From positions 1-56,032 of the forward strand of contig VGIW01000011.1 in the NCBI GenBank assembly GCA_016867715.1: a DNA stretch of 56,032 bases, given 5' to 3'. Shown here piece by piece: positions 1 to 56,032 of this stretch. Numbering within the stretch: the first letter of the stretch is position 1; the number at the start of each line of letters is the position of its first letter. Under the pieces are notes generated by a model that did not search any database, was not told where the DNA came from, and worked only from the letters and a program-made list of their open reading frames with translations. Both the position numbers and the translations under genes were made by a program. Origin of the DNA: Candidatus Eisenbacteria bacterium (GTDB taxonomy: Bacteria; Orphanbacterota; Orphanbacteria; Orphanbacterales; Orphanbacteraceae).

Positions 1-289
1 GATGCGGGCAGGAGGCCCGCTCCTCCGGCGGGAGAAGAGCGCGCACCTCGCGCACGAAGTCGACAAACGCCACCCCCTCGGGGCAGCGCTCCTCGCACGC
101 GCCGCAGGTGAGGCACTTCCGCACGAGGATTCGGCCGTCGGCCTCGAGATCGGCGAGCGCGCGCGCGACGAGACGGCGCGGAGAGTGCCCATGCTCCAAC
201 TCGGCGAGGGGGCAGTTCCCGGTGCATTTCCCGCACGCGAGGCAGAGGGTCGCCTTTGTCCGCCTCGCCAGTTCTTCGAGCCGTATCAT
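1..289 (-). CDS. HdrC-like 4Fe-4S protein (partial, runs off left edge)
   Basis: The N-terminal 96 residues of a protein with two classic [4Fe-4S] motifs, CLACGKCTGNCP and CLTCGACEERCP, about 45 residues apart. This arrangement is that of heterodisulfide reductase subunit C and related electron-transfer proteins, which pass electrons between an HdrA-like flavoprotein and an HdrB-type partner. The ATG at 289 overlaps the stop of the preceding GltD/FlpD fusion gene as ATGA, so translation is probably coupled and the two products likely form one complex. The C-terminus lies outside the window, so an HdrC-HdrB (CCG domain) fusion cannot be excluded. The family call is firm; the exact partner is inferred from context. 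Confidence 0.8.
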   Translation of the reverse strand, partial: MIRLEELARRTKATLCLACGKCTGNCPLAELEHGHSPRRLVARALADLEADGRILVRKCLTCGACEERCPEGVAFVDFVREVRALLPPEERASCPH

Positions 290-2601
290 GATCGTCCCCC
301 CGCGCCGACTAGATCATTGAGAATTAAAGGATCGCCCTCGCGGCCTTCCGACCAGTCGCTCCGCACGCGATCCGGGTCGATTCCGCACATCCGGAGAAGC
401 GCGCGGGCAAGCTCGACCTGATCGGCGGCGATGCCGGCCCCGTGCTCGAATCGGCACCGTTCCTCGGCGCAGCCGGCGACGAGGACCTCTTCCGCTCCGG
501 CGTGAATCAGCTTGAGAATCGTCCCCGCCTCGAGCTGCCCGACGCATGAAAGGCGGATGATCTCGACCCCATCGTGGGGCTCCTCCGCCGCCGGCGCGAG
601 ACAGCCCCCGCGCCGCTGGCACGTGATCACGACGCTTCTCCCGACCTTCCGGTCCGGTGAGGCGTCGGTCACTGAGTCGAGGATCCAGTTCTTCGAGAAC
701 GGCTCGATCTCCGCCGCGCCGGTCGAGCAGACCGAGACGCAGAGGCCGCACCCGCGGCAGAGCGTCGGGTCGATGCGGCTCACCGGTTCCTGGTCCTTGC
801 CGGGAACGAGGCGCGGCGCGCGGAAGGCGCACACCTCGATGCATCGCCCGCACCCCCGGCAGAGTCTCTCGTCGACGCGCGACTTGACGAGCCCAACAGT
901 GACCGAAATCGGCGAGTCTTCCTTGCCGTCGGATTCCACCTGGAGCATTCCGCGCGCTTCGCTCTCCCGCGCCTCCGCGGGCGTTCCCTCGCGCGGCGTG
1001 CGGAGCAGAAGATCGATCGACGCGATCCTCTCCCCGTTCGTCGCCGCGCTTCGAACGAGCACGTGGCGGCGCGGACACGTGGAGACGCACGTGTGGCACT
1101 CGAAGCAGGGTCCGCACCGGAGACAGCGCGACGCCTCGTCGATCGCGTCCTCGGCGGTGAACGCGAGCTCGACCTCCTCGAAGCCGCTCCGTTCGGAGAG
1201 CGAGAGCTCCGGCGCGTGCGCGCGCTCGTGGCGGTCGGGCGAAGGATCGGGGAGCCCGACCTCCCAGCGCGCGGCCGGCGCGGGGAACGCGCGAAGAAGC
1301 GAATCGGGTCCCTCTTCGATCAACCGCTGGATCGCGCGCGCCGCGCGGTGGCCGGCCGCGATCGCCTCGATCACCGTCGCGGGTCCGGTGACCGCGTCGC
1401 CTCCCGCGAACACGCGTCCGATGCGCGTGAGGCCGGTCTCATCGGAAACGATCAAGCACCCGCTCCGGTCGACCGAGGACTCGTAGCGGCTGCCGAGGAA
1501 CGGGAGGTTCGGCTCCTGCCCGATCGAGGCGATCACCGCGTCGGTGCGGAGCGTGAACTCGGATCCGGAGACTGGGATCGGGCGGCGCCGTCCGCTCGCG
1601 TCCGGCTCCCCGAGGCGCACCTCAAGACACTCAAGCGCGACGACCCTCCCGTTCTCCACCTTGAGCGCGTTCGGCGCGGTGAGGAAGCGGAAGCCGACTC
1701 CTTCCGCCTCCGCAGCGCGGATCTCCTCCTCGACCGCGGGCATCTCTTCCTTCGAACGTCGATAGACGATGTCCGCACTTCTCGCTCCGAGGCGGAGCGC
1801 GGTTCGTGCGGCATCGATCGCGCTGCTCCCGCCCCCGATCACGAGCACGCGTTCTCCGCACGGCGTTCGATCCCCTTCGTTCGCCCTCTTGAGGAAAGCG
1901 AGAGCGTCCTCGACCCCCTGGATCTCTCCCTCGCCGTGGAGCCCGAGGCGGCGGCTCTTCATCGCGCCGACGGCGAGAAAGACCGCCGCGTGTCCCTTCG
2001 CGAGAAGCTCGTCGAGACCGACATCCCGTCCGAGCACGGTGTTCGTTCGGACCTGGACCGAGGGACCGAGAAGCGCGTCGATCTCGCGGTCGAGAACCTC
2101 CGGAGGGAGGCGATAGTCGGGGATTCCGTAGCGAAGCATGCCGCCGAGCTTGGATTCCGATTCGATCAGCGTGACGCCGAACCCCGCCCTCGCGAGATCG
2201 TAGGCGGCGGTGATCCCTCCCGGTCCCGAACCGACGACCGCGATCCGCTCCTCGCGGAAGGGTTTCGGGGGGAGAAGGGGAGGCGGCAGTTCCGCCGCGT
2301 AATCCGCCACGAAGCGCTTCAGCGCGCGGATCGAAACCGCTCCGTCGACGTTGTTCCGCCGGCACACCGATTCGCACGGATGGTTGCAGACGCGACCGCA
2401 CACTCCGGGGAGAGGGCACCTGTCGCGCACGACGCCGAGCGCCTCGACGAATCGGCCTTCGGCGATGAGCGATACGTACCCCTTGACGTTGACGCCGGCG
2501 GGGCATGCCAGCGTGCAGGGGGACGGGCTGATCCGTTCGATCTCCAGCTCCGTTCCCTTCTCGAAGATCAGCTTGGCTTGCTCAAGGGTTGCGAGCTCCA
2601 T
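286..2601 (-). CDS. GltD-like FAD/NAD(P) oxidoreductase fused to ferredoxin and FlpD/MvhD domains
   Basis: A 771-residue fusion. Residues ~20-100 form the cysteine-rich N-terminal Fe-S domain of glutamate-synthase small subunits. Residues ~120-430 are the pyridine nucleotide-disulfide oxidoreductase domain, with an FAD-binding VVGSGPGG at 122 and a second dinucleotide motif VIGGGSSAIDAA near 254. A linker holds six cysteines (C493 to C509). Two [4Fe-4S] motifs follow at 581-591 and 615-625. Residues ~656-750 match FlpD/MvhD, the hydrogenase/heterodisulfide-reductase iron-sulfur adaptor (C661, C667, C686, C711, C716). The likely role is NAD(P)H-linked electron transfer between the upstream 2-oxoacid:ferredoxin oxidoreductase and the downstream HdrC-like protein. 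The ATG at 2601 is preceded by GAAGGAG; the open frame extends upstream but would run into korC. The reaction is inferred. Confidence 0.85.
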   Translation of the reverse strand: MELATLEQAKLIFEKGTELEIERISPSPCTLACPAGVNVKGYVSLIAEGRFVEALGVVRDRCPLPGVCGRVCNHPCESVCRRNNVDGAVSIRALKRFVADYAAELPPPLLPPKPFREERIAVVGSGPGGITAAYDLARAGFGVTLIESESKLGGMLRYGIPDYRLPPEVLDREIDALLGPSVQVRTNTVLGRDVGLDELLAKGHAAVFLAVGAMKSRRLGLHGEGEIQGVEDALAFLKRANEGDRTPCGERVLVIGGGSSAIDAARTALRLGARSADIVYRRSKEEMPAVEEEIRAAEAEGVGFRFLTAPNALKVENGRVVALECLEVRLGEPDASGRRRPIPVSGSEFTLRTDAVIASIGQEPNLPFLGSRYESSVDRSGCLIVSDETGLTRIGRVFAGGDAVTGPATVIEAIAAGHRAARAIQRLIEEGPDSLLRAFPAPAARWEVGLPDPSPDRHERAHAPELSLSERSGFEEVELAFTAEDAIDEASRCLRCGPCFECHTCVSTCPRRHVLVRSAATNGERIASIDLLLRTPREGTPAEARESEARGMLQVESDGKEDSPISVTVGLVKSRVDERLCRGCGRCIEVCAFRAPRLVPGKDQEPVSRIDPTLCRGCGLCVSVCSTGAAEIEPFSKNWILDSVTDASPDRKVGRSVVITCQRRGGCLAPAAEEPHDGVEIIRLSCVGQLEAGTILKLIHAGAEEVLVAGCAEERCRFEHGAGIAADQVELARALLRMCGIDPDRVRSDWSEGREGDPLILNDLVGAGGRS

Positions 2602-2666
2602 TTCCGGCTCACTCCTTCGGGCTCGACCGGGACCGCCGGCCGCGCGCATTGCCCGGTTCCGCCCGA

Positions 2667-3230
2667 CTACGAGGCGGCCTCCGCCCTCGCGCCGGCGAGC
2701 TTCTCGCCGTGGGCGTAGCCTTGGTCGAATGCTTGCAGGTTGATCGTCTCGCTGCCGGGCGGCACCGATTCGCGGATCGCCGCCCGCGCGGCGTCTTTCT
2801 TCACCACTCCCGTGACGGCGGCCAGGAAGCCGCACATCACCATGTTCGCAGCGATGCGGCGTCCGATCGTCTCGGCGATCCGGGTGGCGGGGACGCCGAA
2901 GACTCGCGCGTCCTCGCCCGCCCGGAGGAATACGAGGTCCTCGTCGATGAGGAGCATTCCCCCCGGGCTCAGCTCGTCGCGGAACTTGCTGTACGATTCC
3001 TGCGACATGCAGACCAGGATCGACGGGCGCCGAATGTACGGGTAGTCGACCGGCTCATCGCAGAGGATGAGCTGCGCCGAGCACGCCGAGCCGCGCGCCT
3101 CCGGTCCGAAGCTCTGGTTGAACGTCGCGTGGCGTCCCTCGTGGATGGCAGCGGCGCGGCCGGTCACGTACGCGAGGAAGATGATCCCCTGTCCGCCGAA
3201 ACCGGAAACGCGGATTTCGGTTCTAGTCAT
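2667..3230 (-). CDS. korC: 2-oxoacid:ferredoxin oxidoreductase, gamma subunit
   Basis: A 187-residue gamma subunit of the 2-oxoglutarate/pyruvate:ferredoxin oxidoreductase family. The N-terminal SGFGGQGI motif and the following NQSFGPEARGS segment are typical. With the alpha and beta chains it decarboxylates a 2-oxoacid to the acyl-CoA and reduces ferredoxin in the cytoplasm. The ATG at 3230 overlaps the end of korB by 8 bp, and the GltD/FlpD fusion begins 65 bp downstream. The four-gene D-A-B-C arrangement and the subunit sizes fit KorABCD best, but a branched-chain (Vor-type) substrate cannot be excluded from sequence alone. Confidence 0.92.
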   Translation of the reverse strand: MTRTEIRVSGFGGQGIIFLAYVTGRAAAIHEGRHATFNQSFGPEARGSACSAQLILCDEPVDYPYIRRPSILVCMSQESYSKFRDELSPGGMLLIDEDLVFLRAGEDARVFGVPATRIAETIGRRIAANMVMCGFLAAVTGVVKKDAARAAIRESVPPGSETINLQAFDQGYAHGEKLAGARAEAAS

Positions 3231-4185
3231 GTCTCGCCTCCCGGTCGACCAGCGCTCTCTGCCCCGCGGATCGCATGTAGTAGTCCTTGCCGAGGCCGTA
3301 CTCCTTTCCGAGCGCTCTCTGCATGGCGGCGTCGAGGCTCTCGAGGAACGTCGGCTTTCCCGCGACGTCCACGAACTTCCCGATCACGATCTTCCCGCCG
3401 AACGTGATGTCCACGGTCGAAGGATCGGCGCCGTGGCGAATCTCGCAGTTGTCCCGATACGACCCGAGAACCTCGATCGAGGTGCCGAGCTTATTTCTTC
3501 TTGTGTAAAGTGTCGGGCACGGGGCGATCACCTCGACGAACGTGAAGCCCGGTTTCGTTAGTGCTTCGAGGATCGAGTTCGTCAAGCGCCGCACGTGGAG
3601 AGAGGTCCAGCGGGCGACGTAGACCGCGCCGCTTGAGGCGGCGAGCGCCGGCAGATTGAACGGATGCTCAAAGTTCCCGAAGGGGGTCGTCGTCGAGAGC
3701 GCGGAGACCGGCGTCCCCGGACCGACCTGTCCTCCGGTCATCGCGTAGTTGAAGTTGTTGATACAGATCACCGTGAGATCGACGTTCCTGCGGGCGGCGT
3801 GGATGAAGTGGTTTCCCCCGATCGCGATGAGATCCCCGTCGCCCGAGATCACGACCACTTTGAGCTTCCGGTTCGAGAGGTGGAGGCCCGTGGCGAAGGG
3901 GATCGGGCGGCCGTGCGTCGTATGGAAGGAATCGAGCTTGATGTACCCCGCGACGCGCCCGGAACAGCCGATTCCGGAGACGACAGCGACCCGGTCGAGG
4001 TCGAAGGCGCCCTTCTTGAGGGCGTCGGCGAAGCACGTCACCACCGTTCCGATGCCGCATCCCGGGCACCAGATGTGCGGGAAGCGGTCCATCCGAAGGA
4101 ACGGCTCCATCGGATGGCGGGGTTCCAGAATCGTCTCCTGTTCCGCGGTCGCGGAGCCTCGCGCGTTCTTGTTCGCGTCTCTCAC
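3223..4185 (-). CDS. korB: 2-oxoacid:ferredoxin oxidoreductase, beta subunit (TPP-binding)
   Basis: A 320-residue beta chain. It shows the CPGCG motif (C40, C43), GIGCSG (C74) and a further cysteine in APCP, which together ligate the proximal [4Fe-4S] cluster. The thiamine-diphosphate motif is visible as GDGD at 115-118 followed by NNFNYAMTGGQ at 143-153. The GTG at 4185 is chosen because it overlaps the korA stop as GTGA and has AAGGAG eight bases upstream; an internal ATG 25 codons later would give a protein closer to the usual family N-terminus and remains possible. It is the catalytic partner of the adjacent alpha subunit. Confidence 0.93.
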   Translation of the reverse strand: MRDANKNARGSATAEQETILEPRHPMEPFLRMDRFPHIWCPGCGIGTVVTCFADALKKGAFDLDRVAVVSGIGCSGRVAGYIKLDSFHTTHGRPIPFATGLHLSNRKLKVVVISGDGDLIAIGGNHFIHAARRNVDLTVICINNFNYAMTGGQVGPGTPVSALSTTTPFGNFEHPFNLPALAASSGAVYVARWTSLHVRRLTNSILEALTKPGFTFVEVIAPCPTLYTRRNKLGTSIEVLGSYRDNCEIRHGADPSTVDITFGGKIVIGKFVDVAGKPTFLESLDAAMQRALGKEYGLGKDYYMRSAGQRALVDREARHD

Positions 4186-5393
4186 GGCTGCTTCTCCTTG
4201 CGCGGCTTCCTCGCGGGCTTCCGGGGCGCGCCGTTCCCGCGGAGACCCTCGCGAATGGCGTGATAGATCGTCTGCGGATCGTGCACCCAGCCGCCCGCGT
4301 GTGTGACGGAGATCGTCCGCGCCCCGCCGGCCGCGGCGCGTTCCACCTCGAGAACGATCTGCCCGAGGTTGATCTCTGGAACCACGAAAGCCTTCGTCCG
4401 CGCGGCGAGGTCGCGGATGAGCCCGCTCGGGAAAGGCCACACCGTGATGAGCCGGATCTCGCCGACGCGAAGGCCGTCGTCGAGCGCGGCGTCGATCGCG
4501 GCGCGGGCGACGCGCGAGGTGATGCCGTAGCTCACGACCACGACGTCGGCCTCGTCGAGCCTCTTACATTCGTAGTCGTGGATCTTCCCGGCGTTGTCGT
4601 CGATCTTCGCGCGAAGTCGGCGAACCAGCTTGTCCTGAGCCTCGGCCGTCATGACCGGGTAGCCCCGCTCGTCGTGGGTGAGGCCGGTCGTGTGGATGCG
4701 GTATCCCTCGCCGGCAGTCACCATGTCCGGCACCTTGTCGCCGTTCGCGGCGTAGGGGAGATATTCGCCGGGAGGGAGGGGGGAGAGCCGCCGCGGGACG
4801 ACCTCGATCTCGTCCGGCTCGGGAATGACGACCTTCTCGGTCATGTGGCCGACGCATTCGTCCATCATCACGAGGACCGGCACGCGATACTTTTCGGAAA
4901 GGTTGAATGCTTGAATGGTTCTGTTGAAACATTCCTGCGGCGAGTTCGGCGAGAGCGCGATGATCCCGTAATCGCCGTGGGATCCCCAGCGCGCCTGCAT
5001 CATGTCCTGTTGGCCGACCATCGTCGGAAGTCCGGTCGACGGCCCGCCGCGCTGCACGTTGGCGACGACGCAAGGGACCTCCATCATGATCCCGAGGCCG
5101 ATGTTCTCCATCATGAGGGAGAATCCCGGTCCGGAGGTGCAGGTCATCGCCTTCACCCCGCCCCAGGCGGCGCCGAGGATCGCCGCCATCGAGGCCATCT
5201 CGTCCTCCATCTGGATGAAGACGCCCCCGACCTTGGGGAACCGGCGCGCGATCCGCTCCGCGATCTCCGTCGAGGGGGTGATCGGATAGCCCGCGAAGAA
5301 GCGGCATCCGGCGGCGAGCGCCCCTTCGGCGCAGGCGTGGTCTCCGTCCAGGTAGTGCGCGCCAGTGAGAACTCCTTCTGGGGATGCCTTCAT
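4182..5393 (-). CDS. korA: 2-oxoacid:ferredoxin oxidoreductase, alpha subunit
   Basis: A 403-residue alpha chain. The start GYPITPSTEIAE and the EDEMASMAAILGAAWGG segment are diagnostic of KorA/VorB pyrimidine-binding domains, and the C-terminal half has the transketolase C-like domain. A lysine- and arginine-rich tail (last ~20 residues) follows. The ATG at 5393 overlaps the stop of the ferredoxin subunit as ATGA, and the gene overlaps korB as GTGA, so the four subunits are translationally coupled. The enzyme feeds low-potential electrons to ferredoxin, either oxidatively in the TCA cycle or reductively for carbon fixation. Confidence 0.93.
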   Translation of the reverse strand: MKASPEGVLTGAHYLDGDHACAEGALAAGCRFFAGYPITPSTEIAERIARRFPKVGGVFIQMEDEMASMAAILGAAWGGVKAMTCTSGPGFSLMMENIGLGIMMEVPCVVANVQRGGPSTGLPTMVGQQDMMQARWGSHGDYGIIALSPNSPQECFNRTIQAFNLSEKYRVPVLVMMDECVGHMTEKVVIPEPDEIEVVPRRLSPLPPGEYLPYAANGDKVPDMVTAGEGYRIHTTGLTHDERGYPVMTAEAQDKLVRRLRAKIDDNAGKIHDYECKRLDEADVVVVSYGITSRVARAAIDAALDDGLRVGEIRLITVWPFPSGLIRDLAARTKAFVVPEINLGQIVLEVERAAAGGARTISVTHAGGWVHDPQTIYHAIREGLRGNGAPRKPARKPRKEKQP

Positions 5394-5716
5394 GGGAGCA
5401 CCTCCTCGATCAGGGATTCGGCCGCCGAGGCGCCTCCGCCTTCCGGAACGGTGATGAAGATCGAGAACTCGGGGCAGAGCGTTTCGCAGAGGCGGCACGC
5501 GACGCACTCGTCGGCGCGCGCGATTTCGGGCGGGTGGTAGCCCTTCCGGTTGAAGCGCGAGGACATGCGGAGTACATCGAGCGGGCAGTACTCGACGCAG
5601 TAGGCGCAGCCTTTGCACCGCTCGACCAGGATATGGACCTCGCCGCGCGTCCTCCGGATGTCCGCGTCGTCGAGGGGTTTTCTCCAGAAACGTCTCGATT
5701 CCAGGTGCACCGCCAT
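5390..5716 (-). CDS. korD: 2-oxoacid:ferredoxin oxidoreductase, delta subunit (2x[4Fe-4S] ferredoxin)
   Basis: A 108-residue bacterial-type ferredoxin. Two motifs, CKGCAYCVEYCP and CVACRLCETLCP, each bind one [4Fe-4S] cluster. It is the first structural gene of the KOR set and shares its stop with the korA start (ATGA). The ATG at 5716 is preceded by AGGGAG; the open frame upstream into the MarR gene is not needed. In KorABCD enzymes this small subunit carries electrons from the catalytic cluster to external acceptors, here plausibly the FlpD-containing fusion encoded downstream. Confidence 0.9.
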   Translation of the reverse strand: MAVHLESRRFWRKPLDDADIRRTRGEVHILVERCKGCAYCVEYCPLDVLRMSSRFNRKGYHPPEIARADECVACRLCETLCPEFSIFITVPEGGGASAAESLIEEVLP

Positions 5717-5754
5717 AGTGCCCGTCTCCCTATGGCGGGCGAGCAAGAACAAGC

Positions 5755-6348
5755 TTACGGCATACTTGCCCTCCGCGCCCGCTCGTAAGGACAGTGACCG
5801 GTGACCCCGCGAACGGGGCACTCCCCTTCGTAGAACGCACCGCAGCGCAAACAGCTGCGGGTATCAATCATTTCTATACGGATCAATTCCGTAACGAACT
5901 TCTCGAGAAGCCGGGTGAACTCCCGGCTCTCCTCGGGGGTGAACGTGTCCAAAACCGGCTCGAGGGCGCGGAGTCGGCGCGCCTCGTACTCCTCGACGAG
6001 GATGCGCCCTTTCGGCGTGATCCGAAGACAGGTGTTCCGGCGGTCCCTTTCGGGGGTCACTCGACGGAGAAGCTCGAGCCGGGCGAGCTTGTCGATGTTC
6101 TTCGAGGCGGCCGGGGCGCTGACGCCGAGAAACGCAGCGATCTCTCCGACGAAATGGTCGCCGTTCATCGAGATCAGCTTGAGCAAGTGGACCTGGGAGG
6201 GGGAAAGGGACGCTTCGGCCGTCTCGCGGATCAGGCGTCTTTCGAGGATCTCCCGCACCGCGTTGCTGAGGACATGTGAGATGCGGAGAACCCGCCGGGC
6301 AAGGAAACCCCCGTTGCCTCCGGATGGGGGTCGGTTCGGTTCGATCAC
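5755..6348 (-). CDS. MarR-family regulator with C-terminal four-cysteine cluster
   Basis: A 197-residue winged-helix protein. The MarR DNA-binding core spans about residues 50-115, with the wing at TPERDRRNTCLRI. A C-terminal extension carries C166, C169, C177 and C186 in the spacing CX2CX7CX8C, which could hold an Fe-S cluster or zinc, or act as a thiol switch. The gene is the most upstream of the KOR/Hdr operon, only 38 bp before korD, so it probably controls that operon, perhaps in response to redox or oxygen; this is inference. The start is GTG at 6348, with a GGTGAGG-like site before it. Confidence 0.85.
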   Translation of the reverse strand: MIEPNRPPSGGNGGFLARRVLRISHVLSNAVREILERRLIRETAEASLSPSQVHLLKLISMNGDHFVGEIAAFLGVSAPAASKNIDKLARLELLRRVTPERDRRNTCLRITPKGRILVEEYEARRLRALEPVLDTFTPEESREFTRLLEKFVTELIRIEMIDTRSCLRCGAFYEGECPVRGVTGHCPYERARRASMP

Positions 6349-6403
6349 TGCTGCCTCACCTGCTGCGTCGCCCGGCCGACAAACGAGGGGATCTGTAACC
6401 CGG

Positions 6404-6419
6404 CTAAAGTTTGCCTTAG
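6404..6419 (-). promoter_or_regulatory. Imperfect palindrome upstream of the KOR-operon MarR gene (candidate operator)
   Basis: On the minus strand the site reads CTAAGGCAAACTTTAG, with half-sites CTAAGGCA and CTAAAGTT. It lies about 55 bp upstream of the MarR start and about 11 bp downstream of a TTGACG hexamer (6431-6436), i.e. where a promoter would place its -10 region. Size and position fit a MarR operator, but the symmetry is weak. Confidence 0.3.
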
Positions 6420-6521
6420 TTATCGATCGCCGTCAATTGTGGAATGGTGAAATCAGATATAAGAATCCCTTATGATCCCTTCGCAAGGGGAAAGCGTCCG
6501 AACGGAAAGATCCGCGCGGGG

Positions 6522-6550
6522 TTGACAGGTTCGCCCGCCCTCCCTATGCT
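6522..6550 (+). promoter_or_regulatory. Sigma-70 type promoter for the M6-like protein gene
   Basis: TTGACA (6522-6527), a 17-bp spacer and TATGCT (6545-6550). Transcription would start near 6557, about 47 bases before the TTG start codon at 6604. The -35 is a perfect consensus and the spacer is optimal. Confidence 0.75.
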
Positions 6551-6603
6551 CGGGACGCCCTCGGTTCCGGGGGCGCCGAGGGCGGTCGACCGGGGAGGGT
6601 CTC

Positions 6604-9600
6604 TTGACGGGCAACCATCGGTCCTTCTCTTTGTCTTTCTTCCTCTCTCTTTTCTCTTTCCTCTCCTCTCTCTCCTTCCCCTCGTCTCTCGCCGCGGCTT
6701 CGTTCGTCCCGCCGGCGGGCGTTCATCGGGGGGGGGGGCGGTCCTCGATCGGAGCGGCTCCTTCCGAGTCTTTCTCGTCCGTCCGAGCTTTGCGTGTGAA
6801 GGAAGAGGTCGAGGGGACCTATCGGCTTCTCGCGATTCTCATCGAGTTCTCGCCGGACGACGATCCGACGACGACGGGGAACGGCACCTTCGGCGACGTG
6901 ATGGACGCGAACGAGGCGGTGTACGGCGACAGCTTCCCCGAGCTCTTCGACATCCCGCGCGACGCCGCGTACTTCCGCGAGCAGCTCCGCTACCTCGCGC
7001 AGTATTACGAAGCCGTTTCCAAGGGAAAGCTCCGGATCGAGGCGACGGTCCCCGACACGATCTTCACCGCGCCGGAGATGATGGCGTACTACGGAGACAA
7101 CGAAGAGACCTCGCGCCGGCAGTCCGCTCTTCTCCGCGACGCGGTTCTGCGCGCCGACCCGCTCGTCGACTTCTCCGCGTACGACGGCCTCTTCGTTTTC
7201 CACGCGGGGGCGGGGGAGGAGACCGACGTTCTCGGCGATTCCCCCGGCGACATCTGGACGGTCTATCTCGCGCTCCCTGATCTCGCCGCCGCCCTCGCGG
7301 ACTCGGGGATGGAGGATCGCTTCCGCGGCATCCCGACCGATGATCGGACGGGAACGGGAGACACGTTCTTCGTGGCCGAGGGGGTGATCCTCCCCGAGAG
7401 CGAGACGCAGGACTCCTTCGGGGGGAGGCCTCTCGCGCAATGGACTCTCGGCGTCGCGGCGCACATGATGGGGAGGCTTCTCGGAGCCCCGTCCCTCTTC
7501 GACACCGATGCGGACGACGGAACGTCGTCGCAGGGGATCGGCGGTTTCGGGATCATGGGGACCGGGCTCTGGAACTCGGGGGGGATTCTTCCCCCGCACC
7601 CATGCGCGTGGACGAAGGTCTTTTTCGGATGGGAGGAACCGCTTCTCGTCGAACGGGACACGACGATCGCTCTCCCTCTCGTCGCGCGCGCGGATCCGCG
7701 CCCGAAGATCTTGAGGATCCCGATCCACGAGGACGAGTACTGGCTCGTCGAGAACCGCTACAAGGACGAGAACGGAAACGGCCGGTTCGACTTCGACGAC
7801 AAGAACGGCGACGGGATTCTCTACCCGTTCGAGGATTCCTACGAGGGGGCGGAGTTCGATTGGTCGATCCCGGCGGAAGGGTCGATCGAGGGATCGGGGA
7901 TTTTCATCTGGCATATTGACGAGGCGAAGATTCGCGAGTCGGGGGATTTTCGCTCGAGGAACGCCGTGAACGCCGATCCGGATCGGAAGGGGGTGGATCT
8001 GGAAGAGGCGGACGGCATTCGGGATCTCGACCGGCGGGCGACTTCGCTCGAGGGTTTCGGATCTCCGGCCGACTCGTGGCGCGCCGGGAACCGGACCCGC
8101 TTTGGGCCGGACACCGATCCCTCGACGAGCACTGCCTACGGCGCCCGCACGGGGATCACGATCGAGGTCGAGAGCCCGGCGGAGAGCGTGATGACCCTCT
8201 CGGTCGCGTTCCGCGAACGGCCGCGGGGGTGGCCGGTGCGCGCCTCCGGCGTCCGCGTGGTCGGTCCGGTGATCCCGGTGAGGAGCGCGCGGGAGGGGAT
8301 CCTTGGGTTCGCTTTCGCGTACTTGGACACGGCGAGCGGGGCGAGCTTCGGGAACATCCTCGGCCTCGACGGAAAGCCGCTCGACGGATGGCCGGCGGAG
8401 CTTCCGGGCGGAGTCTCGTTCGCTCCGTCCGCGTTCTCGGCGGCGGCCGACGGACCGATCGCCCTTTACTTCCCGATGGTCAATGGCTCGATTGTTCGGA
8501 TGAAAATGAACGGAGTGATCGATCCGTCCGGCGCGTGGGGGGACTCGATCGCGGGAGCCGATGGGCAGTTCCTCTCCTCGGCGGCGCCCGAGGGCTCGCT
8601 CGTCTCGCTCGTCCTCCGGGGCGGGGAGACGACCGTGTTCGCGCTCGATCCGGCCGGAACCGCACGCGACTCGATCGCGCGCCTCGAGGGACGGGCCGTC
8701 GGCCCGGCGGCGCTCGGGTCGGGGATTTGGGCCGCCACCGACGCGGGGAAGCTCATGCGGGTCGAGGCGGGAGGCGTCCCGCAAGAGATCGAGACGGAGG
8801 GGACTCCCTCTCCGCCGATCCTTCTCCGGCATCATCTGAGGCCCGGTCCCACGGCCGGCGAGAACGCGCTCGTCGAAAAGGCGGCGGTCGCATCCGGACG
8901 CTCGCTTATCCTAAGCCCGTCGGGGCTTCCGGGCGGAGACCTTGTCGCGGCCGACCTCGGAGCGACGGCAGTCGGGATCCTCGCCGCCGCCGACATCGAT
9001 CGGGACGGGTTTCCGGAGATCCTCGCGGGGAGCGGCGACGGAAAGCTTCATGTGCGAAACGTGACCGGCGCCCCCTCGGCCGGATGGCCGCTCCGCGCGG
9101 GACACGGACCGAAGAGCGACCCGGGCGATCCTCCGATCGGGTCGCCGGCGGCGGGCGATCTCGACGGGGACGGGACGATCGAGATTGTTTTCGCGACGGA
9201 ACACGGGAGCATCGGCGTCGCGGACGCGGAGGGCCGGATGCTCCCGGGCTTCCCGGTCGCGGCGGCGGGAAGGAGTCCCTTCGGGGTCGCGATGACGGCG
9301 TCCCTCGATGAGGAGACAACGTATGTTCTCGTCGCGACGGAAAGGGGCACCTTCGATCTCCTCGTCTTCGGCTCCTCGGCCGGGCGGATCGAGTGGAGCG
9401 GGTACGCGAACGGCGCGGGGCTCGCGGGGCTCTACCGCTCCTCTCCCTTCGAGCCGAGAGGAGGGGAGGGTCTCTTCGTCGACAAGGAGACCTTCTGCTA
9501 CCCAAACCCGGTCGGGCCGGGGGGGATCGCGCGGATCCACTATCGCCTCCGAGAGGAGGCGGAGATCGGCGCGCGGGTCTACGGGATCGACGGTTCGCTC

Positions 9601-9789
9601 GTCGAGGAGTTTCCGCCGTCGCTCGTTCCCGCGGAGACGGGGGAGTTCGTGTGGGACACGCGCTCCGTGGGGAGCGGGGTCTACGTCGCGAGGCTCGAGG
9701 CGCGCCTTCGGGGAGGAGGGGCCGGGCCGCGGAACCCTTCGGCGCCGCGCGAGGAGGTCAAGTTCGTCCCGATCGCGGTCGCCCGCTGA
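6604..9789 (+). CDS. Secreted M6-peptidase-like protein lacking the catalytic motif, with propeller-like repeats and FlgD-like sorting domain
   Basis: A 1061-residue exported protein. Residues ~1-32 form a signal peptide. Residues ~70-540 resemble M6 (immune inhibitor A-like) peptidases, with VFHAGAGEE, FGIMGTGLWN, LVENRY and IFIWHIDE in family order. At the position of the zinc motif HExxHxxGxxxLYD the protein has HMMGRLLGAPSLFD (H287, M288, R291), so the catalytic glutamate and second histidine are gone. Residues ~720-930 carry FG-GAP/VCBS-like D-x-DxDG calcium-type repeats (DIDRDG, DLDGDG). The last ~80 residues, from CYPNPV to the end, match the FlgD-like Ig/Por-type C-terminal sorting domain. 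The TTG start at 6604 follows GGGGAGGG and gives the complete signal peptide. A PorV-like gene follows. Confidence 0.85.
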   Translation: MTGNHRSFSLSFFLSLFSFLSSLSFPSSLAAASFVPPAGVHRGGGRSSIGAAPSESFSSVRALRVKEEVEGTYRLLAILIEFSPDDDPTTTGNGTFGDVMDANEAVYGDSFPELFDIPRDAAYFREQLRYLAQYYEAVSKGKLRIEATVPDTIFTAPEMMAYYGDNEETSRRQSALLRDAVLRADPLVDFSAYDGLFVFHAGAGEETDVLGDSPGDIWTVYLALPDLAAALADSGMEDRFRGIPTDDRTGTGDTFFVAEGVILPESETQDSFGGRPLAQWTLGVAAHMMGRLLGAPSLFDTDADDGTSSQGIGGFGIMGTGLWNSGGILPPHPCAWTKVFFGWEEPLLVERDTTIALPLVARADPRPKILRIPIHEDEYWLVENRYKDENGNGRFDFDDKNGDGILYPFEDSYEGAEFDWSIPAEGSIEGSGIFIWHIDEAKIRESGDFRSRNAVNADPDRKGVDLEEADGIRDLDRRATSLEGFGSPADSWRAGNRTRFGPDTDPSTSTAYGARTGITIEVESPAESVMTLSVAFRERPRGWPVRASGVRVVGPVIPVRSAREGILGFAFAYLDTASGASFGNILGLDGKPLDGWPAELPGGVSFAPSAFSAAADGPIALYFPMVNGSIVRMKMNGVIDPSGAWGDSIAGADGQFLSSAAPEGSLVSLVLRGGETTVFALDPAGTARDSIARLEGRAVGPAALGSGIWAATDAGKLMRVEAGGVPQEIETEGTPSPPILLRHHLRPGPTAGENALVEKAAVASGRSLILSPSGLPGGDLVAADLGATAVGILAAADIDRDGFPEILAGSGDGKLHVRNVTGAPSAGWPLRAGHGPKSDPGDPPIGSPAAGDLDGDGTIEIVFATEHGSIGVADAEGRMLPGFPVAAAGRSPFGVAMTASLDEETTYVLVATERGTFDLLVFGSSAGRIEWSGYANGAGLAGLYRSSPFEPRGGEGLFVDKETFCYPNPVGPGGIARIHYRLREEAEIGARVYGIDGSLVEEFPPSLVPAETGEFVWDTRSVGSGVYVARLEARLRGGGAGPRNPSAPREEVKFVPIAVAR

Positions 9790-9846
9790 GGATTTCGGCC
9801 GGTTGTGAAGAACGGGGGACGGAGGTAAGATTACACAGGATGTCCT

Positions 9847-9867
9847 CTCCCGCGAGGGTCGCGGGAG
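9847..9867 (+). other. 9-bp perfect hairpin between the M6-like and PorV-like genes
   Basis: CTCCCGCGA and TCGCGGGAG (9847-9855 and 9859-9867) flank a GGG loop. There is no T tract, so it is more likely an RNA-stability or processing stem, or a weak attenuator, than a full intrinsic terminator. Confidence 0.45.
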
Positions 9868-9907
9868 CGGGGGTGCTGCCGGGCGAGAACCGCCGGAGTC
9901 AAGACAG

Positions 9908-10813
9908 ATGAAACGCTTCTTGTTTGTTTCGGCCGCCGCCCTGTGCGCGGCGGGCTCCGCTGGCTCCGCGCCGGTCGGGCTCCGCTCGATGCTTGTCGAT
10001 CCGGGGGTCGCCGCTTCCGGAATGGGATACGCGTACACGGCGGTCGCCGATGACGCGAGCGCGCTCTATTGGAACCCGGCGGGGCTCGTGCTCGGCGCCG
10101 AAGGGTACGATCTTCTTCTCGCGCACACCGAGTGGTTCGTCGAGCATCGGATGGAGTATGCGGTCGTCGCCTGGAATCGGGGCGCCGATGCGCTTGCCGC
10201 GGGGATCAGCGGGCTCTACGTCGGCGGGATCGAGCGGCGGGACGAGAATCCGACGCTGGAACCTCTCGGCGACTTCGGCGCGTACGACATCGTTGTTTCT
10301 CTCGCCTATGCGCGGGCATGGGGTCCGCTTCGGGCCGGTCTCGCCGCGAAGCCGTTCTACTCGAAGATCGACCGGGTGAGCGCGCACGGCGTGGCGGCGG
10401 ATCTCGGCCTTCAGGCGGACACGCCGATCGAGAACCTCACGATCGGCGGGGCGATCGCGAACTTTGGGAACGAGCCCTATTATGTGGAAGAGAGGTTCTC
10501 GCTCCCGCTCGATCTTCGAGGCGGCGCCGCCTATCGGATTCCGCTTCCCGCGGAGTCGGGCGAGCTTCTCGTTTCCGCGGAGGTTCGAAAGTCGAGGGAC
10601 GACGACGCGCGCACGCATTTCGGCGGGGATCTCCGCCTCGCGAGCGGGATCTCGCTCCGCTTCGGCTACAAATGGGGCTACGAGGAAGAAGACTACGCGT
10701 TCGGCATCGGGATCGCGCGCGGGTTCTACTCGATCCAGTACGCTCTGGTCCCCTTCCAGTCCGATTTCGGGAACGTCCATCGCTTCGCGCTCGGCCTGCA
10801 CAGGGACAAGTAG
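9908..10813 (+). CDS. PorV/PorQ-type outer-membrane protein
   Basis: A 301-residue protein with a signal peptide (cleavage near residue 20). It starts its mature part with the PorV/UPF0164 signature, in which an early Gly-Met-Gly-Tyr-Ala-x-Thr-Ala-Val-Ala-Asp-Asp stretch is followed by ALYWNPAGL. The rest alternates short beta strands with turns, as in a FadL-like barrel. PorV-type proteins help export or anchor proteins that carry type IX-like C-terminal domains, and the gene just upstream ends in such a domain. The ATG at 9908 has GGAG eight bases upstream. Function in secretion is inferred from family and context. Confidence 0.8.
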   Translation: MKRFLFVSAAALCAAGSAGSAPVGLRSMLVDPGVAASGMGYAYTAVADDASALYWNPAGLVLGAEGYDLLLAHTEWFVEHRMEYAVVAWNRGADALAAGISGLYVGGIERRDENPTLEPLGDFGAYDIVVSLAYARAWGPLRAGLAAKPFYSKIDRVSAHGVAADLGLQADTPIENLTIGGAIANFGNEPYYVEERFSLPLDLRGGAAYRIPLPAESGELLVSAEVRKSRDDDARTHFGGDLRLASGISLRFGYKWGYEEEDYAFGIGIARGFYSIQYALVPFQSDFGNVHRFALGLHRDK

Positions 10814-10923
10814 GCGGATTCCTGCATCCGCCGGACAATTCGGTACCTCAATTCGGTACCTGATACCTCATTCCTGAGATACCCCATTTCTGACAAGTAG
10901 ACAGATTCCTGAATTCGGTACCT
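10805..10923 (+). repeat. Short direct repeats downstream of the PorV-like gene
   Basis: The last codons of the PorV-like gene and the following bases (10805-10824, GACAAGTAGGCGGATTCCTG) recur 87 bp downstream at 10892-10911 with two mismatches. AATTCGGTACCT occurs three times (10837-10848, 10850-10861, 10912-10923), the first two almost in tandem. A 7-bp hairpin GGCGGAT/ATCCGCC lies directly on the stop codon (10813-10832). The stretch looks like a local duplication or repeat array with a GGTACCTGA core. Confidence 0.6.
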
Positions 10924-10938
10924 GACACCGTACCTGAC

Positions 10939-11397
10939 GCCACCACGGCGGGTGGCGGCCACGGGGCGTTGGGCCACTAACGCTTGTCGCTCCCACGGTC
11001 GCGACAAGCCCAAGTGGCCCATGCGCCCCTCCCACTCGCGCGCAGCGACAGCGAGCACGGCAGCGGGCGGATGGCCGACACGACTGAGCCGGGGCTCCCC
11101 GTCGCGAAGAGCGACGGGGTGGCGAGGAAGCTCCTTCGCGCATGCGGCGCGAAGGAGTGACCCGCCGTCCGACGACTGAGCCACGCGCGGGTGGCGGCGG
11201 CAGGCATCCGCGAGAAGCGCAGCCACCGAGGCTCGGCGAATTCAACCACTCGTCCCATAGGCGCGACCGAGGCTGCCGAGGGAGTCCCCGGAGCGCGAAG
11301 CGCGGAGGGGGAGCATCGAGCGGACAGCCGCCGACAGGACCCGCGCGTCTGGGAACGTCATCCCGGCGGGCCGTGGCCGCCACCCGCGCGTGGTGGC
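10939..11397. other. 459-bp highly folded element with terminal inverted repeats (candidate structured RNA or MITE-like element)
   Basis: The ends, 10939-10964 and 11371-11397, are inverted repeats that match except for about one base (GCCACCACG at one edge, GGCGGCCACGG at the other). Inside are strong stems: GGGGCG/CGCCCC, GGGCCACT/AGTGGCCC and GCTTGTCGC/GCGACAAGC stacked in one hairpin (10963-11029, 23 pairs); CCCCGTCGC/GCGACGGGG around GAAGA (11097-11119); and CTCCTTCGCGC/GCGCGAAGGAG around ATGCG (11131-11157). CGACTGAGCC occurs twice (at about 11080 and 11173). No frame here reads as a credible protein. It could be a large non-coding RNA closed by an end-to-end stem or a non-autonomous mobile element; the strand is undetermined. 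Confidence 0.5.
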
Positions 11398-11410
11398 GGG
11401 GGTTTCTGTA

Positions 11411-11438
11411 CCAGGTACAGGAACGATCCTGTACCTGG
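11411..11438. terminator. Perfect 12-bp palindrome (candidate bidirectional terminator or REP-like unit)
   Basis: CCAGGTACAGGA and TCCTGTACCTGG around an ACGA loop, ten bases past the stop of the convergent lpxH-like gene. It has no clear T run. The GTACC core is shared with the GGTACCT repeats at 10837-10923, so it may belong to a repeat family rather than being a dedicated terminator. Confidence 0.45.
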
Positions 11439-11448
11439 CACAAGAGGC

Positions 11449-12234
11449 CTACTCCTCGAACCGCTTGAGCGTGATCGCGCCGCCCGTCATCTCCGCGAAG
11501 GTGAACGCCTCGATCCAGTCGCCGAGGATCACGCACTCCCCCTCGTCGTAACGGAAGTGTTCGGCGAAGTGGATGTGCCCGAGGATGACGCAGTCGAACC
11601 CCTCTCGAAACTTCCGGCGGACCGCGTCCTCGAGTGTTCGGTTCAGGATGAACTTCTTGCGGCTCGTGTGCGCGCGGCTCACGCGCGAAGCCCATCGCGC
11701 GAGCGGGATGCCGATGTCCGGATGAATCCAATGATACGCGCGGATCGCGGCTGGATTTCGGACGATGCGGCGGAGCAGGCGATAGCCGGGATCATGCCCG
11801 GCGGCCAGGTCGTCTCCGTGCGTGAGGTAGATGCGCTTCCCCTGGAGGCGGAGATCGATCGGCCGGTGGAAGACCGAGATCCCGATCGTCTCGCGGAAGA
11901 AACGGCCGATCCAATAGTCGTGGTTCCCCGCGAGATAGCGCACGTCGACCCCGGCGCGCGCGAGCTCCGCGAGCTCCCGAAGGACGAGGACGGGGACTCT
12001 GGGGAGCACTTCGGCATACTCGAACCAGAAGTCGAAGAGATCCCCCGCGATGTAAAGGATCCGCGCCCGCTCGCGGACGTGCCGGAGGAAGCGAAGGAAC
12101 CTCTCGATTCGCGCTCGCTCCTCGCTCTCCCGGCCCGCGCCGAAATGGGCGTCCGCGACGAAGAAGACCGGATCGTCGCGCCGTTCGGCCGGCGCCGAGG
12201 AGCGCAAATCGTTCGCGGATTGCATGCCCGGCAT
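11449..12234 (-). CDS. lpxH: UDP-2,3-diacylglucosamine diphosphatase-like metallophosphoesterase
   Basis: A calcineurin-like phosphoesterase of about 261 residues. The metal-ligand motifs occur in family order: DAH, GDLFDFW, GNHDYW, HGDD and GHIH. The GDLFDFW/GNHDYW wording is typical of LpxH, which cleaves UDP-2,3-diacylglucosamine to lipid X in lipid A synthesis at the inner membrane. The start is uncertain: ATG codons at 12234 and 12225 lack a good ribosome binding site, and an in-frame start at 12261 is also possible. The gene diverges from the coiled-coil/HtrA pair and ends next to a strong palindrome. Confidence 0.8.
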   Translation of the reverse strand: MPGMQSANDLRSSAPAERRDDPVFFVADAHFGAGRESEERARIERFLRFLRHVRERARILYIAGDLFDFWFEYAEVLPRVPVLVLRELAELARAGVDVRYLAGNHDYWIGRFFRETIGISVFHRPIDLRLQGKRIYLTHGDDLAAGHDPGYRLLRRIVRNPAAIRAYHWIHPDIGIPLARWASRVSRAHTSRKKFILNRTLEDAVRRKFREGFDCVILGHIHFAEHFRYDEGECVILGDWIEAFTFAEMTGGAITLKRFEE

Positions 12235-12292
12235 GGTAGCATCCGCGTCGGAAGCGGGCAAACGGAAAGCCCCTACGCCGAGGGAGAGAAAG

Positions 12293-12739
12293 ATGAACGA
12301 CGAGAAGCGCGACGACGCGACGCGTGAAGGATCGGACGAGACGCCGAAGGGACCGCCCCCCGGGGCTCGCCGGACCGAGCCGCGGGACGAGCCTGAGGAA
12401 GGTTCGTTCTGGGAAAAGGTCCGGAGGGGCGTCGTCGAGGGATATCAGATCGCCGCCGAGAAGACCGACGTCTACGCCCGCATCGCGAGCCGGAGGCTCC
12501 GGGTCGTCGGGATCACGCGCCGGATCGAACGATTCCGTGCCGAGATCGGGGAGAGGGTGTACGATCTTCTCACGATGAATCCGGAAGCGAGGATTTCCGA
12601 AGATTCGTTCGTGAAGGAGATGGTCGAGCGGATCCGCAACGCCGAAGAGGAGCTGACGCGGGTCGAGGCGGAGATCGAGGAGATCCGCCGGGAGTCGCGC
12701 GGGAGGGGCGCGGAGACGCGGGAGGGGAACGAGACATGA
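12293..12739 (+). CDS. Small charged coiled-coil protein, function unknown
   Basis: A 148-residue hydrophilic protein with no signal peptide or membrane segment. A low-complexity, charged N-terminus (~1-45) is followed by FWEKVRRGVVEGYQIAAEK and a helical, heptad-like region to the end (~60-135), so an extended coiled coil is likely. I do not recognise a named family with confidence. The ATG at 12293 has AGGGAG upstream. The stop overlaps the start of the HtrA protease as ATGA, so the two are co-translated and may work together in envelope stress, which is inference. Confidence 0.75.
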   Translation: MNDEKRDDATREGSDETPKGPPPGARRTEPRDEPEEGSFWEKVRRGVVEGYQIAAEKTDVYARIASRRLRVVGITRRIERFRAEIGERVYDLLTMNPEARISEDSFVKEMVERIRNAEEELTRVEAEIEEIRRESRGRGAETREGNET

Positions 12740-14232
12740 CCGAGGAGGCACGCGCGCGCCGGAGATGGGCCCGACGGGCGGGGGGAGCGGCGCTCGGCGC
12801 CCTCTGTTGGCTTCTCGTATCCGCAAGCTGCAAGTGGGCTCCCTCTTCGCAAGCGGGCGAGAGGATCTCTCCCCCCGCGGAAGCGGAGCGTCGCCTTCCG
12901 CCGCCCGTTTCGGGGACGACGGAGGCGCTCGGAACGTTCGAATCCCCGTTCGTGCGGATCGCGGATCTCGTCAAGCCGGCGGTCGTGAACGTGAGCACGC
13001 GGCGGATGTTCGCGCATCCGCCCGTCGGGGGGAGGGACCGCCTACGCGACTTCTTCCCGGAGGACGGAACGATCGAGGTCCCCTCAACCGCGTCCGGCTT
13101 TGTTTTTGATGCAAGAGGTTATGTCCTCACAAACAACCACGTCGTCCAGGAAGCCGAAGAGATCCGCGTCAGCTTCATCGACGGCCGAGAGTTCGTCGCC
13201 GAGGTGGTCGGCGTCGATCCGAGCACCGACGTCGCGGTGATCCGCGTCCGCGGGGAAGGACCCTTCCCGGTCGCGCGGATCGGAGACTCGGACAGCATTC
13301 AGGTGGGCGATTGGGCGATCGCCGTCGGAAACCCGCTCGGGTATCTCGAGGGGAGCGTCACGGTCGGCGTCGTGAGCGCCAAGGGCCGGTCGGACCTGGA
13401 CATCGCGGGGGGAACGCCCGTCTATCAGAACTTCATCCAGACCGACGCCTCGATCAACTTCGGCAACTCGGGAGGACCACTCGTCAACATCCGCGGGGAG
13501 GTGATCGGCGTGAACACCGCGGTCAACCCGACGGGACAGGGGATCGGGTTCGCCATCCCGATCAACTTCGCGCGGAAGATCGCCGAGGAGCTGATCGCCA
13601 GCGGAAAGGTCCTGCGCGCCTACATCGGCATCTATCCGCAGGAGCTGACGCCGGACATCATCGAGGGGAAACGGCTGCGGGCGACCGAGGGGATTCTCGT
13701 CGGCCAGGTGATTCCGAATAGCCCGGCCGAGAAGAGCGGCCTCACGCGAGGAGACGTCATCCACTCGTTCGATGGAATCCCGGTCCGCGGGGTTTCGGAT
13801 TTCCGGATGCTCGTCGCGGAGAGCCGGGTCGGCAAGCGGGTCACGGTTGAGTTCACCCGCGACGGCGAGCGGCGGAAGGCGAACGTCGTTCTCGTCGAGC
13901 GTCCCGACGTCGTGACGGCGGGCGAGGAACGAGCGGAAGCGGAGACGTGGCTCGGGCTCCAGGTGGTGGACCCGGCGGAGGAGCCGGAGGTGGTTCGAAC
14001 CCTAGGCCTCGTCGGGCATCCCGGAGTGCTCGTCTACTCGGTGGAGCCGGGGAGCGCCGCCTGGCAGGGAGGGATCCGGATCGGGGATCTGATCCAGGAG
14101 ATCGGGGACAAGCCGATCCGGAACCTCGAGGACTACGAGGGAGTGCGCGAGGAGGTGCGGTCGCCCGATCGGCCGATCGTCTTTCTCGTCTTCCGCGAGG
14201 GCTTCACGCAATACGTCGCGGTGCGGCCGTAG
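12736..14232 (+). CDS. HtrA/DegP-type serine endoprotease with two PDZ domains
   Basis: A 498-residue periplasmic protease. Residues ~14-32 form an export signal; C32 after SAS could be a non-canonical lipidation site. The trypsin-like domain has H135 (NNHVV), D165 (STDVAVI) and S245 (FGNSGGP). PDZ1 spans ~285-390 and PDZ2 ~400-498. HtrA enzymes degrade or refold misfolded envelope proteins. The gene is coupled to the upstream coiled-coil gene by an ATGA overlap. All catalytic residues are present, so the enzyme should be active; whether it acts like DegP, DegQ or DegS is not decided by sequence. Confidence 0.93.
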   Translation: MTEEARARRRWARRAGGAALGALCWLLVSASCKWAPSSQAGERISPPAEAERRLPPPVSGTTEALGTFESPFVRIADLVKPAVVNVSTRRMFAHPPVGGRDRLRDFFPEDGTIEVPSTASGFVFDARGYVLTNNHVVQEAEEIRVSFIDGREFVAEVVGVDPSTDVAVIRVRGEGPFPVARIGDSDSIQVGDWAIAVGNPLGYLEGSVTVGVVSAKGRSDLDIAGGTPVYQNFIQTDASINFGNSGGPLVNIRGEVIGVNTAVNPTGQGIGFAIPINFARKIAEELIASGKVLRAYIGIYPQELTPDIIEGKRLRATEGILVGQVIPNSPAEKSGLTRGDVIHSFDGIPVRGVSDFRMLVAESRVGKRVTVEFTRDGERRKANVVLVERPDVVTAGEERAEAETWLGLQVVDPAEEPEVVRTLGLVGHPGVLVYSVEPGSAAWQGGIRIGDLIQEIGDKPIRNLEDYEGVREEVRSPDRPIVFLVFREGFTQYVAVRP

Positions 14233-14391
14233 GCTGCGCCACCACCTGGGCTACCGGAACGTCCGCGAAATCCAACCGGTGGTAGGGTTGGGGCGGCTCG
14301 TCGAGCGGGAAACGGGGACGGACATGCGCCGTGTTCCGCCCTTTTAATTGCTTACAGGACAAGCAGTTGACTCACCGTCGCGGAAAAGAGC

Positions 14392-14419
14392 TTGACACGG
14401 TTTTCGACCTTTGGCTAGT
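14392..14419 (+). promoter_or_regulatory. Candidate sigma-70 promoter for the M23 peptidase gene
   Basis: A perfect TTGACA (14392-14397), a 16-bp spacer and the weak -10 GCTAGT (14414-14419). It lies in the 247-bp gap after the HtrA gene, about 60 bases before the TTG start at 14480. Nothing else clear is seen in that gap beyond a 6-bp CCAACC/GGTTGG stem at 14272-14291. Confidence 0.5.
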
Positions 14420-14479
14420 TTCGACCCGATTCCGTTCAGTCTCGGTTAAACTCTCGAGCTCGCATAAGGGAACCGCGTT

Positions 14480-15424
14480 TTGTTCTCCTCTTGGATCGAA
14501 AGCTATGTGACCGATCGGATTACGATCGTCGTGATTCCGAAAGCGAGCGGGAACGTCCGGTCATACCGGATCCCCGTCGGCGCGGTCTACGGAGCGCTCC
14601 TCTCGGTTCTTCTCGGCGTCTTCGTCACCGGGAACGCGGTTCTCCGGACGGCGGAGCTCGCGCGCACGCGCGCGGAGTCCGCGCGGCTGGCCGCGGAGAA
14701 CGGAAACCTGAACGAGCGCGTTGAGGAGATGCGCGAGACGCTTTCCGGCCTCTCGGTCGAGCTCGCCCAGCTTTCCTCCTTTGAAGAGCGGATCCGCGCG
14801 GTAGCCGACCTCGATCCGATCGACGACGACGTGCGGATGGTCGGCGTCGGCGGTCCGGCGATCGGCTCGGAGCGTAACCTGCTCGGCTTCGAGGGGGAGA
14901 CCCCGGAGGAGCTCCTCGCTCGAGGCCCGCGAACCGACGCGGAGACGCTCTCCCGCCAGACGCGGCTCCTCCGCGAGAGCTTCACCGAAGTTCTCGACGC
15001 CCTCTCGGCCCGCCGCGACGAGATCGCGCGGATCCCCTCGATTCTTCCGGTCGACAACGGCACTCTCACCGCCGGCTTCGGGTTTCGAGCCGATCCGTTC
15101 ACCGGCCGCCGGACGATGCACTTCGGCCTCGATCTCTCCACGCGGCGCGGCGAGCCGATCGTGGCGACGGCGGACGGAACGGTCCGCTTCACCGGAACGA
15201 GCGGGGATCTCGGGCTCATCGTGGAGATCGATCACGGAAACGGCATCCTGACCCGCTACGGCCACAACAGCCGGGTCTTCGTCGGGAAGGGGCAGGAGGT
15301 CGTGCGAGGGCAGGTCATCGCCGCCGTGGGATCCTCGGGCCGCTCGACGAACCCGCACGTGCACTACGAGGTCCGCTTGAACGACCGCTGCGTGAACCCG
15401 TTTCGCTACGTCATCTCGTCCTGA
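14480..15424 (+). CDS. M23-family (LytM) peptidoglycan endopeptidase
   Basis: A 314-residue membrane-anchored peptidase. One transmembrane segment lies at ~31-52, then a coiled coil at ~57-110, and the M23 domain at ~195-312. The zinc ligands are visible as H214 and D218 (HFGLD) and H295 in HVH (293-295). These enzymes cut peptide cross-links or act as EnvC/NlpD-like amidase activators; with intact ligands it is probably catalytic. The start is TTG at 14480, with a weak AAGGGA site. The gene precedes an N-acetylmuramoyl-L-alanine amidase gene, so the pair probably serves cell-wall turnover or division. Confidence 0.88.
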   Translation: MFSSWIESYVTDRITIVVIPKASGNVRSYRIPVGAVYGALLSVLLGVFVTGNAVLRTAELARTRAESARLAAENGNLNERVEEMRETLSGLSVELAQLSSFEERIRAVADLDPIDDDVRMVGVGGPAIGSERNLLGFEGETPEELLARGPRTDAETLSRQTRLLRESFTEVLDALSARRDEIARIPSILPVDNGTLTAGFGFRADPFTGRRTMHFGLDLSTRRGEPIVATADGTVRFTGTSGDLGLIVEIDHGNGILTRYGHNSRVFVGKGQEVVRGQVIAAVGSSGRSTNPHVHYEVRLNDRCVNPFRYVISS

Positions 15425-15459
15425 TCCTTTCGTTGAAAGATAAACGTTCCGCTGCTTTG

Positions 15460-15488
15460 TTGACACCCCTCTCCTCCTTTGGCACAAT
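15460..15488 (+). promoter_or_regulatory. Sigma-70 type promoter for the amidase-holA-holB-ybbR-tsaD operon
   Basis: TTGACA (15460-15465), a 17-bp spacer and CACAAT (15483-15488). It lies about 68 bases before the amidase ATG at 15556. Downstream genes follow with gaps of about 10 bp or less, so this may drive the whole set. Confidence 0.75.
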
Positions 15489-15555
15489 CCGCGCGTGAGG
15501 AGGAACGCCGCGTGACGCTCGCTTCTTCGCATTGTGCGCGCGGGGAGGGCTTCGA

Positions 15556-16818
15556 ATGAACTTTCGGTTCCTGTCGATCGTCCTCTTGTCGGCGATTCTC
15601 GCGCCCGCCGCCGCGCCGGCCCCGGTCGTCACCAACGTCCGCTTCTGGACCGCACCCGATCACACCCGCGTCGTCGTGGATCTCAGCGCCGCCGCGTCCT
15701 TCACCCACCGGGCTCTCGGCGACCCCCACCGAATCGTGGTGGACATCCGGCAGACATCCTTCCGTGGAAAGACCCGGAAGATCAGCGTCGACGACGGGCT
15801 CGTCCGCGCGATCCGCCTGAACGCCCTTCGGAGCGGCACGGCCCAGATCGTTCTCGACCTCGAGAAGAGCGCGCGCTATCAGGCCTTCTCGCTCGCCCCG
15901 GTCGCGGATAAGCCGCACCGGGTCGTGATCGACGTCTATCGAGAGAAGGCGCTCGACCGGGCGCCTCCCCCCGCGCCGGCCGACGGTTCGGTTCGGCGCA
16001 TCGTGATCGACCCGGGGCACGGAGGGGACGATCCGGGGGCGAAGGGATTCCGCGGTCTCGTCGAGAAGGAGATCACCCTCGACCTCGCCCGCCGTCTCGC
16101 CCGGCGCATCAACGCGCTTCCCGGGTACGAGGCGATCCTTACGCGGACCGGAGACTACTTCGTGCGTCTCGGAGACCGGCGCAAGTTCGCGCGCACGAAG
16201 AAAGGGGATGTCTTCATCAGCCTGCACGCGAACGCCGCTCGGAACAAGAGCGCGAACGGCTTCGAGATCTACTTCCTCTCGCTCTCCGGGGCGACCGACC
16301 AGATGGCGCGCGAGCTCGCGGACAAAGAGAATGCGGCCGACCTCATCGGGGGCGTCCCCCGAGAAGCGGAAGAAGAAGTGCTCTCCATTCTTTACGACTA
16401 TCTTCAGGAAGAGGGGATGAAGAGGAGCGAGGCGCTCGCCGAGGAGATCTGGAACGCGTTCCGAAACGGTCGCGAGATGGAGCTCCGCAACGTGAAGCAG
16501 GCCGGTTTCGCCGTCCTTAAATCGCTCGAGATCCCCGCGGTTCTCGTCGAGGTCGGCTTCGTCTCGAACCGGTCGGACGCGGCGCTCCTCGTGAAGGACG
16601 ACTTCCGAGACCGCGTCGCGGAGAGGATCGCCGCCGGGGTTGAGCGCTATTTCCGGCGCGCCGACTCCGCGCCCGAGGTCTACCATGTCGTGCAGAAGGG
16701 GGAGACCGTGTGGAGCATCGCCCGCCTCTACCGGGTGGAAGTTCAAGCTCTCCTCGCGGGAAACAACCTCGGATCCGAAGTCGTGCTCATCGAAGGCCAG
16801 CGCCTTCGGATCCCTTGA
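15556..16818 (+). CDS. N-acetylmuramoyl-L-alanine amidase (AMIN, Amidase_3, LysM)
   Basis: A 420-residue exported amidase. Signal peptide ~1-21; AMIN domain ~24-127; Amidase_3 domain ~148-366 with zinc ligands H155 (DPGHGG), E170 and H224 (LHAN) and catalytic E332 (VEVGF); LysM domain ~376-419. It removes the stem peptide from muramic acid, as AmiC does during division. The helical insertion at ~245-310 is the position of the autoinhibitory segment in AmiB/AmiC, so activation by an EnvC/NlpD-like partner is plausible, possibly the M23 protein encoded next door. The ATG at 15556 follows GGGGAGGG. Confidence 0.92.
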   Translation: MNFRFLSIVLLSAILAPAAAPAPVVTNVRFWTAPDHTRVVVDLSAAASFTHRALGDPHRIVVDIRQTSFRGKTRKISVDDGLVRAIRLNALRSGTAQIVLDLEKSARYQAFSLAPVADKPHRVVIDVYREKALDRAPPPAPADGSVRRIVIDPGHGGDDPGAKGFRGLVEKEITLDLARRLARRINALPGYEAILTRTGDYFVRLGDRRKFARTKKGDVFISLHANAARNKSANGFEIYFLSLSGATDQMARELADKENAADLIGGVPREAEEEVLSILYDYLQEEGMKRSEALAEEIWNAFRNGREMELRNVKQAGFAVLKSLEIPAVLVEVGFVSNRSDAALLVKDDFRDRVAERIAAGVERYFRRADSAPEVYHVVQKGETVWSIARLYRVEVQALLAGNNLGSEVVLIEGQRLRIP

Positions 16819-16828
16819 TGGGGCATCC

Positions 16829-17902
16829 GTGGATCTGCAAACGTTCGTGAAGAGGCTGGAAGGCGGCCGCTGGGAGCCGGCCGCGGCGCTCGTCTACGGC
16901 GAGGAGACTCTCGGCGCGGAGGAGGCGGCCTCCGCGATCCTCTCCGCCCTCGAGAAGCGCGGCGCGACCCGGATCGTTTTAGGCCCGAAGGAAACCGACG
17001 CGGCGGCCCTCGGCGACGCGCTCTCCCAGATGTCCCTCTTCGCGGACCGGCGGGTCGTTCTGCTCGAGGGGGTGCCGCCCCGGGCGGAAGGGCTTTCCGA
17101 CCTTCTCGAGCGCGCGGCGCGGGAGCCGGATCTCTTTCTCCTCGTACGCCACTCCGGCGACGTGGACAAACGGCTTCGCTGGTACAAGAAGATGAGCGCC
17201 GAGGGGGCGGTCTTCCGGTTCGAGGCGGTGAAGGAGCGGGAGATGCCGGACCGAATCCGCGCGCGCGCCCGGCTTCTCGGGCTCGACCTCCCGATCGAGG
17301 GGGCGCAGGCGATCGCGAGCCGCGTCGGCACCGACCTTCTCACGGCGCGGAACGAGCTGGAGAAGCTTCGTCTCTACGCGAGCCCGCGGAAGAAGATCAC
17401 GCAGGCGGACGTGGAGGCGGTCGTCGGACGTTCGCGGGACACGCTTCTCTACGAGATCACCGAGGGGATCTCGGGCAGGGATCGGGAGCGATCGCTGGCG
17501 GATCTTCAAGACCTCCTCCGCCAGGGAATCTCCGCCGGAGCGATCCTCTCGCTCCTGGCCCGCGAGGTTCGGTACCTTCTCCAAGCGAGGATCGCGCTCC
17601 GCGAAGACGCCGCGATCCGGAAGGCTCTCGGGAGCTACGCAGCGTTCACCGGGTTCTTCCGCTCCCGGTTTGCGGACGAGCGGAAGGATCGGTTCGGGAA
17701 GGGGAGAGGAAACCTATTCCGCCAGCACCCGTACGTCGTGTTCCTCCGCCTCGGGCAGGCGGCGCGCTTCGGCGAGGAGGAGCTGATGAGCCTTCTCGCG
17801 GCGTTCTCGCGCGCCGATCGGGCGGTGAAGAGCGGCGCCGGCTCTCCGGAGACGGTCCTCTTCGCGACGGTGGCCGCCGCCTCCGCCGGAGGGAATGCTT
17901 GA
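16829..17902 (+). CDS. holA: DNA polymerase III delta subunit
   Basis: A 357-residue clamp-loader subunit. The N-terminal part has the HolA Rossmann-like fold with SQMSLFADRRVVLLEG near residues 67-82, and the later segments RVGTDLLTARNELEKL and the SR-Dx2-LYEIT region fit the AAA+ lid and collar. Delta opens the sliding clamp within the clamp loader. No ATG is available in frame; GTG at 16829 lies 10 bp after the amidase stop. The stop overlaps the first base of the next gene (TGATG), which encodes the delta-prime-like subunit. Confidence 0.9.
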   Translation: MDLQTFVKRLEGGRWEPAAALVYGEETLGAEEAASAILSALEKRGATRIVLGPKETDAAALGDALSQMSLFADRRVVLLEGVPPRAEGLSDLLERAAREPDLFLLVRHSGDVDKRLRWYKKMSAEGAVFRFEAVKEREMPDRIRARARLLGLDLPIEGAQAIASRVGTDLLTARNELEKLRLYASPRKKITQADVEAVVGRSRDTLLYEITEGISGRDRERSLADLQDLLRQGISAGAILSLLAREVRYLLQARIALREDAAIRKALGSYAAFTGFFRSRFADERKDRFGKGRGNLFRQHPYVVFLRLGQAARFGEEELMSLLAAFSRADRAVKSGAGSPETVLFATVAAASAGGNA

Positions 17903-19203
17903 TGAGCGAAGCGATGGGAGCGATGAAGGCCGCGGTTCTCGACCGCCTCCGGAGCGGGACGCTCGCGCACGCGGTTCTTCTCGACGGACCTCGCGGCGCG
18001 GGAAAGGCGGAGGCGGCTCTCTGGATTGGGAAGGCGGCCGTTTGCGAGGGGAAGAAACCTCCGTGCGGGACGTGCGAGGCGTGCCGGTCGTTCGAGGGCC
18101 TGTCGGATCTCGACCTTCTCGTTCTCCGCCCGATCGATCGTCCGGTTTGGGTCGAGAGGGAGAGGGCGGAGCGGTACTTTCCGGGAGGAGTCCGCGAGGC
18201 GCTCGAGAGGATCGAGGAAGAGGGGTTTCTCCACGCGCCGATTCCGGATCCGGTGAGCCGCCCGCTCCTTCCGCTTCGCCTCGATCCGAGCTCGTTTCTC
18301 CGGAGGACGAGAGGGAGCCCACGTCTCGACCGGAGCGCGTTCGAGGCGCGCCTCGATGCCTCCTCGCTTGGGGATGCCGAGAAGGCTTTCGTGCGCGAGA
18401 CGGCCCGCCCGGGGCTCTCGCTCGAGTGGTACATCTCCACGATAGGGATCGGTCTCATGACCGGCGCGGGCGAGGGAGGCGGCCTCGGCGGTCGATCGGG
18501 AGTTCTCCCGTTCCTCGGCCGCCGGCCTGCGGCGCGAAGCAGAAAGGTAGTCGTGATCGAGGAAGCGGACCGGACGACCGAGGAGGCGGAGAACGCTCTC
18601 CTCAAGACGCTCGAGGAGCCCCCGCCGGGATCACTCCTTCTGCTCACGACGTCCCGGCGCGAGGCGCTTCTCGACACGATCCGGTCCCGGTGCGAGCGGA
18701 TCCGCGTCCCGCTCCCACCCCCGGAGGAGACGAAGAGGGCGGCCGCGCGTTTCTTCCACGCGATCGATCCCGAGGAGTGGGAGGCGCTTCTTCTTCTCGG
18801 CGAGGGGGTCCCGCGACAAGCGGCGGAGATCAACCTCGAGCTCTTTCGCGCGGAGAGGAAGAAAGCGGAAGACCTTCTCCTCCGGGCGGCCGCCTCGCCT
18901 GTTGCGGAGTATGCGCTCGCACTCGAGACGTGGGCCGAGGAGGTGGAGGGTGAGAACGCCCCCGAGACGCTGGCTGCCGACCGTCTCTCGCTCTTCCTTC
19001 TCCTCGCGCGGGAGAGGGCCGCAGGAGCATCGGAGGAAGGTCCCGCGGGGGATGCGTCCTTTGCCGCGGCCGAGCGGATCTTCGCCTTCGCGCACGGCGC
19101 GCTCTCCGGCGCTCGCCCGGGCGCGAACATGCGTCTCCTTCTCGAGGAGTTCGGCGTCGAGCTCCGGCGCTCGCTTCGCGCGGCGGCGGGGGGGAGAGGA
19201 TGA
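17902..19203 (+). CDS. holB: DNA polymerase III delta-prime-like subunit with a large insertion
   Basis: A 433-residue AAA+ clamp-loader protein. A P-loop-like GPRGAGK lies at 29-35, a zinc module at C48, C55, C58 and C61, a Walker B-like VVVIEEADR at 216-224, ENALLKTLEEPP after it, and the SRC-type segment IRSRCERI near 262. Between the zinc module and Walker B lie about 135 residues (78-212) where family members usually have some 35-45, so about 90-100 residues are extra. Start ATG 17902 follows GGAGGG. Position next to holA supports the call over DnaX or other AAA+ proteins. Confidence 0.85.
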   Translation: MSEAMGAMKAAVLDRLRSGTLAHAVLLDGPRGAGKAEAALWIGKAAVCEGKKPPCGTCEACRSFEGLSDLDLLVLRPIDRPVWVERERAERYFPGGVREALERIEEEGFLHAPIPDPVSRPLLPLRLDPSSFLRRTRGSPRLDRSAFEARLDASSLGDAEKAFVRETARPGLSLEWYISTIGIGLMTGAGEGGGLGGRSGVLPFLGRRPAARSRKVVVIEEADRTTEEAENALLKTLEEPPPGSLLLLTTSRREALLDTIRSRCERIRVPLPPPEETKRAAARFFHAIDPEEWEALLLLGEGVPRQAAEINLELFRAERKKAEDLLLRAAASPVAEYALALETWAEEVEGENAPETLAADRLSLFLLLARERAAGASEEGPAGDASFAAAERIFAFAHGALSGARPGANMRLLLEEFGVELRRSLRAAAGGRG

Positions 19204-20216
19204 GGCACGTCACGGGCAATCTCGGGATCCTCGCGGCCGCCTTCCTGGTCACGATCTTCGTCTGCTTCAACGCGGAGACGGAGCGCGTGGTCGAGGTCGC
19301 GTGCGAGGTCCCGGTGAGCTACGTCAACGTGCCGGACTCGCTGGTCCTCGTGGGGAGCCCGCCGGAGAAGCTTGAAGTGCGAGCGGTTTTCAACCGAAAG
19401 TTCTGGCAGACCGAGCCGGACTATCTCTCGGCGGAGGTCGATCTCTCCCATATGCGAAGAGGAACGCAGCGCGTCTCGGCCACCGCGGAAGCCGTCCGGG
19501 TTCCGCCGAACCGGAAGGCACGCGTTCTCGAGGTCCTCGCCCCCGATCCGATCCTCCTCACGTTCGAACCGAAGGTGAGCAAGAGGGTCCCGGTCGTTCC
19601 GCTCGCGGAGGGGGCGCCCGCCGATGGATACGCGCTCTTCGGCGCGCCGACCGCGGAACCGGCGCGCGCCGTTCTGACCGGCCCCGAGGGGACGATCGCC
19701 GGGATCGACGCGGTCCGAACGGTTCCGGTTTCGCTCTCCGGCGCGACGGAGGACGTGCGGCGTTTCCAGCCGATCGACCTTCGAGGCCACGCGCTCGTGG
19801 CCGGCGAGCCGTCGGAAGTCGAGGTCCTCTTCGACATCGAGAGGGTGGAGGAGCGCTCGCTCCGAAGGCGCCCGATCCGGATCACCGAAAGGGATCGGGT
19901 CGACGCGGAGCCCGAGGCGATCGATCTCGTCGTTCGGGGACCGGCGGCCGCGATCGGCATGATTCAGGAGATCCGCGTCCGTCTTCTTCTCGATGCGTCC
20001 TCGCTCCCGTATGGAGAGCATCGTTTCGTGGGAGAGGTGAGCCCGGGGAATCGGATCCACCTCTTTCAGCCCACCGTGGACATGCCAGGAAGGGGCGGCG
20101 CCGGGGAGGGGGCCGCGCCCCCCGAGCTGATGGGACAGATCCAGAATCTGCCCGAGTCGGTGGTTCTCGTGGATTTCTCCCCCAAGCACTTCACGATGCG
20201 CCGCAGGGGGAGATGA
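19200..20216 (+). CDS. YbbR-domain membrane-anchored protein
   Basis: A 338-residue protein with one N-terminal transmembrane segment (~8-24) and a series of YbbR-like beta domains outside the membrane (approximately residues 30-120, 125-210 and 215-320). The second begins with the typical VSKRVPVVP pattern. In Firmicutes, YbbR (CdaR) regulates the diadenylate cyclase CdaA, but no CdaA gene lies in this window. The ATG overlaps the holB stop (ATGA). In this position its role is unknown. Confidence 0.8.
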   Translation: MRHVTGNLGILAAAFLVTIFVCFNAETERVVEVACEVPVSYVNVPDSLVLVGSPPEKLEVRAVFNRKFWQTEPDYLSAEVDLSHMRRGTQRVSATAEAVRVPPNRKARVLEVLAPDPILLTFEPKVSKRVPVVPLAEGAPADGYALFGAPTAEPARAVLTGPEGTIAGIDAVRTVPVSLSGATEDVRRFQPIDLRGHALVAGEPSEVEVLFDIERVEERSLRRRPIRITERDRVDAEPEAIDLVVRGPAAAIGMIQEIRVRLLLDASSLPYGEHRFVGEVSPGNRIHLFQPTVDMPGRGGAGEGAAPPELMGQIQNLPESVVLVDFSPKHFTMRRRGR

Positions 20217-20217
20217 C

Positions 20218-21231
20218 TTGGCCCTCATCCTCGGAGTGGAGACCTCCTGCGACGAGACCGCCGCGGCGGTGGTTCGGGACGGGCGCCGGGTCCTCTCGAA
20301 CATCGTTCTCTCGCAAGATGTCCACCGCGTCTACGGCGGGGTCGTCCCCGAGCTCGCCTCGCGCGAGCACATCCGAACGATCGTCCCCATCCTCCGCCGC
20401 GCCCTCGCCGAGGCGAAGGTCGAGCCGCGCGATCTCGACGCGGTCGCGGTCACCGTGGGCCCCGGGCTGATCGGCGCGCTCGTCGTCGGTCTTTCCGTGG
20501 CCCGCGCGCTCGCCTGGGCGCTCCGCATCCCGCTCCTTCCGGTCCACCATCTCGAAGCGCATCTCTTCGGCCTCCGTCTCGGTTTTCCCGACGAGGCGTT
20601 CCGATTCGTGGCGCTCATCGTCTCGGGCGGGCACACCGAACTGATTCATGTGCGAAGCGAAGGGGACTACGCGCTTCTCGGGCGGACGCGCGACGACGCC
20701 GCCGGCGAGGCGTTCGACAAGGTCGCGAAGATGGCCTCGCTTCCGTATCCCGGAGGGCCGGTCATCGACCGCCTCGCGGCGCGCGGGAACCCCGATCGCC
20801 ATGCGTTCCCGCGGGCGAGGCTCGAACCGGAGACGCTCGACTTCAGCTTCAGCGGCGTGAAGACCGCGATCCGCTACGCGCTTCGGGATGACCCGTCGCT
20901 CGCCGGCGAGGAGAAGCTTCCCGACCTCCTGGCGAGCTTCCAGGAGGCGGTCGTCGAGCCGCTCGTCGAGAACGCGAGGCGCGCGCTCGAGCGGACGGGG
21001 GAGACTCGCCTCGCCGTCTGCGGCGGCGTGGCCGCCAACTCCCGCCTCCGCGCCGCGTTCGAGAAGATGGCGAGGGAGACGGGTGCCGCGCTCTTCCTCG
21101 CCCCGATCGAGTTCTGCACGGACAACGCCGCGATGGTCGCCTCTGCCGGCGAGGAGGCGTTCCGGAGGGGGACCGCGGCCGCCCCCGACCAGTCCGCCGG
21201 CGCCGACCTTCCCCTCCCGTTCAAAGATTGA
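20218..21231 (+). CDS. tsaD: tRNA N6-threonylcarbamoyladenosine synthase catalytic subunit
   Basis: A 337-residue Kae1/TsaD protein of usual length. The N-terminal LGVETSCDETAAAVV, the metal ligands H111 and H115 (HHLEAHL), SGGHTEL and the C-terminal CTDNAAM segment are all present. It transfers threonylcarbamoyl to A37 of ANN-decoding tRNAs with TsaB, TsaC and TsaE. The TTG at 20218 is preceded by GGGGAGA; the ATG at 20213 is out of frame. It is the last gene of the set beginning with the amidase. Confidence 0.95.
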   Translation: MALILGVETSCDETAAAVVRDGRRVLSNIVLSQDVHRVYGGVVPELASREHIRTIVPILRRALAEAKVEPRDLDAVAVTVGPGLIGALVVGLSVARALAWALRIPLLPVHHLEAHLFGLRLGFPDEAFRFVALIVSGGHTELIHVRSEGDYALLGRTRDDAAGEAFDKVAKMASLPYPGGPVIDRLAARGNPDRHAFPRARLEPETLDFSFSGVKTAIRYALRDDPSLAGEEKLPDLLASFQEAVVEPLVENARRALERTGETRLAVCGGVAANSRLRAAFEKMARETGAALFLAPIEFCTDNAAMVASAGEEAFRRGTAAAPDQSAGADLPLPFKD

Positions 21232-21235
21232 ACAG

Positions 21236-21254
21236 GCGGCGCAGAGTGCGCCGC
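21236..21254 (+). terminator. Hairpin after tsaD (candidate terminator)
   Basis: GCGGCGCA and TGCGCCGC around a GAG loop, four bases after the tsaD stop. There is no T run, so it may end transcription weakly or stabilise the 3' end. Confidence 0.35.
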
Positions 21255-21390
21255 GCCTTCGCATTCCGCCACTCGGCGCATGCGCGGCCCCTCTCCGCCG
21301 GGGCGTCCCGCGCGGGAATCCCTCTCCGAAACGCATGAAAGCGCGAGCGCTTCGAACCTCGGCACGGGCCTCGGAGGCCTGCCGAGGCCG

Positions 21391-21406
21391 TGGCATGCCT
21401 CTTGCC
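21391..21406 (+). promoter_or_regulatory. Candidate sigma-54 promoter upstream of the signalling cluster
   Basis: TGGCATGCCTCTTGCC matches the -24/-12 consensus (TGGCAc-N5-TTGCw): GG at 21392-21393 and GC at 21404-21405 are exactly ten bases apart. Transcription would begin near 21417, about 80 bases before the GTG start at 21500. An 11-bp inverted repeat with one bulge (21363-21374 with 21382-21392) overlaps its upstream edge. Confidence 0.5.
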
Positions 21407-21499
21407 GATTCCACGCGAGAGAAGAACGGAAAGAAGAATCGGCAAACCGCCGGCGGGGCGCTCCCGCCGAGAAACGCATCGGGCGAAAGGAACGCACGC

Positions 21500-22516
21500 G
21501 TGAAGGAGATGGAAAGGGAGAAGATCCTCGTGATCGAGGACGAGGACGCGATCCGCCGCATCATCGGACTCCATCTCAGTCGGGGCGGGTTCGAGCCGGT
21601 TCTCGCCCGCGACGGGCGGGAGGGGCTCGCTCTCGCGCGCGAGACGAAGCCGGCGCTCGTCCTCCTCGACGTGATGATGCCGGAGATGGACGGCTACACG
21701 GTGGCGCGCAAGCTTCGCGCGCAGTTCGTCACCTCGCAGATCCCGATCATCATGCTCACGGCGAAGGACAACCTCGATGACAAGCTCGCCGGGCTCGAAG
21801 TCGGGGCGAACGACTACGTGACGAAGCCGTTCGCGGCGGGAGAGCTCCTCGCGCGCATCAGCACGGTTCTTCGATGGAGCAAGGCGCAGAAATCCGCGAA
21901 CCCGCTCACCGGGCTCCCGGGGAACGTATCGATCGAGGAGCGCCTCGAGGGTCTGATCGCCTCCGGCGCTCCGTTTTCGGTCGTCTACGTCGATCTCGAC
22001 AACTTCAAGGCGTACAACGACACCTATGGCTACAACGAGGGAGACGTCGCGATCCGCGAGCTCGCCCGCATCCTGCTTCTCGCCTGCGAGGCGCATGGAG
22101 ACGGCTCCGAGTTCGTGGGGCACATCGGCGGCGACGATTTCCTTTATACCTCAAAACCAGAGCGCGCCGAGGCGATCGCGCGGCGCGTGCTCGATGAGTT
22201 CGGACGCGCTCTTGTCCGCCTCGTCCCCGAGGAGGACAGGAAGCGCGGCTATCTGGAGGTGGAAGGGCGGACCGGGGAGCGGAAGCGTTTTCCCATTCTC
22301 TCCGTGACGCTCGCGATGATCGCCAGCGACGGCCGGCGGATCTCGCACGTCGCGCAAGTGGCGGACCTCGCCTCCGAGGTCAAACGCTACGGGAAGTCGA
22401 TCGAGGGGAGCGTGCTGGTTCGCGACCGCCGCCGAGGCGAAGGGCCTCCGGAGACGGTCGTCTTGGGATCCGGTCCGCGGGAGGAGGGGAACGATGTCGA
22501 ATCGCAGGGTTCCTGA
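21500..22516 (+). CDS. Response regulator with GGDEF-like output domain (GGDDF)
   Basis: A 338-residue two-domain protein. The receiver domain (~8-125) has the acidic pocket, phospho-acceptor D57 (LLDVMMPEMDG) and K109. The C-terminal domain has ANPLTGLPGN and DLDNFKAYNDTYG as in diguanylate cyclases, but the signature is GGDDF at 210-214, with Asp in place of the catalytic Glu. It may be a weak cyclase, a GTP sensor or an inactive effector. Start GTG 21500 follows AAAGGAA; the ATG at 21509 is too close to its site. It heads a four-gene signalling cluster behind a possible sigma-54 promoter. Confidence 0.85.
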   Translation: MKEMEREKILVIEDEDAIRRIIGLHLSRGGFEPVLARDGREGLALARETKPALVLLDVMMPEMDGYTVARKLRAQFVTSQIPIIMLTAKDNLDDKLAGLEVGANDYVTKPFAAGELLARISTVLRWSKAQKSANPLTGLPGNVSIEERLEGLIASGAPFSVVYVDLDNFKAYNDTYGYNEGDVAIRELARILLLACEAHGDGSEFVGHIGGDDFLYTSKPERAEAIARRVLDEFGRALVRLVPEEDRKRGYLEVEGRTGERKRFPILSVTLAMIASDGRRISHVAQVADLASEVKRYGKSIEGSVLVRDRRRGEGPPETVVLGSGPREEGNDVESQGS

Positions 22517-22892
22517 GGACGCCCGCCCGGTCGTTCTTGTCGCCGAAGGCGAGAGCGCCCTGAGACGGGAGATCGCGGATCTCCTCGATCGGAACGGATA
22601 CGCGGTGATCGAGGCGCGAAGCGGAGAGGAGATCGTGCATCTCGCGCGGCGGGAGAGGCCGGCGCTCATCGTTCTCGACGGGATGCTCGCACTTCTCGAC
22701 GGGCACGCGGCGGCGCGGGTTCTCCGGCGTGATCCGGGGACCCGGCACATCCCGTTTCTGGCCTTCGAGGGTCCGGCCCGGCGAAGGGGGCGGGGAGGGC
22801 GGCGGCTTCGCGCCGAGGATTACCGGCGGCTTCTCCGAAAGATCCACGATATTTTGGAGTTCAACGAACGACGTCACGCGGTCCGCGCCTGA
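22494..22892 (+). CDS. Degenerate response-regulator receiver protein
   Basis: A 132-residue CheY-like fold. The acceptor Asp is kept (D62 in IVLDGML), but the N-terminal acidic pair is altered (VAEGE instead of V-D-D-E) and the conserved Lys near the end is missing, replaced by an arginine-rich loop (PARRRGRGGRRLR). It therefore may not be phosphorylated normally. The ATG at 22494 overlaps the preceding gene by 23 bp and is preceded by GGAGGGG. A role as a pseudo-receiver partner of the neighbouring regulators is inferred. Confidence 0.75.
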   Translation: MSNRRVPEDARPVVLVAEGESALRREIADLLDRNGYAVIEARSGEEIVHLARRERPALIVLDGMLALLDGHAAARVLRRDPGTRHIPFLAFEGPARRRGRGGRRLRAEDYRRLLRKIHDILEFNERRHAVRA

Positions 22893-22917
22893 CGGAAGGC
22901 GGGAGGGAGGGAGCAAC

Positions 22918-23286
22918 GTGGCGAAGAAGATCCTGGTCGTCGACGACGAGGTGTACATCCTGCACATCCTCGACTTCAGCCTCGGCGCGGAAGGATACGA
23001 GGTTCTCACCGCGGCCGACGGCGAGGAAGCGGTCCGCCTCGCGCGGACGGAGAAGCCCGATCTCATCGTTCTCGACATCATGATGCCGAAGGTGGACGGC
23101 TTCGAGGCGTGCCGCCGGCTGAAGGCGGATCCGGAAACGAGCCCGATCCCGGTGATCCTGCTCACCGCGAAGGGGCGCGAAGTGGACCGGCAGGTGGGGA
23201 TGGAGGTCGGCGCGGACGACTACATCGTGAAACCGTTCAGCCCGACTCGTCTCATCGAAAAGATCGAGAACTATTTGAACGTGTAG
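22918..23286 (+). CDS. Single-domain CheY-like response regulator
   Basis: A 122-residue stand-alone receiver. ILVVDDE at 5-11 gives the acidic pair, D53 (VLDIMMPKVDG) is the phospho-acceptor, and the Thr and Lys switch residues are in LLTAKG and VKPF. It has no output domain and so works by protein contact, probably with one of the neighbouring signalling proteins. The GTG start at 22918 is preceded by GGAGGGAG. No histidine kinase gene lies nearby, so the phosphodonor is elsewhere. Confidence 0.9.
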   Translation: MAKKILVVDDEVYILHILDFSLGAEGYEVLTAADGEEAVRLARTEKPDLIVLDIMMPKVDGFEACRRLKADPETSPIPVILLTAKGREVDRQVGMEVGADDYIVKPFSPTRLIEKIENYLNV

Positions 23287-23305
23287 GATTCCGCGAGGTG
23301 CGCCG

Positions 23306-24463
23306 GTGAAGGACACGCTGGTCGAGAAGCCCAAGACGACGACAACGGGGCGCCCGCGGCGGCTGCGCGGCGCGTCCTCGAGGTTCGGCGAGAACCTTGA
23401 CGTCTGGGCGGCCTATCTGAGCAACGAGAGGGCCGACAGCGAGGAGACCACCGAGGGGGTCGTGTGGAAGGCGGTCGAGACGCTCATCGACGTGAGCGGC
23501 GCGGACGGGTGCTCAGTCGCCCTCGCCGATTGGGGAGTCGAGATGCTTTCCGAGCGAAGAAACGGCGACCTCGTCCGGAAGACCAGCCTCCGCGACACGA
23601 TGGTCGCGCACGGAACGATCGGCCACGAGGCGCTCCGCACCGGCGTCCCCCAAGCGGTCTACGAGGTCAATCGCGACAGCGTCCATCACTATCCGGACAC
23701 GGTCCGGAGCGGGCGGTATGCCTCGGCCGCGTGCTTTCCCCTCGGCCATCGCGGGCGCTCGCTCGGTGTGTTGACGTTTCTGTATCGCAAGCCGCGCCGC
23801 TTACAGCGGAGGGACAAGGACCTCGGCGTGATCCTCGCGCACTCGATGGCGCTCGCGATCGACAACTCGCTTCTCGTCTCGGAAGGAAAGCAGAACCGTC
23901 TCGTCACCGTGCAGGCGCTCATCCGGTCGCTCGAGGCGAAGGACTCGGAGACTTCTTACCATTCCCTTCGCGTGACGCAGCACGCCACCGTTCTCGCCGA
24001 GGAGATGGGCCTCTCGCCGCGCCAGGTCGAGGCGGTCCAGTACGGCGCGACCCTCCACGATCTCGGGAAGATCGGGGTGCTCGGGCCGATCCTGAACAAG
24101 AAGGGGAAGCTGGACGAGGACGAGCTCGCTCTCATCCGCCGCCATCCGGTGATCGGGGCTCGCATCGTCGAGAACGTGGACTACCTCCACGCGGCGGTTC
24201 CGATCATCCGCCACCATCACGAGCGGTGGGACGGGGAGGGCTACCCGGACGGCATCCGCGGCGAGAAGATTCCGCTCGGCGCGCGGATCGTCTCGATCCC
24301 CGATTTCTACGACGCGCTCACGACGAGCCGGCCCTATCGCCCGGCGTACAGCCACGAGAAAGCGGTGCGAATGGTGCGCGAGCGGATCGGCACCGCGTTC
24401 GACCCGGACATCGCCAAGATCTTCCTCTCCATCCAGGAAGGGTGGAAGAACCCCGCGCAGTAG
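23306..24463 (+). CDS. GAF domain-HD-GYP phosphodiesterase
   Basis: A 385-residue protein. A GAF-like sensor domain spans ~45-190; the HD-GYP domain spans ~195-375, with HDLGKIG at 251-257, HHHERWDGEGYPDG and ALTTSRPYR. HD-GYP proteins hydrolyse cyclic di-GMP (or related cyclic dinucleotides). All metal-binding residues seem intact. It pairs with the GGDEF-like regulator at the start of the cluster, so the set probably manages cyclic dinucleotide signalling. GTG start at 23306, 19 bp after the CheY-like gene, with GAGGTG upstream. Confidence 0.9.
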   Translation: MKDTLVEKPKTTTTGRPRRLRGASSRFGENLDVWAAYLSNERADSEETTEGVVWKAVETLIDVSGADGCSVALADWGVEMLSERRNGDLVRKTSLRDTMVAHGTIGHEALRTGVPQAVYEVNRDSVHHYPDTVRSGRYASAACFPLGHRGRSLGVLTFLYRKPRRLQRRDKDLGVILAHSMALAIDNSLLVSEGKQNRLVTVQALIRSLEAKDSETSYHSLRVTQHATVLAEEMGLSPRQVEAVQYGATLHDLGKIGVLGPILNKKGKLDEDELALIRRHPVIGARIVENVDYLHAAVPIIRHHHERWDGEGYPDGIRGEKIPLGARIVSIPDFYDALTTSRPYRPAYSHEKAVRMVRERIGTAFDPDIAKIFLSIQEGWKNPAQ

Positions 24464-24598
24464 TTCAACGCGTTCTTCCCGATTGTCTCCGATTCGTCGC
24501 CCGTCTTTCCGCACGTCCAACCGTGGAGCGGGCGCCGCACTCACCGTCCGCGCCGGCCGTGGTATGATCGTCCCGATCCGGGCCCTCGCCCGGCGGAG

Positions 24599-27037
24599 AT
24601 GCGCGTGCCTTCCCGATTCCTCGTCGTCGCCGTTCCGACACCGGCCCGCAAGGAGTTTACGTATCGCGCTCCATCGGGAGAACCGGCGGATCTCGTCGGC
24701 CGCCGCGTCGTCGTCCCCTTCGGTCCGCGCCGGATGACCGGCGTCGTCGTCGGCACGACCGACGAGCCTCCTCCCGTCGAAGCGAAGGAGGTGCTCGAGG
24801 TCCTGGACGAAGAGCCGGTCGTGAGCGCTTCCATGCGGGAGCTGACCCGGTGGGTCGCGGACTACTACCTTGCCTCGTGGGGGGAGGCGCTCCACGCGGC
24901 GCTCCCTCTCGCGCTCGGCCGCCGGAGCCGGCGAAGCGCGGTGTGGGTCGGCGAGGGCGAAGCGATCGCGCGGGAAGGTCTCGATCGTCGCGTCGCCGAA
25001 GAGGTGGCGCGGCGGAAGACGATCCCCGTCCGGGCGCTCGCGCGGCGCCTCGGGGAGAGTCCCGCGCGCGTCGAGGGGGCGCTCCGCCGGCTCGAGGCGT
25101 CCGGACATTTGAAAGTTCAAGCGATTCTCTCCGAACCGGGCGCGCGAAGCCGCACCGAAACGTGGGTCGAGATCCTCCCGGAGGGGTGCCGGGACGCGGC
25201 GCTCGAAGCGCTTCGAAAGAACGCGGTCCGCCAGAGGGAGTGTCTTCTTCTTCTTCGCGAGAAGCGGCGCCTCCGCCGATCGGTCCTCTTCCGGTTCGGG
25301 AACGCCGTCGAGGCGCTCGAGAAGCGGGGCTTCGTGCGCAAGACGGAAGAGGAAGTCGTCCGAATCGCCGACGGCGCGGGCGCGGAGCCGATCGTGGTGA
25401 ACCCGCCGCTCACCCCCGAGCAGACCGAGGCGCTCCGACCGGTCGAGGAGGCGATCCGCGCGGGGCGATTCGAAGCGCATCTTCTCTACGGGATCACCGG
25501 TTCGGGGAAGACCGAGGTCTACCTCCGGGCCGCTTCCGTCGCGAGGAGCATCAAGCGGTCGGTCCTCGTTCTCGTTCCGGAGATCGCGCTCACCCCGCAA
25601 ACGGTGGGGCGTTTTCGCGCGCGCTTCGGCGAGGAGGTCGTGGTTCTTCATAGCGCGCTGAGCGCGGGGGAGAGACACGACACGTGGCGCGAGATCCACC
25701 GCGGGCGCTTTCCGGTGGTGGTCGGGGTGCGCTCGGCGCTCTTCGCGCCGCTCCCGAACCTCGGGCTCCTCGTGGTCGACGAGGAGCACGACGCGAGCTA
25801 CAAGCAAGGCGAGAGCCCGCGCTATCACGGGCGGGACGGCGCGGTCGTGCGGGCGCGCCTCGAGAAGGTCCCGGTTCTTCTCGGGAGCGCGACGCCGAGC
25901 ATCGAGTCGTACTACAACGCCAGGAGCGGGAAGTACCGCATGTCCGTCCTTCCGACCCGCATCGAGAACCGCCCGCTCCCGGCGATCACCATCGTCGATC
26001 TTCATCTCGTCCCGCCGAAGGAGAGGCGCGGCGTTCTCTCTCCTCTTCTCGTCGAGAAGATCGGAGCGGTCCTCGAACGGGGCGAGCAGGCGATGGTCTT
26101 CCTGAACCGGAGGGGATACGCGCCCTTTCTCCGATGTCCGGACTGCGGGCATGTTCCCCGCTGCGCGCATTGCGCGGTGACCTTCACGTTTCATCGAAGG
26201 GAGCCGATCCTCCGCTGTCACTATTGCGGGACCGAGGAGGAAGCGCCGGCGGTCTGCCCGAAGTGCGGCGGCGCGCGGATCGGCCATCGAGGGGCCGGAA
26301 CGCAGCGCGTGGAAGAGGATCTCGCGGAGGTCTTTCCGTTCGCGCGCATCGCGCGCATGGATCTCGACACGACGCGCCGGAAGGACTCCGCCCGCTCGAT
26401 CCTCGGCGAGTTCGGCGAGGGGAAGGTGAACCTCCTCATCGGGACGCAGATGATCGCGAAGGGGCACCATTTCCCCGGCGTCTCCCTCGTCGGCGTCGTG
26501 AACGCCGACACCGCGCTTCATCTTCCCGACTTCCGCGCGGCGGAGCGGACCTTCCAGCTTCTCCTCCAGGTCGCGGGAAGGGCGGGCCGCGGGGACCGAG
26601 AGGGAGAGGTTGTCATCCAAACCTTTCACCCGTTGCACTATGTCCTTCGATCGGCGGTTCTTCACGAGTACGAGCCGTTCGCGGTGCGCGAGCTCGACGA
26701 TCGGCGCGCGCTCCACTACCCGCCCTACTCGCGCGTTCTCGCCCTCACGTTTCGGGGGAAGAAGGGGGCGGTCGTTCGAAGCGCGGCGGCGCGCTTCCGC
26801 GAGGCGCTTTCCGCGGACGCGCGGGTTCGTCCTCTCGTTTGGGAGATCCTCGGGCCGGTGCCGGCGGCGATCGCGAAGATCCGCGACCGCGTGCGCTGGA
26901 GGATCCTGATCAAGGGGCGCGTCGAGAGATGGCGGACGCTCCGAGCGGTTCTCGCCGAGCATCTCGACGACGCGCGAAAAGGGCGGGGCCTCCGCTCCGA
27001 GATCCTCGTCGACGTCGACGCGTACGATCTTCTCTGA
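24599..27037 (+). CDS. priA: Primosomal protein N' (replication restart helicase)
   Basis: An 812-residue PriA of typical domain order: N-terminal DNA-binding domain (~5-110), winged helix, helicase lobe 1 with Walker A GITGSGKTE and the DEEH box, zinc-binding insertion with four CxxC pairs (CPDC, CAHC, CHYC, CPKC), and helicase lobe 2 with QMIAKGHHFP and VAGRAGRG. It reloads the replisome at stalled forks. ATG 24599 directly abuts its GGAG; GTG at 24605 has better spacing and could be the real start, shortening the protein by two residues. Confidence 0.96.
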   Translation: MRVPSRFLVVAVPTPARKEFTYRAPSGEPADLVGRRVVVPFGPRRMTGVVVGTTDEPPPVEAKEVLEVLDEEPVVSASMRELTRWVADYYLASWGEALHAALPLALGRRSRRSAVWVGEGEAIAREGLDRRVAEEVARRKTIPVRALARRLGESPARVEGALRRLEASGHLKVQAILSEPGARSRTETWVEILPEGCRDAALEALRKNAVRQRECLLLLREKRRLRRSVLFRFGNAVEALEKRGFVRKTEEEVVRIADGAGAEPIVVNPPLTPEQTEALRPVEEAIRAGRFEAHLLYGITGSGKTEVYLRAASVARSIKRSVLVLVPEIALTPQTVGRFRARFGEEVVVLHSALSAGERHDTWREIHRGRFPVVVGVRSALFAPLPNLGLLVVDEEHDASYKQGESPRYHGRDGAVVRARLEKVPVLLGSATPSIESYYNARSGKYRMSVLPTRIENRPLPAITIVDLHLVPPKERRGVLSPLLVEKIGAVLERGEQAMVFLNRRGYAPFLRCPDCGHVPRCAHCAVTFTFHRREPILRCHYCGTEEEAPAVCPKCGGARIGHRGAGTQRVEEDLAEVFPFARIARMDLDTTRRKDSARSILGEFGEGKVNLLIGTQMIAKGHHFPGVSLVGVVNADTALHLPDFRAAERTFQLLLQVAGRAGRGDREGEVVIQTFHPLHYVLRSAVLHEYEPFAVRELDDRRALHYPPYSRVLALTFRGKKGAVVRSAAARFREALSADARVRPLVWEILGPVPAAIAKIRDRVRWRILIKGRVERWRTLRAVLAEHLDDARKGRGLRSEILVDVDAYDLL

Positions 27038-27115
27038 CGATCTTCGATCCTCGGAACGAGGACCGCCGCCCTCGGGCGCCCCTGCGTTGCTCGACGAAGG
27101 GACGTTTCGGGTCTA

Positions 27116-27121
27116 TATAAT
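27116..27121 (+). promoter_or_regulatory. Perfect -10 box upstream of the beta-helix gene
   Basis: TATAAT at 27116-27121 inside TCTATATAATGAAA, an AT-rich island in the 227-bp gap after priA. The best -35 at standard spacing (GACGAA, 27093-27098) is poor, so the promoter may need an activator or another sigma factor. The gene starts 144 bases downstream. Confidence 0.45.
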
Positions 27122-27264
27122 GAAACCAGATCCGCCGACCGCCCGAGTGTCTTCTTCGCGAGATGTCTTCCCCTGGAGATCGCGGGAAGGGGATCGCTCG
27201 ACCGCCCGCCGGCTCGCCGTGGGCGCCGAGCCGGCGGCGAGGAATCGCAAAGGGGGCGAAGGGT

Positions 27265-28416
27265 ATGAAAGGAGCGATGGTTCTCTTCGCGCTTGGGATC
27301 CTCGTGGTCCCCGCGACGGGCGCATCCGCGCGCACCTGGTACATCCTGCCGGATGGCTCCGGAGATGCTCCGACCATCCAAGCGGGGATTGACTCTGCAA
27401 CCGTCGGAGATACCGTTCTTGTCGGGTGCGGGATCTACTATGAGTACAACGTCCGCATGAAGTCCGGAGTCTGCCTCCGGAGCGAGACGGGAGATCCCGA
27501 CTGTGCGACCATCGATGCGCAGAGTCTCGGCAGAGTACTGAATTGTCGCAACATCCAAGTAGACGCTCGCATTGAAGGGCTCACGTTGACCGGGGGTTAT
27601 TGTGAGGGGAACGCGGGTGGCATCTACTGTGTCGAGGTTTGTCGCGTGTCGATCGTGAACTGTATGATCAGAGACAATCGTGCCGGATGGGGTGGGGGCA
27701 TCGGCATTGGTGGGCACTCCTCTCCGACGATCCGGGACTGCGAGATCTACCGCAACACTGCTTTCTATCCCTATGAGTATGCCGGATCAGGGGGAGGTGT
27801 GTACATGGGGAGCACATCGGGCGCAGTGCTTGCTCGTTGCACAGTCTACGGGAATAGTGCCGTGATCGGGGGAGGGGTTGGGTGTGACATGTACGGAGCT
27901 CCGTTGATCACGGATTGCGTGATTACCGGCAACACGGCCTCCGCAAGAGGTGGTGGGATCGGATGCGAAATCTACTCGAGCCCGACCTTTGTGAGCTGCA
28001 CGGTCGCCGGGAACTTTTCAGCCAGGGGAGGGGGGATCGATTTCTACGGGAGCTACGCAACGCTGGAACGCTCGATTGTTTGGGGAAACTGCGCGGGGCT
28101 GTTCGGGGATGAGATTCGATTGTGGGGAACGGGGACATCAGTCTCGGTGAGTTGTTCTGCCGTGGATACTTCAGGAATCGTTGGAGATAGTTTGATCTCT
28201 TGGGGAGTGGGGAATGTATTCGAGGATCCCCTCTTTTGCGGCCCAGAGAACTGCGAGAGCGCGCCGACGACTTTGGGCGACTACACGCTGTCCAGTACGT
28301 CTCCCTGCCTGAATGCTCCCGGCTGTGGTCAGATCGGCGCGCTGGGGCTTGGCTGTTCCGGTCCGACGCGAACCGAGGAGACCTCCTGGGGCACGATCAA
28401 GAGGCTCTTTCGATAG
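27265..28416 (+). CDS. Secreted right-handed beta-helix protein with SWG-type C-terminal tail
   Basis: A 383-residue exported protein with a signal peptide (~1-20, ending GASA). The body is a Gly/Cys-rich right-handed parallel beta-helix: repeats such as GGGIGIGGHSSPTIRDCEI and RGGGIGCEIYSSPTFVSCTV resemble pectate-lyase-like or Chlamydia-PMP repeats. It ends TRTEETSWGTIKRLFR, a tail shared with the secreted protein at 43555-44106. Third codon positions are richer in A/T than in neighbouring genes. ATG 27265 is preceded by GGGGGCGAAGGG; an ATG at 27277 with AAGGAG is an alternative. Substrate or surface role unknown. Confidence 0.8.
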   Translation: MKGAMVLFALGILVVPATGASARTWYILPDGSGDAPTIQAGIDSATVGDTVLVGCGIYYEYNVRMKSGVCLRSETGDPDCATIDAQSLGRVLNCRNIQVDARIEGLTLTGGYCEGNAGGIYCVEVCRVSIVNCMIRDNRAGWGGGIGIGGHSSPTIRDCEIYRNTAFYPYEYAGSGGGVYMGSTSGAVLARCTVYGNSAVIGGGVGCDMYGAPLITDCVITGNTASARGGGIGCEIYSSPTFVSCTVAGNFSARGGGIDFYGSYATLERSIVWGNCAGLFGDEIRLWGTGTSVSVSCSAVDTSGIVGDSLISWGVGNVFEDPLFCGPENCESAPTTLGDYTLSSTSPCLNAPGCGQIGALGLGCSGPTRTEETSWGTIKRLFR

Positions 28417-28684
28417 GGCGACCCGCGTTCGTGACTGTGCGCCGCCTTCCCCTGCTCTCCCCTCTGGAGGAAATCGGTCGGGAGACGGTCCGGCGCCTGA
28501 TCCTGTGTGCCTAACGATCGAAGCGATTCGTTCCGTGACCTAAATGGCACGCCGCATCGCCGCCCTCATCGCTCTCGGTCCCGCTCTCGACACGAACTAC
28601 CGCGCGGTCGTCGAGGCGACCTACCCCTGGCCGGGTTCCTCGGCGCGCGGAGCGGTCGCCCGACGAGCCGAATAGTCGCCGCGG
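28417..28684 (+). other. Gap between the beta-helix gene and the toxin-antitoxin operon
   Basis: No convincing gene. A 43-codon open frame (28544-28675) beginning MARRIAALIALGP reads like coding sequence in composition but has no ribosome binding site, and it could be a remnant. I see no terminator-like stem with a T tract. Confidence 0.4.
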
Positions 28685-28713
28685 TTGCCAGAGTAGCACT
28701 TCTGTGCTACACT
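28685..28713 (+). promoter_or_regulatory. Promoter and operator of the AbrB/Doc toxin-antitoxin operon
   Basis: TTGCCA (28685-28690), a 17-bp spacer and TACACT (28708-28713). A perfect 7-bp inverted repeat, GTAGCAC/GTGCTAC with a TTCT centre (28693-28710), sits in the spacer and covers half of the -10 box. A protein bound there would block polymerase, as in autoregulated toxin-antitoxin operons. Confidence 0.75.
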
Positions 28714-28748
28714 CCCTTTCGTAAGTCTCTTTGGATGGAGGAAGATCC

Positions 28749-28976
28749 ATGACGAAGAAGCTCGTCCTAAGACGCGTGGGCGGATCGATCGGCGCCACGC
28801 TCCCCAAGGAGCTGGCCGACCGGTTCCGCCTCGTCCCCGGCGATTCGGTGCTCGCGGTCGAGACGGAGAGCGGGATCTTGCTCACCCCCTACGACCCGAC
28901 CACGGAACGCGCTCTCGCGATCGCCGCGCGCGCGACAAGGAGATTCCGGAACGCGCTTCGCGAGCTGGCCAAGTAA
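28749..28976 (+). CDS. AbrB/MazE-type antitoxin
   Basis: A 75-residue SpoVT/AbrB swapped-hairpin DNA-binding protein: the N-terminal half (KLVLRRVGGSIGATLPKELA, then V-PGD-x-V) is the DNA-binding part, and the helical, basic C-terminal tail (~50-75) would wrap the toxin. It lies 2 bp before a Doc-type toxin gene, the usual antitoxin-first order, and behind a promoter with a perfect palindrome that it probably represses. ATG 28749 has GGAGGA seven bases upstream. Confidence 0.88.
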   Translation: MTKKLVLRRVGGSIGATLPKELADRFRLVPGDSVLAVETESGILLTPYDPTTERALAIAARATRRFRNALRELAK

Positions 28977-28978
28977 GG

Positions 28979-29389
28979 ATGGGAGCGCGTAGGCGCCGGC
29001 CGATCTGGCTCGATCGTATCGTTCTCGACGCGGTCCATCTCGACACGATCCGCACGCACGGCGGGCTCCTCGGAGTTCGCGACGAGAACGCGCTCGAGTC
29101 GGCGCTTGCCCGGCCGCGCAACCTCTACGCGTACGGACGGAAGAGGGACCTCGCCGCGCTCTCCGCCGCGTACGGCTTCGCCCTCGCCAGGAGCCATCTC
29201 TATCGCGACGGGAACAAGCGGGTCGCCTTCCTTGCGATGGTCGTCTTTCTCGGTCTAAACGGCTTCGATCTCGAAGCCGCCGAAGAGGAAGTCGTCTCCG
29301 TGATGGTGGGCCTCGCCGCCGGGAGCGTGACCGAACGGAGCCTCGCGGGATGGATCCGCTCGCACGCGGTGCCCGCTTCAGAAGACTGA
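28979..29389 (+). CDS. doc: Death-on-curing (Doc/Fic) family toxin
   Basis: A 136-residue Doc protein. The catalytic motif HLYRDGNKR at 73-81 matches HxFxDxNKR of Doc, a Fic-fold kinase that phosphorylates EF-Tu and stops translation; Tyr replaces the usual Phe. The N-terminal I-x-THGGLLGVRDENALESAL is also typical of the family. The gene begins 2 bp after the antitoxin stop, with TAAGG before the ATG, so expression is likely coupled to that of the antitoxin. Catalytic residues are intact, so the toxin should be active. Confidence 0.92.
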   Translation: MGARRRRPIWLDRIVLDAVHLDTIRTHGGLLGVRDENALESALARPRNLYAYGRKRDLAALSAAYGFALARSHLYRDGNKRVAFLAMVVFLGLNGFDLEAAEEEVVSVMVGLAAGSVTERSLAGWIRSHAVPASED

Positions 29390-29390
29390 T

Positions 29391-29406
29391 GCGGCGGGAA
29401 CGCCGC
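29391..29406. terminator. Hairpin between convergent doc and sulfatase-like genes
   Basis: GCGGCG and CGCCGC around GGAA, in the 26-bp gap between the two convergent stop codons. It could end transcription from both sides, though neither strand has a T run. Confidence 0.4.
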
Positions 29407-29415
29407 CGATTCGAG

Positions 29416-30984
29416 CTACTGGATATACCCCAGATCCCGGAGGGCGCGCAGCGTCTCGCCGTCGATCTTGTCCTTGAAGGTGGAGCCGCTCGTCTCCTCC
29501 GCGATCCAATCGAGGAGAAGCCGTTTCAGGGAGTCGAGCCGGGCCGGTTCCGCGGCGGCACGATCGTTCGTTTCGCGAGGATCGTTCGTTAAATCATAGA
29601 GCTCGAAACGATCCCCCTCCGGCTTCGGGATGAGGATGAGCTTGTGGTCGTCCGCCCGGACCATGCGCCAGCGTCCCGCGTCTCCGTCCACCGTCCAGCG
29701 CGGGTTCTCCTCCTCGAGGTTCCCGACGATCGTCCGCCCGTTCTCGCCGAAGACCGCGCGGAACCGCTCCTCTTCGGCCCCGCGAAGGAGGGGTGCGAAG
29801 CTTCTCCCCTCGAGACCCGGCGGGATCGGCGCGCCCGCGAGATTGAGAATGGTCGGCATCACGTCGAGGCCGCTCGCGACTCGCGAGATCTTCGTCCCGG
29901 GCGCGACCTCGGGCGGGTAGGAGACGGCGAGGGGGACCATCATGCACGGGTCGTAGAGAAAGTGCGTGTGCGCGAAGTAGAGCCCGTGCTCGCCGAGGCT
30001 CTCCCCGTGGTCCGCGGTGATCGCGACGATCGTCTTGTCGAGGAGGCGCATCTTCTGGAGCCTGTCGAGAACGCGGCCGATCTCGTCGTCGGTGAAGCGG
30101 ATCTCCGCGTCGTAGAGGTCGATGTTCTTCCGAACCCGGTCCTCGGGGAGATCGAGATCGAAGATCTTCCGCCGCCCGTCCGGCCACTCGAGATCGGTGA
30201 GCTCATCGACGCCGGTCCCCGAATCGAACATGCGCGCGTACTCCTCCGGCGGCTCGTAGGGGAAATGGGGATCGAGATAGTGGAGCCAGAGGAAGAACGG
30301 GGTCCGCGCCCCCGAGTCGAGCCAGCGGAGCGCGCGCTCGGTCACCGCGTCCGCGCGATGGCTTCTCTCCGGCTTTCGGACGCCGAGGCGCCGGAGCGCG
30401 TGCGCGAGAAGGGTCACGTCGAAACGGACCGGCGTTCCGATCCTTTCGAAGAGAAGGAATCCCTGGCCGAAGCCCCACTCGGGGACGAGGAGCCCGTGCG
30501 AGGAGAAGGCGGCGGTCAGGTACCCTTCGTCACGGAGGACCTCTGCGAGCGTGACGTGGTTCGGGGCGAGGAGGTTCGGGTGGTTTCGGACGCCGTGCGT
30601 GTGCGGGTAGAGCCCCGTGAGGAGGCTCGCCGTCGAGGGCTGCGTGAAGGGGGTCGCGGCGACGACGTTCGTGAAGAGCGCCCCTTGCGCCGCCGTCCGA
30701 TCGAACGCGGGGGAGGTCTCGCGCGGGTATCCGTACGCGGAGAGGTGGTCGCTCCGAAGCGTGTCGATCGTGATGAAGAGAACGTTCGGCCGATCGCGCG
30801 ACCCGCAGCGCTGAAGCGCCTCGCCGATCGCGCCGGACGCGACCGCGAGGATCGCGAGCACAAGAGGCGGCGCGAGAAGAGAAGAAGTGCGGCCCGCGAT
30901 CGCCCGCTCCGGCGCCGCGCGGCGCGCGCCGCGAGGAGGGCGGGGAGAAGCGTGACGAGCGCGATCAGCGCAACCGCCGCCCAC
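29416..30984 (-). CDS. Sulfatase/alkaline-phosphatase superfamily hydrolase (catalytic part)
   Basis: A 522-codon frame. A transmembrane segment (~36-55) is followed by a sulfatase-type domain: NVLFITIDTLRSDHLSAYGY, metal-binding D74, the nucleophile segment PFTQPSTASLLTG (113-123) and ITADHGESLGEHG. At the formylglycine position of the sulfatase motif (C/S-x-P-S-R) this protein has T114, as in phosphoglycerol-transferase-like relatives, so it may act on phosphoesters rather than sulfate esters. The first ~30 residues are arginine-rich noise. Membrane-protein coding sequence continues upstream in the other two frames (30885-31378), so the gene is probably longer and frameshifted here. Confidence 0.8.
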   Translation of the reverse strand: MGGGCADRARHASPRPPRGARRAAPERAIAGRTSSLLAPPLVLAILAVASGAIGEALQRCGSRDRPNVLFITIDTLRSDHLSAYGYPRETSPAFDRTAAQGALFTNVVAATPFTQPSTASLLTGLYPHTHGVRNHPNLLAPNHVTLAEVLRDEGYLTAAFSSHGLLVPEWGFGQGFLLFERIGTPVRFDVTLLAHALRRLGVRKPERSHRADAVTERALRWLDSGARTPFFLWLHYLDPHFPYEPPEEYARMFDSGTGVDELTDLEWPDGRRKIFDLDLPEDRVRKNIDLYDAEIRFTDDEIGRVLDRLQKMRLLDKTIVAITADHGESLGEHGLYFAHTHFLYDPCMMVPLAVSYPPEVAPGTKISRVASGLDVMPTILNLAGAPIPPGLEGRSFAPLLRGAEEERFRAVFGENGRTIVGNLEEENPRWTVDGDAGRWRMVRADDHKLILIPKPEGDRFELYDLTNDPRETNDRAAAEPARLDSLKRLLLDWIAEETSGSTFKDKIDGETLRALRDLGYIQ

Positions 30985-31378
30985 GTGAACGGGTTTCGGA
31001 GCGGGGGAAGATAGAGCCTCCGGGCCCAGTACGCCGCCGGAAGGAAGAGAGCGAGGAAGGAGGCCGCTCCGATCGCGAGCGCGCGGATCGAACGTCCCTC
31101 GCGCCCTCGTCCTCGCCCCTCCGGCCCCGCGCCCCGGCGAGAAGCGCGAGCGCTCCGAATCCCGCCGCGCCGAGCAGGCCGTAGAGAAACGCCTGCACCA
31201 GCGTCGCGGCCGCCCACCCGAGCGCGCCCGGGTACCAAGCCGGGTAAAGGAATCGGATCAGGAAGCCTTCGAGAAGCCCGGCGGCGGCGAGCCCGCAGAA
31301 AACCCTGCGCCGGCGGCGAAACGAGCGGCCATCCTTGAACCCCTTTCCATCGCCGGGAGAAGGGAACGCGCTTCCCAA
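30885..31378 (-). pseudogene. N-terminal membrane part of the sulfatase-like gene, split by two apparent frameshifts
   Basis: Two hydrophobic stretches read well in successive frames. The first (about 31120-31330) includes FCGLAAAGLLEGFLI and LVQAFLYGLLGAAGFGALAL. The second (about 30890-31100) includes LAIGAASFLALFLPAAYWA and FTWAAVALIALVTLLPALLA. The sulfatase frame then continues with a further membrane segment. Each junction (around 31095-31125 and 30885-30915) would be repaired by one added base, and both lie in G/C-rich runs. An intact protein would have about 650 residues with several membrane helices before a periplasmic sulfatase-type domain. The start is unclear; TTG 31378 is the farthest in frame. 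Assembly error or real decay are both possible. Confidence 0.65.
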
Positions 31379-31466
31379 CTCGGGCGCCCCGATCCTAGCA
31401 CGCGCGCCGCTCGCTCGCCACCTCTCCCGGATCTTGCCCCGCGGCCGCGGGGGGAGTGCTTTTCGC

Positions 31467-31496
31467 TTGACACGCGATCGGGGAAAACCCTATCGT
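31467..31496 (+). promoter_or_regulatory. Sigma-70 type promoter of the TPR lipoprotein gene
   Basis: TTGACA (31467-31472), an 18-bp spacer and TATCGT (31491-31496), about 78 bases before the ATG at 31574. Confidence 0.65.
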
Positions 31497-31573
31497 GTCG
31501 ATGGTTCCGATCGTCTCTCCGGAACCGCTTCGGCACCCAGGTCATCGCCAGAGGCCCCGGCCAAGGAGTTGCC

Positions 31574-32605
31574 ATGACTCGGAAGCTATGGATCGTGACG
31601 TTGTCGCTGTCGATCCCCGCTCTTCTCCTCTCCTGCGCGAACGCGCACTTCGTCGGCGGGAAGAACTACGTCAACCAGCAGGTCTGGGACAAGGCGGCGG
31701 CCGAGCTCGAGATCGCCGTCGAGCAGCAGCCGAACAACGCGGAGGCATGGTACAACCTCGGCATCGCCCGTGGGGAGCTCGGTCGAAAGAGCGGGGAGGA
31801 GGCGGAGTTCCGAAGGGCGGGGGAGGCGTTCCGGCGCACGAAGGAGCTCACGAGCAAGTTCGACGCCGAGGTCGACCAGAGGGTGGACTACTTCTGGGAG
31901 GACCTCGCCGCGCGCGGGCAGGAGTTCGAGGCGGGCGGGCGCTACGAGGACGCCGCGCGGAGGTTCGAGAGCGCGCTCCTGCTCAAGCCCGATCACGTCG
32001 CGAGCTACAGCTACCTCGCGCAGCTCTACTCGCGGATGGGGGACGTGGAACGGGCGGCCGAGAAGTACGAGGCGGCGCTCGAACGCCAGCCGGACAATGA
32101 CACCACGCTCACGAACTACGCGAAGTTCCTCGAGGACAGCGGTCTCGAGGAGCGCGCCATCCCGCTTTTCGAGAAGCTCCTCGTGCAGCGTCCGGACGAC
32201 GACAACCTCCTCCATCATCTCGCGGGGCTCTATTGGGAAGAAGGACAACAGGAGAAGGCGATCGAGATCTACCATCGGATGAAGGACCCGACCGTCCTCA
32301 TGAATCGTGGCTACGACGCGGACGCGGCTGAAGATCACGAGTCCGCTCTCCGATACTATGAGATGGCGAGGGATGTCGCCGAGCCCGGGTCCGAGGTTTA
32401 CCTCGACGCGTTTTACAACGCTATCGTCGCGGCCTACAAGGGTCAGAACTACACGCGGGCGATCGAGCTCGGGGAGAAGCTGGTCGAAGAGCAGCCGGAC
32501 GATCCTCGGAACTGGCGGATTCTCGGGAACAGCTACGCCCGCGCCCGGATGGGCGAGAAGTCGCTCCGCGCGTTCGAGCGGGCCCAGGCGCTCGAGGGGA
32601 AATGA
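31574..32605 (+). CDS. TPR-repeat lipoprotein
   Basis: A 343-residue exported lipoprotein. The signal peptide ends with a good lipobox, LLLSC (C21). The rest is a string of tetratricopeptide repeats, seen for example in NNAEAWYNLGIARGELGR, HVASYSYLAQLYSRMGD and DPRNWRILGNSYARARM, so it probably acts as a protein-binding scaffold in the periplasm. ATG 31574 has AAGGAG six bases upstream and its own promoter. No neighbouring gene indicates a specific partner. Confidence 0.85.
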   Translation: MTRKLWIVTLSLSIPALLLSCANAHFVGGKNYVNQQVWDKAAAELEIAVEQQPNNAEAWYNLGIARGELGRKSGEEAEFRRAGEAFRRTKELTSKFDAEVDQRVDYFWEDLAARGQEFEAGGRYEDAARRFESALLLKPDHVASYSYLAQLYSRMGDVERAAEKYEAALERQPDNDTTLTNYAKFLEDSGLEERAIPLFEKLLVQRPDDDNLLHHLAGLYWEEGQQEKAIEIYHRMKDPTVLMNRGYDADAAEDHESALRYYEMARDVAEPGSEVYLDAFYNAIVAAYKGQNYTRAIELGEKLVEEQPDDPRNWRILGNSYARARMGEKSLRAFERAQALEGK

Positions 32606-32629
32606 CGGGCCCGGGGCGGCCTATTCCTC

Positions 32630-32658
32630 TTGACAGAGGGAGGGATCTGGAATAGACT
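32630..32658 (+). promoter_or_regulatory. Strong sigma-70 type promoter of rho
   Basis: TTGACA (32630-32635), a 17-bp spacer and TAGACT (32653-32658). Transcription would start near 32665, leaving a leader of about 200 bases before the rho start at 32869. Confidence 0.75.
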
Positions 32659-32664
32659 GAAAGC

Positions 32665-32868
32665 GATCGTTGGAAATCGAGCACCCCCTACGGGTCTCCC
32701 TGACAGAACCAGATTCATCTCCGACGAGCAAGGCAGCGAATAACCCAGGCAAACGTTGGGCATGATCTTCCACGGCAGGCGGGTGCGCTCCCCGGGCTCT
32801 CCGCGAGGGGCGGGAGGAACCGGGATTCGGCACGGCTCTTTGTGTTCCCGATCAAGCGAGGTGTATCC
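32665..32868 (+). promoter_or_regulatory. Long untranslated leader of rho
   Basis: About 200 bases with no credible gene. It is C-rich in parts (CACCCCCTACGGGTCTCCCTG near 32682) and can form short stems such as CCCA/TGGG (32743-32760). Such leaders in other bacteria let Rho attenuate its own synthesis; here that is inference. No known riboswitch consensus was recognised. Confidence 0.4.
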
Positions 32869-34116
32869 GTGGATTTGGCCGAACTGAAAACCAAAACGAT
32901 TCCGGAGCTGCAGAGCGTCGCGCAGGAGCTGAACCTGACCGGCCTCTCCGGTCTCAGGAAGCAGGAGCTCATCTTCCGAATACTCGGCGCCCAGACCGAG
33001 AAGAACGGCCTCATCTTCGGCCAGGGCGTGCTCGAGATCCTGCCCGAAGGGTACGGGTTCCTTCGCTCCCCGGAATACAACTATCTTCCGAGCCCGGACG
33101 ACATCTACGTTTCTCCTTCACAGATCAAACGTTTCGACCTCCGTACCGGAGACACGGTCTCCGGGCAAGTTCGCCCGCCGAAGGAGAGCGAGCGCTACTT
33201 CGCGCTTCTCCGCGTCGAGGCGATCAACATGGAGAACCCGGAGGTCGCGCGGCAGAAGACGCTCTTCGACAACCTGACGCCCCTCTATCCGAACGAGCGG
33301 ATTCCGCTCGAGCACGACCCGAAGGAGATCTCCACCCGGATCGTCGACCTCCTCTCGCCGATCGGACGCGGCCAGCGAGGCCTCATCGTCTCCCCGCCGA
33401 AGAGCGGCAAGACGATCCTCCTGCAGCAGATAGCGAACGCGATGACGGCGAACGCCCCGGACATCATCCTCATCGTGCTTCTCATCGACGAGAGGCCCGA
33501 GGAGGTCACCGACATGGAGCGCTCGGTGAAGGGCGAGGTGATCAGCTCGACCTTCGACGAGCCGGCGCAGAGGCACGTGCAGGTGGCCGAGATGGTGATC
33601 GAGAAGGCGAAGCGCCTCGTAGAGCACGGGCGCCACGTCGTGATTCTCCTCGATTCGATCACGCGGCTCGCGCGGGCGCACAACACGGTCGTTCCGCACA
33701 GCGGCAAGATCCTCTCCGGAGGCGTCGACTCGAACGCCCTCCAGAGGCCGAAGCGCTTCTTCGGCGCGGCCCGGAACATCGAGAACGGCGGGAGCCTCAC
33801 GATCATCGCGACCGCCCTCATCGATACCGGAAGCCGGATGGACGAGGTGATTTTCGAGGAGTTCAAGGGGACGGGAAACATGGAGCTCGTGCTCGACCGG
33901 AAGCTCGCCGACCGGCGGATCTTCCCGGCGATCGATTTGAACAAGTCGGGCACGCGAAAGGAAGAGCTCTTGATGAAGCCGGACGTGCTGAACCGCGTCT
34001 GGATTCTGCGGAAGTTCCTCTCTGAGAGGAACTCGATCGAAGCGATGGAGTTCCTCGTCGAGAAGATCATCAAGACGAAATCGAACAAGCAGTTCTTGGA
34101 GTCGATGAACCAATAG
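32869..34116 (+). CDS. rho: Transcription termination factor Rho
   Basis: A 415-residue Rho, close to the usual ~419. The N-terminal helical domain begins [13 protein letters not shown]; the RNA-binding cold-shock domain contains [22 protein letters not shown]; the ATPase core has Walker [21 protein letters not shown] and the Q-loop segment [18 protein letters not shown]. It unwinds nascent RNA and ends transcription. GTG 32869 is chosen because it starts at the family N-terminus and follows GCGAGGTG; an in-frame GTG at 32842 would add nine residues. Confidence 0.96.
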
Positions 34117-34157
34117 GGGGGCTTCCCCGAAGCGGGCGGCACCCGAAGGACGAAGCG

Positions 34158-34382
34158 ATGAGACAGGGTATTCACCCCGAGTATCACCAAACGACGATCA
34201 CCTGCGTGTGCGGGAACCGGATCGAAACCGGTTCAACCGTGAAGAACATCCGGATCGAGATCTGCTCGAGCTGCCACCCCTTCTTCACCGGGCGGCAGAA
34301 GCTGGTCGACACGGCCGGCCGTGTCGAGCGGTTCCGCCGGAAATACAAGATGCAGGAGCCGAAGGAAGAGACGGGGAAGTAG
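34158..34382 (+). CDS. rpmE: Ribosomal protein bL31, zinc-binding form
   Basis: A 74-residue bL31. It begins MRQGIHPEY and has CVC near 16-18 and [10 protein letters not shown] near 37-46, the cysteine set of the zinc-containing (C+) type. It bridges the two ribosomal subunits. It follows rho by 41 bp, an arrangement common in bacteria. The extended acidic and lysine-rich tail (EPKEETGK) is usual. A strong hairpin follows the stop. Confidence 0.95.
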
Positions 34383-34395
34383 CGTCTTCGAGCGT

Positions 34396-34445
34396 CGAGC
34401 GCCGGCCGGGGGCGGGTCCGCCTCCGGCCGTCGCTCGTTCGATTT
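34396..34445 (+). terminator. Intrinsic terminator after rpmE
   Basis: A long GC stem: CGAGCG, CGGCCGG and GGCG pair with CGCC, CCGGCCG and CGCTCG, with single mismatches between the blocks, followed by TTCGATTT. It lies 13 bases past the rpmE stop and would end the rho-rpmE transcript. Confidence 0.75.
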
Positions 34446-34697
34446 GTGAGATGAGCCGGGAGCGCCAAGCCCGGATTACTGTCCATCCGTCAGAAGGATG
34501 CTCCTTGCGCGGCCGCCGGGGCGCGGGGCGAGGGGGTGAGCCGGCGAGTTCCCGAGCGCGCCGCGGAAGTGGTGACACCATTTCCCGCTGCCGTTGGCCG
34601 GGCGCGCGAGGGGTGTCTGAGCCGGCACCCCCTTGCCCCGGGCCCCGGGCGAGAAGACAGATGTCGTTCTTCTGTCGCATGGACACCAGAGGGAGCG
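34446..34697 (+). other. Gap between rpmE terminator and the DUF1385 gene
   Basis: No gene seen. It holds a perfect small palindrome TGGTG-A-CACCA (34570-34580), a GGGGTG/CACCCC stem (34610-34631) and one copy of a dispersed repeat (34613-34660). No promoter with a good -35/-10 pair is visible. Confidence 0.5.
34613..34660 (+). repeat. Dispersed intergenic repeat, copy 1
   Basis: Shares its core, GTGTC-w-GAGCCGGCA-y-CC-y-CTTGCCCCGG, and the ACAG end with the copy at 44151-44194, in the same orientation. Both copies lie in gaps upstream of membrane-protein genes. Confidence 0.6.
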
Positions 34698-35648
34698 ATG
34701 GAAAAGAAGAGCACTCGCGGGAGGCGATCCGATCGTCTCGGCAAGACGATGTTCAACAAGATCGGCGGCCAGGCGGTCATCGAGGGGGTCATGATGCGCG
34801 CCCCGGGCGCGGTCGCGACCGCGGTGCGCCGCCCGGACGGCACGATCTCCGTCCGCCGCCGCGAATTCCGTTCGGCCGCCGAGAAGTTCCGCCTCTTCCG
34901 CCTTCCGATCCTGCGGGGAGCGGTCGCTCTCATCGAATCGCTCTCTCTCGGCATGGGCGCTCTTCTCTTCTCCGCCGAGGAAGCGGCCGGAGAGACGACG
35001 AAGGAAGCCCCGGAGAAGACGCGATGGACCCTCTGGCTCGTGCTCGCCGGATCGCTCCTTCTCGGCATCGGGTTCTTCTTCTATCTCCCGCTCCTTCTCA
35101 CCGAATGGACCGGCGTTCGCGGCGGGCTCGCGTTCAACGTCATCGACGGGATCATCCGTCTCGTCTTCCTTCTCGCCTACGTGAAGGCGATCAGCCTCTG
35201 GGGGGAGATCCGGCGGGTGCTCGCGTACCACGGCGCGGAGCACAAGTCGATCTTCAACCTCGAATCGGGACGCGAGCTTTCCGTCGAGAACGCGCAGAGC
35301 TTCACGACGCTCCATCCGCGCTGCGGGACGAGCTTCCTCTTCATCGTGATGATCGTGAGCGTGCTCGTCTTCTGTCTTCTCGGGCGGCCGGACGGGATCG
35401 CGGATCGGCTTGTCCGCCTCGCGTTTCTTCCCCTGATCGCCGGGGTTTCCTACGAGATCTTGAAGCTCTCGGGGAAATGGGCGGACCGGCCGTGGATGGC
35501 TCCGCTCGTTCGGCCCGGGCTCTACCTTCAGACGATGACGACCCGCGAGCCGACGGCCGATCAGGTCGAGGTCGCTCTTGCCGCGCTTCGCGCCGCTCTC
35601 GGGGAGAGTCTCGAGGACCGGGAGGAATTGTTGAAGCATGTTGGATAA
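34698..35648 (+). CDS. DUF1385 family membrane protein
   Basis: A 316-residue protein of the DUF1385 (YqhQ-like) family: it begins with the signature [15 protein letters not shown] (residues ~17-31), has two membrane segments near 118-137 and 150-172, the conserved [24 protein letters not shown], and a further pair of hydrophobic segments. The biochemical role is not established. In many bacteria the gene sits next to rpmE and prfA, as it does here. ATG 34698 has AGGGAG upstream; its end overlaps prfA by 11 bp. Confidence 0.88.
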
Positions 35649-36708
35649 GCTGGCGGAGATCCGCAGGAAGTTCCAGGATCTGACCGACGCGCTCGCCGAT
35701 CCGGAGACGGTGGCTCATCCGAAGCGCCTCGCCGAGATCGGAAAAGAGAGGATGCGGCTCGATTCGATTCTCCGCTCGGGGGAACTCTACGAGCGGCTTC
35801 TCCGGCAGCGTTCGGAGGCGGAGGAGCTCCTGAAAGACGGAAAGGACAAGGATCTCGCCGATCTCGCGCGCGCCGATCTCGAGGAGGCGGAGCGAGCCCT
35901 GCCGGCGGCGGAGGCGGAGTTCCGAAGGCTCCTTCTCCCCGAGGACGAGCGCGATCACCGGGACGTCATCGTGGAGATCCGCGCCGGGACGGGGGGCGAG
36001 GAAGCCTCTCTCTTCGCGGCCGATCTCTATCGGATGTACGTCCGCTATTCCGAATCGATGGGATGGAAGCATCAAGTGCTCGAATCGAACCCGACCGAGC
36101 TCGGCGGGTTCAAGGAGATCATCTTCGGCGTGGCGGGGGAAGGGGCGTATCGCCGCCTGAAGTTCGAGAGCGGCGTCCACCGCGTGCAGCGGGTCCCCGA
36201 GACCGAAGCGAGCGGACGGATCCACACGTCGGCGGCGACGGTCGCGATCCTTCCCGAGGCGGACGAGGTCGAGATCAAGATCGACCCCTCGGATCTCCGA
36301 ATCGAGGTGATGCGCGCCTCCGGGCCGGGCGGCCAGAGCGTGAACACGACCGACTCGGCGGTCCGGGTCACCCACGTTCCGACCGGGCTCGTCGTCCGCT
36401 GCCAAGACGAGAAATCGCAGCACAAGAACAAGGCGCGCGCCCTTCAGATCCTCCGCGCCCGGCTCTACGACCGGAAGGTCGAGGAGGAAGAGAAGAAGGT
36501 CGCCGCCGAGCGCCGCTCCCAAGTCGGATCCGGGGACCGGAGCGCCAAGATCCGCACCTATAACTTCCCGCAGGGGAGGGTCACCGATCATCGGATCGGG
36601 TTGACCCTCCACAAGCTCGATCGTATTCTGGACGGCGAGCTCGACGAGCTCGTGGAAGCGCTCACCCGCGCCAGCCAGGAGGAGCAGCTCCGCTCCGTCG
36701 CGAAGTGA
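35638..36708 (+). CDS. prfA: Peptide chain release factor 1
   Basis: A 356-residue RF1. The GGQ peptidyl-hydrolysis motif is at 231-233 in [16 protein letters not shown], and the codon-recognition tripeptide is PET at 187-189, at the site of the RF1 PxT motif, so it should read UAA and [17 protein letters not shown] follows as in the family. The gene starts inside the end of the DUF1385 gene. The GGQ glutamine is the target of PrmC, encoded next. Confidence 0.96.
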
Positions 36709-36719
36709 TCCTTCGGCGA

Positions 36720-36928
36720 GTGCCGCTCCAACTATCTTTGGCAAACGGTTCGGGAGCGGCACTTCGCGGGGAAGGCCCCGCCGCTTGCTGAGGGCCCTTC
36801 GGGCCGCAAGGGCCTGGCCCTCCCCGCGGGCCCTACCGGGAGGGGAAGAGCGCTTCCCCTCCCGGACCTTCCCGCGCGTGCCGGCCCGGGGCGTGCGAGG
36901 ACCGAGGCAGAGCAAGTTGGGCCGGCAC
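36720..36928. other. Strongly folded prfA-prmC intergenic region
   Basis: Successive perfect inverted repeats: GTGCCGCTCC/GGAGCGGCAC (36720-36729, 36753-36762); GCGGGG/CCCCGC (36766-36781); a two-step stem CTTGC-GGCCC/GGGCC-GCAAG (36784-36810); a 13-bp stem CCGGGAGGGGAAG/CTTCCCCTCCCGG around AGCG (36836-36865); and GTGCCGGCCC/GGGCCGGCAC (36878-36887, 36919-36928). It may be a chain of terminators, a processing site, a small RNA or a repeat cluster. Confidence 0.55.
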
Positions 36929-36939
36929 TGGGAGGAGCG

Positions 36940-37845
36940 ATGGAGAAGCCCGCGCGCGCATGGACCGTCCTTCCCCTCCTCGAGACGACCGCGCGTTTTT
37001 TCAAAGATAAAGGAATCGAGAGCCCGCGCGTCGACGCGGAGCTGCTCCTCGCGCATCTTCTCGGCGCGCGGCGCATCGATCTCTACCTTCAGCACGACCG
37101 CCCCCTCGCGGAGGTTGAGATCTCCCGCTTCCGCGAGATGGTCCGCGCGCGCGCGAACGGGACGCCGGTCCAGCGGATCGCGGGCGGGACCGAGTTCTAC
37201 TCGATTCCGCTCGCGGTGGCGGACGGGGTCTTCATCCCGCGTCCGGAGACGGAGCTTCTCGTCGACCGGGGGATCGCGTTTCTTCGGAAGAACGAGGGGA
37301 TCAAGGAGCCGCTCGCGCTCGACGCGGGGACCGGAACCGGTGCGATCGCGATCGCGCTCGCGAAGAACGTCGCCGGCCTCCGCGTCCTCGCGGTCGACCG
37401 GTCGCCGGAGGCGGCCGCGTGCGCGCGCGAGAACGCCGCGCGCGCGGGGGTCGCGGATCGGGTCGAGGTGATCGAGGGGGACTTCGCCGAGGCGCTTCGG
37501 GAGCGCCCCGGGAGGATCGCGCTCGTCGTCTCGAACCCGCCCTACGTGACGGCGGCGGAGATGGAGACGCTCCCCGTCGAGGTGCGGGAGCACGATCCCG
37601 GAACGGCGCTCCGAGGGGGGACGGACGGACTTGACGCGTACCGCGCGCTCGTTCCCGCCGCGTCGATCGCGCTCGCGCCCGGCGGGATGCTCCTCCTCGA
37701 GGTGAGCGACGCGATCGCGGAGGGAGCCCGGAGGCTCGTCGAGGCGGACGGGCGATTCGCCGAGGCGGCGATCGAGAAGGATTACGCGGGAAGGAAGCGC
37801 GTCCTCTCCGCGATCGCGGGTTCGATTGAGAAGGAGGACGGGTAA
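36940..37845 (+). CDS. prmC: Peptide chain release factor N5-glutamine methyltransferase
   Basis: A 301-residue class I SAM-dependent methyltransferase. The N-terminal helical substrate domain covers ~1-80; IPRPETELLV at 99-108, the SAM motif LALDAGTGTGAIAIALA at 125-141 and the NPPY motif at 199-202 match PrmC/HemK. It methylates the GGQ glutamine of release factors. ATG 36940 follows GGAGGAGCG. The gene is separated from prfA by a folded 231-bp gap, so it may have its own transcription start. Confidence 0.95.
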   Translation: MEKPARAWTVLPLLETTARFFKDKGIESPRVDAELLLAHLLGARRIDLYLQHDRPLAEVEISRFREMVRARANGTPVQRIAGGTEFYSIPLAVADGVFIPRPETELLVDRGIAFLRKNEGIKEPLALDAGTGTGAIAIALAKNVAGLRVLAVDRSPEAAACARENAARAGVADRVEVIEGDFAEALRERPGRIALVVSNPPYVTAAEMETLPVEVREHDPGTALRGGTDGLDAYRALVPAASIALAPGGMLLLEVSDAIAEGARRLVEADGRFAEAAIEKDYAGRKRVLSAIAGSIEKEDG

Positions 37846-39099
37846 GTGGACGCGTTTCGGATCGAGGGGGGAGCGAAGCTCACCGGCGAGGTGCGGATCT
37901 CGGGGTCGAAGAACGCGGTGCTGCCGATTCTTTGCGCGACGATCCTCGCGCCCGGAACCTACCGCCTGGAGAACGTGCCGGTCCTCCGCGACGTCGCGAC
38001 GCTGACCACGCTTCTTCGCACGCTCGGGATCCGCGTCGTTCGCGAGGGGAACGCGCTCCTCGTCGACTCGCGCGGAGCGGTTCCGAACGAAGCGCCCTAC
38101 GAGCTCGTTCGCACGATGCGCGCCTCGGTCTACGTGCTCGGCCCGATTCTCGCGCGCTTCGGGCACGCGCGCGTCTCCCTCCCCGGCGGGTGCGCGTGGG
38201 GCCCGCGCCCGATCGATTTCCACCTGAAGGCGATGGAGGCGCTCGGAGCCGTGATCCGCCTCGACCACGGCGTCATCGACGCGATCGGCGCGCCGCTCCG
38301 AGGGGCGGAGATCCGTTTCCCATTCTCGTCGGTCGGCGCGACCGGGAACGCCGTGATGGCCGCCGTCCTCGCCGAGGGGACGACGACGATCTTCAACGTC
38401 GCCCGCGAGCCGGAGATCACCTCGCTCTCTCTGTTCCTCCGCGCGATGGGGGCGGCGATCGAGGGGATCGGAACGGAGAAGCTCGTGATCGAAGGGGCGC
38501 GGGAGCTGCATCCGGCCGACGCGCGCGTCATCCCCGATCGGATCGAGACCGGGACGTATCTCGTCGCGGGCGCGCTCACCGGAGGCGATCTCCTTCTTCG
38601 CGACACCGAGCCGGCGCACAACGAGGCGGTGCTCGCGGCGCTCCGCGAGGCGGGGGTCACAATCGACGTCGACGGAACCGACATCCGCGTCCGCTCCGGA
38701 GGCCAGCTCCGCTCGCTTGAAGTGGAAACCGCTCCGTATCCGGGCTTCCCCACCGACATGCAGGCGCAGCTCATGGCGCTTCTCATGCTCGCGGAAGGGA
38801 CGAGCGAAATCGTCGAGACGATCTTCCCCGACCGCTTCAAGCACGTGCCCGAACTCTGCCGCCTCGGCGGATCGATCCGCGTCGAGGGGAACCGGGCGCT
38901 CGTGCGCGGGGTCGGGGCGCTCACCGGCGCGAACGTGATGGCGAGCGACCTTCGCGCGAGCGCCGCGCTCATCCTCGCGGGGCTCGTCGCCGAAGGGACG
39001 ACCGAGGTCTCGCGCATCTACCACATCGACCGCGGCTACGAGCGGATCGAGGAGAAGCTCTCCGGCGCCGGCGCGCGGATCTGGAGGGTGCGCCGGTGA
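37846..39099 (+). CDS. murA: UDP-N-acetylglucosamine 1-carboxyvinyltransferase
   Basis: A 417-residue MurA of usual length. K22 and N23 (GSKNAVLP) bind substrate, and C116 in [10 protein letters not shown] is the active-site cysteine, so the enzyme should be of the fosfomycin-sensitive type. It makes the first committed precursor of peptidoglycan from UDP-GlcNAc and PEP. GTG 37846 directly follows the prmC stop, with AAGGAGG nine bases upstream, and the stop overlaps selB as GTGA. Confidence 0.96.
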
Positions 39100-41003
39100 G
39101 GATCAGCCGCGTCGTCGGGACGGCCGGCCACATCGACCACGGCAAGACCGCGCTCGTCAAGGCGCTCACCGGCGTCGACACGGACCGTCTCCCGGAGGAG
39201 AAGGAGCGGGAGATCTCGATCGACCTCGGCTTCGCTCCGATCGATCTCCCCGGCGGCGTGCGCGCGGCGGTCGTCGATGTCCCCGGGCACGAGCGCTTCG
39301 TGAAGAACATGCTCGCCGGCGTCGGCGGGATCGACGCGGTCCTCTTCACGATCGCCGCCGACGAGGGGGTGATGCCGCAGACCTCCGAGCATCTCGAGAT
39401 CCTGCACTATCTGGGGGTGCGCGCGGGGGTCGTCGTCCTCACCAAGTCGGACCTCGTGGACGAGGAGATGATCGAGCTGGTCCGCGAGGAAGTAGAGGAG
39501 ACGCTTCGCGGGACGACGCTTGAGGGAGCGCCGATCATCGCCGCGTCGGCCCTCACAGGGATGGGGCTCGAGGAGGTCGCGCGCACGCTGGTGCGCGTTC
39601 TCGAAGAAGCCCCCGCCCGCCCCGATCCGGGGTTCTTTCGCCAGCCGGTCGATCGGGTCTTCTCCTCGCGCGGCTTCGGGACCGTCGTGACCGGAACGGT
39701 CTGGTCGGGGAGCGCCCGGGTCGGCGACCGGCTCCTGGTCCTCCCGCGCGGCGCGGAAGTTCGCATTCGAAAGATCGAGGTCTTTAGCGAAGAAGTCGAG
39801 GAGGCGCGGCCCGGGCAGCGAACCGCGCTCGCCCTGCACGGCGTCTCGCGCGAGGAGGTCGCGCGGGGGGACGTCCTCGTCACGCCGAAGATTCTTCTCC
39901 CGACGCACATGATCGACGCGCGCTTCTCGCTCGCGCGCTCGGCGAAGGCGATCCGGAATCGCCAGCGGATCCGCTTCCATCACGGTGCCGCCGAGGTGCT
40001 CGGGCGAGTCGTTCTTCTTGAATCGGAGACGATGGCGCCCGGCTCGGAGGCGTTCGTCCAAGTCCGCTTGGAAGGGCCGATCGTCGTGGCGCGCGGCGAT
40101 CGGTTCATCGTTCGCACCTACTCCCCTGCGCGGACGATCGGCGGCGGGACGGTGCTCGACGCCAACCCCTCGAAGCGAAAGGGGGCGGGGCGTAGCGACC
40201 TCGATTTCCTCGCCGTGTCCGAGGCCGGGGACCGCGGGGAGATGATCCGCTCGATCCTCCGCTCGTCCGGGAAGGGGACGGTCGCGGTCGCGGAGATCGC
40301 GAGGCGTCTTCAGGTCCTCGAGGGGGAAGCGCAGGAGGCGCTTCGCGCGCTCGAGAAGGAGAGCGAGGTTCGCTTTCTCGGCGCGGGCGTTCTTCTCGAA
40401 GAGACCGCCTCCTCGCTCAAGCGGGAGATCGAGGAGCGGGTGGAACGGGTCTCCGCGCGGGATCCGCTCCGGGCGGGCGTTCCCCGCGAGGAGATCCGGA
40501 GGGGACTTTCTCGAGAGGTCGATCTTTCGCTCTTTCAGGTTCTTCTCGGCGAGATGGCGGAGGCGGGGCGCGTCACGGTCCGCGGGGAGATGGTCCTCGC
40601 GGGGGGCGGAGCGCTCCCCGAGAAGGTGCGGGTTCTGGCGGAGAAGGTGGAGGGGATTCTAGAGAGACACCGATTGGCCCCGCCGCTTCCGGCGCAGATC
40701 GCCGAGGAGGCGGGCGTCGACGGAAGAGAGCTCCAGGCGGTTCTCGATCTTCTCGCGCGGCTCGGCCGGATCGTCAAGGTAACGCCGGGGCTCGTCTACC
40801 GACGTGCGGAGATCGACGAGATTCGGTCGCTCCTCCGAGGAGTTCTCCGCGAGAAGGGCGCTCTTTCGGTGAGCGACTTCAAGGAGAAGACCGGGGTGAG
40901 CCGCAAGTACGCGGTCCCCCTTCTCGAGTACTTCGACCGTGAGCGATGGACGCGCCGGGAGGGGGATCTCCGGGTCCCCGGCCCGGCGTTCGACAAGGAG
41001 TGA
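39096..41003 (+). CDS. selB: Selenocysteine-specific translation elongation factor
   Basis: A 635-residue SelB. The GTPase domain has GHIDHGKT (12-19), [16 protein letters not shown] and TKSD; the EF-Tu-like domains follow; and the last ~230 residues form winged-helix repeats that bind the SECIS hairpin, ending near [20 protein letters not shown]. It brings Sec-tRNA to UGA codons, so the organism very likely encodes selenoproteins. GTG 39096 overlaps the murA stop. The other sel genes (selA, selD, tRNA-Sec) are not in this window. Confidence 0.94.
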
Positions 41004-41007
41004 GCGG

Positions 41008-42033
41008 ATGATCGATCTTCGAAGCGACACGGTCACGAAGCCGACCGCCGGCATGCGCGAGGCGATCGCTCGCGCGGAAGTGGGGGACGATGTTTTCGAC
41101 GAGGACCCGACGATCCATCGCCTGCAGGAGCGCGTCGCTTCCCTTCTTGGGAAAGAGGACGCGCTCCTCGTGCCGAGCGGAACGATGGCGAACACGACGG
41201 CGGTCCTCACCCACACGGAGAGGGGAGACGAGGTGATCGCGGAAGAGGGAGCGCACGTCTTCAACTACGAGAGCGCCTCCTCGGCCGCGTTCGGCGGTCT
41301 TCAGTTCCGGACGATCCCGACGGCGGCGGGGTCCTTCACCCGCGAACAGATGATCGAGAAGATCCGCTTGTCGAACCTCCACCATCCGCGAACGCGGCTC
41401 GTCTGCATGGAGAACACTCACAACCGGGCGGGGGGAACGATCTATCCGATCGAGGAGATGCGTCGGATCGGCGCCGCTTGCCGGGAGAGAGGGATCCGCG
41501 TGCATCTCGACGGCGCGCGCCTCTGGAACGCGTCGGTGGCATCGAGAATCCCGATGGCGGAGTACGCCGCCTCCGCCGACTCGGTCTCCGTGTGCCTCTC
41601 GAAGGGGCTCGGCGCGCCGGTCGGGTCGCTCGTCTCGGGGACGAGGGAGTTCGTCGCGCGCGCGCGGAAGACTCGGAAGATGCTCGGCGGCGGCATGCGG
41701 CAGGCAGGCGTCCTCGCGGCGGCGGGGCTCTACGCGATCGAGCACCACGTCGATCGGCTCGCCGAAGATCACGAGAACGCGCGGCTCCTCGCCCGGACCC
41801 TCGACGGGATTCGCGGGGTTCGCGTCGACCTCGCGACCGTGCATACGAACATCGTCATCGCGGACGTGCGGGATCATCCGCTCGGCGAGACGGGGATCGT
41901 CGAGAAGATGAAGGAGAAAGGCGTCCTCTTCCTCGCGATCGGACCGGGACGCCTCCGTCTCGTCACGCATCTTGATGTCTCAAGATCTCAGGTGGAAGAG
42001 GCCTGCGCTCTCCTGTCGAAGGCGCTTTCGTAA
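41008..42033 (+). CDS. Low-specificity L-threonine aldolase
   Basis: A 341-residue PLP enzyme of fold type I. It begins with the family motif DLRSDTVTKPT, has H83 stacking on the cofactor (EEGAHVFNYE), D168 in HLDGARLWNAS and the PLP lysine K199 in CLSKGLGAPVGS. It splits L-threonine or allo-threonine to glycine and acetaldehyde. ATG 41008 lies 4 bp after the selB stop, with AAGGAG within the end of selB. The set of neighbours does not suggest a special substrate. Confidence 0.92.
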   Translation: MIDLRSDTVTKPTAGMREAIARAEVGDDVFDEDPTIHRLQERVASLLGKEDALLVPSGTMANTTAVLTHTERGDEVIAEEGAHVFNYESASSAAFGGLQFRTIPTAAGSFTREQMIEKIRLSNLHHPRTRLVCMENTHNRAGGTIYPIEEMRRIGAACRERGIRVHLDGARLWNASVASRIPMAEYAASADSVSVCLSKGLGAPVGSLVSGTREFVARARKTRKMLGGGMRQAGVLAAAGLYAIEHHVDRLAEDHENARLLARTLDGIRGVRVDLATVHTNIVIADVRDHPLGETGIVEKMKEKGVLFLAIGPGRLRLVTHLDVSRSQVEEACALLSKALS

Positions 42034-42046
42034 CAGGGAGGCTCGC

Positions 42047-43258
42047 TTGAGGGAGGATCGAAAGGCGCCGGGGACGCTTTTCCTCGTCGGAACGCCGATC
42101 GGGAACATGGGCGATCTCTCGCCGCGCGCGCGGGAGACGCTGGAGAGCGTTTCGCGGATCGCGGCGGAGGACACGAGGAGGACCGGTCTTCTTCTCTCGA
42201 GAATCGGCGTCCGGACGCCGATGGCCTCGTTTCACGCCCACAACGAAGCGAAGCGGATTCCGGAGATCCTCGCGCGTCTCGCGCGCGGGGAGAGCGTCGC
42301 GGTGGTCTCGGACGCCGGGAACCCGGGGATCTCCGATCCGGCGGAGCGGCTCGTGCGCGCGGCCGTGGAGAGCGGCTTCGCGATTGTTCCGATTCCGGGT
42401 CCGAGCGCGTTCGTCGCGGCGCTCGTCGCCTCCGGCCTCCCCTCCGGTTCCTTCGTGTTCGAAGGATATCTTCCGAGCCGCGCGAGCGCCCGGCGCGAAG
42501 CGCTTCGCGCGCTCCGAAGCGAACGAAGGACGATCCTCCTTCACGAATCGCCGAAGCGCGTGGCGGCGCTTCTCGATGATGTTCGGGACGTGCTCGGCGA
42601 CCGCCGCGTCGTTCTCGCGCGCGAGATCACGAAGAAGTTCGAGGAGTTCGCGCGCGGGACCGCGGGGGAGCTTCTCGCGCGTCTTCGCGAGCGAGCGCCG
42701 AAGGGGGAGTTCGTCGTCGTCGTCGAGGGGGCGCCGCCCGGCGAGCCGCTCGAAGCGTCAAGAGTTCTCGGCATCGTGCGCGAGGAAATCGCCGCCGGCC
42801 GCACGCTCCGCGACGCGGTCCGCGCCGCCGCCCGCATCGCTCGTTGGAAGGAGCAAGAGGTGTATCGGCTCGCGAGCGAGGGGAGCCCGTTCGATGCTCC
42901 CTCTCATGAAGCGGAACAGGAGAGCGGATCGGGGCCGAAAAAATCACCGGTGTCCGAAGCGGATCGTTTCGTCCGCTACGTGATCCTTCTCACGATCGTC
43001 CGTCCCGAGCTTCTCTGCGAGGACCTCGTTCGCGCGCACGTGGCTCACCTGAAGCGGATCGAGGAACGTGGTCATCTCGAGCTGTGCGGGCCGTTCGCGG
43101 ACAAGAGAGGGGGGATCGTGATCCTCCGCGGCGTGACCGAGGAGGATGCGCGCACTCTCGCCGAAGCGGATCCCTTCGTCTCTTCCGGAGCCGATCGCTA
43201 CGAGCTCCGACGGCTCGATCTCTCCTCCCGCGACAACGACCACATGGGGATGGGATAG
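42047..43258 (+). CDS. rsmI: 16S rRNA 2'-O-ribose C1402 methyltransferase fused to a YCII domain
   Basis: A 403-residue protein. Residues ~8-285 are RsmI: LFLVGTPIGNMGDLSPRA, AAEDTRRTG, SDAGNPGISDPAE and PIPGPSAFVAALVASGLP. It 2'-O-methylates C1402 of 16S rRNA. After a short linker, residues ~305-395 read as a YciI-like (YCII) domain, with HVAHLKRIEERGHLELCGPF and EADPF, an alpha-beta fold with a conserved His. The fusion is unusual. TTG 42047 follows GGGAGG; the downstream frame is uninterrupted. Confidence 0.88.
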   Translation: MREDRKAPGTLFLVGTPIGNMGDLSPRARETLESVSRIAAEDTRRTGLLLSRIGVRTPMASFHAHNEAKRIPEILARLARGESVAVVSDAGNPGISDPAERLVRAAVESGFAIVPIPGPSAFVAALVASGLPSGSFVFEGYLPSRASARREALRALRSERRTILLHESPKRVAALLDDVRDVLGDRRVVLAREITKKFEEFARGTAGELLARLRERAPKGEFVVVVEGAPPGEPLEASRVLGIVREEIAAGRTLRDAVRAAARIARWKEQEVYRLASEGSPFDAPSHEAEQESGSGPKKSPVSEADRFVRYVILLTIVRPELLCEDLVRAHVAHLKRIEERGHLELCGPFADKRGGIVILRGVTEEDARTLAEADPFVSSGADRYELRRLDLSSRDNDHMGMG

Positions 43259-43322
43259 GGTTTCTCTCTCGCGGAGACCTCTTCGAAACACATACGGAAA
43301 GAACTGCCCGGCGGTCCGGCGG

Positions 43323-43360
43323 GGAGCAGCCTTCCGACGGACCGAGGTGGACGCTGCTCC
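43323..43360 (+). terminator. Hairpin after rsmI (candidate terminator)
   Basis: GGAGCAGC and GCTGCTCC (43323-43330, 43353-43360), with an overlapping CGGTCC/GGACCG pair around 43313-43344. No T run follows. The rest of this 296-bp gap shows only a weak possible promoter, TGGACG-N18-TATCTT (43348-43377). Confidence 0.35.
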
Positions 43361-43554
43361 TCGGCTCGTGCTATCTTACTATTGAAATCAACAAGTTGCC
43401 GGTCTTCTGGGGACAGCATGCTGATGTCGGGATGATTCGCGGCTTGCCCCGATCGCGGGCCGGACGAAATCGGTTTAGGCCGATGCTCGCCGGCTTGTGC
43501 TCCTTCGATAGAGGAGGGTATCGGTCGGGCGGTCGAGAGGGAGGAGGAAGCGCG

Positions 43555-44106
43555 ATGTCGTCGAGGAAGATGTGCGTAGTTGTCATCGGGCTCGTCCTGC
43601 TTTCCGCCGTGAGCGCTCGCGCACAGTACACCGTGGAACTGGACTTGGACGACCACCTCGGCAACGGCCCGGACACCGTGTGCGTCGAGGTCGGCGAGGA
43701 TGTCTGGGCGGACGTTTGGATTCACGGGCCCGAGGCTCTGTGGCACTTTGGCGTATGGCTGTGCAACCTGGACAGATGTCTTCAGTTCCGCGGATGGTAT
43801 TGCAATCTCCCGCCAAGCTGGACCATCGTTCCCCCGCCCCCATGGGGCGAATGCGAACTGGTCCAAGGAGTGGATCTCACGATACCGCCGCAGCCGATCT
43901 CCCTTCCTTGGATGGTCTGCAGGGTCCGTTATCTCGCCGCGGTGGACCAGTGCATCGCGGATCTCACGATTGGTGCTGGTTCCGGGGTGGGGATCGTCGG
44001 TGGCGAGACCGTCTACTTCAACAGTTGGGTCGACGCAGCGGTGCGGATCGGGGCCACCTCAGTCGAGGAATCGTCGTGGGGGGCGATCAAGAGTCTCTTT
44101 CGGTGA
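43555..44106 (+). CDS. Small cysteine-rich secreted protein with SWG-type C-terminal tail
   Basis: A 183-residue exported protein. Signal peptide ~1-23 (ending SARA). The mature part is a single beta-rich domain with seven cysteines (D-TVCVEVGEDVWADVWIHG, then WHFGVWLCNLD) that looks like an Ig/cohesin-type fold, but I cannot name a family. It ends TSVEESSWGAIKSLFR, nearly the same tail as the beta-helix protein at 27265-28416. Codon use is less GC-rich than in neighbouring genes. ATG 43555 follows GGAGGAGGAAG. Confidence 0.75.
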   Translation: MSSRKMCVVVIGLVLLSAVSARAQYTVELDLDDHLGNGPDTVCVEVGEDVWADVWIHGPEALWHFGVWLCNLDRCLQFRGWYCNLPPSWTIVPPPPWGECELVQGVDLTIPPQPISLPWMVCRVRYLAAVDQCIADLTIGAGSGVGIVGGETVYFNSWVDAAVRIGATSVEESSWGAIKSLFR

Positions 44107-44150
44107 CGCGGCGGCTTGTTCCGGTACCTAGTACGTTCTCCCTGTAAGGC

Positions 44151-44194
44151 GTGTCAGAGCCGGCATCCTCTTGCCCCGGCCCCCGCTGAGACAG
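44151..44194 (+). repeat. Dispersed intergenic repeat, copy 2
   Basis: Second copy of the repeat at 34613-34660, lacking four bases near the end. A GGTACCTAGTAC stretch (44123-44134) lies just upstream, similar to the GGTACCT motifs at 10837-10923. Confidence 0.6.
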
Positions 44195-44233
44195 TATCTC
44201 GCGTGCTTTCGCCGGACCGAGATCACCCTCGCC

Positions 44234-44261
44234 TTGACGGAGCCTTCCCGAAGCTGATAGC
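44234..44261 (+). promoter_or_regulatory. Candidate promoter of the phosphatidyltransferase gene
   Basis: TTGACG (44234-44239), a 16-bp spacer and GATAGC (44256-44261). A start near 44268 would exclude the in-frame GTG at 44262 and supports the ATG at 44301. Confidence 0.45.
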
Positions 44262-44300
44262 GTGGCGCGCGGCTGTGGATTCGGCGCCGGAGAAGAGCTC

Positions 44301-44879
44301 ATGTGCGCGCTCGTCAGCAAGGAAGGAAAGCAGCGCCTGCGGTCCTTCGCGGATCCGTTGGCGGGTCTTTTCGTTCGCGCGCGCGTGCACCCGAACGTGC
44401 TCACGGTCGCCGGGTTTCTCCTCGCGGTCGCCGCGGGGTATCTTCTAGGACTCGGTCATCTTCGCTCGGGAGCGATCGTCTTCCTCGCGGGCGGCCTCTT
44501 CGACATGCTCGACGGAGCGGTGGCGCGCGCCTCCGGAAAGGGGTCGCGCTTCGGGGCGTTCTTCGACTCGACGGTCGACCGTTACGCGGAGATCGTTCCG
44601 TATCTCGGGCTCTCCTTTTGGATGCGCGCCGACTCCCTCTTCTTTCTCCCGTTTCTCGTCATCACCGGTTCGCTCATGGTGAGCTACACGCGCGCGCGCA
44701 TCGAGGGTCTCGGCGGGACGTGCGAGGTCGGGCTCCTCGAGAGGCCGGAGCGGATCGTGCTTCTTTTCCTCGGCCTTCTCCTCGGCGGCCGCGCGCTCAC
44801 GGTCGCGCTCGTCCTCCTCGCGGCCGGCTCGCATTTCACCGCGTTTCAGCGGATGCGCCACGCCCGGCGGGTCCTGTAG
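44301..44879 (+). CDS. CDP-alcohol phosphatidyltransferase family protein
   Basis: A 192-residue integral membrane enzyme. The family motif D-x2-DG-x2-AR-x8-G-x3-D-x3-D is complete: D68, D71, G72, A75, R76, G85, D89 and D93. About five or six membrane helices are visible. Such enzymes join a CDP-linked lipid to an alcohol such as glycerol-3-phosphate or inositol phosphate; the alcohol cannot be told from sequence. The ATG at 44301 has GGAGAA upstream. Confidence 0.9.
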   Translation: MCALVSKEGKQRLRSFADPLAGLFVRARVHPNVLTVAGFLLAVAAGYLLGLGHLRSGAIVFLAGGLFDMLDGAVARASGKGSRFGAFFDSTVDRYAEIVPYLGLSFWMRADSLFFLPFLVITGSLMVSYTRARIEGLGGTCEVGLLERPERIVLLFLGLLLGGRALTVALVLLAAGSHFTAFQRMRHARRVL

Positions 44880-44924
44880 GGACCATGTACCGAGTTGCTT
44901 GGAATCAGTGCGTGTCCCCGCCCT

Positions 44925-44953
44925 TTGCCTTGAGGAACCGTTTGTGGTATGTG
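44925..44953 (+). promoter_or_regulatory. Candidate promoter of the ctpA-to-TPR/TonB operon
   Basis: TTGCCT (44925-44930), a 17-bp spacer and TATGTG (44948-44953), in the 209-bp gap before the S41 protease gene. It is the only reasonable match there. Confidence 0.45.
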
Positions 44954-45088
44954 TTGTTGTAGAGACGGAGGTCGAGGGCCCCCATGGCGGCCGATTCGGT
45001 CGGGCCGGCGGAAGACGCGGAGCGCCCCGGCGACCCGAGGAACCGGGCGCGATCGCCGTCGGGTCGCATCCAAGGGAAGGATAGGATC

Positions 45089-46729
45089 ATGTCGAACATC
45101 CGCCGCCGTTTGCTTCTCGTCGGCGCCGTCGCTCTTCTCATCGGTTTCGCCGCGGTCGCCGGCCGCTCCGAAACGAAAGACGACAACGCGTACCGCCAGC
45201 TCCGGCGGTTCAGCGAGGTCCTCAACCGCATTCATTCCGAGTACGTCGAGGAGACCGAGATCGAGGATCTCATGGACGCGGCGATCCAGGGGATGGTGAA
45301 GAGCCTCGATTCGCACTCCCAGTACCTCGACCGGAAGCAGTACCGCGACCTGATGGTGGGGACGCAGGGGAGCTTCGGCGGGCTCGGCATCGTGATCTCG
45401 ATTCGGGACCAGATCCTCACGGTGATCGCGCCGATCGAGGGGACGCCCGCCTCGCGTATGGGGATTCAGGGGGGAGATCAGATTCTCTTCATCGACGGCG
45501 AGTCGACCGAGGGCTTCACGGCGGACGACGCGGTGAACCGCCTGCGGGGCCCCGAGGGGACCGAGGTCACGATCAAGATCCGCCGCGAGGGGGAACCGGA
45601 GCTTCTCGAGTACACGATCACGCGCGAGATCATCAAGCTGAGATCGGTCCCGTATAAGTACGTGAGCGAGGACGGGATCGGGTACGTGCGCGTCTCGCAG
45701 TTTTCGAAGACGACGAGCGCGGAGCTCGACGCGGCGCTCGACAGCCTCGAGAAGGTCGGGATTCACGGGGTGATCGTCGATCTTCGCGCGAACCCGGGGG
45801 GCTTGCTCGAGCAGGCGGTCGAGGTGACCGATCTCTTCCTCGATCGCGGACAGATGATCACCTACACGCAGGGGCGGCGGAAGAGCTCGGAGAACCGCTT
45901 CGTGGACGGGCGGGAGGCGGAGCACGGCCGCATGCCGCTCGTCGTTCTCGTCGACGAGCACTCGGCGAGCGCCTCCGAGATCGTTTCCGGCGCGATTCAG
46001 GATTGGGATCGGGGTCTCGTGGTCGGGAAGACCACATTCGGGAAGGGATCGGTCCAGTCGGTCATCCCGCTCGACGAGGAGACCGGTCTCAAGCTGACCA
46101 CCGCGAAGTACTACACGCCGAGCGGGCGGTGTATCCAGCGCGACGAGTTCAACCGCGGGAGCGGCCGCGCCGGGGAAGCCGACTCGGTCGCGGCCGGCGA
46201 GCGCGAGATCTTCCACACAAACGCCGGGCGTCCGGTCTACGGCGGCGGCGGCATCACGCCCGACATCGAGATCGAGCAGAGGAAGATGGAGGCTCTCGAG
46301 GCCCGCATCGAGCGCCGGGGCCTCTTCTTTACCTTCTCGGTCGAATATTTCCCGTATCATGCGATCGATGCGGAGTGGAACCCGGACGAAGAGGTCCTCG
46401 ATCAATTCCGCAACTTCCTCACGGAGAGGGAGATCGAGTACACGCCGGAGGAGTGGGAAGCTTCGGATCTCTACGTGCGGAACGGAATCAAGCGAGAGCT
46501 TTTCCGGAAGGCGTTCGGGGACGAGGCGGCGTACGAGGTCCTGAACACGACCGACACCCAGCTCCAGGCGACGTTCGATCTCTTCCGAAAGGCGGGAACG
46601 CTCGAGGCGCTTTTCGCCCTGTCGAACGAGTGGAGGCTGGAGAGGGAGCGCGAGTCGGCGCTCGCGGGCGAGCCGGCGGCGCGGGACACTCTCGGGATGA
46701 CGGTGCACGGAGAGCTGGACGGGGAGTAG
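45089..46729 (+). CDS. S41 family C-terminal processing protease
   Basis: A 546-residue exported protease. One N-terminal membrane segment (~6-25), a helical region, a PDZ domain (~90-170) and the S41 domain (~180-370) with nucleophile S294 in EHSASASEI and general base K319 in TTFGKGSVQ. The last ~170 residues are a helical extension, longer than in many CtpA proteins. It trims periplasmic proteins at their C-termini. ATG 45089 gives a full signal anchor. It lies 27 bp upstream of dus and probably begins the long operon. Confidence 0.92.
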   Translation: MSNIRRRLLLVGAVALLIGFAAVAGRSETKDDNAYRQLRRFSEVLNRIHSEYVEETEIEDLMDAAIQGMVKSLDSHSQYLDRKQYRDLMVGTQGSFGGLGIVISIRDQILTVIAPIEGTPASRMGIQGGDQILFIDGESTEGFTADDAVNRLRGPEGTEVTIKIRREGEPELLEYTITREIIKLRSVPYKYVSEDGIGYVRVSQFSKTTSAELDAALDSLEKVGIHGVIVDLRANPGGLLEQAVEVTDLFLDRGQMITYTQGRRKSSENRFVDGREAEHGRMPLVVLVDEHSASASEIVSGAIQDWDRGLVVGKTTFGKGSVQSVIPLDEETGLKLTTAKYYTPSGRCIQRDEFNRGSGRAGEADSVAAGEREIFHTNAGRPVYGGGGITPDIEIEQRKMEALEARIERRGLFFTFSVEYFPYHAIDAEWNPDEEVLDQFRNFLTEREIEYTPEEWEASDLYVRNGIKRELFRKAFGDEAAYEVLNTTDTQLQATFDLFRKAGTLEALFALSNEWRLERERESALAGEPAARDTLGMTVHGELDGE

Positions 46730-46756
46730 AGAGCGGCGGAGCACGGAATCCTCGGC

Positions 46757-47746
46757 ATGCGGATCGGCCGGCTGACGATCGAACGGGGGGCGCTGCTCGC
46801 CCCCCTTTGCGGGATCACGACCGGGCCGTTTCGGCGGATCTGCCGAAGGCTCGGCGCCTCGCTCGTTTTCTCCGAGACGATCTCCGCGGACGGTCTCTAC
46901 CAGATGAACCGGCGGACGATCGCGCTCGCGCGCTTCGATCCGGAAGAAAGGCCGATCGGGGTTCAAGTGTTCGGATGCGATCCGGAGCGGATCGCGGTGG
47001 CGGCGCGCATCGTCGAGGACCTCGTTCAGCCGGATCTCATCGATCTCAACTTCGGGTGCCCGGTTCCGAAGTTCGTGAAGAACGACAAGGGGGCGGCGCT
47101 CCTCAAGGATCCGCCTCGGATCGGACGGATCGTCCGCGCGGTCGTCCGCGCGGTCTCCGTCCCCGTCACCGCGAAGATCCGCGCGGGCTGGGACGAACGG
47201 ACGGTTCGGGCGGCGGAGATCGCCCGCGTGGTGGAAGCGGAGGGAGGAGCTCTTCTCACGGTTCACGCGAGAACGAGGGCGCAAGCGTACGGCGGCGAGG
47301 CGAACTGGAACTGGGTCGCCGACGCGGTGCGCGCCGTCTCGATCCCGGTCGTCGGAAACGGCGACATCGCGGACGCAAGGACGGCCGAGCGGCGGATGGC
47401 GGAAACCGGCTGCGCCGCGGTGATGATCGGCCGCGCCGCGATCGGCAACCCGTGGATCTTCCGAGAAGTCGGGCATCGTTTGCTTCACGGCGTCGAACCC
47501 CCTGCGCCGAACCCCGAGGAGAGGCTCCGCATGATCCGCGAGCACCTCGCCCTTCACATCGAGGACCGCGGTCTCTTCACGGGGATCCGCGAGTTTCGGC
47601 GGCACCTCTCGTCGTACGTCCGCGCTCTGCCGGGGAGCGCGGCCTTCCGCGCGTGGGCGAACGCCGTCGAATCGCGCGAGGAGCTGGAGGAGGGCCTGGA
47701 GACGTTCTTCGGCCGCCTCTCGCAGGGAGCCGCGCATGGATCGTGA
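46757..47746 (+). CDS. dus: tRNA-dihydrouridine synthase
   Basis: A 329-residue FMN-dependent Dus of the DusB type. It starts with the LAPLCGITTGPFRRICRRLG region, has the active-site cysteine in DLNFGCPVPK and the phosphate-binding VVGNGDIADA and IGRAAIGNPW. It reduces uridines in the tRNA D-loop. The stop overlaps larB by 11 bp. The subfamily is not certain. Confidence 0.92.
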   Translation: MRIGRLTIERGALLAPLCGITTGPFRRICRRLGASLVFSETISADGLYQMNRRTIALARFDPEERPIGVQVFGCDPERIAVAARIVEDLVQPDLIDLNFGCPVPKFVKNDKGAALLKDPPRIGRIVRAVVRAVSVPVTAKIRAGWDERTVRAAEIARVVEAEGGALLTVHARTRAQAYGGEANWNWVADAVRAVSIPVVGNGDIADARTAERRMAETGCAAVMIGRAAIGNPWIFREVGHRLLHGVEPPAPNPEERLRMIREHLALHIEDRGLFTGIREFRRHLSSYVRALPGSAAFRAWANAVESREELEEGLETFFGRLSQGAAHGS

Positions 47747-48494
47747 CCGCATTCGGGAGATCCTCGAGGAGATCCGCGGCGGGCGCCTCTCCATCGACTC
47801 AGGCCTCGAGAAACTCCGTCTTCTTCCTTTCGAGGATCTCGGCTTCGCGCGCGTCGACCACCACCGCGGTCTCCGCCAGGGATGGCCGGAGGCGATCTTC
47901 TGCGAGGGGAAAAGCGCGGACGAGGTCGCCTCGATCGCCCGTTCGATTCTTGATGCAGGAAGCAATCTTCTCGCGACGCGCCTCTCCGCCGAGAGCTTCG
48001 AGGTCCTCGCCCGCGCGGTCGAAGGCGTTCGCTACAATCCGAGAGGGAGAACGGCCGTCAAGATCGTGAAGCCTCCGCCCGAGGGGCATTCGGTCCTTCT
48101 CCTCACGGCGGGCACTTCCGACATCCCGGTCGCCGAGGAGGCGGCCGAGACCCTCGCGGTCCTCGGGCACGCTCCGGTCCGCGTCTACGACGTCGGCGTC
48201 GCCGGGATCCACCGCCTCTGGTCGGAGGAGAAGCGAATCGAGGTGGCGCCGGTCCTCATCGTGGTGGCCGGCATGGAGGGGGCGCTCCTCTCGGTCGTCG
48301 CCGGGATCGCGCGCGTCCCGGTGATCGGCGTTCCGACGAGCATCGGGTACGGGACCGCCCTCGGCGGGCTCACCCCCCTCTTCGGGATGCTGAACAGTTG
48401 CGCTTCGGGCACCACTGTAGTAAACATCGACAACGGTTTCGGAGCCGCGTGCGCGGCGCACCGCATCCTCCAATGGATCCCGAGGCGCGTATGA
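47736..48494 (+). CDS. larB: Nickel-pincer cofactor biosynthesis protein LarB
   Basis: A 252-residue LarB (AIR carboxylase-like). The C-terminal half has TAGTSDIPVAEEAAETL, VVAGMEGALLSVVAG and VPTSIGYG, as in PurE-related LarB proteins. LarB carboxylates nicotinic acid adenine dinucleotide to begin the nickel-pincer nucleotide. It overlaps dus by 11 bp and larC by 4 bp (ATGA). LarE and an obvious lactate racemase are not in the window. Confidence 0.94.
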   Translation: MDRDRIREILEEIRGGRLSIDSGLEKLRLLPFEDLGFARVDHHRGLRQGWPEAIFCEGKSADEVASIARSILDAGSNLLATRLSAESFEVLARAVEGVRYNPRGRTAVKIVKPPPEGHSVLLLTAGTSDIPVAEEAAETLAVLGHAPVRVYDVGVAGIHRLWSEEKRIEVAPVLIVVAGMEGALLSVVAGIARVPVIGVPTSIGYGTALGGLTPLFGMLNSCASGTTVVNIDNGFGAACAAHRILQWIPRRV

Positions 48495-49660
48495 AGGTCG
48501 CCTACTTCGACTGTCCCTCCGGCGCGAGCGGCGACATGATCCTCGGCGCGCTTTTCGATGCGGGGGTGGACCCGGCGGAGCTCGAGCGGGGTCTCGCCTC
48601 GCTCGCGATCGAGCGCTTTCGGATCGAGACGGAGAAGCGGACGCGGGGCGGGATCGGCGCGACCGGCGTGCGCGTGATCGTCGAGGAGAAAGCCCGCCGC
48701 CGGGGGTTTCCGGAGATCGCCGAGGCGATCGGCGCGTCCGAACTTCCTTCGAGCGTCAAGGACCGGGCGATCGAGGTCTTCCGGCTCCTCGGCGAGGCGG
48801 AGGCGGCGGTCCATCGGATCCCGCTCGAGAGGGTTCACTTCCACGAGGTCGGGGCGGTCGATGCGATCGTCGACGTGGCGGGCGCCCTTCTCGGTCTCCA
48901 TCTTCTCGGGATCGAGGAAGTGCGCGCGTCGGTTCCGGCGACCGGGACCGGCTTCGTCCGCGCGGCGCACGGGCTTCTCCCTCTCCCGGCCCCCGCCGTC
49001 GCCGAGATCCTGAAAGGACGTCCGCTCCGCTTCACGGACGTGGAAGGGGAGCTCCTCACGCCGACCGGCGCGGCGCTCCTCGCGGGGCTCACCGAATCGT
49101 TCGGGCCTCCGCCTCTTCTTCGCATCGAGCGGATCGGATACGGCGCGGGGACCGCCGACCGCCCCGAGATGCCGAACCTCCTCCGCCTCTTCATCGGCGA
49201 GGAGAGCGAGAGGCTCGCGGGCGAAACGGTCCTTCAGATCGAAAGCGATGTAGACGACGTCCCCGCGGAGCTCATCGGCCACCTCTACGAACGGGCGCTC
49301 GCCGAGGGAGCGCTCGATCTCGTGGTGCTCCCCGCGCTCATGAAGAAGAACCGGCCGGGCCACCGAATCTCGCTTCTCGCCTCTCCGTCCGACCGGGAGA
49401 AGATGGCGCGTCTTCTCATGGAGGAGACGGGAACGCTCGGCGTCAGGATCCTCGAGGTCCCGCGCGCGGCGCTTCCCCGGGAGGTCGTGCGCCGGACGAC
49501 GCGCTTCGGCGCGATCCGCTACAAACGCTCCGAGCTTCCGGGAGGAAGAGTTCGCCTTTCGCCGGAGTACGAGGACTGCGCCGCCGTCGCGCGGGCGCGC
49601 AACCTGCCCTTCCTCGAAGTGTGGGAGGCCGTCCGCCGGGACGGGGAGGAGAACGAGTGA
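48491..49660 (+). CDS. larC: Nickel-pincer cofactor biosynthesis protein LarC (single frame)
   Basis: A 389-residue LarC. It begins with [19 protein letters not shown], has [17 protein letters not shown] near 116-132 and the C-terminal domain [14 protein letters not shown] onward. LarC inserts nickel into the pincer nucleotide, using CTP. In some Firmicutes it is made from two frames by ribosomal frameshifting; here it is continuous. Start and stop overlap the neighbouring genes (ATGA, GTGA), so it is co-translated with larB and pyrR. Confidence 0.94.
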
Positions 49661-50199
49661 CCGCACGCCGCACCGTGCTCGAGCAGCGGGAGATGCATTG
49701 GGTCGTGACCCGCCTCTCCCACGAGATTCTGGAGAGGAACCGGGGCATTCGCGATCTCGTCGTCGTCGGGATCCGCACCCGGGGGGCTCACCTCGCGGCG
49801 CGAGTCGTCCGCGAGATCGAGGCGATCGAGGGGCACCGCGTCCCGCTCGGCATCCTCGACATCACCCTGTACCGGGACGACCTGCAGGACGTCGGGCCGC
49901 AGCCGGTGATCCGCGGGACGGACATTCCTTTCGACATCGAGGAAAAAGTCGTGGTGCTCGTCGACGACGTTCTCTATACGGGCCGCACCGTGCGGGCCGC
50001 GCTCGACGAGATCATCGACTTCGGCCGGCCGAAGCGGATCTGGCTCGCGGTGCTCATCGACCGCGGCCATCGCGAGCTTCCGATCGCGGCCGACTTCGTC
50101 GGAGAGCGGCTGCAGACGGCGGAGAACGAAGTGGTGGAGGTGATGGTGACGGAGGAAGACGGAGAGGACGGCGTCTTCATGCGGGAGATCGCGAAGTGA
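49657..50199 (+). CDS. pyrR: PyrR: uracil phosphoribosyltransferase/pyrimidine operon attenuator
   Basis: A 180-residue PyrR. The PRPP motif is [15 protein letters not shown] (104-118), and the N-terminal [13 protein letters not shown] and the GIRTRG segment are typical. PyrR binds mRNA leaders to control pyrimidine genes and may also make UMP from uracil. It is followed by pyrB and pyrC with overlapping ends. Its own upstream region is larC coding sequence, with no PyrR-binding attenuator recognised. GTG 49657 has GGAGG eight bases upstream. Confidence 0.94.
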
Positions 50200-51137
50200 A
50201 GCTCGCTCGAAAAGACCTGCTCGGGCTGGAAGGGGCGGCGCGCGAGGAGATCGAGCTCATCTTGAACACGGCGGGGGCGTTCAAGGAGGTCTTGCAGCGG
50301 AAGATCCCGAAGGTCCCCACGCTGCGCGGAAAAACGGCGGTCAACCTGTTCTTCGAGGCGAGCACGCGGACGCGCGTATCCTTCGAGCTCGCCGAGAAGC
50401 GGCTCTCGGCCGACTCGGTCTCCATCGCGAAGGCGATGTCGAGCGCCGAGAAGGGGGAGACCCTCCTCGATACCGTTCGCAACCTTCAAGCGATGAAGAT
50501 CGACTTCTTGATCGTTCGTCACTCCGCCGCCGGGGCGCCCCACTTCCTCGCGTCGCGGCTCGAGGCGGCGGTGATCAACGCGGGGGACGGCGCGCACGAG
50601 CACCCGACGCAGGGGCTTCTCGATCTCTTCACGGTGAGGGAGCGCTTCGGTTCCTTCGAGGGGCTCCGCGTCGTGATCGTCGGGGACGTGCTGCACAGCC
50701 GGGTCGCCCGCTCGAACGTCTTCGGGCTCCGCACGGTCGGGGCGCGGGTCACCCTCTGCGCTCCGCGCACGTTCCTGCCGAAGGGGATCGAGGCGCTCGG
50801 CGTGGAGGTCGAGACCGATGTCGATCGCGCGATCGAGGGGGCGGATGTCGTGATGGTTCTCCGCATCCAGAAGGAGAGGCAGGACGGCTGCTTCCTCCCG
50901 ACGCTCCGCGAGTACGCGGCTCTCTTCGGCATCAACCGGAAACGGGCGGACCGCTTGAAGCCGGGGTGCCTCATCATGCATCCGGGTCCGATCAATCGGG
51001 GGGTCGAGATCGAGCCGGAGGTGGCGGACGGGCCGCGTTCGGTGATTCTCGATCAGGTCACGAACGGCGTGGCCGTCCGCATGGCGGTGATCTACCTTCT
51101 CTCAGGCGGCGAGGTGGAGCATGGCGTGGTTGGTTAA
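50196..51137 (+). CDS. pyrB: Aspartate carbamoyltransferase catalytic subunit
   Basis: A 313-residue ATCase. The carbamoyl phosphate motif FFEASTRTR lies near 48-56, with HPTQGLLD near 130 and [12 protein letters not shown] near 264. It makes carbamoyl aspartate, the second step of pyrimidine synthesis. GTG 50196 overlaps the pyrR stop, and the end overlaps pyrC by 17 bp. No PyrI regulatory chain is seen, consistent with the PyrR-linked ATCase type, which pairs with a dihydroorotase. Confidence 0.96.
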
Positions 51138-52443
51138 GGGGGCGCGGCTTCTCGACCCGGCGCGCGGGATCGACCGGACCGGGGATCTTCTCGTCGACGG
51201 GGGGAAGATCGTCCGAGTCGGCGGCGAGATTCGAGCGGACGGAGAGCCGGCGACGATCGAAGCGAAGGGGTGCGTGCTCGCGCCCGCCTTCGTCGACATG
51301 CATGTCCACCTCCGCGAGCCGGGGCGCGAGGACGCGGAGACGATCGAGTCGGGGACGCGCGCGGCGGCCGCGGGAGGCTTCGGCGCGATCGCATGCATGC
51401 CGAACACCGACCCGCCGCTCGACTCCCAGGGGGCGATCCGCTTCGTCTTGGAGAGGGCGGAAGAGGCGGGACCGGTACAAGTCCTTCCGATCGGGTGCAT
51501 CACGGCGGGGAGAAGGGGGGAGAGGCTCGCGGAGATCGGGGACCTCGTGCGCGCGGGGGCCGCCGCGATCTCGGACGACGGGAGCTGGGTGGAGAGCCCG
51601 CTTCTCATGCGGCGCGCGCTCGAGTACGCGCGCATGTTCGACATCCCCGTCGTCACTCACGCGGAGGACAAGCGTCTCTCGGCCGGCGGCGTGATGCACG
51701 AGGGGGAGATGAGCCTTCACCTCGGTCTTCGCGGGATCCCGGCGGAGAGCGAGGTCGTCGCGATCGAGAGGGACGTGCGTCTCGCGGAGCTGGCCGAGGG
51801 GCGGCTTCACGTCGCTCACGTGTCCACCGCCGAAGGGGTCGCGGTCGTTCGGCGCGCGAAGGAGCGGGGCCTCGCGGTGACGGCGGAGACCGCGCCCCAC
51901 TATCTCGCGCTGACCGACCGCTGCCTCGCCGGCTACGACACGAACCGCAAGGTGAACCCCCCGCTTCGGACCGCCGCTGACCGGGACGCGCTCCGCGGGG
52001 CGGTGGCGGACGGCGTGATCGATGCGATCGCGACCGACCATGCGCCGCATCCTTTACACGAGAAGGAAGTGGAGTTCGACGCGGCTCCGTTCGGGGTCGT
52101 CGGCCTCGAGACCGCTCTCGCGGTCCTCCTCACCTACCTCGTTCGGGCCGGGCATCTCCCGCTCCCCCGCCTCGTCGAGTGTCTGACCTCCGCCCCGGCG
52201 AAGATTCTCGGGCTCGATCTTCCCGGCCTCGCCGAGGGGGCGGACGCGTCCCTCGTCCTCTTCGATCCGGAGGGATCGTGGGTCGTCGATCCGAGCCGCT
52301 TCGAGTCTCTCTCGCGGAACACCCCCTTCGCCGGCGAGAGGCTCTTCGGCGAGATCAAGGCGCTTTTCCTTGGTCCGAAAAGGATAGTGCCTCGCCCCAA
52401 GAGCGGAGGCGGGTTCCTCTTCCCCGACGAAGAAGCGAGATGA
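51121..52443 (+). CDS. pyrC: Dihydroorotase
   Basis: A 440-residue class I dihydroorotase. Metal and substrate residues are visible in [10 protein letters not shown] (~59-68), MPNTDPP (~93), THAEDK (~179) and the DHAPH motif near 305. It cyclises carbamoyl aspartate to dihydroorotate. The gene overlaps pyrB and the following lipoprotein gene (ATGA). Active-site residues seem complete, so it is likely catalytic rather than one of the inactive PyrC-like partners of ATCase. Confidence 0.95.
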
Positions 52444-54191
52444 TCCGCCGTTCGCTCGGGCCCGCTCTCCTTCTCTCTCTCCTCGCCGCGGGCTGCGCCT
52501 ACTACAACACCTTCTTTCATGCGCGCCAGTCGTACGTGCAGGCGGAAAGAGCGCGTGAGGCCGCCCCCGCGGAGCAGAGGCACACGGTCGGGCTCGACCT
52601 CTACGAGCAGGCGATGAAGCGGTGCGCGAAGGTCATCCTCGAGTACCCCGACTCCCGCTGGGTGGACGACGCGATCCTCCTGATGGGGAAGTGCTTCTAC
52701 GCGCGGGAGGACTATCTCGGCGCGCTCAGGAAGTTCGACGAGCTCCTGCTCTACTACGAGTCGTCCGATCTCTCTCGCGAGGCCCAGTTCTGGAAGGCGA
52801 AGGCCCTCGTCGCGCTCGAGCGCTACGACGAGGCGGTCCCCACCCTCCAGAAGTTCCGCGAGGGGAAGAAGGACGACCTCCGCCGCCAGGCGATCTACCT
52901 CCTCGCGCTCGTCGAGCACCAGAGGGGAAACCACGGCGGAGCGGCGGAGGGGCTCGAGCTCTACCTCGCCGAGTCGAAGAAGGGGCCGGAGCGCGGGGAA
53001 GTCCTCAGGCGTCTCGGCGATTCGTACCGCCGAACGGGAGAGCGCGACCGGGCCCTTCGCGCGTATGGCGAATACCTCAAGGATCCGCTTCTCGAGCACG
53101 ACATCCGCCTCGCGACCGAGCTCACGATCGTCGATCTCCTCGTGGAGGGAGAGCGGTTCGAAGAGGCGTACCGACTTCTCGGCGATCTCGCCGAAGAGGC
53201 GGAGAGGCCGGACGATTCGCTCCGGATCGCCTTCGGGCGCGGAAAGGCCCTACTGGAGGAAGAGAAGACGGACGAAGCGATCGAGTTCCTCCGGTCCGCG
53301 CTCGAGGAGGCGCCCTCCACGGAGAGCGCGGGCGCCATCGCTTGGCTGCTCGGGGCCACCTACCTCGAGGTCTACGACAACAAGGATTCCGCGGCGGCGG
53401 CCTACCGAAAGGCGGCCGCGTTTCCCGGTCCGGAGGAGCGGCGGGCGGCCGCGACCGCGCGCGCGAAGGACTTGGACGAGTACCTCGGTCTTCGGGGGGA
53501 GATTCACGGGGGAGAGGCGGACACTGCGCGCGCGTTCTTCCTGCTCGCCGAGCACGAGCTCTTCACGTTTGGGGAGCCCGACTTGGCCCGCGCGCGGTAC
53601 CGGTCGGTGGCGGAGCGCTTCCCGGCCTCCACGTTCGCGCCTCGCGCTCTCGCGGCGGAGGTCTATCTTCTCGAGCGGGACGGCAGCACAGGTCCCGAAA
53701 GGGATTCTCTTCTCCTCTCTCTCGTGCGGTTGTATCCGAAGAGCCCGGCGGCGGTCGAGGTTTTGGACCGGGGGACGATCGGCGTCGAGCCCGATTCGCT
53801 CGCGATCTGGATCGCCCGTTACGAAGAGGCGCATCCGGAGACCGGATCGGGCGAGGAGCAGGCGACCGGCTTCGAGGGGGAGGTCGCCTTCGCCTCGGAC
53901 CCGATCGGCCCGCTGGAAGGTCCGCCGGCGCCTCTTCGGATCGATCGACGGGTCGAGCCGGCGTATCCTCTCGTCCCGCCGGAGCGAGAGGGGATCGAGG
54001 GGAGCGCGGAGATCGAGGTGGAGGTGAGGGGGGACGGGAAGGTGGAGAACGCCCGCGTCCTTCGGAGCAGCAACCCGCTCTTCGAGGGGCCCGCGCTCGC
54101 GGCCGCCTACCAGTGCCGCTTCATCCCCGAAACGATCGAGGGGACCCGGACGACGAACCTTCGGTTCCAGTTCCGTCCGAGTCCCCGGTAA
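52440..54191 (+). CDS. TPR lipoprotein with a C-terminal TonB-like domain
   Basis: A 583-residue lipoprotein. The lipobox LAAGC places the lipidated Cys at about residue 20, followed by YYNTFFHARQSYVQAE. The middle (~50-470) is a string of TPR repeats, resembling BamD/YfgL-like scaffolds. The last ~80 residues, from RIDRRVEPAYPLVPP to the end, match the TonB C-terminal fold (EIEVEVRGDGKVENARVLRS, FEGPALAAAYQCRF). The ATG overlaps the pyrC stop. A lipoprotein with TPRs and a TonB domain may link outer-membrane proteins to other partners. Function is unknown. Confidence 0.8.
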   Translation: MIRRSLGPALLLSLLAAGCAYYNTFFHARQSYVQAERAREAAPAEQRHTVGLDLYEQAMKRCAKVILEYPDSRWVDDAILLMGKCFYAREDYLGALRKFDELLLYYESSDLSREAQFWKAKALVALERYDEAVPTLQKFREGKKDDLRRQAIYLLALVEHQRGNHGGAAEGLELYLAESKKGPERGEVLRRLGDSYRRTGERDRALRAYGEYLKDPLLEHDIRLATELTIVDLLVEGERFEEAYRLLGDLAEEAERPDDSLRIAFGRGKALLEEEKTDEAIEFLRSALEEAPSTESAGAIAWLLGATYLEVYDNKDSAAAAYRKAAAFPGPEERRAAATARAKDLDEYLGLRGEIHGGEADTARAFFLLAEHELFTFGEPDLARARYRSVAERFPASTFAPRALAAEVYLLERDGSTGPERDSLLLSLVRLYPKSPAAVEVLDRGTIGVEPDSLAIWIARYEEAHPETGSGEEQATGFEGEVAFASDPIGPLEGPPAPLRIDRRVEPAYPLVPPEREGIEGSAEIEVEVRGDGKVENARVLRSSNPLFEGPALAAAYQCRFIPETIEGTRTTNLRFQFRPSPR

Positions 54192-54212
54192 GCGCTCCGA
54201 CTTCTTCTTAGA

Positions 54213-54650
54213 CTACTTGGCCTTCCCCAGCCCCATGTGAAGCGTCTCGAGCGTCTTGTGGAGACGGCCGACCTCGCCGGCACCAAGCTCCCCGAACACC
54301 TGACGCATGAAGCGATCGTACGTGGGAACCGCCTGCTGGTACGTCTTCTTCCCCTTCGGCGTGAAGAACGCGCGGATGATGCGGCGATCCTCGCCGTCGC
54401 GTTTCCGCTTCACGAGCCCTTCCCGCTCGAGGCGGTCGATGATCCCCGTGATGTTCCCGCCCGTCACGAGCATGTTCTCGCCGATCTTGGTGAGGGGAAT
54501 CCCCTCCTCTTCGGAGATCTGCGTGAGAACCAGGAACTGGGGCTGCGTCAGCCCGGTCCCCTTCAGAGCTTCCCGCGCGCGCTTCTGCGTCAGCTGGTAG
54601 CACTGCGAGAGCCTCTCCCAGGTTTCCGTCGTCACCTTTCTCGTGGTCAT
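54213..54650 (-). CDS. MarR-family transcriptional regulator
   Basis: A 145-residue MarR protein of usual length. The winged helix lies at about 35-100, with LTKIGENMLVTGGNITGIID as the recognition region and KRDGEDRRIIRAFFTPKG as the wing. It lacks the cysteine tail of the other MarR gene in the window. Start ATG 54650 has AAGGAGG eleven to twelve bases upstream; the frame continues to 54761, but that extension covers the promoter. It is convergent with the TPR/TonB gene and divergent from pyrF. Confidence 0.88.
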   Translation of the reverse strand: MTTRKVTTETWERLSQCYQLTQKRAREALKGTGLTQPQFLVLTQISEEEGIPLTKIGENMLVTGGNITGIIDRLEREGLVKRKRDGEDRRIIRAFFTPKGKKTYQQAVPTYDRFMRQVFGELGAGEVGRLHKTLETLHMGLGKAK

Positions 54651-54740
54651 TCTCTTTCTTTCCTCCTTGTTGGGTTCCCCGCCCTCTTTGCCTCCTCTCG
54701 AGGCACCGAAGCGGGAACCGGTTGAGGCGTGCACCTTTGG

Positions 54741-54775
54741 ATTTAAGGTTTCACACGCCAAAAGTCAAGACTTTT
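54741..54775 (-). promoter_or_regulatory. Promoter and palindromic operator of the MarR gene
   Basis: On the minus strand: TTGACT (54768-54763), 16 bp, TTAAAT (54746-54741). A perfect palindrome, AAAAGTC-AA-GACTTTT (54760-54775), covers the -35 box. It fits a self-repressing MarR operator. Confidence 0.7.
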
Positions 54776-54908
54776 TCACGGCGAGTCGAACCGAACCCGG
54801 ATCACTCTAACATCGGTCTTTCCACTAGTCAAGTATGTTCTCGCTCTTTCCAGCGGGGCGCGGAATCGGGTGGAGAATTCCGGACCGATGTGGTAAGAAC
54901 TCAGGGCC

Positions 54909-55580
54909 GTGGGGGAACAACGCGTCGTCGTGGCTCTCGACGGTCTGTCGGACCGGCAGGCGCTCGCCCTGGCGGAACGCTTGGGGAAGCGGGTCGGGAC
55001 GTACAAGGTGGGTCTTGAGCTTTTCACCCGCTTCGGACCCGCTTTCGTGCGCCGACTGAGGGAGCGGGGGGTGGGCGTCTTCCTGGACCTCAAGTACCAC
55101 GATATCCCTGCGACCGTCTCGCGCGCGGTCGGGGCGGCGTGCGCGCTCGGCCCCTCGTTTCTCACCGTGCACGCCTCCGGCGGCGGGGAGGTGCTCCGCG
55201 CGGCGGTGGAAGCGCGCGGAGAATCGAGGACGCGCCTTCTCGCCGTCACGGTCCTCACGAGCGAGGGGGGGAGGGGCGTTGCCTCGCGCGTCCTCAAGCG
55301 GGCGGGGCTCGCTCGGGAGGCGGGGCTTGACGGCGTGGTCGCCTCCGCGCGCGAGGTCGATGGAATTAAGTCGTTGTTCGGAAAGGAGTTTCTGGTCGTC
55401 GTGCCGGGGATCCGGCCGGCCGGGCACTCGCGGGACGACCAGGCGCGCACCGCGACCCCTGCCGAGGCGATCCGAGCGGGGGCGGACCTTCTGGTGATCG
55501 GGCGCCCGATCACGCGGGCCGAGGATCCTCTGGAGGCTCTCCGGGCGATCGAGAGGGAGATCCGGGATGCGAAGCGATGA
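54909..55580 (+). CDS. pyrF: Orotidine 5'-phosphate decarboxylase
   Basis: A 223-residue PyrF of the class I type. The catalytic D-x-K-x-x-D set is in FLDLKYHDIP (~58-67), the phosphate-binding end is PGIRPAGHSRDDQ, and the final GADLLVIGRPIT binds phosphate. It makes UMP from OMP. GTG 54909 has only a weak ribosome binding site; the 54776-54908 gap shows no convincing promoter. The end overlaps pyrE. Confidence 0.94.
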   Translation: MGEQRVVVALDGLSDRQALALAERLGKRVGTYKVGLELFTRFGPAFVRRLRERGVGVFLDLKYHDIPATVSRAVGAACALGPSFLTVHASGGGEVLRAAVEARGESRTRLLAVTVLTSEGGRGVASRVLKRAGLAREAGLDGVVASAREVDGIKSLFGKEFLVVVPGIRPAGHSRDDQARTATPAEAIRAGADLLVIGRPITRAEDPLEALRAIEREIRDAKR

Positions 55581-56032
55581 GCTGATCGCCCTCTACGCGC
55601 GGGAGGGGGCTCTTCTCGAGGGGCACTTCGTTCTACGGTCGGGGATGCACAGTGGCCGGTATCTTCAATCCGCACTTCTTCTTGCACGGCCCGAGCTCGC
55701 CGCGAGGGCCGGCAGCGCCCTTGCGGATCTCCTCCGGCCGCATAGGGCATGCACGATCCTCTCGCCGGCGCTCGGGGGGATCATCATCGGGCACGAGACC
55801 GCCCGCGCTCTGGGGATCCGCTTCCTCTTCGCCGAGCGGGAGGGGAGCGACTTCCGGCTCCGGCGCGGCTTTCGAGTCGAGAGGGGGGAGCGGGTGGTCG
55901 TGGTCGAGGACGTCGTCACGACGGGGGGCGCCGCCCTTCGGATGGTTCGCCTCGCGGAGGAGGCGGGGGCGGAGGTCTCGGCGGTCGGGGCTCTCGTCGA
56001 CCGCTCGGGGAGAGAGGCGTGCTTCCCGATCC
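55567..56032 (+). CDS. pyrE: Orotate phosphoribosyltransferase (partial, runs off right edge)
   Basis: The first 155 residues of PyrE. It begins MRSDELIALYAREGALLEG, has SPALGGIIIGHE and the PRPP motif VVVEDVVTTGGAA near residue 120. It joins orotate and PRPP to give OMP, the substrate of PyrF encoded just before. The ATG at 55567 lies inside the pyrF end (14-bp overlap) with GGGAG upstream. The reading frame is open to the edge. Confidence 0.92.
   Translation, partial: MRSDELIALYAREGALLEGHFVLRSGMHSGRYLQSALLLARPELAARAGSALADLLRPHRACTILSPALGGIIIGHETARALGIRFLFAEREGSDFRLRRGFRVERGERVVVVEDVVTTGGAALRMVRLAEEAGAEVSAVGALVDRSGREACFPI

What the first reader, a model, noticed from the sequence alone, without database searches (positions are those of the whole stretch)
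10939..11397. 459-bp folded element closed by 26-27 bp inverted repeats
The ends pair almost perfectly, and at least three internal hairpins, one with 23 pairs in three blocks, are visible. A protein gene would not need this. The design (end-to-end closing stem, several internal stems, duplicated CGACTGAGCC) is like a large structured RNA, but terminal inverted repeats also mark MITE-type elements. Flanking GGTACC-type repeats add to the mobile-element reading.
Basis: seen in the sequence. Interest (0 to 1): 0.75.

Follow-up and report, generated by a model that had tools for sequence, protein, structure and literature searches.

The report
Nested mosaic of mobile intergenic hairpins
The folded stretch is not one RNA gene but several stacked copies of short dispersed hairpin sequences, one kind of which turns out to be scattered through many unrelated bacteria with its folded shape preserved, and no carrier enzyme is yet known for it.

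Summary
In detail: the 26-27 bp ends pair, and the stretch folds far better than shuffles (z -6.9). It is not one element. In its own genome (relatives are deep-subsurface and Candidatus Eisenbacteria MAGs) its pieces recur at about 40 intergenic places in different combinations, and the 459-bp arrangement occurs once. The "closing" repeat is the left end of one hairpin unit facing a truncated inverted copy of the same end. The flanking GGTACC repeats are those that flank an IS200-like (Y1/RAYT-type) transposase gene elsewhere in the genome. One module (window 11188-11343) belongs to a family defined by structure: base motif GGGTG(R)...(R)CAGGACCC, a covarying G.A/A.G mismatch (93 of 104 units), stems with compensatory changes (13 of 26 pairs). 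It is found in 17 genomes of 13 families, about 9-58 copies where counted. It shows no strand bias (24:24), no target duplication, no adjacent Y1 transposase (0 of 20 loci), no Rfam match. Best reading: a non-autonomous mobile DNA hairpin, REP-like in behaviour but outside known REP classes; mobilising enzyme unknown.

The parts
10838..10936 (+). REP-like GGTACC repeats (AATTCGGTACCTGATACC type; nhmmer hit 10850-10872, another copy about 10912-10936)
   Evidence: the same repeats flank the Y1_Tnp gene of contig C54 on both sides
10939..10964 (+). left arm of the reported inverted repeat = outer stem and left end of an E-type hairpin unit (CGGGTGGCGGCCACGG)
   Evidence: same end found singly at 8 other own-genome places
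10949..11170 (+). E-type unit of the GGGTGR...RCAGGACCC family, broken: a hairpin lies in its left half and module A in its 3' motif
   Evidence: intact E units L009, L028, L029 match model R1 at 42.5-43.7 bits; boundaries read by eye
10970..11021 (.). inserted hairpin with core CTTGTCGCTC...GCGACAAG, like the core hairpin of the F repeats
   Evidence: (I4); segment 10936-11045 also matched twice in sister genome G001 at 97-98%
11078..11175 (+). module A (two hairpins), inserted in the AGGACCC part of the E-type unit; CGACTGAGCC at its start and repeated just after it
   Evidence: 20 near full-length copies in the 81 sequences scanned
11188..11343 (+). module B: complete unit of the structurally conserved family (long form, with extra internal hairpins)
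   Evidence: model R2, 54.3 bits, E 3e-11, filters off
11362..11397 (-). truncated, inverted left end of an E-type unit = right arm of the reported inverted repeat
   Evidence: (11367-11386 -, weak)
11407..11442 (.). GTACCTG palindrome (second REP-like repeat)
   Evidence: (I5)
9908..10813 (+). upstream convergent gene, conserved in G001 next to a different mosaic
   Evidence: no Pfam match
11449..12261 (-). downstream convergent gene, calcineurin-like phosphoesterase (LpxH-like by recall)
   Evidence: (PF00149 E 5e-10)

Best explanation
The 459 bp are a nested mosaic of dispersed intergenic hairpin modules. SHOWN: the pieces recur in other orders at about 40 places; the same intergenic sites carry different mosaics in the sister species; one module is a member of a structure-conserved family present in 17 genomes of 13 families, mostly multi-copy, with compensatory stem changes, a covarying G.A/A.G pair and an AGG bulge at its base. 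INFERRED: each unit is a non-autonomous mobile element that moves as a folded single DNA strand, recognised through the base motif and internal loops by an enzyme supplied in trans (as REPs are by RAYTs), landing in intergenic palindromes and earlier copies, so that hairpins pile up inside hairpins. Stems drift freely provided they still pair.
For: Mosaic. Turnover between species: (site L030/L202 is complete on both sides with wholly different modules). Covariation: 7 of 26 pairs change on both sides, 23 cells against 6.8 shuffled, 97.3% paired; slid controls 27-39%; 13 of 26 pairs, 68 cells against 20.0; G137 alone, 3 pairs. G.A or A.G in 93 of 104 distinct units, 47 and 46. Spread. Motif GRCAGGACCCG 226 times in 10 genomes against 11 for the backwards control. 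Clean bounded units in unique flanks. Copy-specific palindromic arms: G403 25 of 25 units with a 10-bp or longer exact arm match (15.7% of mismatched flanks), G400 13 of 21 (1.9%). No strand bias: 24 same, 24 opposite.
Against: No mobilising enzyme was found: 0 of 20 Y1 transposase loci carries a unit, and no long, gene-bearing version appeared among the 46 copies read in G403 and G400. No empty-versus-filled site was caught for this family itself; the only clean insertion caught is of another repeat, F. No consistent target duplication (2 of 15 with 4 bp or more, 4.8% in mismatched controls). G137 copies lack long palindromic arms (0 of 7), so insertion into palindromes is not universal. Compensatory change could also arise from template-switch correction of palindromes, without selection. 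Single G.T pairs do not separate DNA from RNA (7 G.T against 4 A.C/C.A; both directions).
Confidence: 0.55

Rival explanations
1. A structured RNA family: the units are transcribed (for example as mRNA 3' ends or small RNAs) and the fold with its conserved internal loops binds a protein or protects or terminates transcripts; the many copies are a regulon.
For: Conserved internal loops with covarying stems and a covarying purine-purine pair; G403 units mostly begin 26-39 bp after a stop codon; some G400 units sit in A-run/T-run palindromes like bidirectional terminators.
Against: Orientation relative to the host gene is even, 24:24 (crude gene calls); no clear G.U/A.C asymmetry; no Rfam match; unit ends bounded in unique flanks and mosaic nesting look like mobile DNA.
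Confidence: 0.2
2. Ordinary REP/BIME moved by a known RAYT.
For: Y1 transposase genes are present in all six genomes tested; G000 has true RAYT repeats in the same intergenic clusters, including next to this element.
Against: None of 20 Y1 loci carries a unit (best E 0.98); units of about 70-130 bp against the 20-40 bp given for REPs (PMC3733652 abstract); no GTAG or CGTC tag at the foot across lineages (read).
Confidence: 0.12
3. A single MITE or composite transposon closed by terminal inverted repeats.
For: 26-27 bp inverted ends.
Against: The 459-bp whole is unique in the genome; the end sequence occurs singly at 8 other places; G001 has different content at the same site; no target duplication (for clean units).
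Confidence: 0.03
4. Passive repeats: the units spread only by recombination and gene conversion among repeats, and stay palindromic by template switching.
For: Mosaic joints; length changes between direct repeats (L013/L184 site); interior-deleted copies in G400.
Against: Clean single units in unrelated unique flanks, 81-97% alike, in AT-rich G137; the base motif is conserved across 13 families, which drift alone would not keep.
Confidence: 0.1

Closest known systems
REP / BIME (repetitive extragenic palindromes with RAYT = TnpA-REP)
   Same: Intergenic, multi-copy, imperfect palindromes with conserved bulges, clustered in mosaics; hairpin structure matters for recognition (PMC8266576 abstract).
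   Different: Larger (about 70-130 bp), a different base motif (GGGTGR/RCAGGACCC with a G.A pair), no GTAG/CGTC tag, not found beside Y1 transposases, interior stems almost free.
CGTC-tagged REPs (PMC3733652, abstract and passages read)
   Same: Palindromic repeats said to lack a dedicated transposase.
   Different: The motif strings CAGGACCC, GGGTGA and GGGTCCTG do not occur in that paper's main text; size and base motif differ.
Modular intergenic repeats such as BOX of pneumococcus, ERIC, RUP (recalled)
   Same: Modular or large palindromic intergenic repeats without their own gene.
   Different: No sequence comparison was made here; those are recalled as lineage-restricted, whereas this family is seen in 13 families.
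IS200/IS605 end hairpins (recalled)
   Same: Works-like analogy: folded single-strand ends recognised by an HUH enzyme.
   Different: No Y1 (tnpA-type) gene found beside units; not tested biochemically.

Membership tests
REP/BIME-RAYT | repeat copies flank a Y1/RAYT gene | tested here: not met
   0 of 20 Y1 loci with a unit (best E 0.98). The GGTACC repeats, by contrast, do flank the C54 gene.
REP/BIME-RAYT | 20-40 bp palindrome with GTAG or CGTC tag at one end | tested here: not met
   units about 70-130 bp; base motif read shows no such tag at the foot across lineages
REP/BIME-RAYT | multi-copy, intergenic | tested here: met
MITE (DNA transposon derivative) | fixed terminal inverted repeats shared by copies | tested here: not met
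   outer arms differ between copies while staying complementary
MITE (DNA transposon derivative) | target-site duplication | tested here: not met
   2 of 15 with 4 bp or more, 4.8% in controls
Known structured RNA (Rfam 15) | match to any of 4227 models | tested here: not met
   window at gathering scores; 5 own-genome loci at E up to 5 and 12 loci holding units of several genomes at E up to 1: no match lies on a unit
Structured RNA or ssDNA fold (in general) | compensatory base changes above controls | tested here: met
Structured RNA (in general) | strand-specific transcription | not testable with these tools
   no RNA-seq here; orientation is unbiased, 24:24

The most novel reading that the evidence does not exclude
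A new, cross-family class of structured intergenic mobile element: a hairpin whose only fixed parts are a base motif (GGGT-G-R...R-C-AGG-ACCC, with the R.R pair nearly always G.A or A.G) and a few internal loops, while all stems, and in some hosts the outer arms, are rewritten copy by copy yet stay paired. It would be mobilised in trans, as a folded strand, by an unidentified enzyme that reads shape more than sequence.
Probability: 0.5. Interest if true: 0.82.

Novelty: new variant of a known kind. Interest (0 to 1): 0.66.

Why it matters
Dispersed palindromes fill much of the non-coding space of some bacteria, but the classes described are usually tied to a tagged sequence and one enzyme. Here a family recognisable only by covariance modelling, with tens of copies in genomes such as G403 (58 motif matches), spans 13 families; sequence search alone found it only within one genus (weak E about 1e-3 hits elsewhere). 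The covarying G.A pair gives a sharp, testable recognition signature for finding the enzyme, and the nesting may explain why such MAGs break at these sites. It also warns that high z-score folded intergenic stretches can be stacked repeats rather than RNA genes.

Tried and rejected
Whole 459-bp element as one transposon or RNA: rejected by copy structure. RAYT as the mover of the B/E units: 20 Y1 loci scanned with model R2, no unit. Phage or plasmid carriage: one unit each against plasmids and phages, no match; viral contigs pattern scans gave 20 contigs, of which 19 were judged chance matches (for most the match overlaps an ORF; one and the same 769-aa ORF or its fragment accounts for many of them; R2 E 0.027 or worse, or no match, on the eight other contigs tested) and 1 a unit (L268, E 1.8e-7); two stricter patterns gave 0. 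Kink-turn and attC readings of the base motif were considered by eye (motifs recalled) and not pursued. Gene-orientation enrichment at 3' ends in the own genome: none visible (convergent 10, tandem 18, divergent 4 against background 33, 77, 19). Papers: searches found no description of this motif; the 48 papers holding an 11-base string were seen only as a listing of 30 titles and abstract starts, none of which looks to be about a bacterial repeat. PMC3733652: abstract, section list and passages read. PMC8266576: abstract and section list only.

Weak points of method: gene calls are a crude ORF caller of my own. Model E-values come from a short calibration. In surveys of more than 40 genomes only a limited number of candidates per genome was scored (11), so counts are lower bounds. 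A3 and A4 were fitted to a model, which favours its structure; A1, A2 and A5 are plain MAFFT. In one search the loci L289 and L301 (G421) gave no unit by my text pattern and were left out of later counts. G393, G407 and G409 rest on one model match each (each folds with the base motif). An earlier count said 23/23 for G403; the printed output shows 25 of 25. In G400, 17 of 21 motif matches have the left partner by the strict pattern; the other 4 have a variant or very close left end on reading. One search counted the G.A pair only in loci numbered 200 and up, the viral contigs other than L268 left out.

Full report
WHAT IS IN THE WINDOW. The stretch lies between two convergent genes, 9908-10813 (+, no Pfam match) and 11449-12261 (-, calcineurin-like phosphoesterase). 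The inverted ends, internal hairpins, duplicated CGACTGAGCC and GGTACC repeats are all there, and the RNA fold is 6.9 standard deviations better than shuffles.

IT IS A MOSAIC. A search of the own genome (G000, 3.51 Mb, 172 contigs) gave 69 matching pieces at about 40 places; the whole is found once and the next longest match covers query 223-432 at 89%. I fetched about 5 kb around each place and annotated modules with single-sequence nhmmer. Modules A, B (long and short forms), E, C, D and a shared palindrome recur in different orders and orientations, often nested. The 26-27 bp 'closing' repeat is the left end of an E-type unit; the same end is found singly at 8 other places. Its partner at 11371-11397 is a truncated inverted copy of that end.

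THE GGTACC REPEATS ARE REPS. The genome has three Y1_Tnp (PF01797) genes. The one on C54 (L047:1985-2839, PF01797 E 2e-8) has GGTACCTGATACC at 1904 (+), 2913 (-) and 2937 (-), on both sides. A second Y1 gene (L216) is flanked by its own different repeats; a third (L048) appears interrupted by a palindrome. This is the RAYT/REP pattern. So the window holds two kinds of repeat: RAYT-type REPs outside, other modules inside.

TURNOVER. The only same-genus genome tested, G001, matches the named record JAGUYC010000334.1 (MAG, DeMMO4_6): the 94%-identical phosphoesterase gene lies on a contig of the same length, 8480 bases. A same-family genome matches a Candidatus Eisenbacteria MAG (JAJRWB01) in the same way. 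At the window's own site G001 has a B unit next to the phosphoesterase gene and an inverted E2 unit after the other gene. At site L030/L202, complete on both sides, the two species carry wholly different modules. A separate repeat, F, with terminal inverted repeats, is inserted in G001 at the TA of a stop codon and absent in G000.

A CONSERVED FOLD. Short B-type copies from G000 and G001 were aligned (A1, 20 distinct rows). On the structure predicted for one copy, 97.3% of cells pair; 7 of 26 pairs change on both sides; 23 cells do so against 6.8 in shuffles, none of 500 reaching it; slid versions pair in 27-39%. Adding E2 copies (A2) and then relatives (A3) gives 8 and 13 of 26 pairs. In A2 the count of pair types did not exceed shuffles (478 of 500 reached it), the one measure that goes against; A3 is fitted to its model. 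In one E2 copy (L211) a whole stem is replaced by another complementary one while the loops stay (read).

FAR RELATIVES. Nucleotide search finds the core only in G000 and G001, with two weak E about 1e-3 hits elsewhere, among 60 genomes. Model R1 found four copies in G004, another genus of the family, and one in G035; the G004 copies are 94-96% alike and end abruptly in largely unrelated flanks. Model R2 on 386 genomes gave 6 genomes, adding G136 and G137. G137 loci are about 40% G+C; its copies are GC-rich units in AT-rich flanks, 81-97% alike, with three compensatory pairs of their own. Model R3 on 384 genomes around G137 gave 14 with matches. Together 17 genomes, 13 families by the tool's labels. 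The 11-base end motif GRCAGGACCCG, exact, occurs 226 times in ten of them (G403 58, G400 48, G137 28, down to 9 in G274 and in G413) against 11 for the backwards control.

ANATOMY. Units share: a base stem GGGT/ACCC; then left G-R and right R-C-AGG; a variable stem; often an AGG-like bulge; in several lineages a GCGCAG/GCGAGCA internal loop; a variable tip. The two R positions covary as G.A or A.G: 47 and 46 of 104 distinct units, with G.G 5, A.A 2 and 4 others. All 25 G403 units read, and all 21 G400 units on inspection, have both ends; three G400 copies have lost most of the interior but keep both ends. In G403 and G400 the unit sits at the tip of a longer palindrome whose arms are copy-specific: 25 of 25 and 13 of 21 with exact arm matches of 10 bp or more, against 15.7% and 1.9% of mismatched flanks; G137 shows none (0 of 7). 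Among 37 units of several genomes, 9 have 8 or more outward pairs against 0.8% of 1288 mismatched flank pairs.

DNA OR RNA. Units lie between genes, often within 40 bp of a stop codon (a few were called inside split ORFs, 3 in G403 and 2 in G400). Between tandem genes they point with or against the genes 24:24. Single G.T and A.C pairs give no clear strand preference. No Rfam family matches a unit. There is no consistent target duplication. None of 20 Y1 transposase loci carries a unit. I therefore favour a mobile DNA hairpin moved in trans by an enzyme not yet identified; the mobility step and the enzyme are inference. An RNA role is not excluded.

WINDOW MEMBER. Model R2 without filters scores 11188-11343 (+) at 54.3 bits, E 3e-11. 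The E-type unit to its left (10949 to about 11170) is broken by an inserted hairpin and by module A, which sits in the AGGACCC part of the 3' motif, as in other E2 and B units.

VERDICT. Observation confirmed; 'one element' rejected; mobile-repeat reading supported. The module family is a structure-defined, widely spread intergenic repeat that works like REPs but fails their membership tests. I found no description of it in the held papers.

Noticed in passing
L029, L033, L040-L046 (G000); L171 (G001) against L018 about 3850 (G000): F repeat, about 330 bp with about 25-bp terminal inverted repeats (TAGCCTGGACTATGCACGCG...), 9 places aligned in G000; one insertion in G001 at the TA of a stop codon, empty in G000; an internal hairpin is present or absent between copies.
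   Followed up: partly
L048:2200-2400: The third Y1 transposase gene of the genome seems interrupted by a palindrome of the C-like kind.
   Followed up: no
L216:37-1000: A second Y1 transposase gene has its own flanking repeats (GGTTCGGTAGCCTGGCACCAGAACC type), different from those of the C54 gene.
   Followed up: no
L166, L181, L186, L202 (G001): The sister genome carries another REP-like repeat (GTTAAGGAACCTGGTTC) nested in the same modules, where G000 has GGTACCTGATACC.
   Followed up: no
L268:2918-3009 (viral contig IMGVR_UViG_3300036760_000384): A single unit of the family in a viral contig, about 15 bp upstream of a gene start.
   Followed up: partly
L086 (JAGUYC010000334.1): This MAG is titled Gemmatimonadetes, but it matches the genome placed in the same genus as the window and the same family as a MAG titled Candidatus Eisenbacteria.
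   Followed up: no
G001 contig ends (for example C60, C139, C231, C31, C149): Many repeat copies lie at contig ends, so these mosaics probably break the assembly.
   Followed up: no
L013:500-1389 against L184:2068-2080: G000 has about 890 bp, including a methyltransferase-like reading frame (by eye) and GGTACCTGATACC repeats, that G001 lacks.
   Followed up: no

Follow-up and report, generated by a model that had tools for sequence, protein, structure and literature searches.

Two secreted proteins of the window end in the same tail

The stretch of DNA analyzed here, referred to as the window, is 56,032 nucleotides long. It encodes a secreted right-handed beta-helix protein with a signal peptide (27277..28416, +; Pfam Beta_helix, E value 1e-14), the start of which is uncertain and may lie at 27163, 27265 or 27277, and a small secreted protein (43555..44106, +) that was recognized as a single cohesin fold from its AlphaFold model and Foldseek. 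Translation of the window showed that the beta-helix reading frame (27163..28416, +) ends in GPTRTEETSWGTIKRLFR and the small secreted protein in IGATSVEESSWGAIKSLFR, each followed directly by a stop codon. The two tails, TRTEETSWGTIKRLFR (28366..28413, +; stop codon 28414-28416) and TSVEESSWGAIKSLFR (44056..44103, +; stop codon 44104-44106), lie at the very ends of their proteins, as the initial annotation had observed, and a direct count gives 11 identities over the last 16 residues where ten had been reported. The span 28369-28416 previously assigned to the tail holds 15 residues plus the stop codon, and the 16 residues that were quoted begin at 28366. Our census of the tail rests on DNA patterns; the pattern TGGGSNNNNRTNAARNNNHTNTWYMGNTRR, which codes for W-[GA]-x-[VIM]-K-x-[LMIF]-[FY]-R-stop, matched twice in the window versus zero times in 100 shuffles.

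The AlphaFold model of the beta-helix protein (mean pLDDT 87.5) places tail residues 371-378 in a loose helix with pLDDT below 50, and that of the second protein (pLDDT 84.5) has a tail helix at residues 175-181 with pLDDT of 55-59. In both models the tail is a loose short helix of low confidence, detached from the passenger, and as modeled it does not belong to a folded domain. The model of the protein at 43555-44106 resembles cohesins (Foldseek, best E value 1.9e-7), and a single cohesin-fold protein is by this structure comparison a better description of it than the "small cysteine-rich protein" of the initial annotation. The tail was present in 23 of the 23 members found of its family.

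A different kind of C-terminus is found on a third secreted protein of the window, which is M6-like (6604..9789, +; NF052323, E value 1.6e-103) and whose C-terminus, when read, proved to be a FlgD-like domain of the type IX secretion system (T9SS) and not the tail. Directly 3' of this T9SS-type cargo gene is a gene for an outer membrane protein of the PorV/PorQ family (9908..10813, +; NF033709, 129.9 bits, cut-off 90), a possible candidate for the shuttle of the 6604-9789 cargo.

Sequence and position of the tail

The tail has the consensus E-x-x-[ST]-W-G-x-[VI]-K-x-[LM]-[FY]-R-COOH, which an alignment of 188 tails extends to [TV]-[AP]-[TV]-E-x-[TSA]-[ST]-W-G-x-[VI]-K-x-[LM]-[FY]-R, with the conservation at positions that were used in the search pattern being inflated by that pattern. 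Columns upstream of about position -19 carry little information in the 188 tails, and no Pfam or NCBIfam model covers the tail, which is thus not the end of a larger known domain. Fifteen variant tails were found through homology of the protein bodies, with the motif scored afterwards. Among these the lysine was kept in 15 of 15, the tryptophan in 14, the glycine in 13 and the phenylalanine or tyrosine in all 15, while the last arginine was present in only nine and replaced by lysine in four. The codons vary at wobble positions and the protein sequence is kept, indicating that selection acts on the peptide.

The motif shows a strong association with the stop codon. In the seven genomes of the source phylum there were 169 matches with an immediate stop versus 190 when the stop was not required, using two patterns that differ slightly (S versus G at the fifth base). 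Among motifs lacking an immediate stop, almost all of those read lie 1-4 residues before the end of the protein; three are internal, including one in a duplicated lipoprotein gene. Three tandem paralogues in the source genome (L205, G000:C13:18500-25000) have tails extended by 3-4 residues (KVL, RVFR and DLF). A 1029-residue frame of another kind of protein (L214, G005:C13) carries a tail-like motif in its middle, APEEGNWGNVKGLFR followed by a glycine-rich stretch.

The hydrophobic residues of the tail (W, V/I, L/M and F) share one helical face, and the hydrophobic moment peaks near 110 degrees, although the moment calculated for a strand is similar to that for an amphipathic helix.

Distribution of the tail

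The source genome contains 31 exact matches to the DNA pattern versus none to a reversed control, from which it follows that the two tails of the window belong to a large set and are not among a few isolated hits. All seven genomes of the source phylum contain the tail, with 8-37 matches each and no control matches, as do 75 of 80 genomes of the Krumholzibacteria phylum, with 537 matches in total and again none to the control. Several tail-rich genomes have 30-58 matches each. The tail is found in many genomes labelled Eisenbacteria, and there are a few matches in Fermentibacteria and in Latescibacterota, where some occur by chance. Matches of the WAFIK.LYR type in Latescibacterota were set aside, apparently representing one conserved DNA stretch and not the tail. 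We also scanned 84,980 species with a pattern that required the E; among the matches listed were metagenome-assembled genomes labelled Eisenbacteria, Krumholzibacteriia, Latescibacterota, Fermentibacteraceae or Aegiribacteria, as well as unlabelled or probably mislabelled bins.

Two tail-coding loci of the source genome (L001, G000:C1:32437, and L025, G000:C106:8778) have no convincing in-frame start or signal peptide and are probably frameshifted or broken genes; in the L001 region, the protein of a relative matches over the tail only.

Proteins that carry the tail

Judged by sequence, the tailed proteins are secreted and not cytoplasmic: a signal-peptide-like N-terminus was recognized in 155 of the 160 tailed proteins that are complete, compared with about a quarter of neighboring genes. 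These values come from a hydrophobicity rule and not from SignalP, and 155 of 160 is an upper estimate because the start codons of tailed proteins were picked partly by the same rule. When starts were chosen without it, in a set that includes genes cut at contig ends, the proportions were 81% versus 23%.

The main domains vary, as the initial annotation had predicted. Among 110 non-redundant tailed proteins we found beta-helix, LTD, CHRD, DUF5123, lectin C-type, PPC, DUF642 and DUF7901 domains, to which the cohesin fold can be added. Most of the 110 had no matched domain; 15 families were matched, none of them a family of C-terminal domains (CTDs). At least four tailed proteins have a lipobox, and the lipoproteins noted were L087, L090, L103, L206 and L211. 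L206, from the source genome, has one extra residue after the tail.

Comparison with known C-terminal signals

The tail was compared with NCBIfam and Pfam and no model there describes it, and eight tails and a consensus tail matched no family, CTERM models included. As a control, tails of the IPTL-CTERM and PEP-CTERM types, which are of similar length, matched their own models at 2e-12 and 2.7e-9. Six typical tail strings had no match in the literature searched, which covered few subscription papers, and nothing was found there on sorting signals in these phyla. The PEP-CTERM, IPTL-CTERM, MYXO-CTERM and LPXTG tails resemble this one in being short, strictly terminal and present on varied secreted proteins, but they have a hydrophobic transmembrane stretch and a basic cluster, and the tail has neither. 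Its identity with the LPXTG or PEP-CTERM types was therefore rejected, in agreement with the initial annotation, which had also distinguished it from the T9SS CTD.

The comparison with the type A CTD of the T9SS (TIGR04183, PF18962, and here the FlgD-like PF13860) is closer. Both are C-terminal on proteins with signal peptides, on the same passengers and in the same genomes, and both have a lysine near the end, a basic last residue and a tolerance of short extensions. The local CTDs end, like the tail, in a basic residue, hydrophobic residues and then [KR]; however, the lysine of the tail is at position -5 versus -6 in the local CTDs. The type A CTD has an Ig-like fold of roughly 70-100 residues with motifs B, D and E, whereas the tail has about 16 residues and lacks these. 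Neither tailed protein of the window matched TIGR04183, PF18962 or PF13860 at its C-terminus, and the C-terminal 70-100 residues contain no Ig-like beta-sandwich, AlphaFold giving the detached loose helix instead. With neither the models nor the Ig-like fold present, we rejected the identification of the tail as a type A CTD; it may nevertheless work like one.

Other T9SS signals were also considered. The shortest reported are the short CTDs of Prevotella intermedia, of about 40-55 residues and three strands (PMC11969387). Like the tail they are a shortened signal that occurs beside long CTDs in one organism, but they keep motifs B, D and E (PMC11969387), and the tail is without the B and D motifs. 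The type B and type C CTDs are, like the tail, alternative C-terminal signals, but have about 100 residues or more and a sequence unlike it (PMC12618676, PMC10202324); type B CTDs are read by their own shuttle proteins (PMC12618676). In the T9SS the final CTD residues are required, as is a lysine close to the C-terminus, and for HBP35 the last 22 residues are enough (PMC11285876, PMC10994853, PMC11969387), which makes a minimal signal without an Ig-like fold thinkable.

Type IX secretion in tailed genomes

The source genome encodes SprA, PorU and PorV, the genes for the latter two being adjacent and PorV lying at L202:17621-18595, and has 121 FlgD_ig matches. SprA was found in all seven genomes of the phylum, and PorU was above the cut-off in all seven. 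In a set of 41 other tailed genomes, a few entries of which repeat genomes of the phylum, SprA was found in 35 with one model and in a further three as fragments with a longer model (38 of 41); it was also present in each of 17 further tailed genomes, a complete chromosome among them. SprA was not found in the tailed genomes G013, G019 and G022, at least one of which is a small partial bin. There is a partial PorU match in G022, G013 has weak matches to the PorU model and to CTDs, and the bin G019 is possibly mixed. Like T9SS cargo, the tailed proteins have a signal peptide (by the hydrophobicity rule), SprA in nearly all of their genomes and a conserved lysine.

Five genomes of the Krumholzibacteria phylum that lack the tail (G051, G053, G081, G093 and G110) also contain SprA, and SprA alone is thus not sufficient to explain the tail. 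The initial annotation had proposed a dedicated export or attachment system as the reader, and co-occurrence with one envelope gene family as a check. The tail does nearly always co-occur with the T9SS (SprA and PorU), but this companion is a known system that is not specific to tailed genomes. Of the earlier interpretation the recurring terminal tag is supported; a dedicated reader may exist.

FlgD_ig was the commonest Pfam domain in the immediate neighbors of tailed genes, at 16 of 123 versus a background of 4-6% that is approximate, and secreted genes cluster in any case. Across the 25 commonest families, genes with T9SS-type CTDs were the only recurrent partners above background. The cluster of PorV-like proteins held three loci, one being that of the window (9908-10813).

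The tail and the CTD alternate on the same passengers

The clearest clue to an exchange of C-termini is on contig C17 of the source genome, where two adjacent beta-helix paralogues agree in their first turns and in how the helix ends (...GAFG.GC), but one carries a TIGR04183 CTD (31.3 bits, cut-off 23) and the other only the tail. The same pair of beta-helix proteins, one with CTD and one with tail, occurs in the relative DeMMO4_6 (L084), and for an unrelated passenger, DUF7901, two proteins that are 43% identical end one in the CTD and the other in the tail (L109). A CTD-bearing homologue was found for 32 of 185 tailed bodies, nearly all of them beta-helix proteins, and tail and CTD were never found in one protein (0 of 48 CTD proteins). 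The alternating type A domain has about 85 residues. This replacement of a T9SS domain by the tail on similar secreted proteins suggests that the tail is probably an undescribed address label of the cell envelope.

Two beta-helix proteins (L125:1301-2404 and L134:1218-2426) terminate close to where the helix ends and carry no tail and no CTD; they are possibly truncated or represent a third state.

Discussion

A terminal, conserved peptide that is independent of the protein body and alternates with a known outer membrane export signal is most simply explained as a sorting signal, and we hold it very likely that the tail is one and does not form part of a domain. The possibility that it forms the terminus of some larger conserved domain, or is a mobile DNA element by which genes are terminated, draws on two internal copies (L087 and L211) that resemble gene fusions or duplications, but the uninformative columns before about -19, the model scans and the wobble variation in the main refute it, leaving it only the slightest probability.

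How such a signal would be read is less certain. The best explanation, on which our judgement is evenly balanced, is that it acts on Sec-exported proteins and is read by the T9SS in place of the Ig-like CTD. By this mechanism the signal peptide would take the protein across the inner membrane, leaving the 16 or so C-terminal residues to extend from the folded domain as a flexible linker followed by an amphipathic helix of two turns, a low-confidence prediction, which would present the tryptophan, lysine and aromatic residue that conservation shows to be near-invariant. In the periplasm an outer membrane receptor, most likely SprA with a PorV-family shuttle, would recognize the tail as if it were a pared-down version of the Ig-like type A CTD, and the protein would then reach the cell surface or be retained there; export and anchoring are indistinguishable from sequence.

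Against reading by the T9SS are the missing Ig-like fold and B and D motifs, a length below that of the shortest reported T9SS signals, the differing register of the lysine, the three tailed genomes without SprA and the tailed lipoproteins, which are awkward cargo for SprA. The lipoproteins and the tail-less T9SS genomes point to a further receptor or to a different route. We consider it unlikely, on balance, that the tail is a docking peptide with an undescribed receptor of its own, for example an outer membrane or scaffold protein, which would work independently of the T9SS, the CTD sending a passenger to one destination and the tail to another. The near-invariant W, K and F/Y do imply a specific binding partner and the structure of the tail is unlike any T9SS signal, but no recurrent non-T9SS family stands beside tailed genes among the 25 commonest families, and the T9SS is nearly always present. 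Still less probable is a nonspecific anchor, in which the amphipathic helix with its flanking K and R would settle on the outer membrane or lipopolysaccharide. The shared hydrophobic face and the loose helix modeled by AlphaFold are in keeping with this, and an anchor on single cohesin modules would be sensible; such an anchor should however tolerate swaps, yet the variants kept K in 15 and W in 14 of 15, and the lipoproteins are already anchored.

Returning to the tail as a sorting signal, it appears somewhat more probable than not that it represents a new class of C-terminal export or attachment signal, either a fourth T9SS kind acting as a helix of about 16 residues in place of a folded domain or the tag of a separate outer membrane sorting system, which would span the Eisenbacteria, the Krumholzibacteria and their relatives. 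If the T9SS reads the tail, its signal does not have to be a folded Ig-like domain, and a 16-residue tag would allow recognition by the translocon to be tested directly. Should the T9SS not be the reader, a second outer membrane sorting system awaits discovery. Hundreds of hypothetical proteins would, by a simple pattern, join the predicted surface and secreted set of several uncultured phyla.
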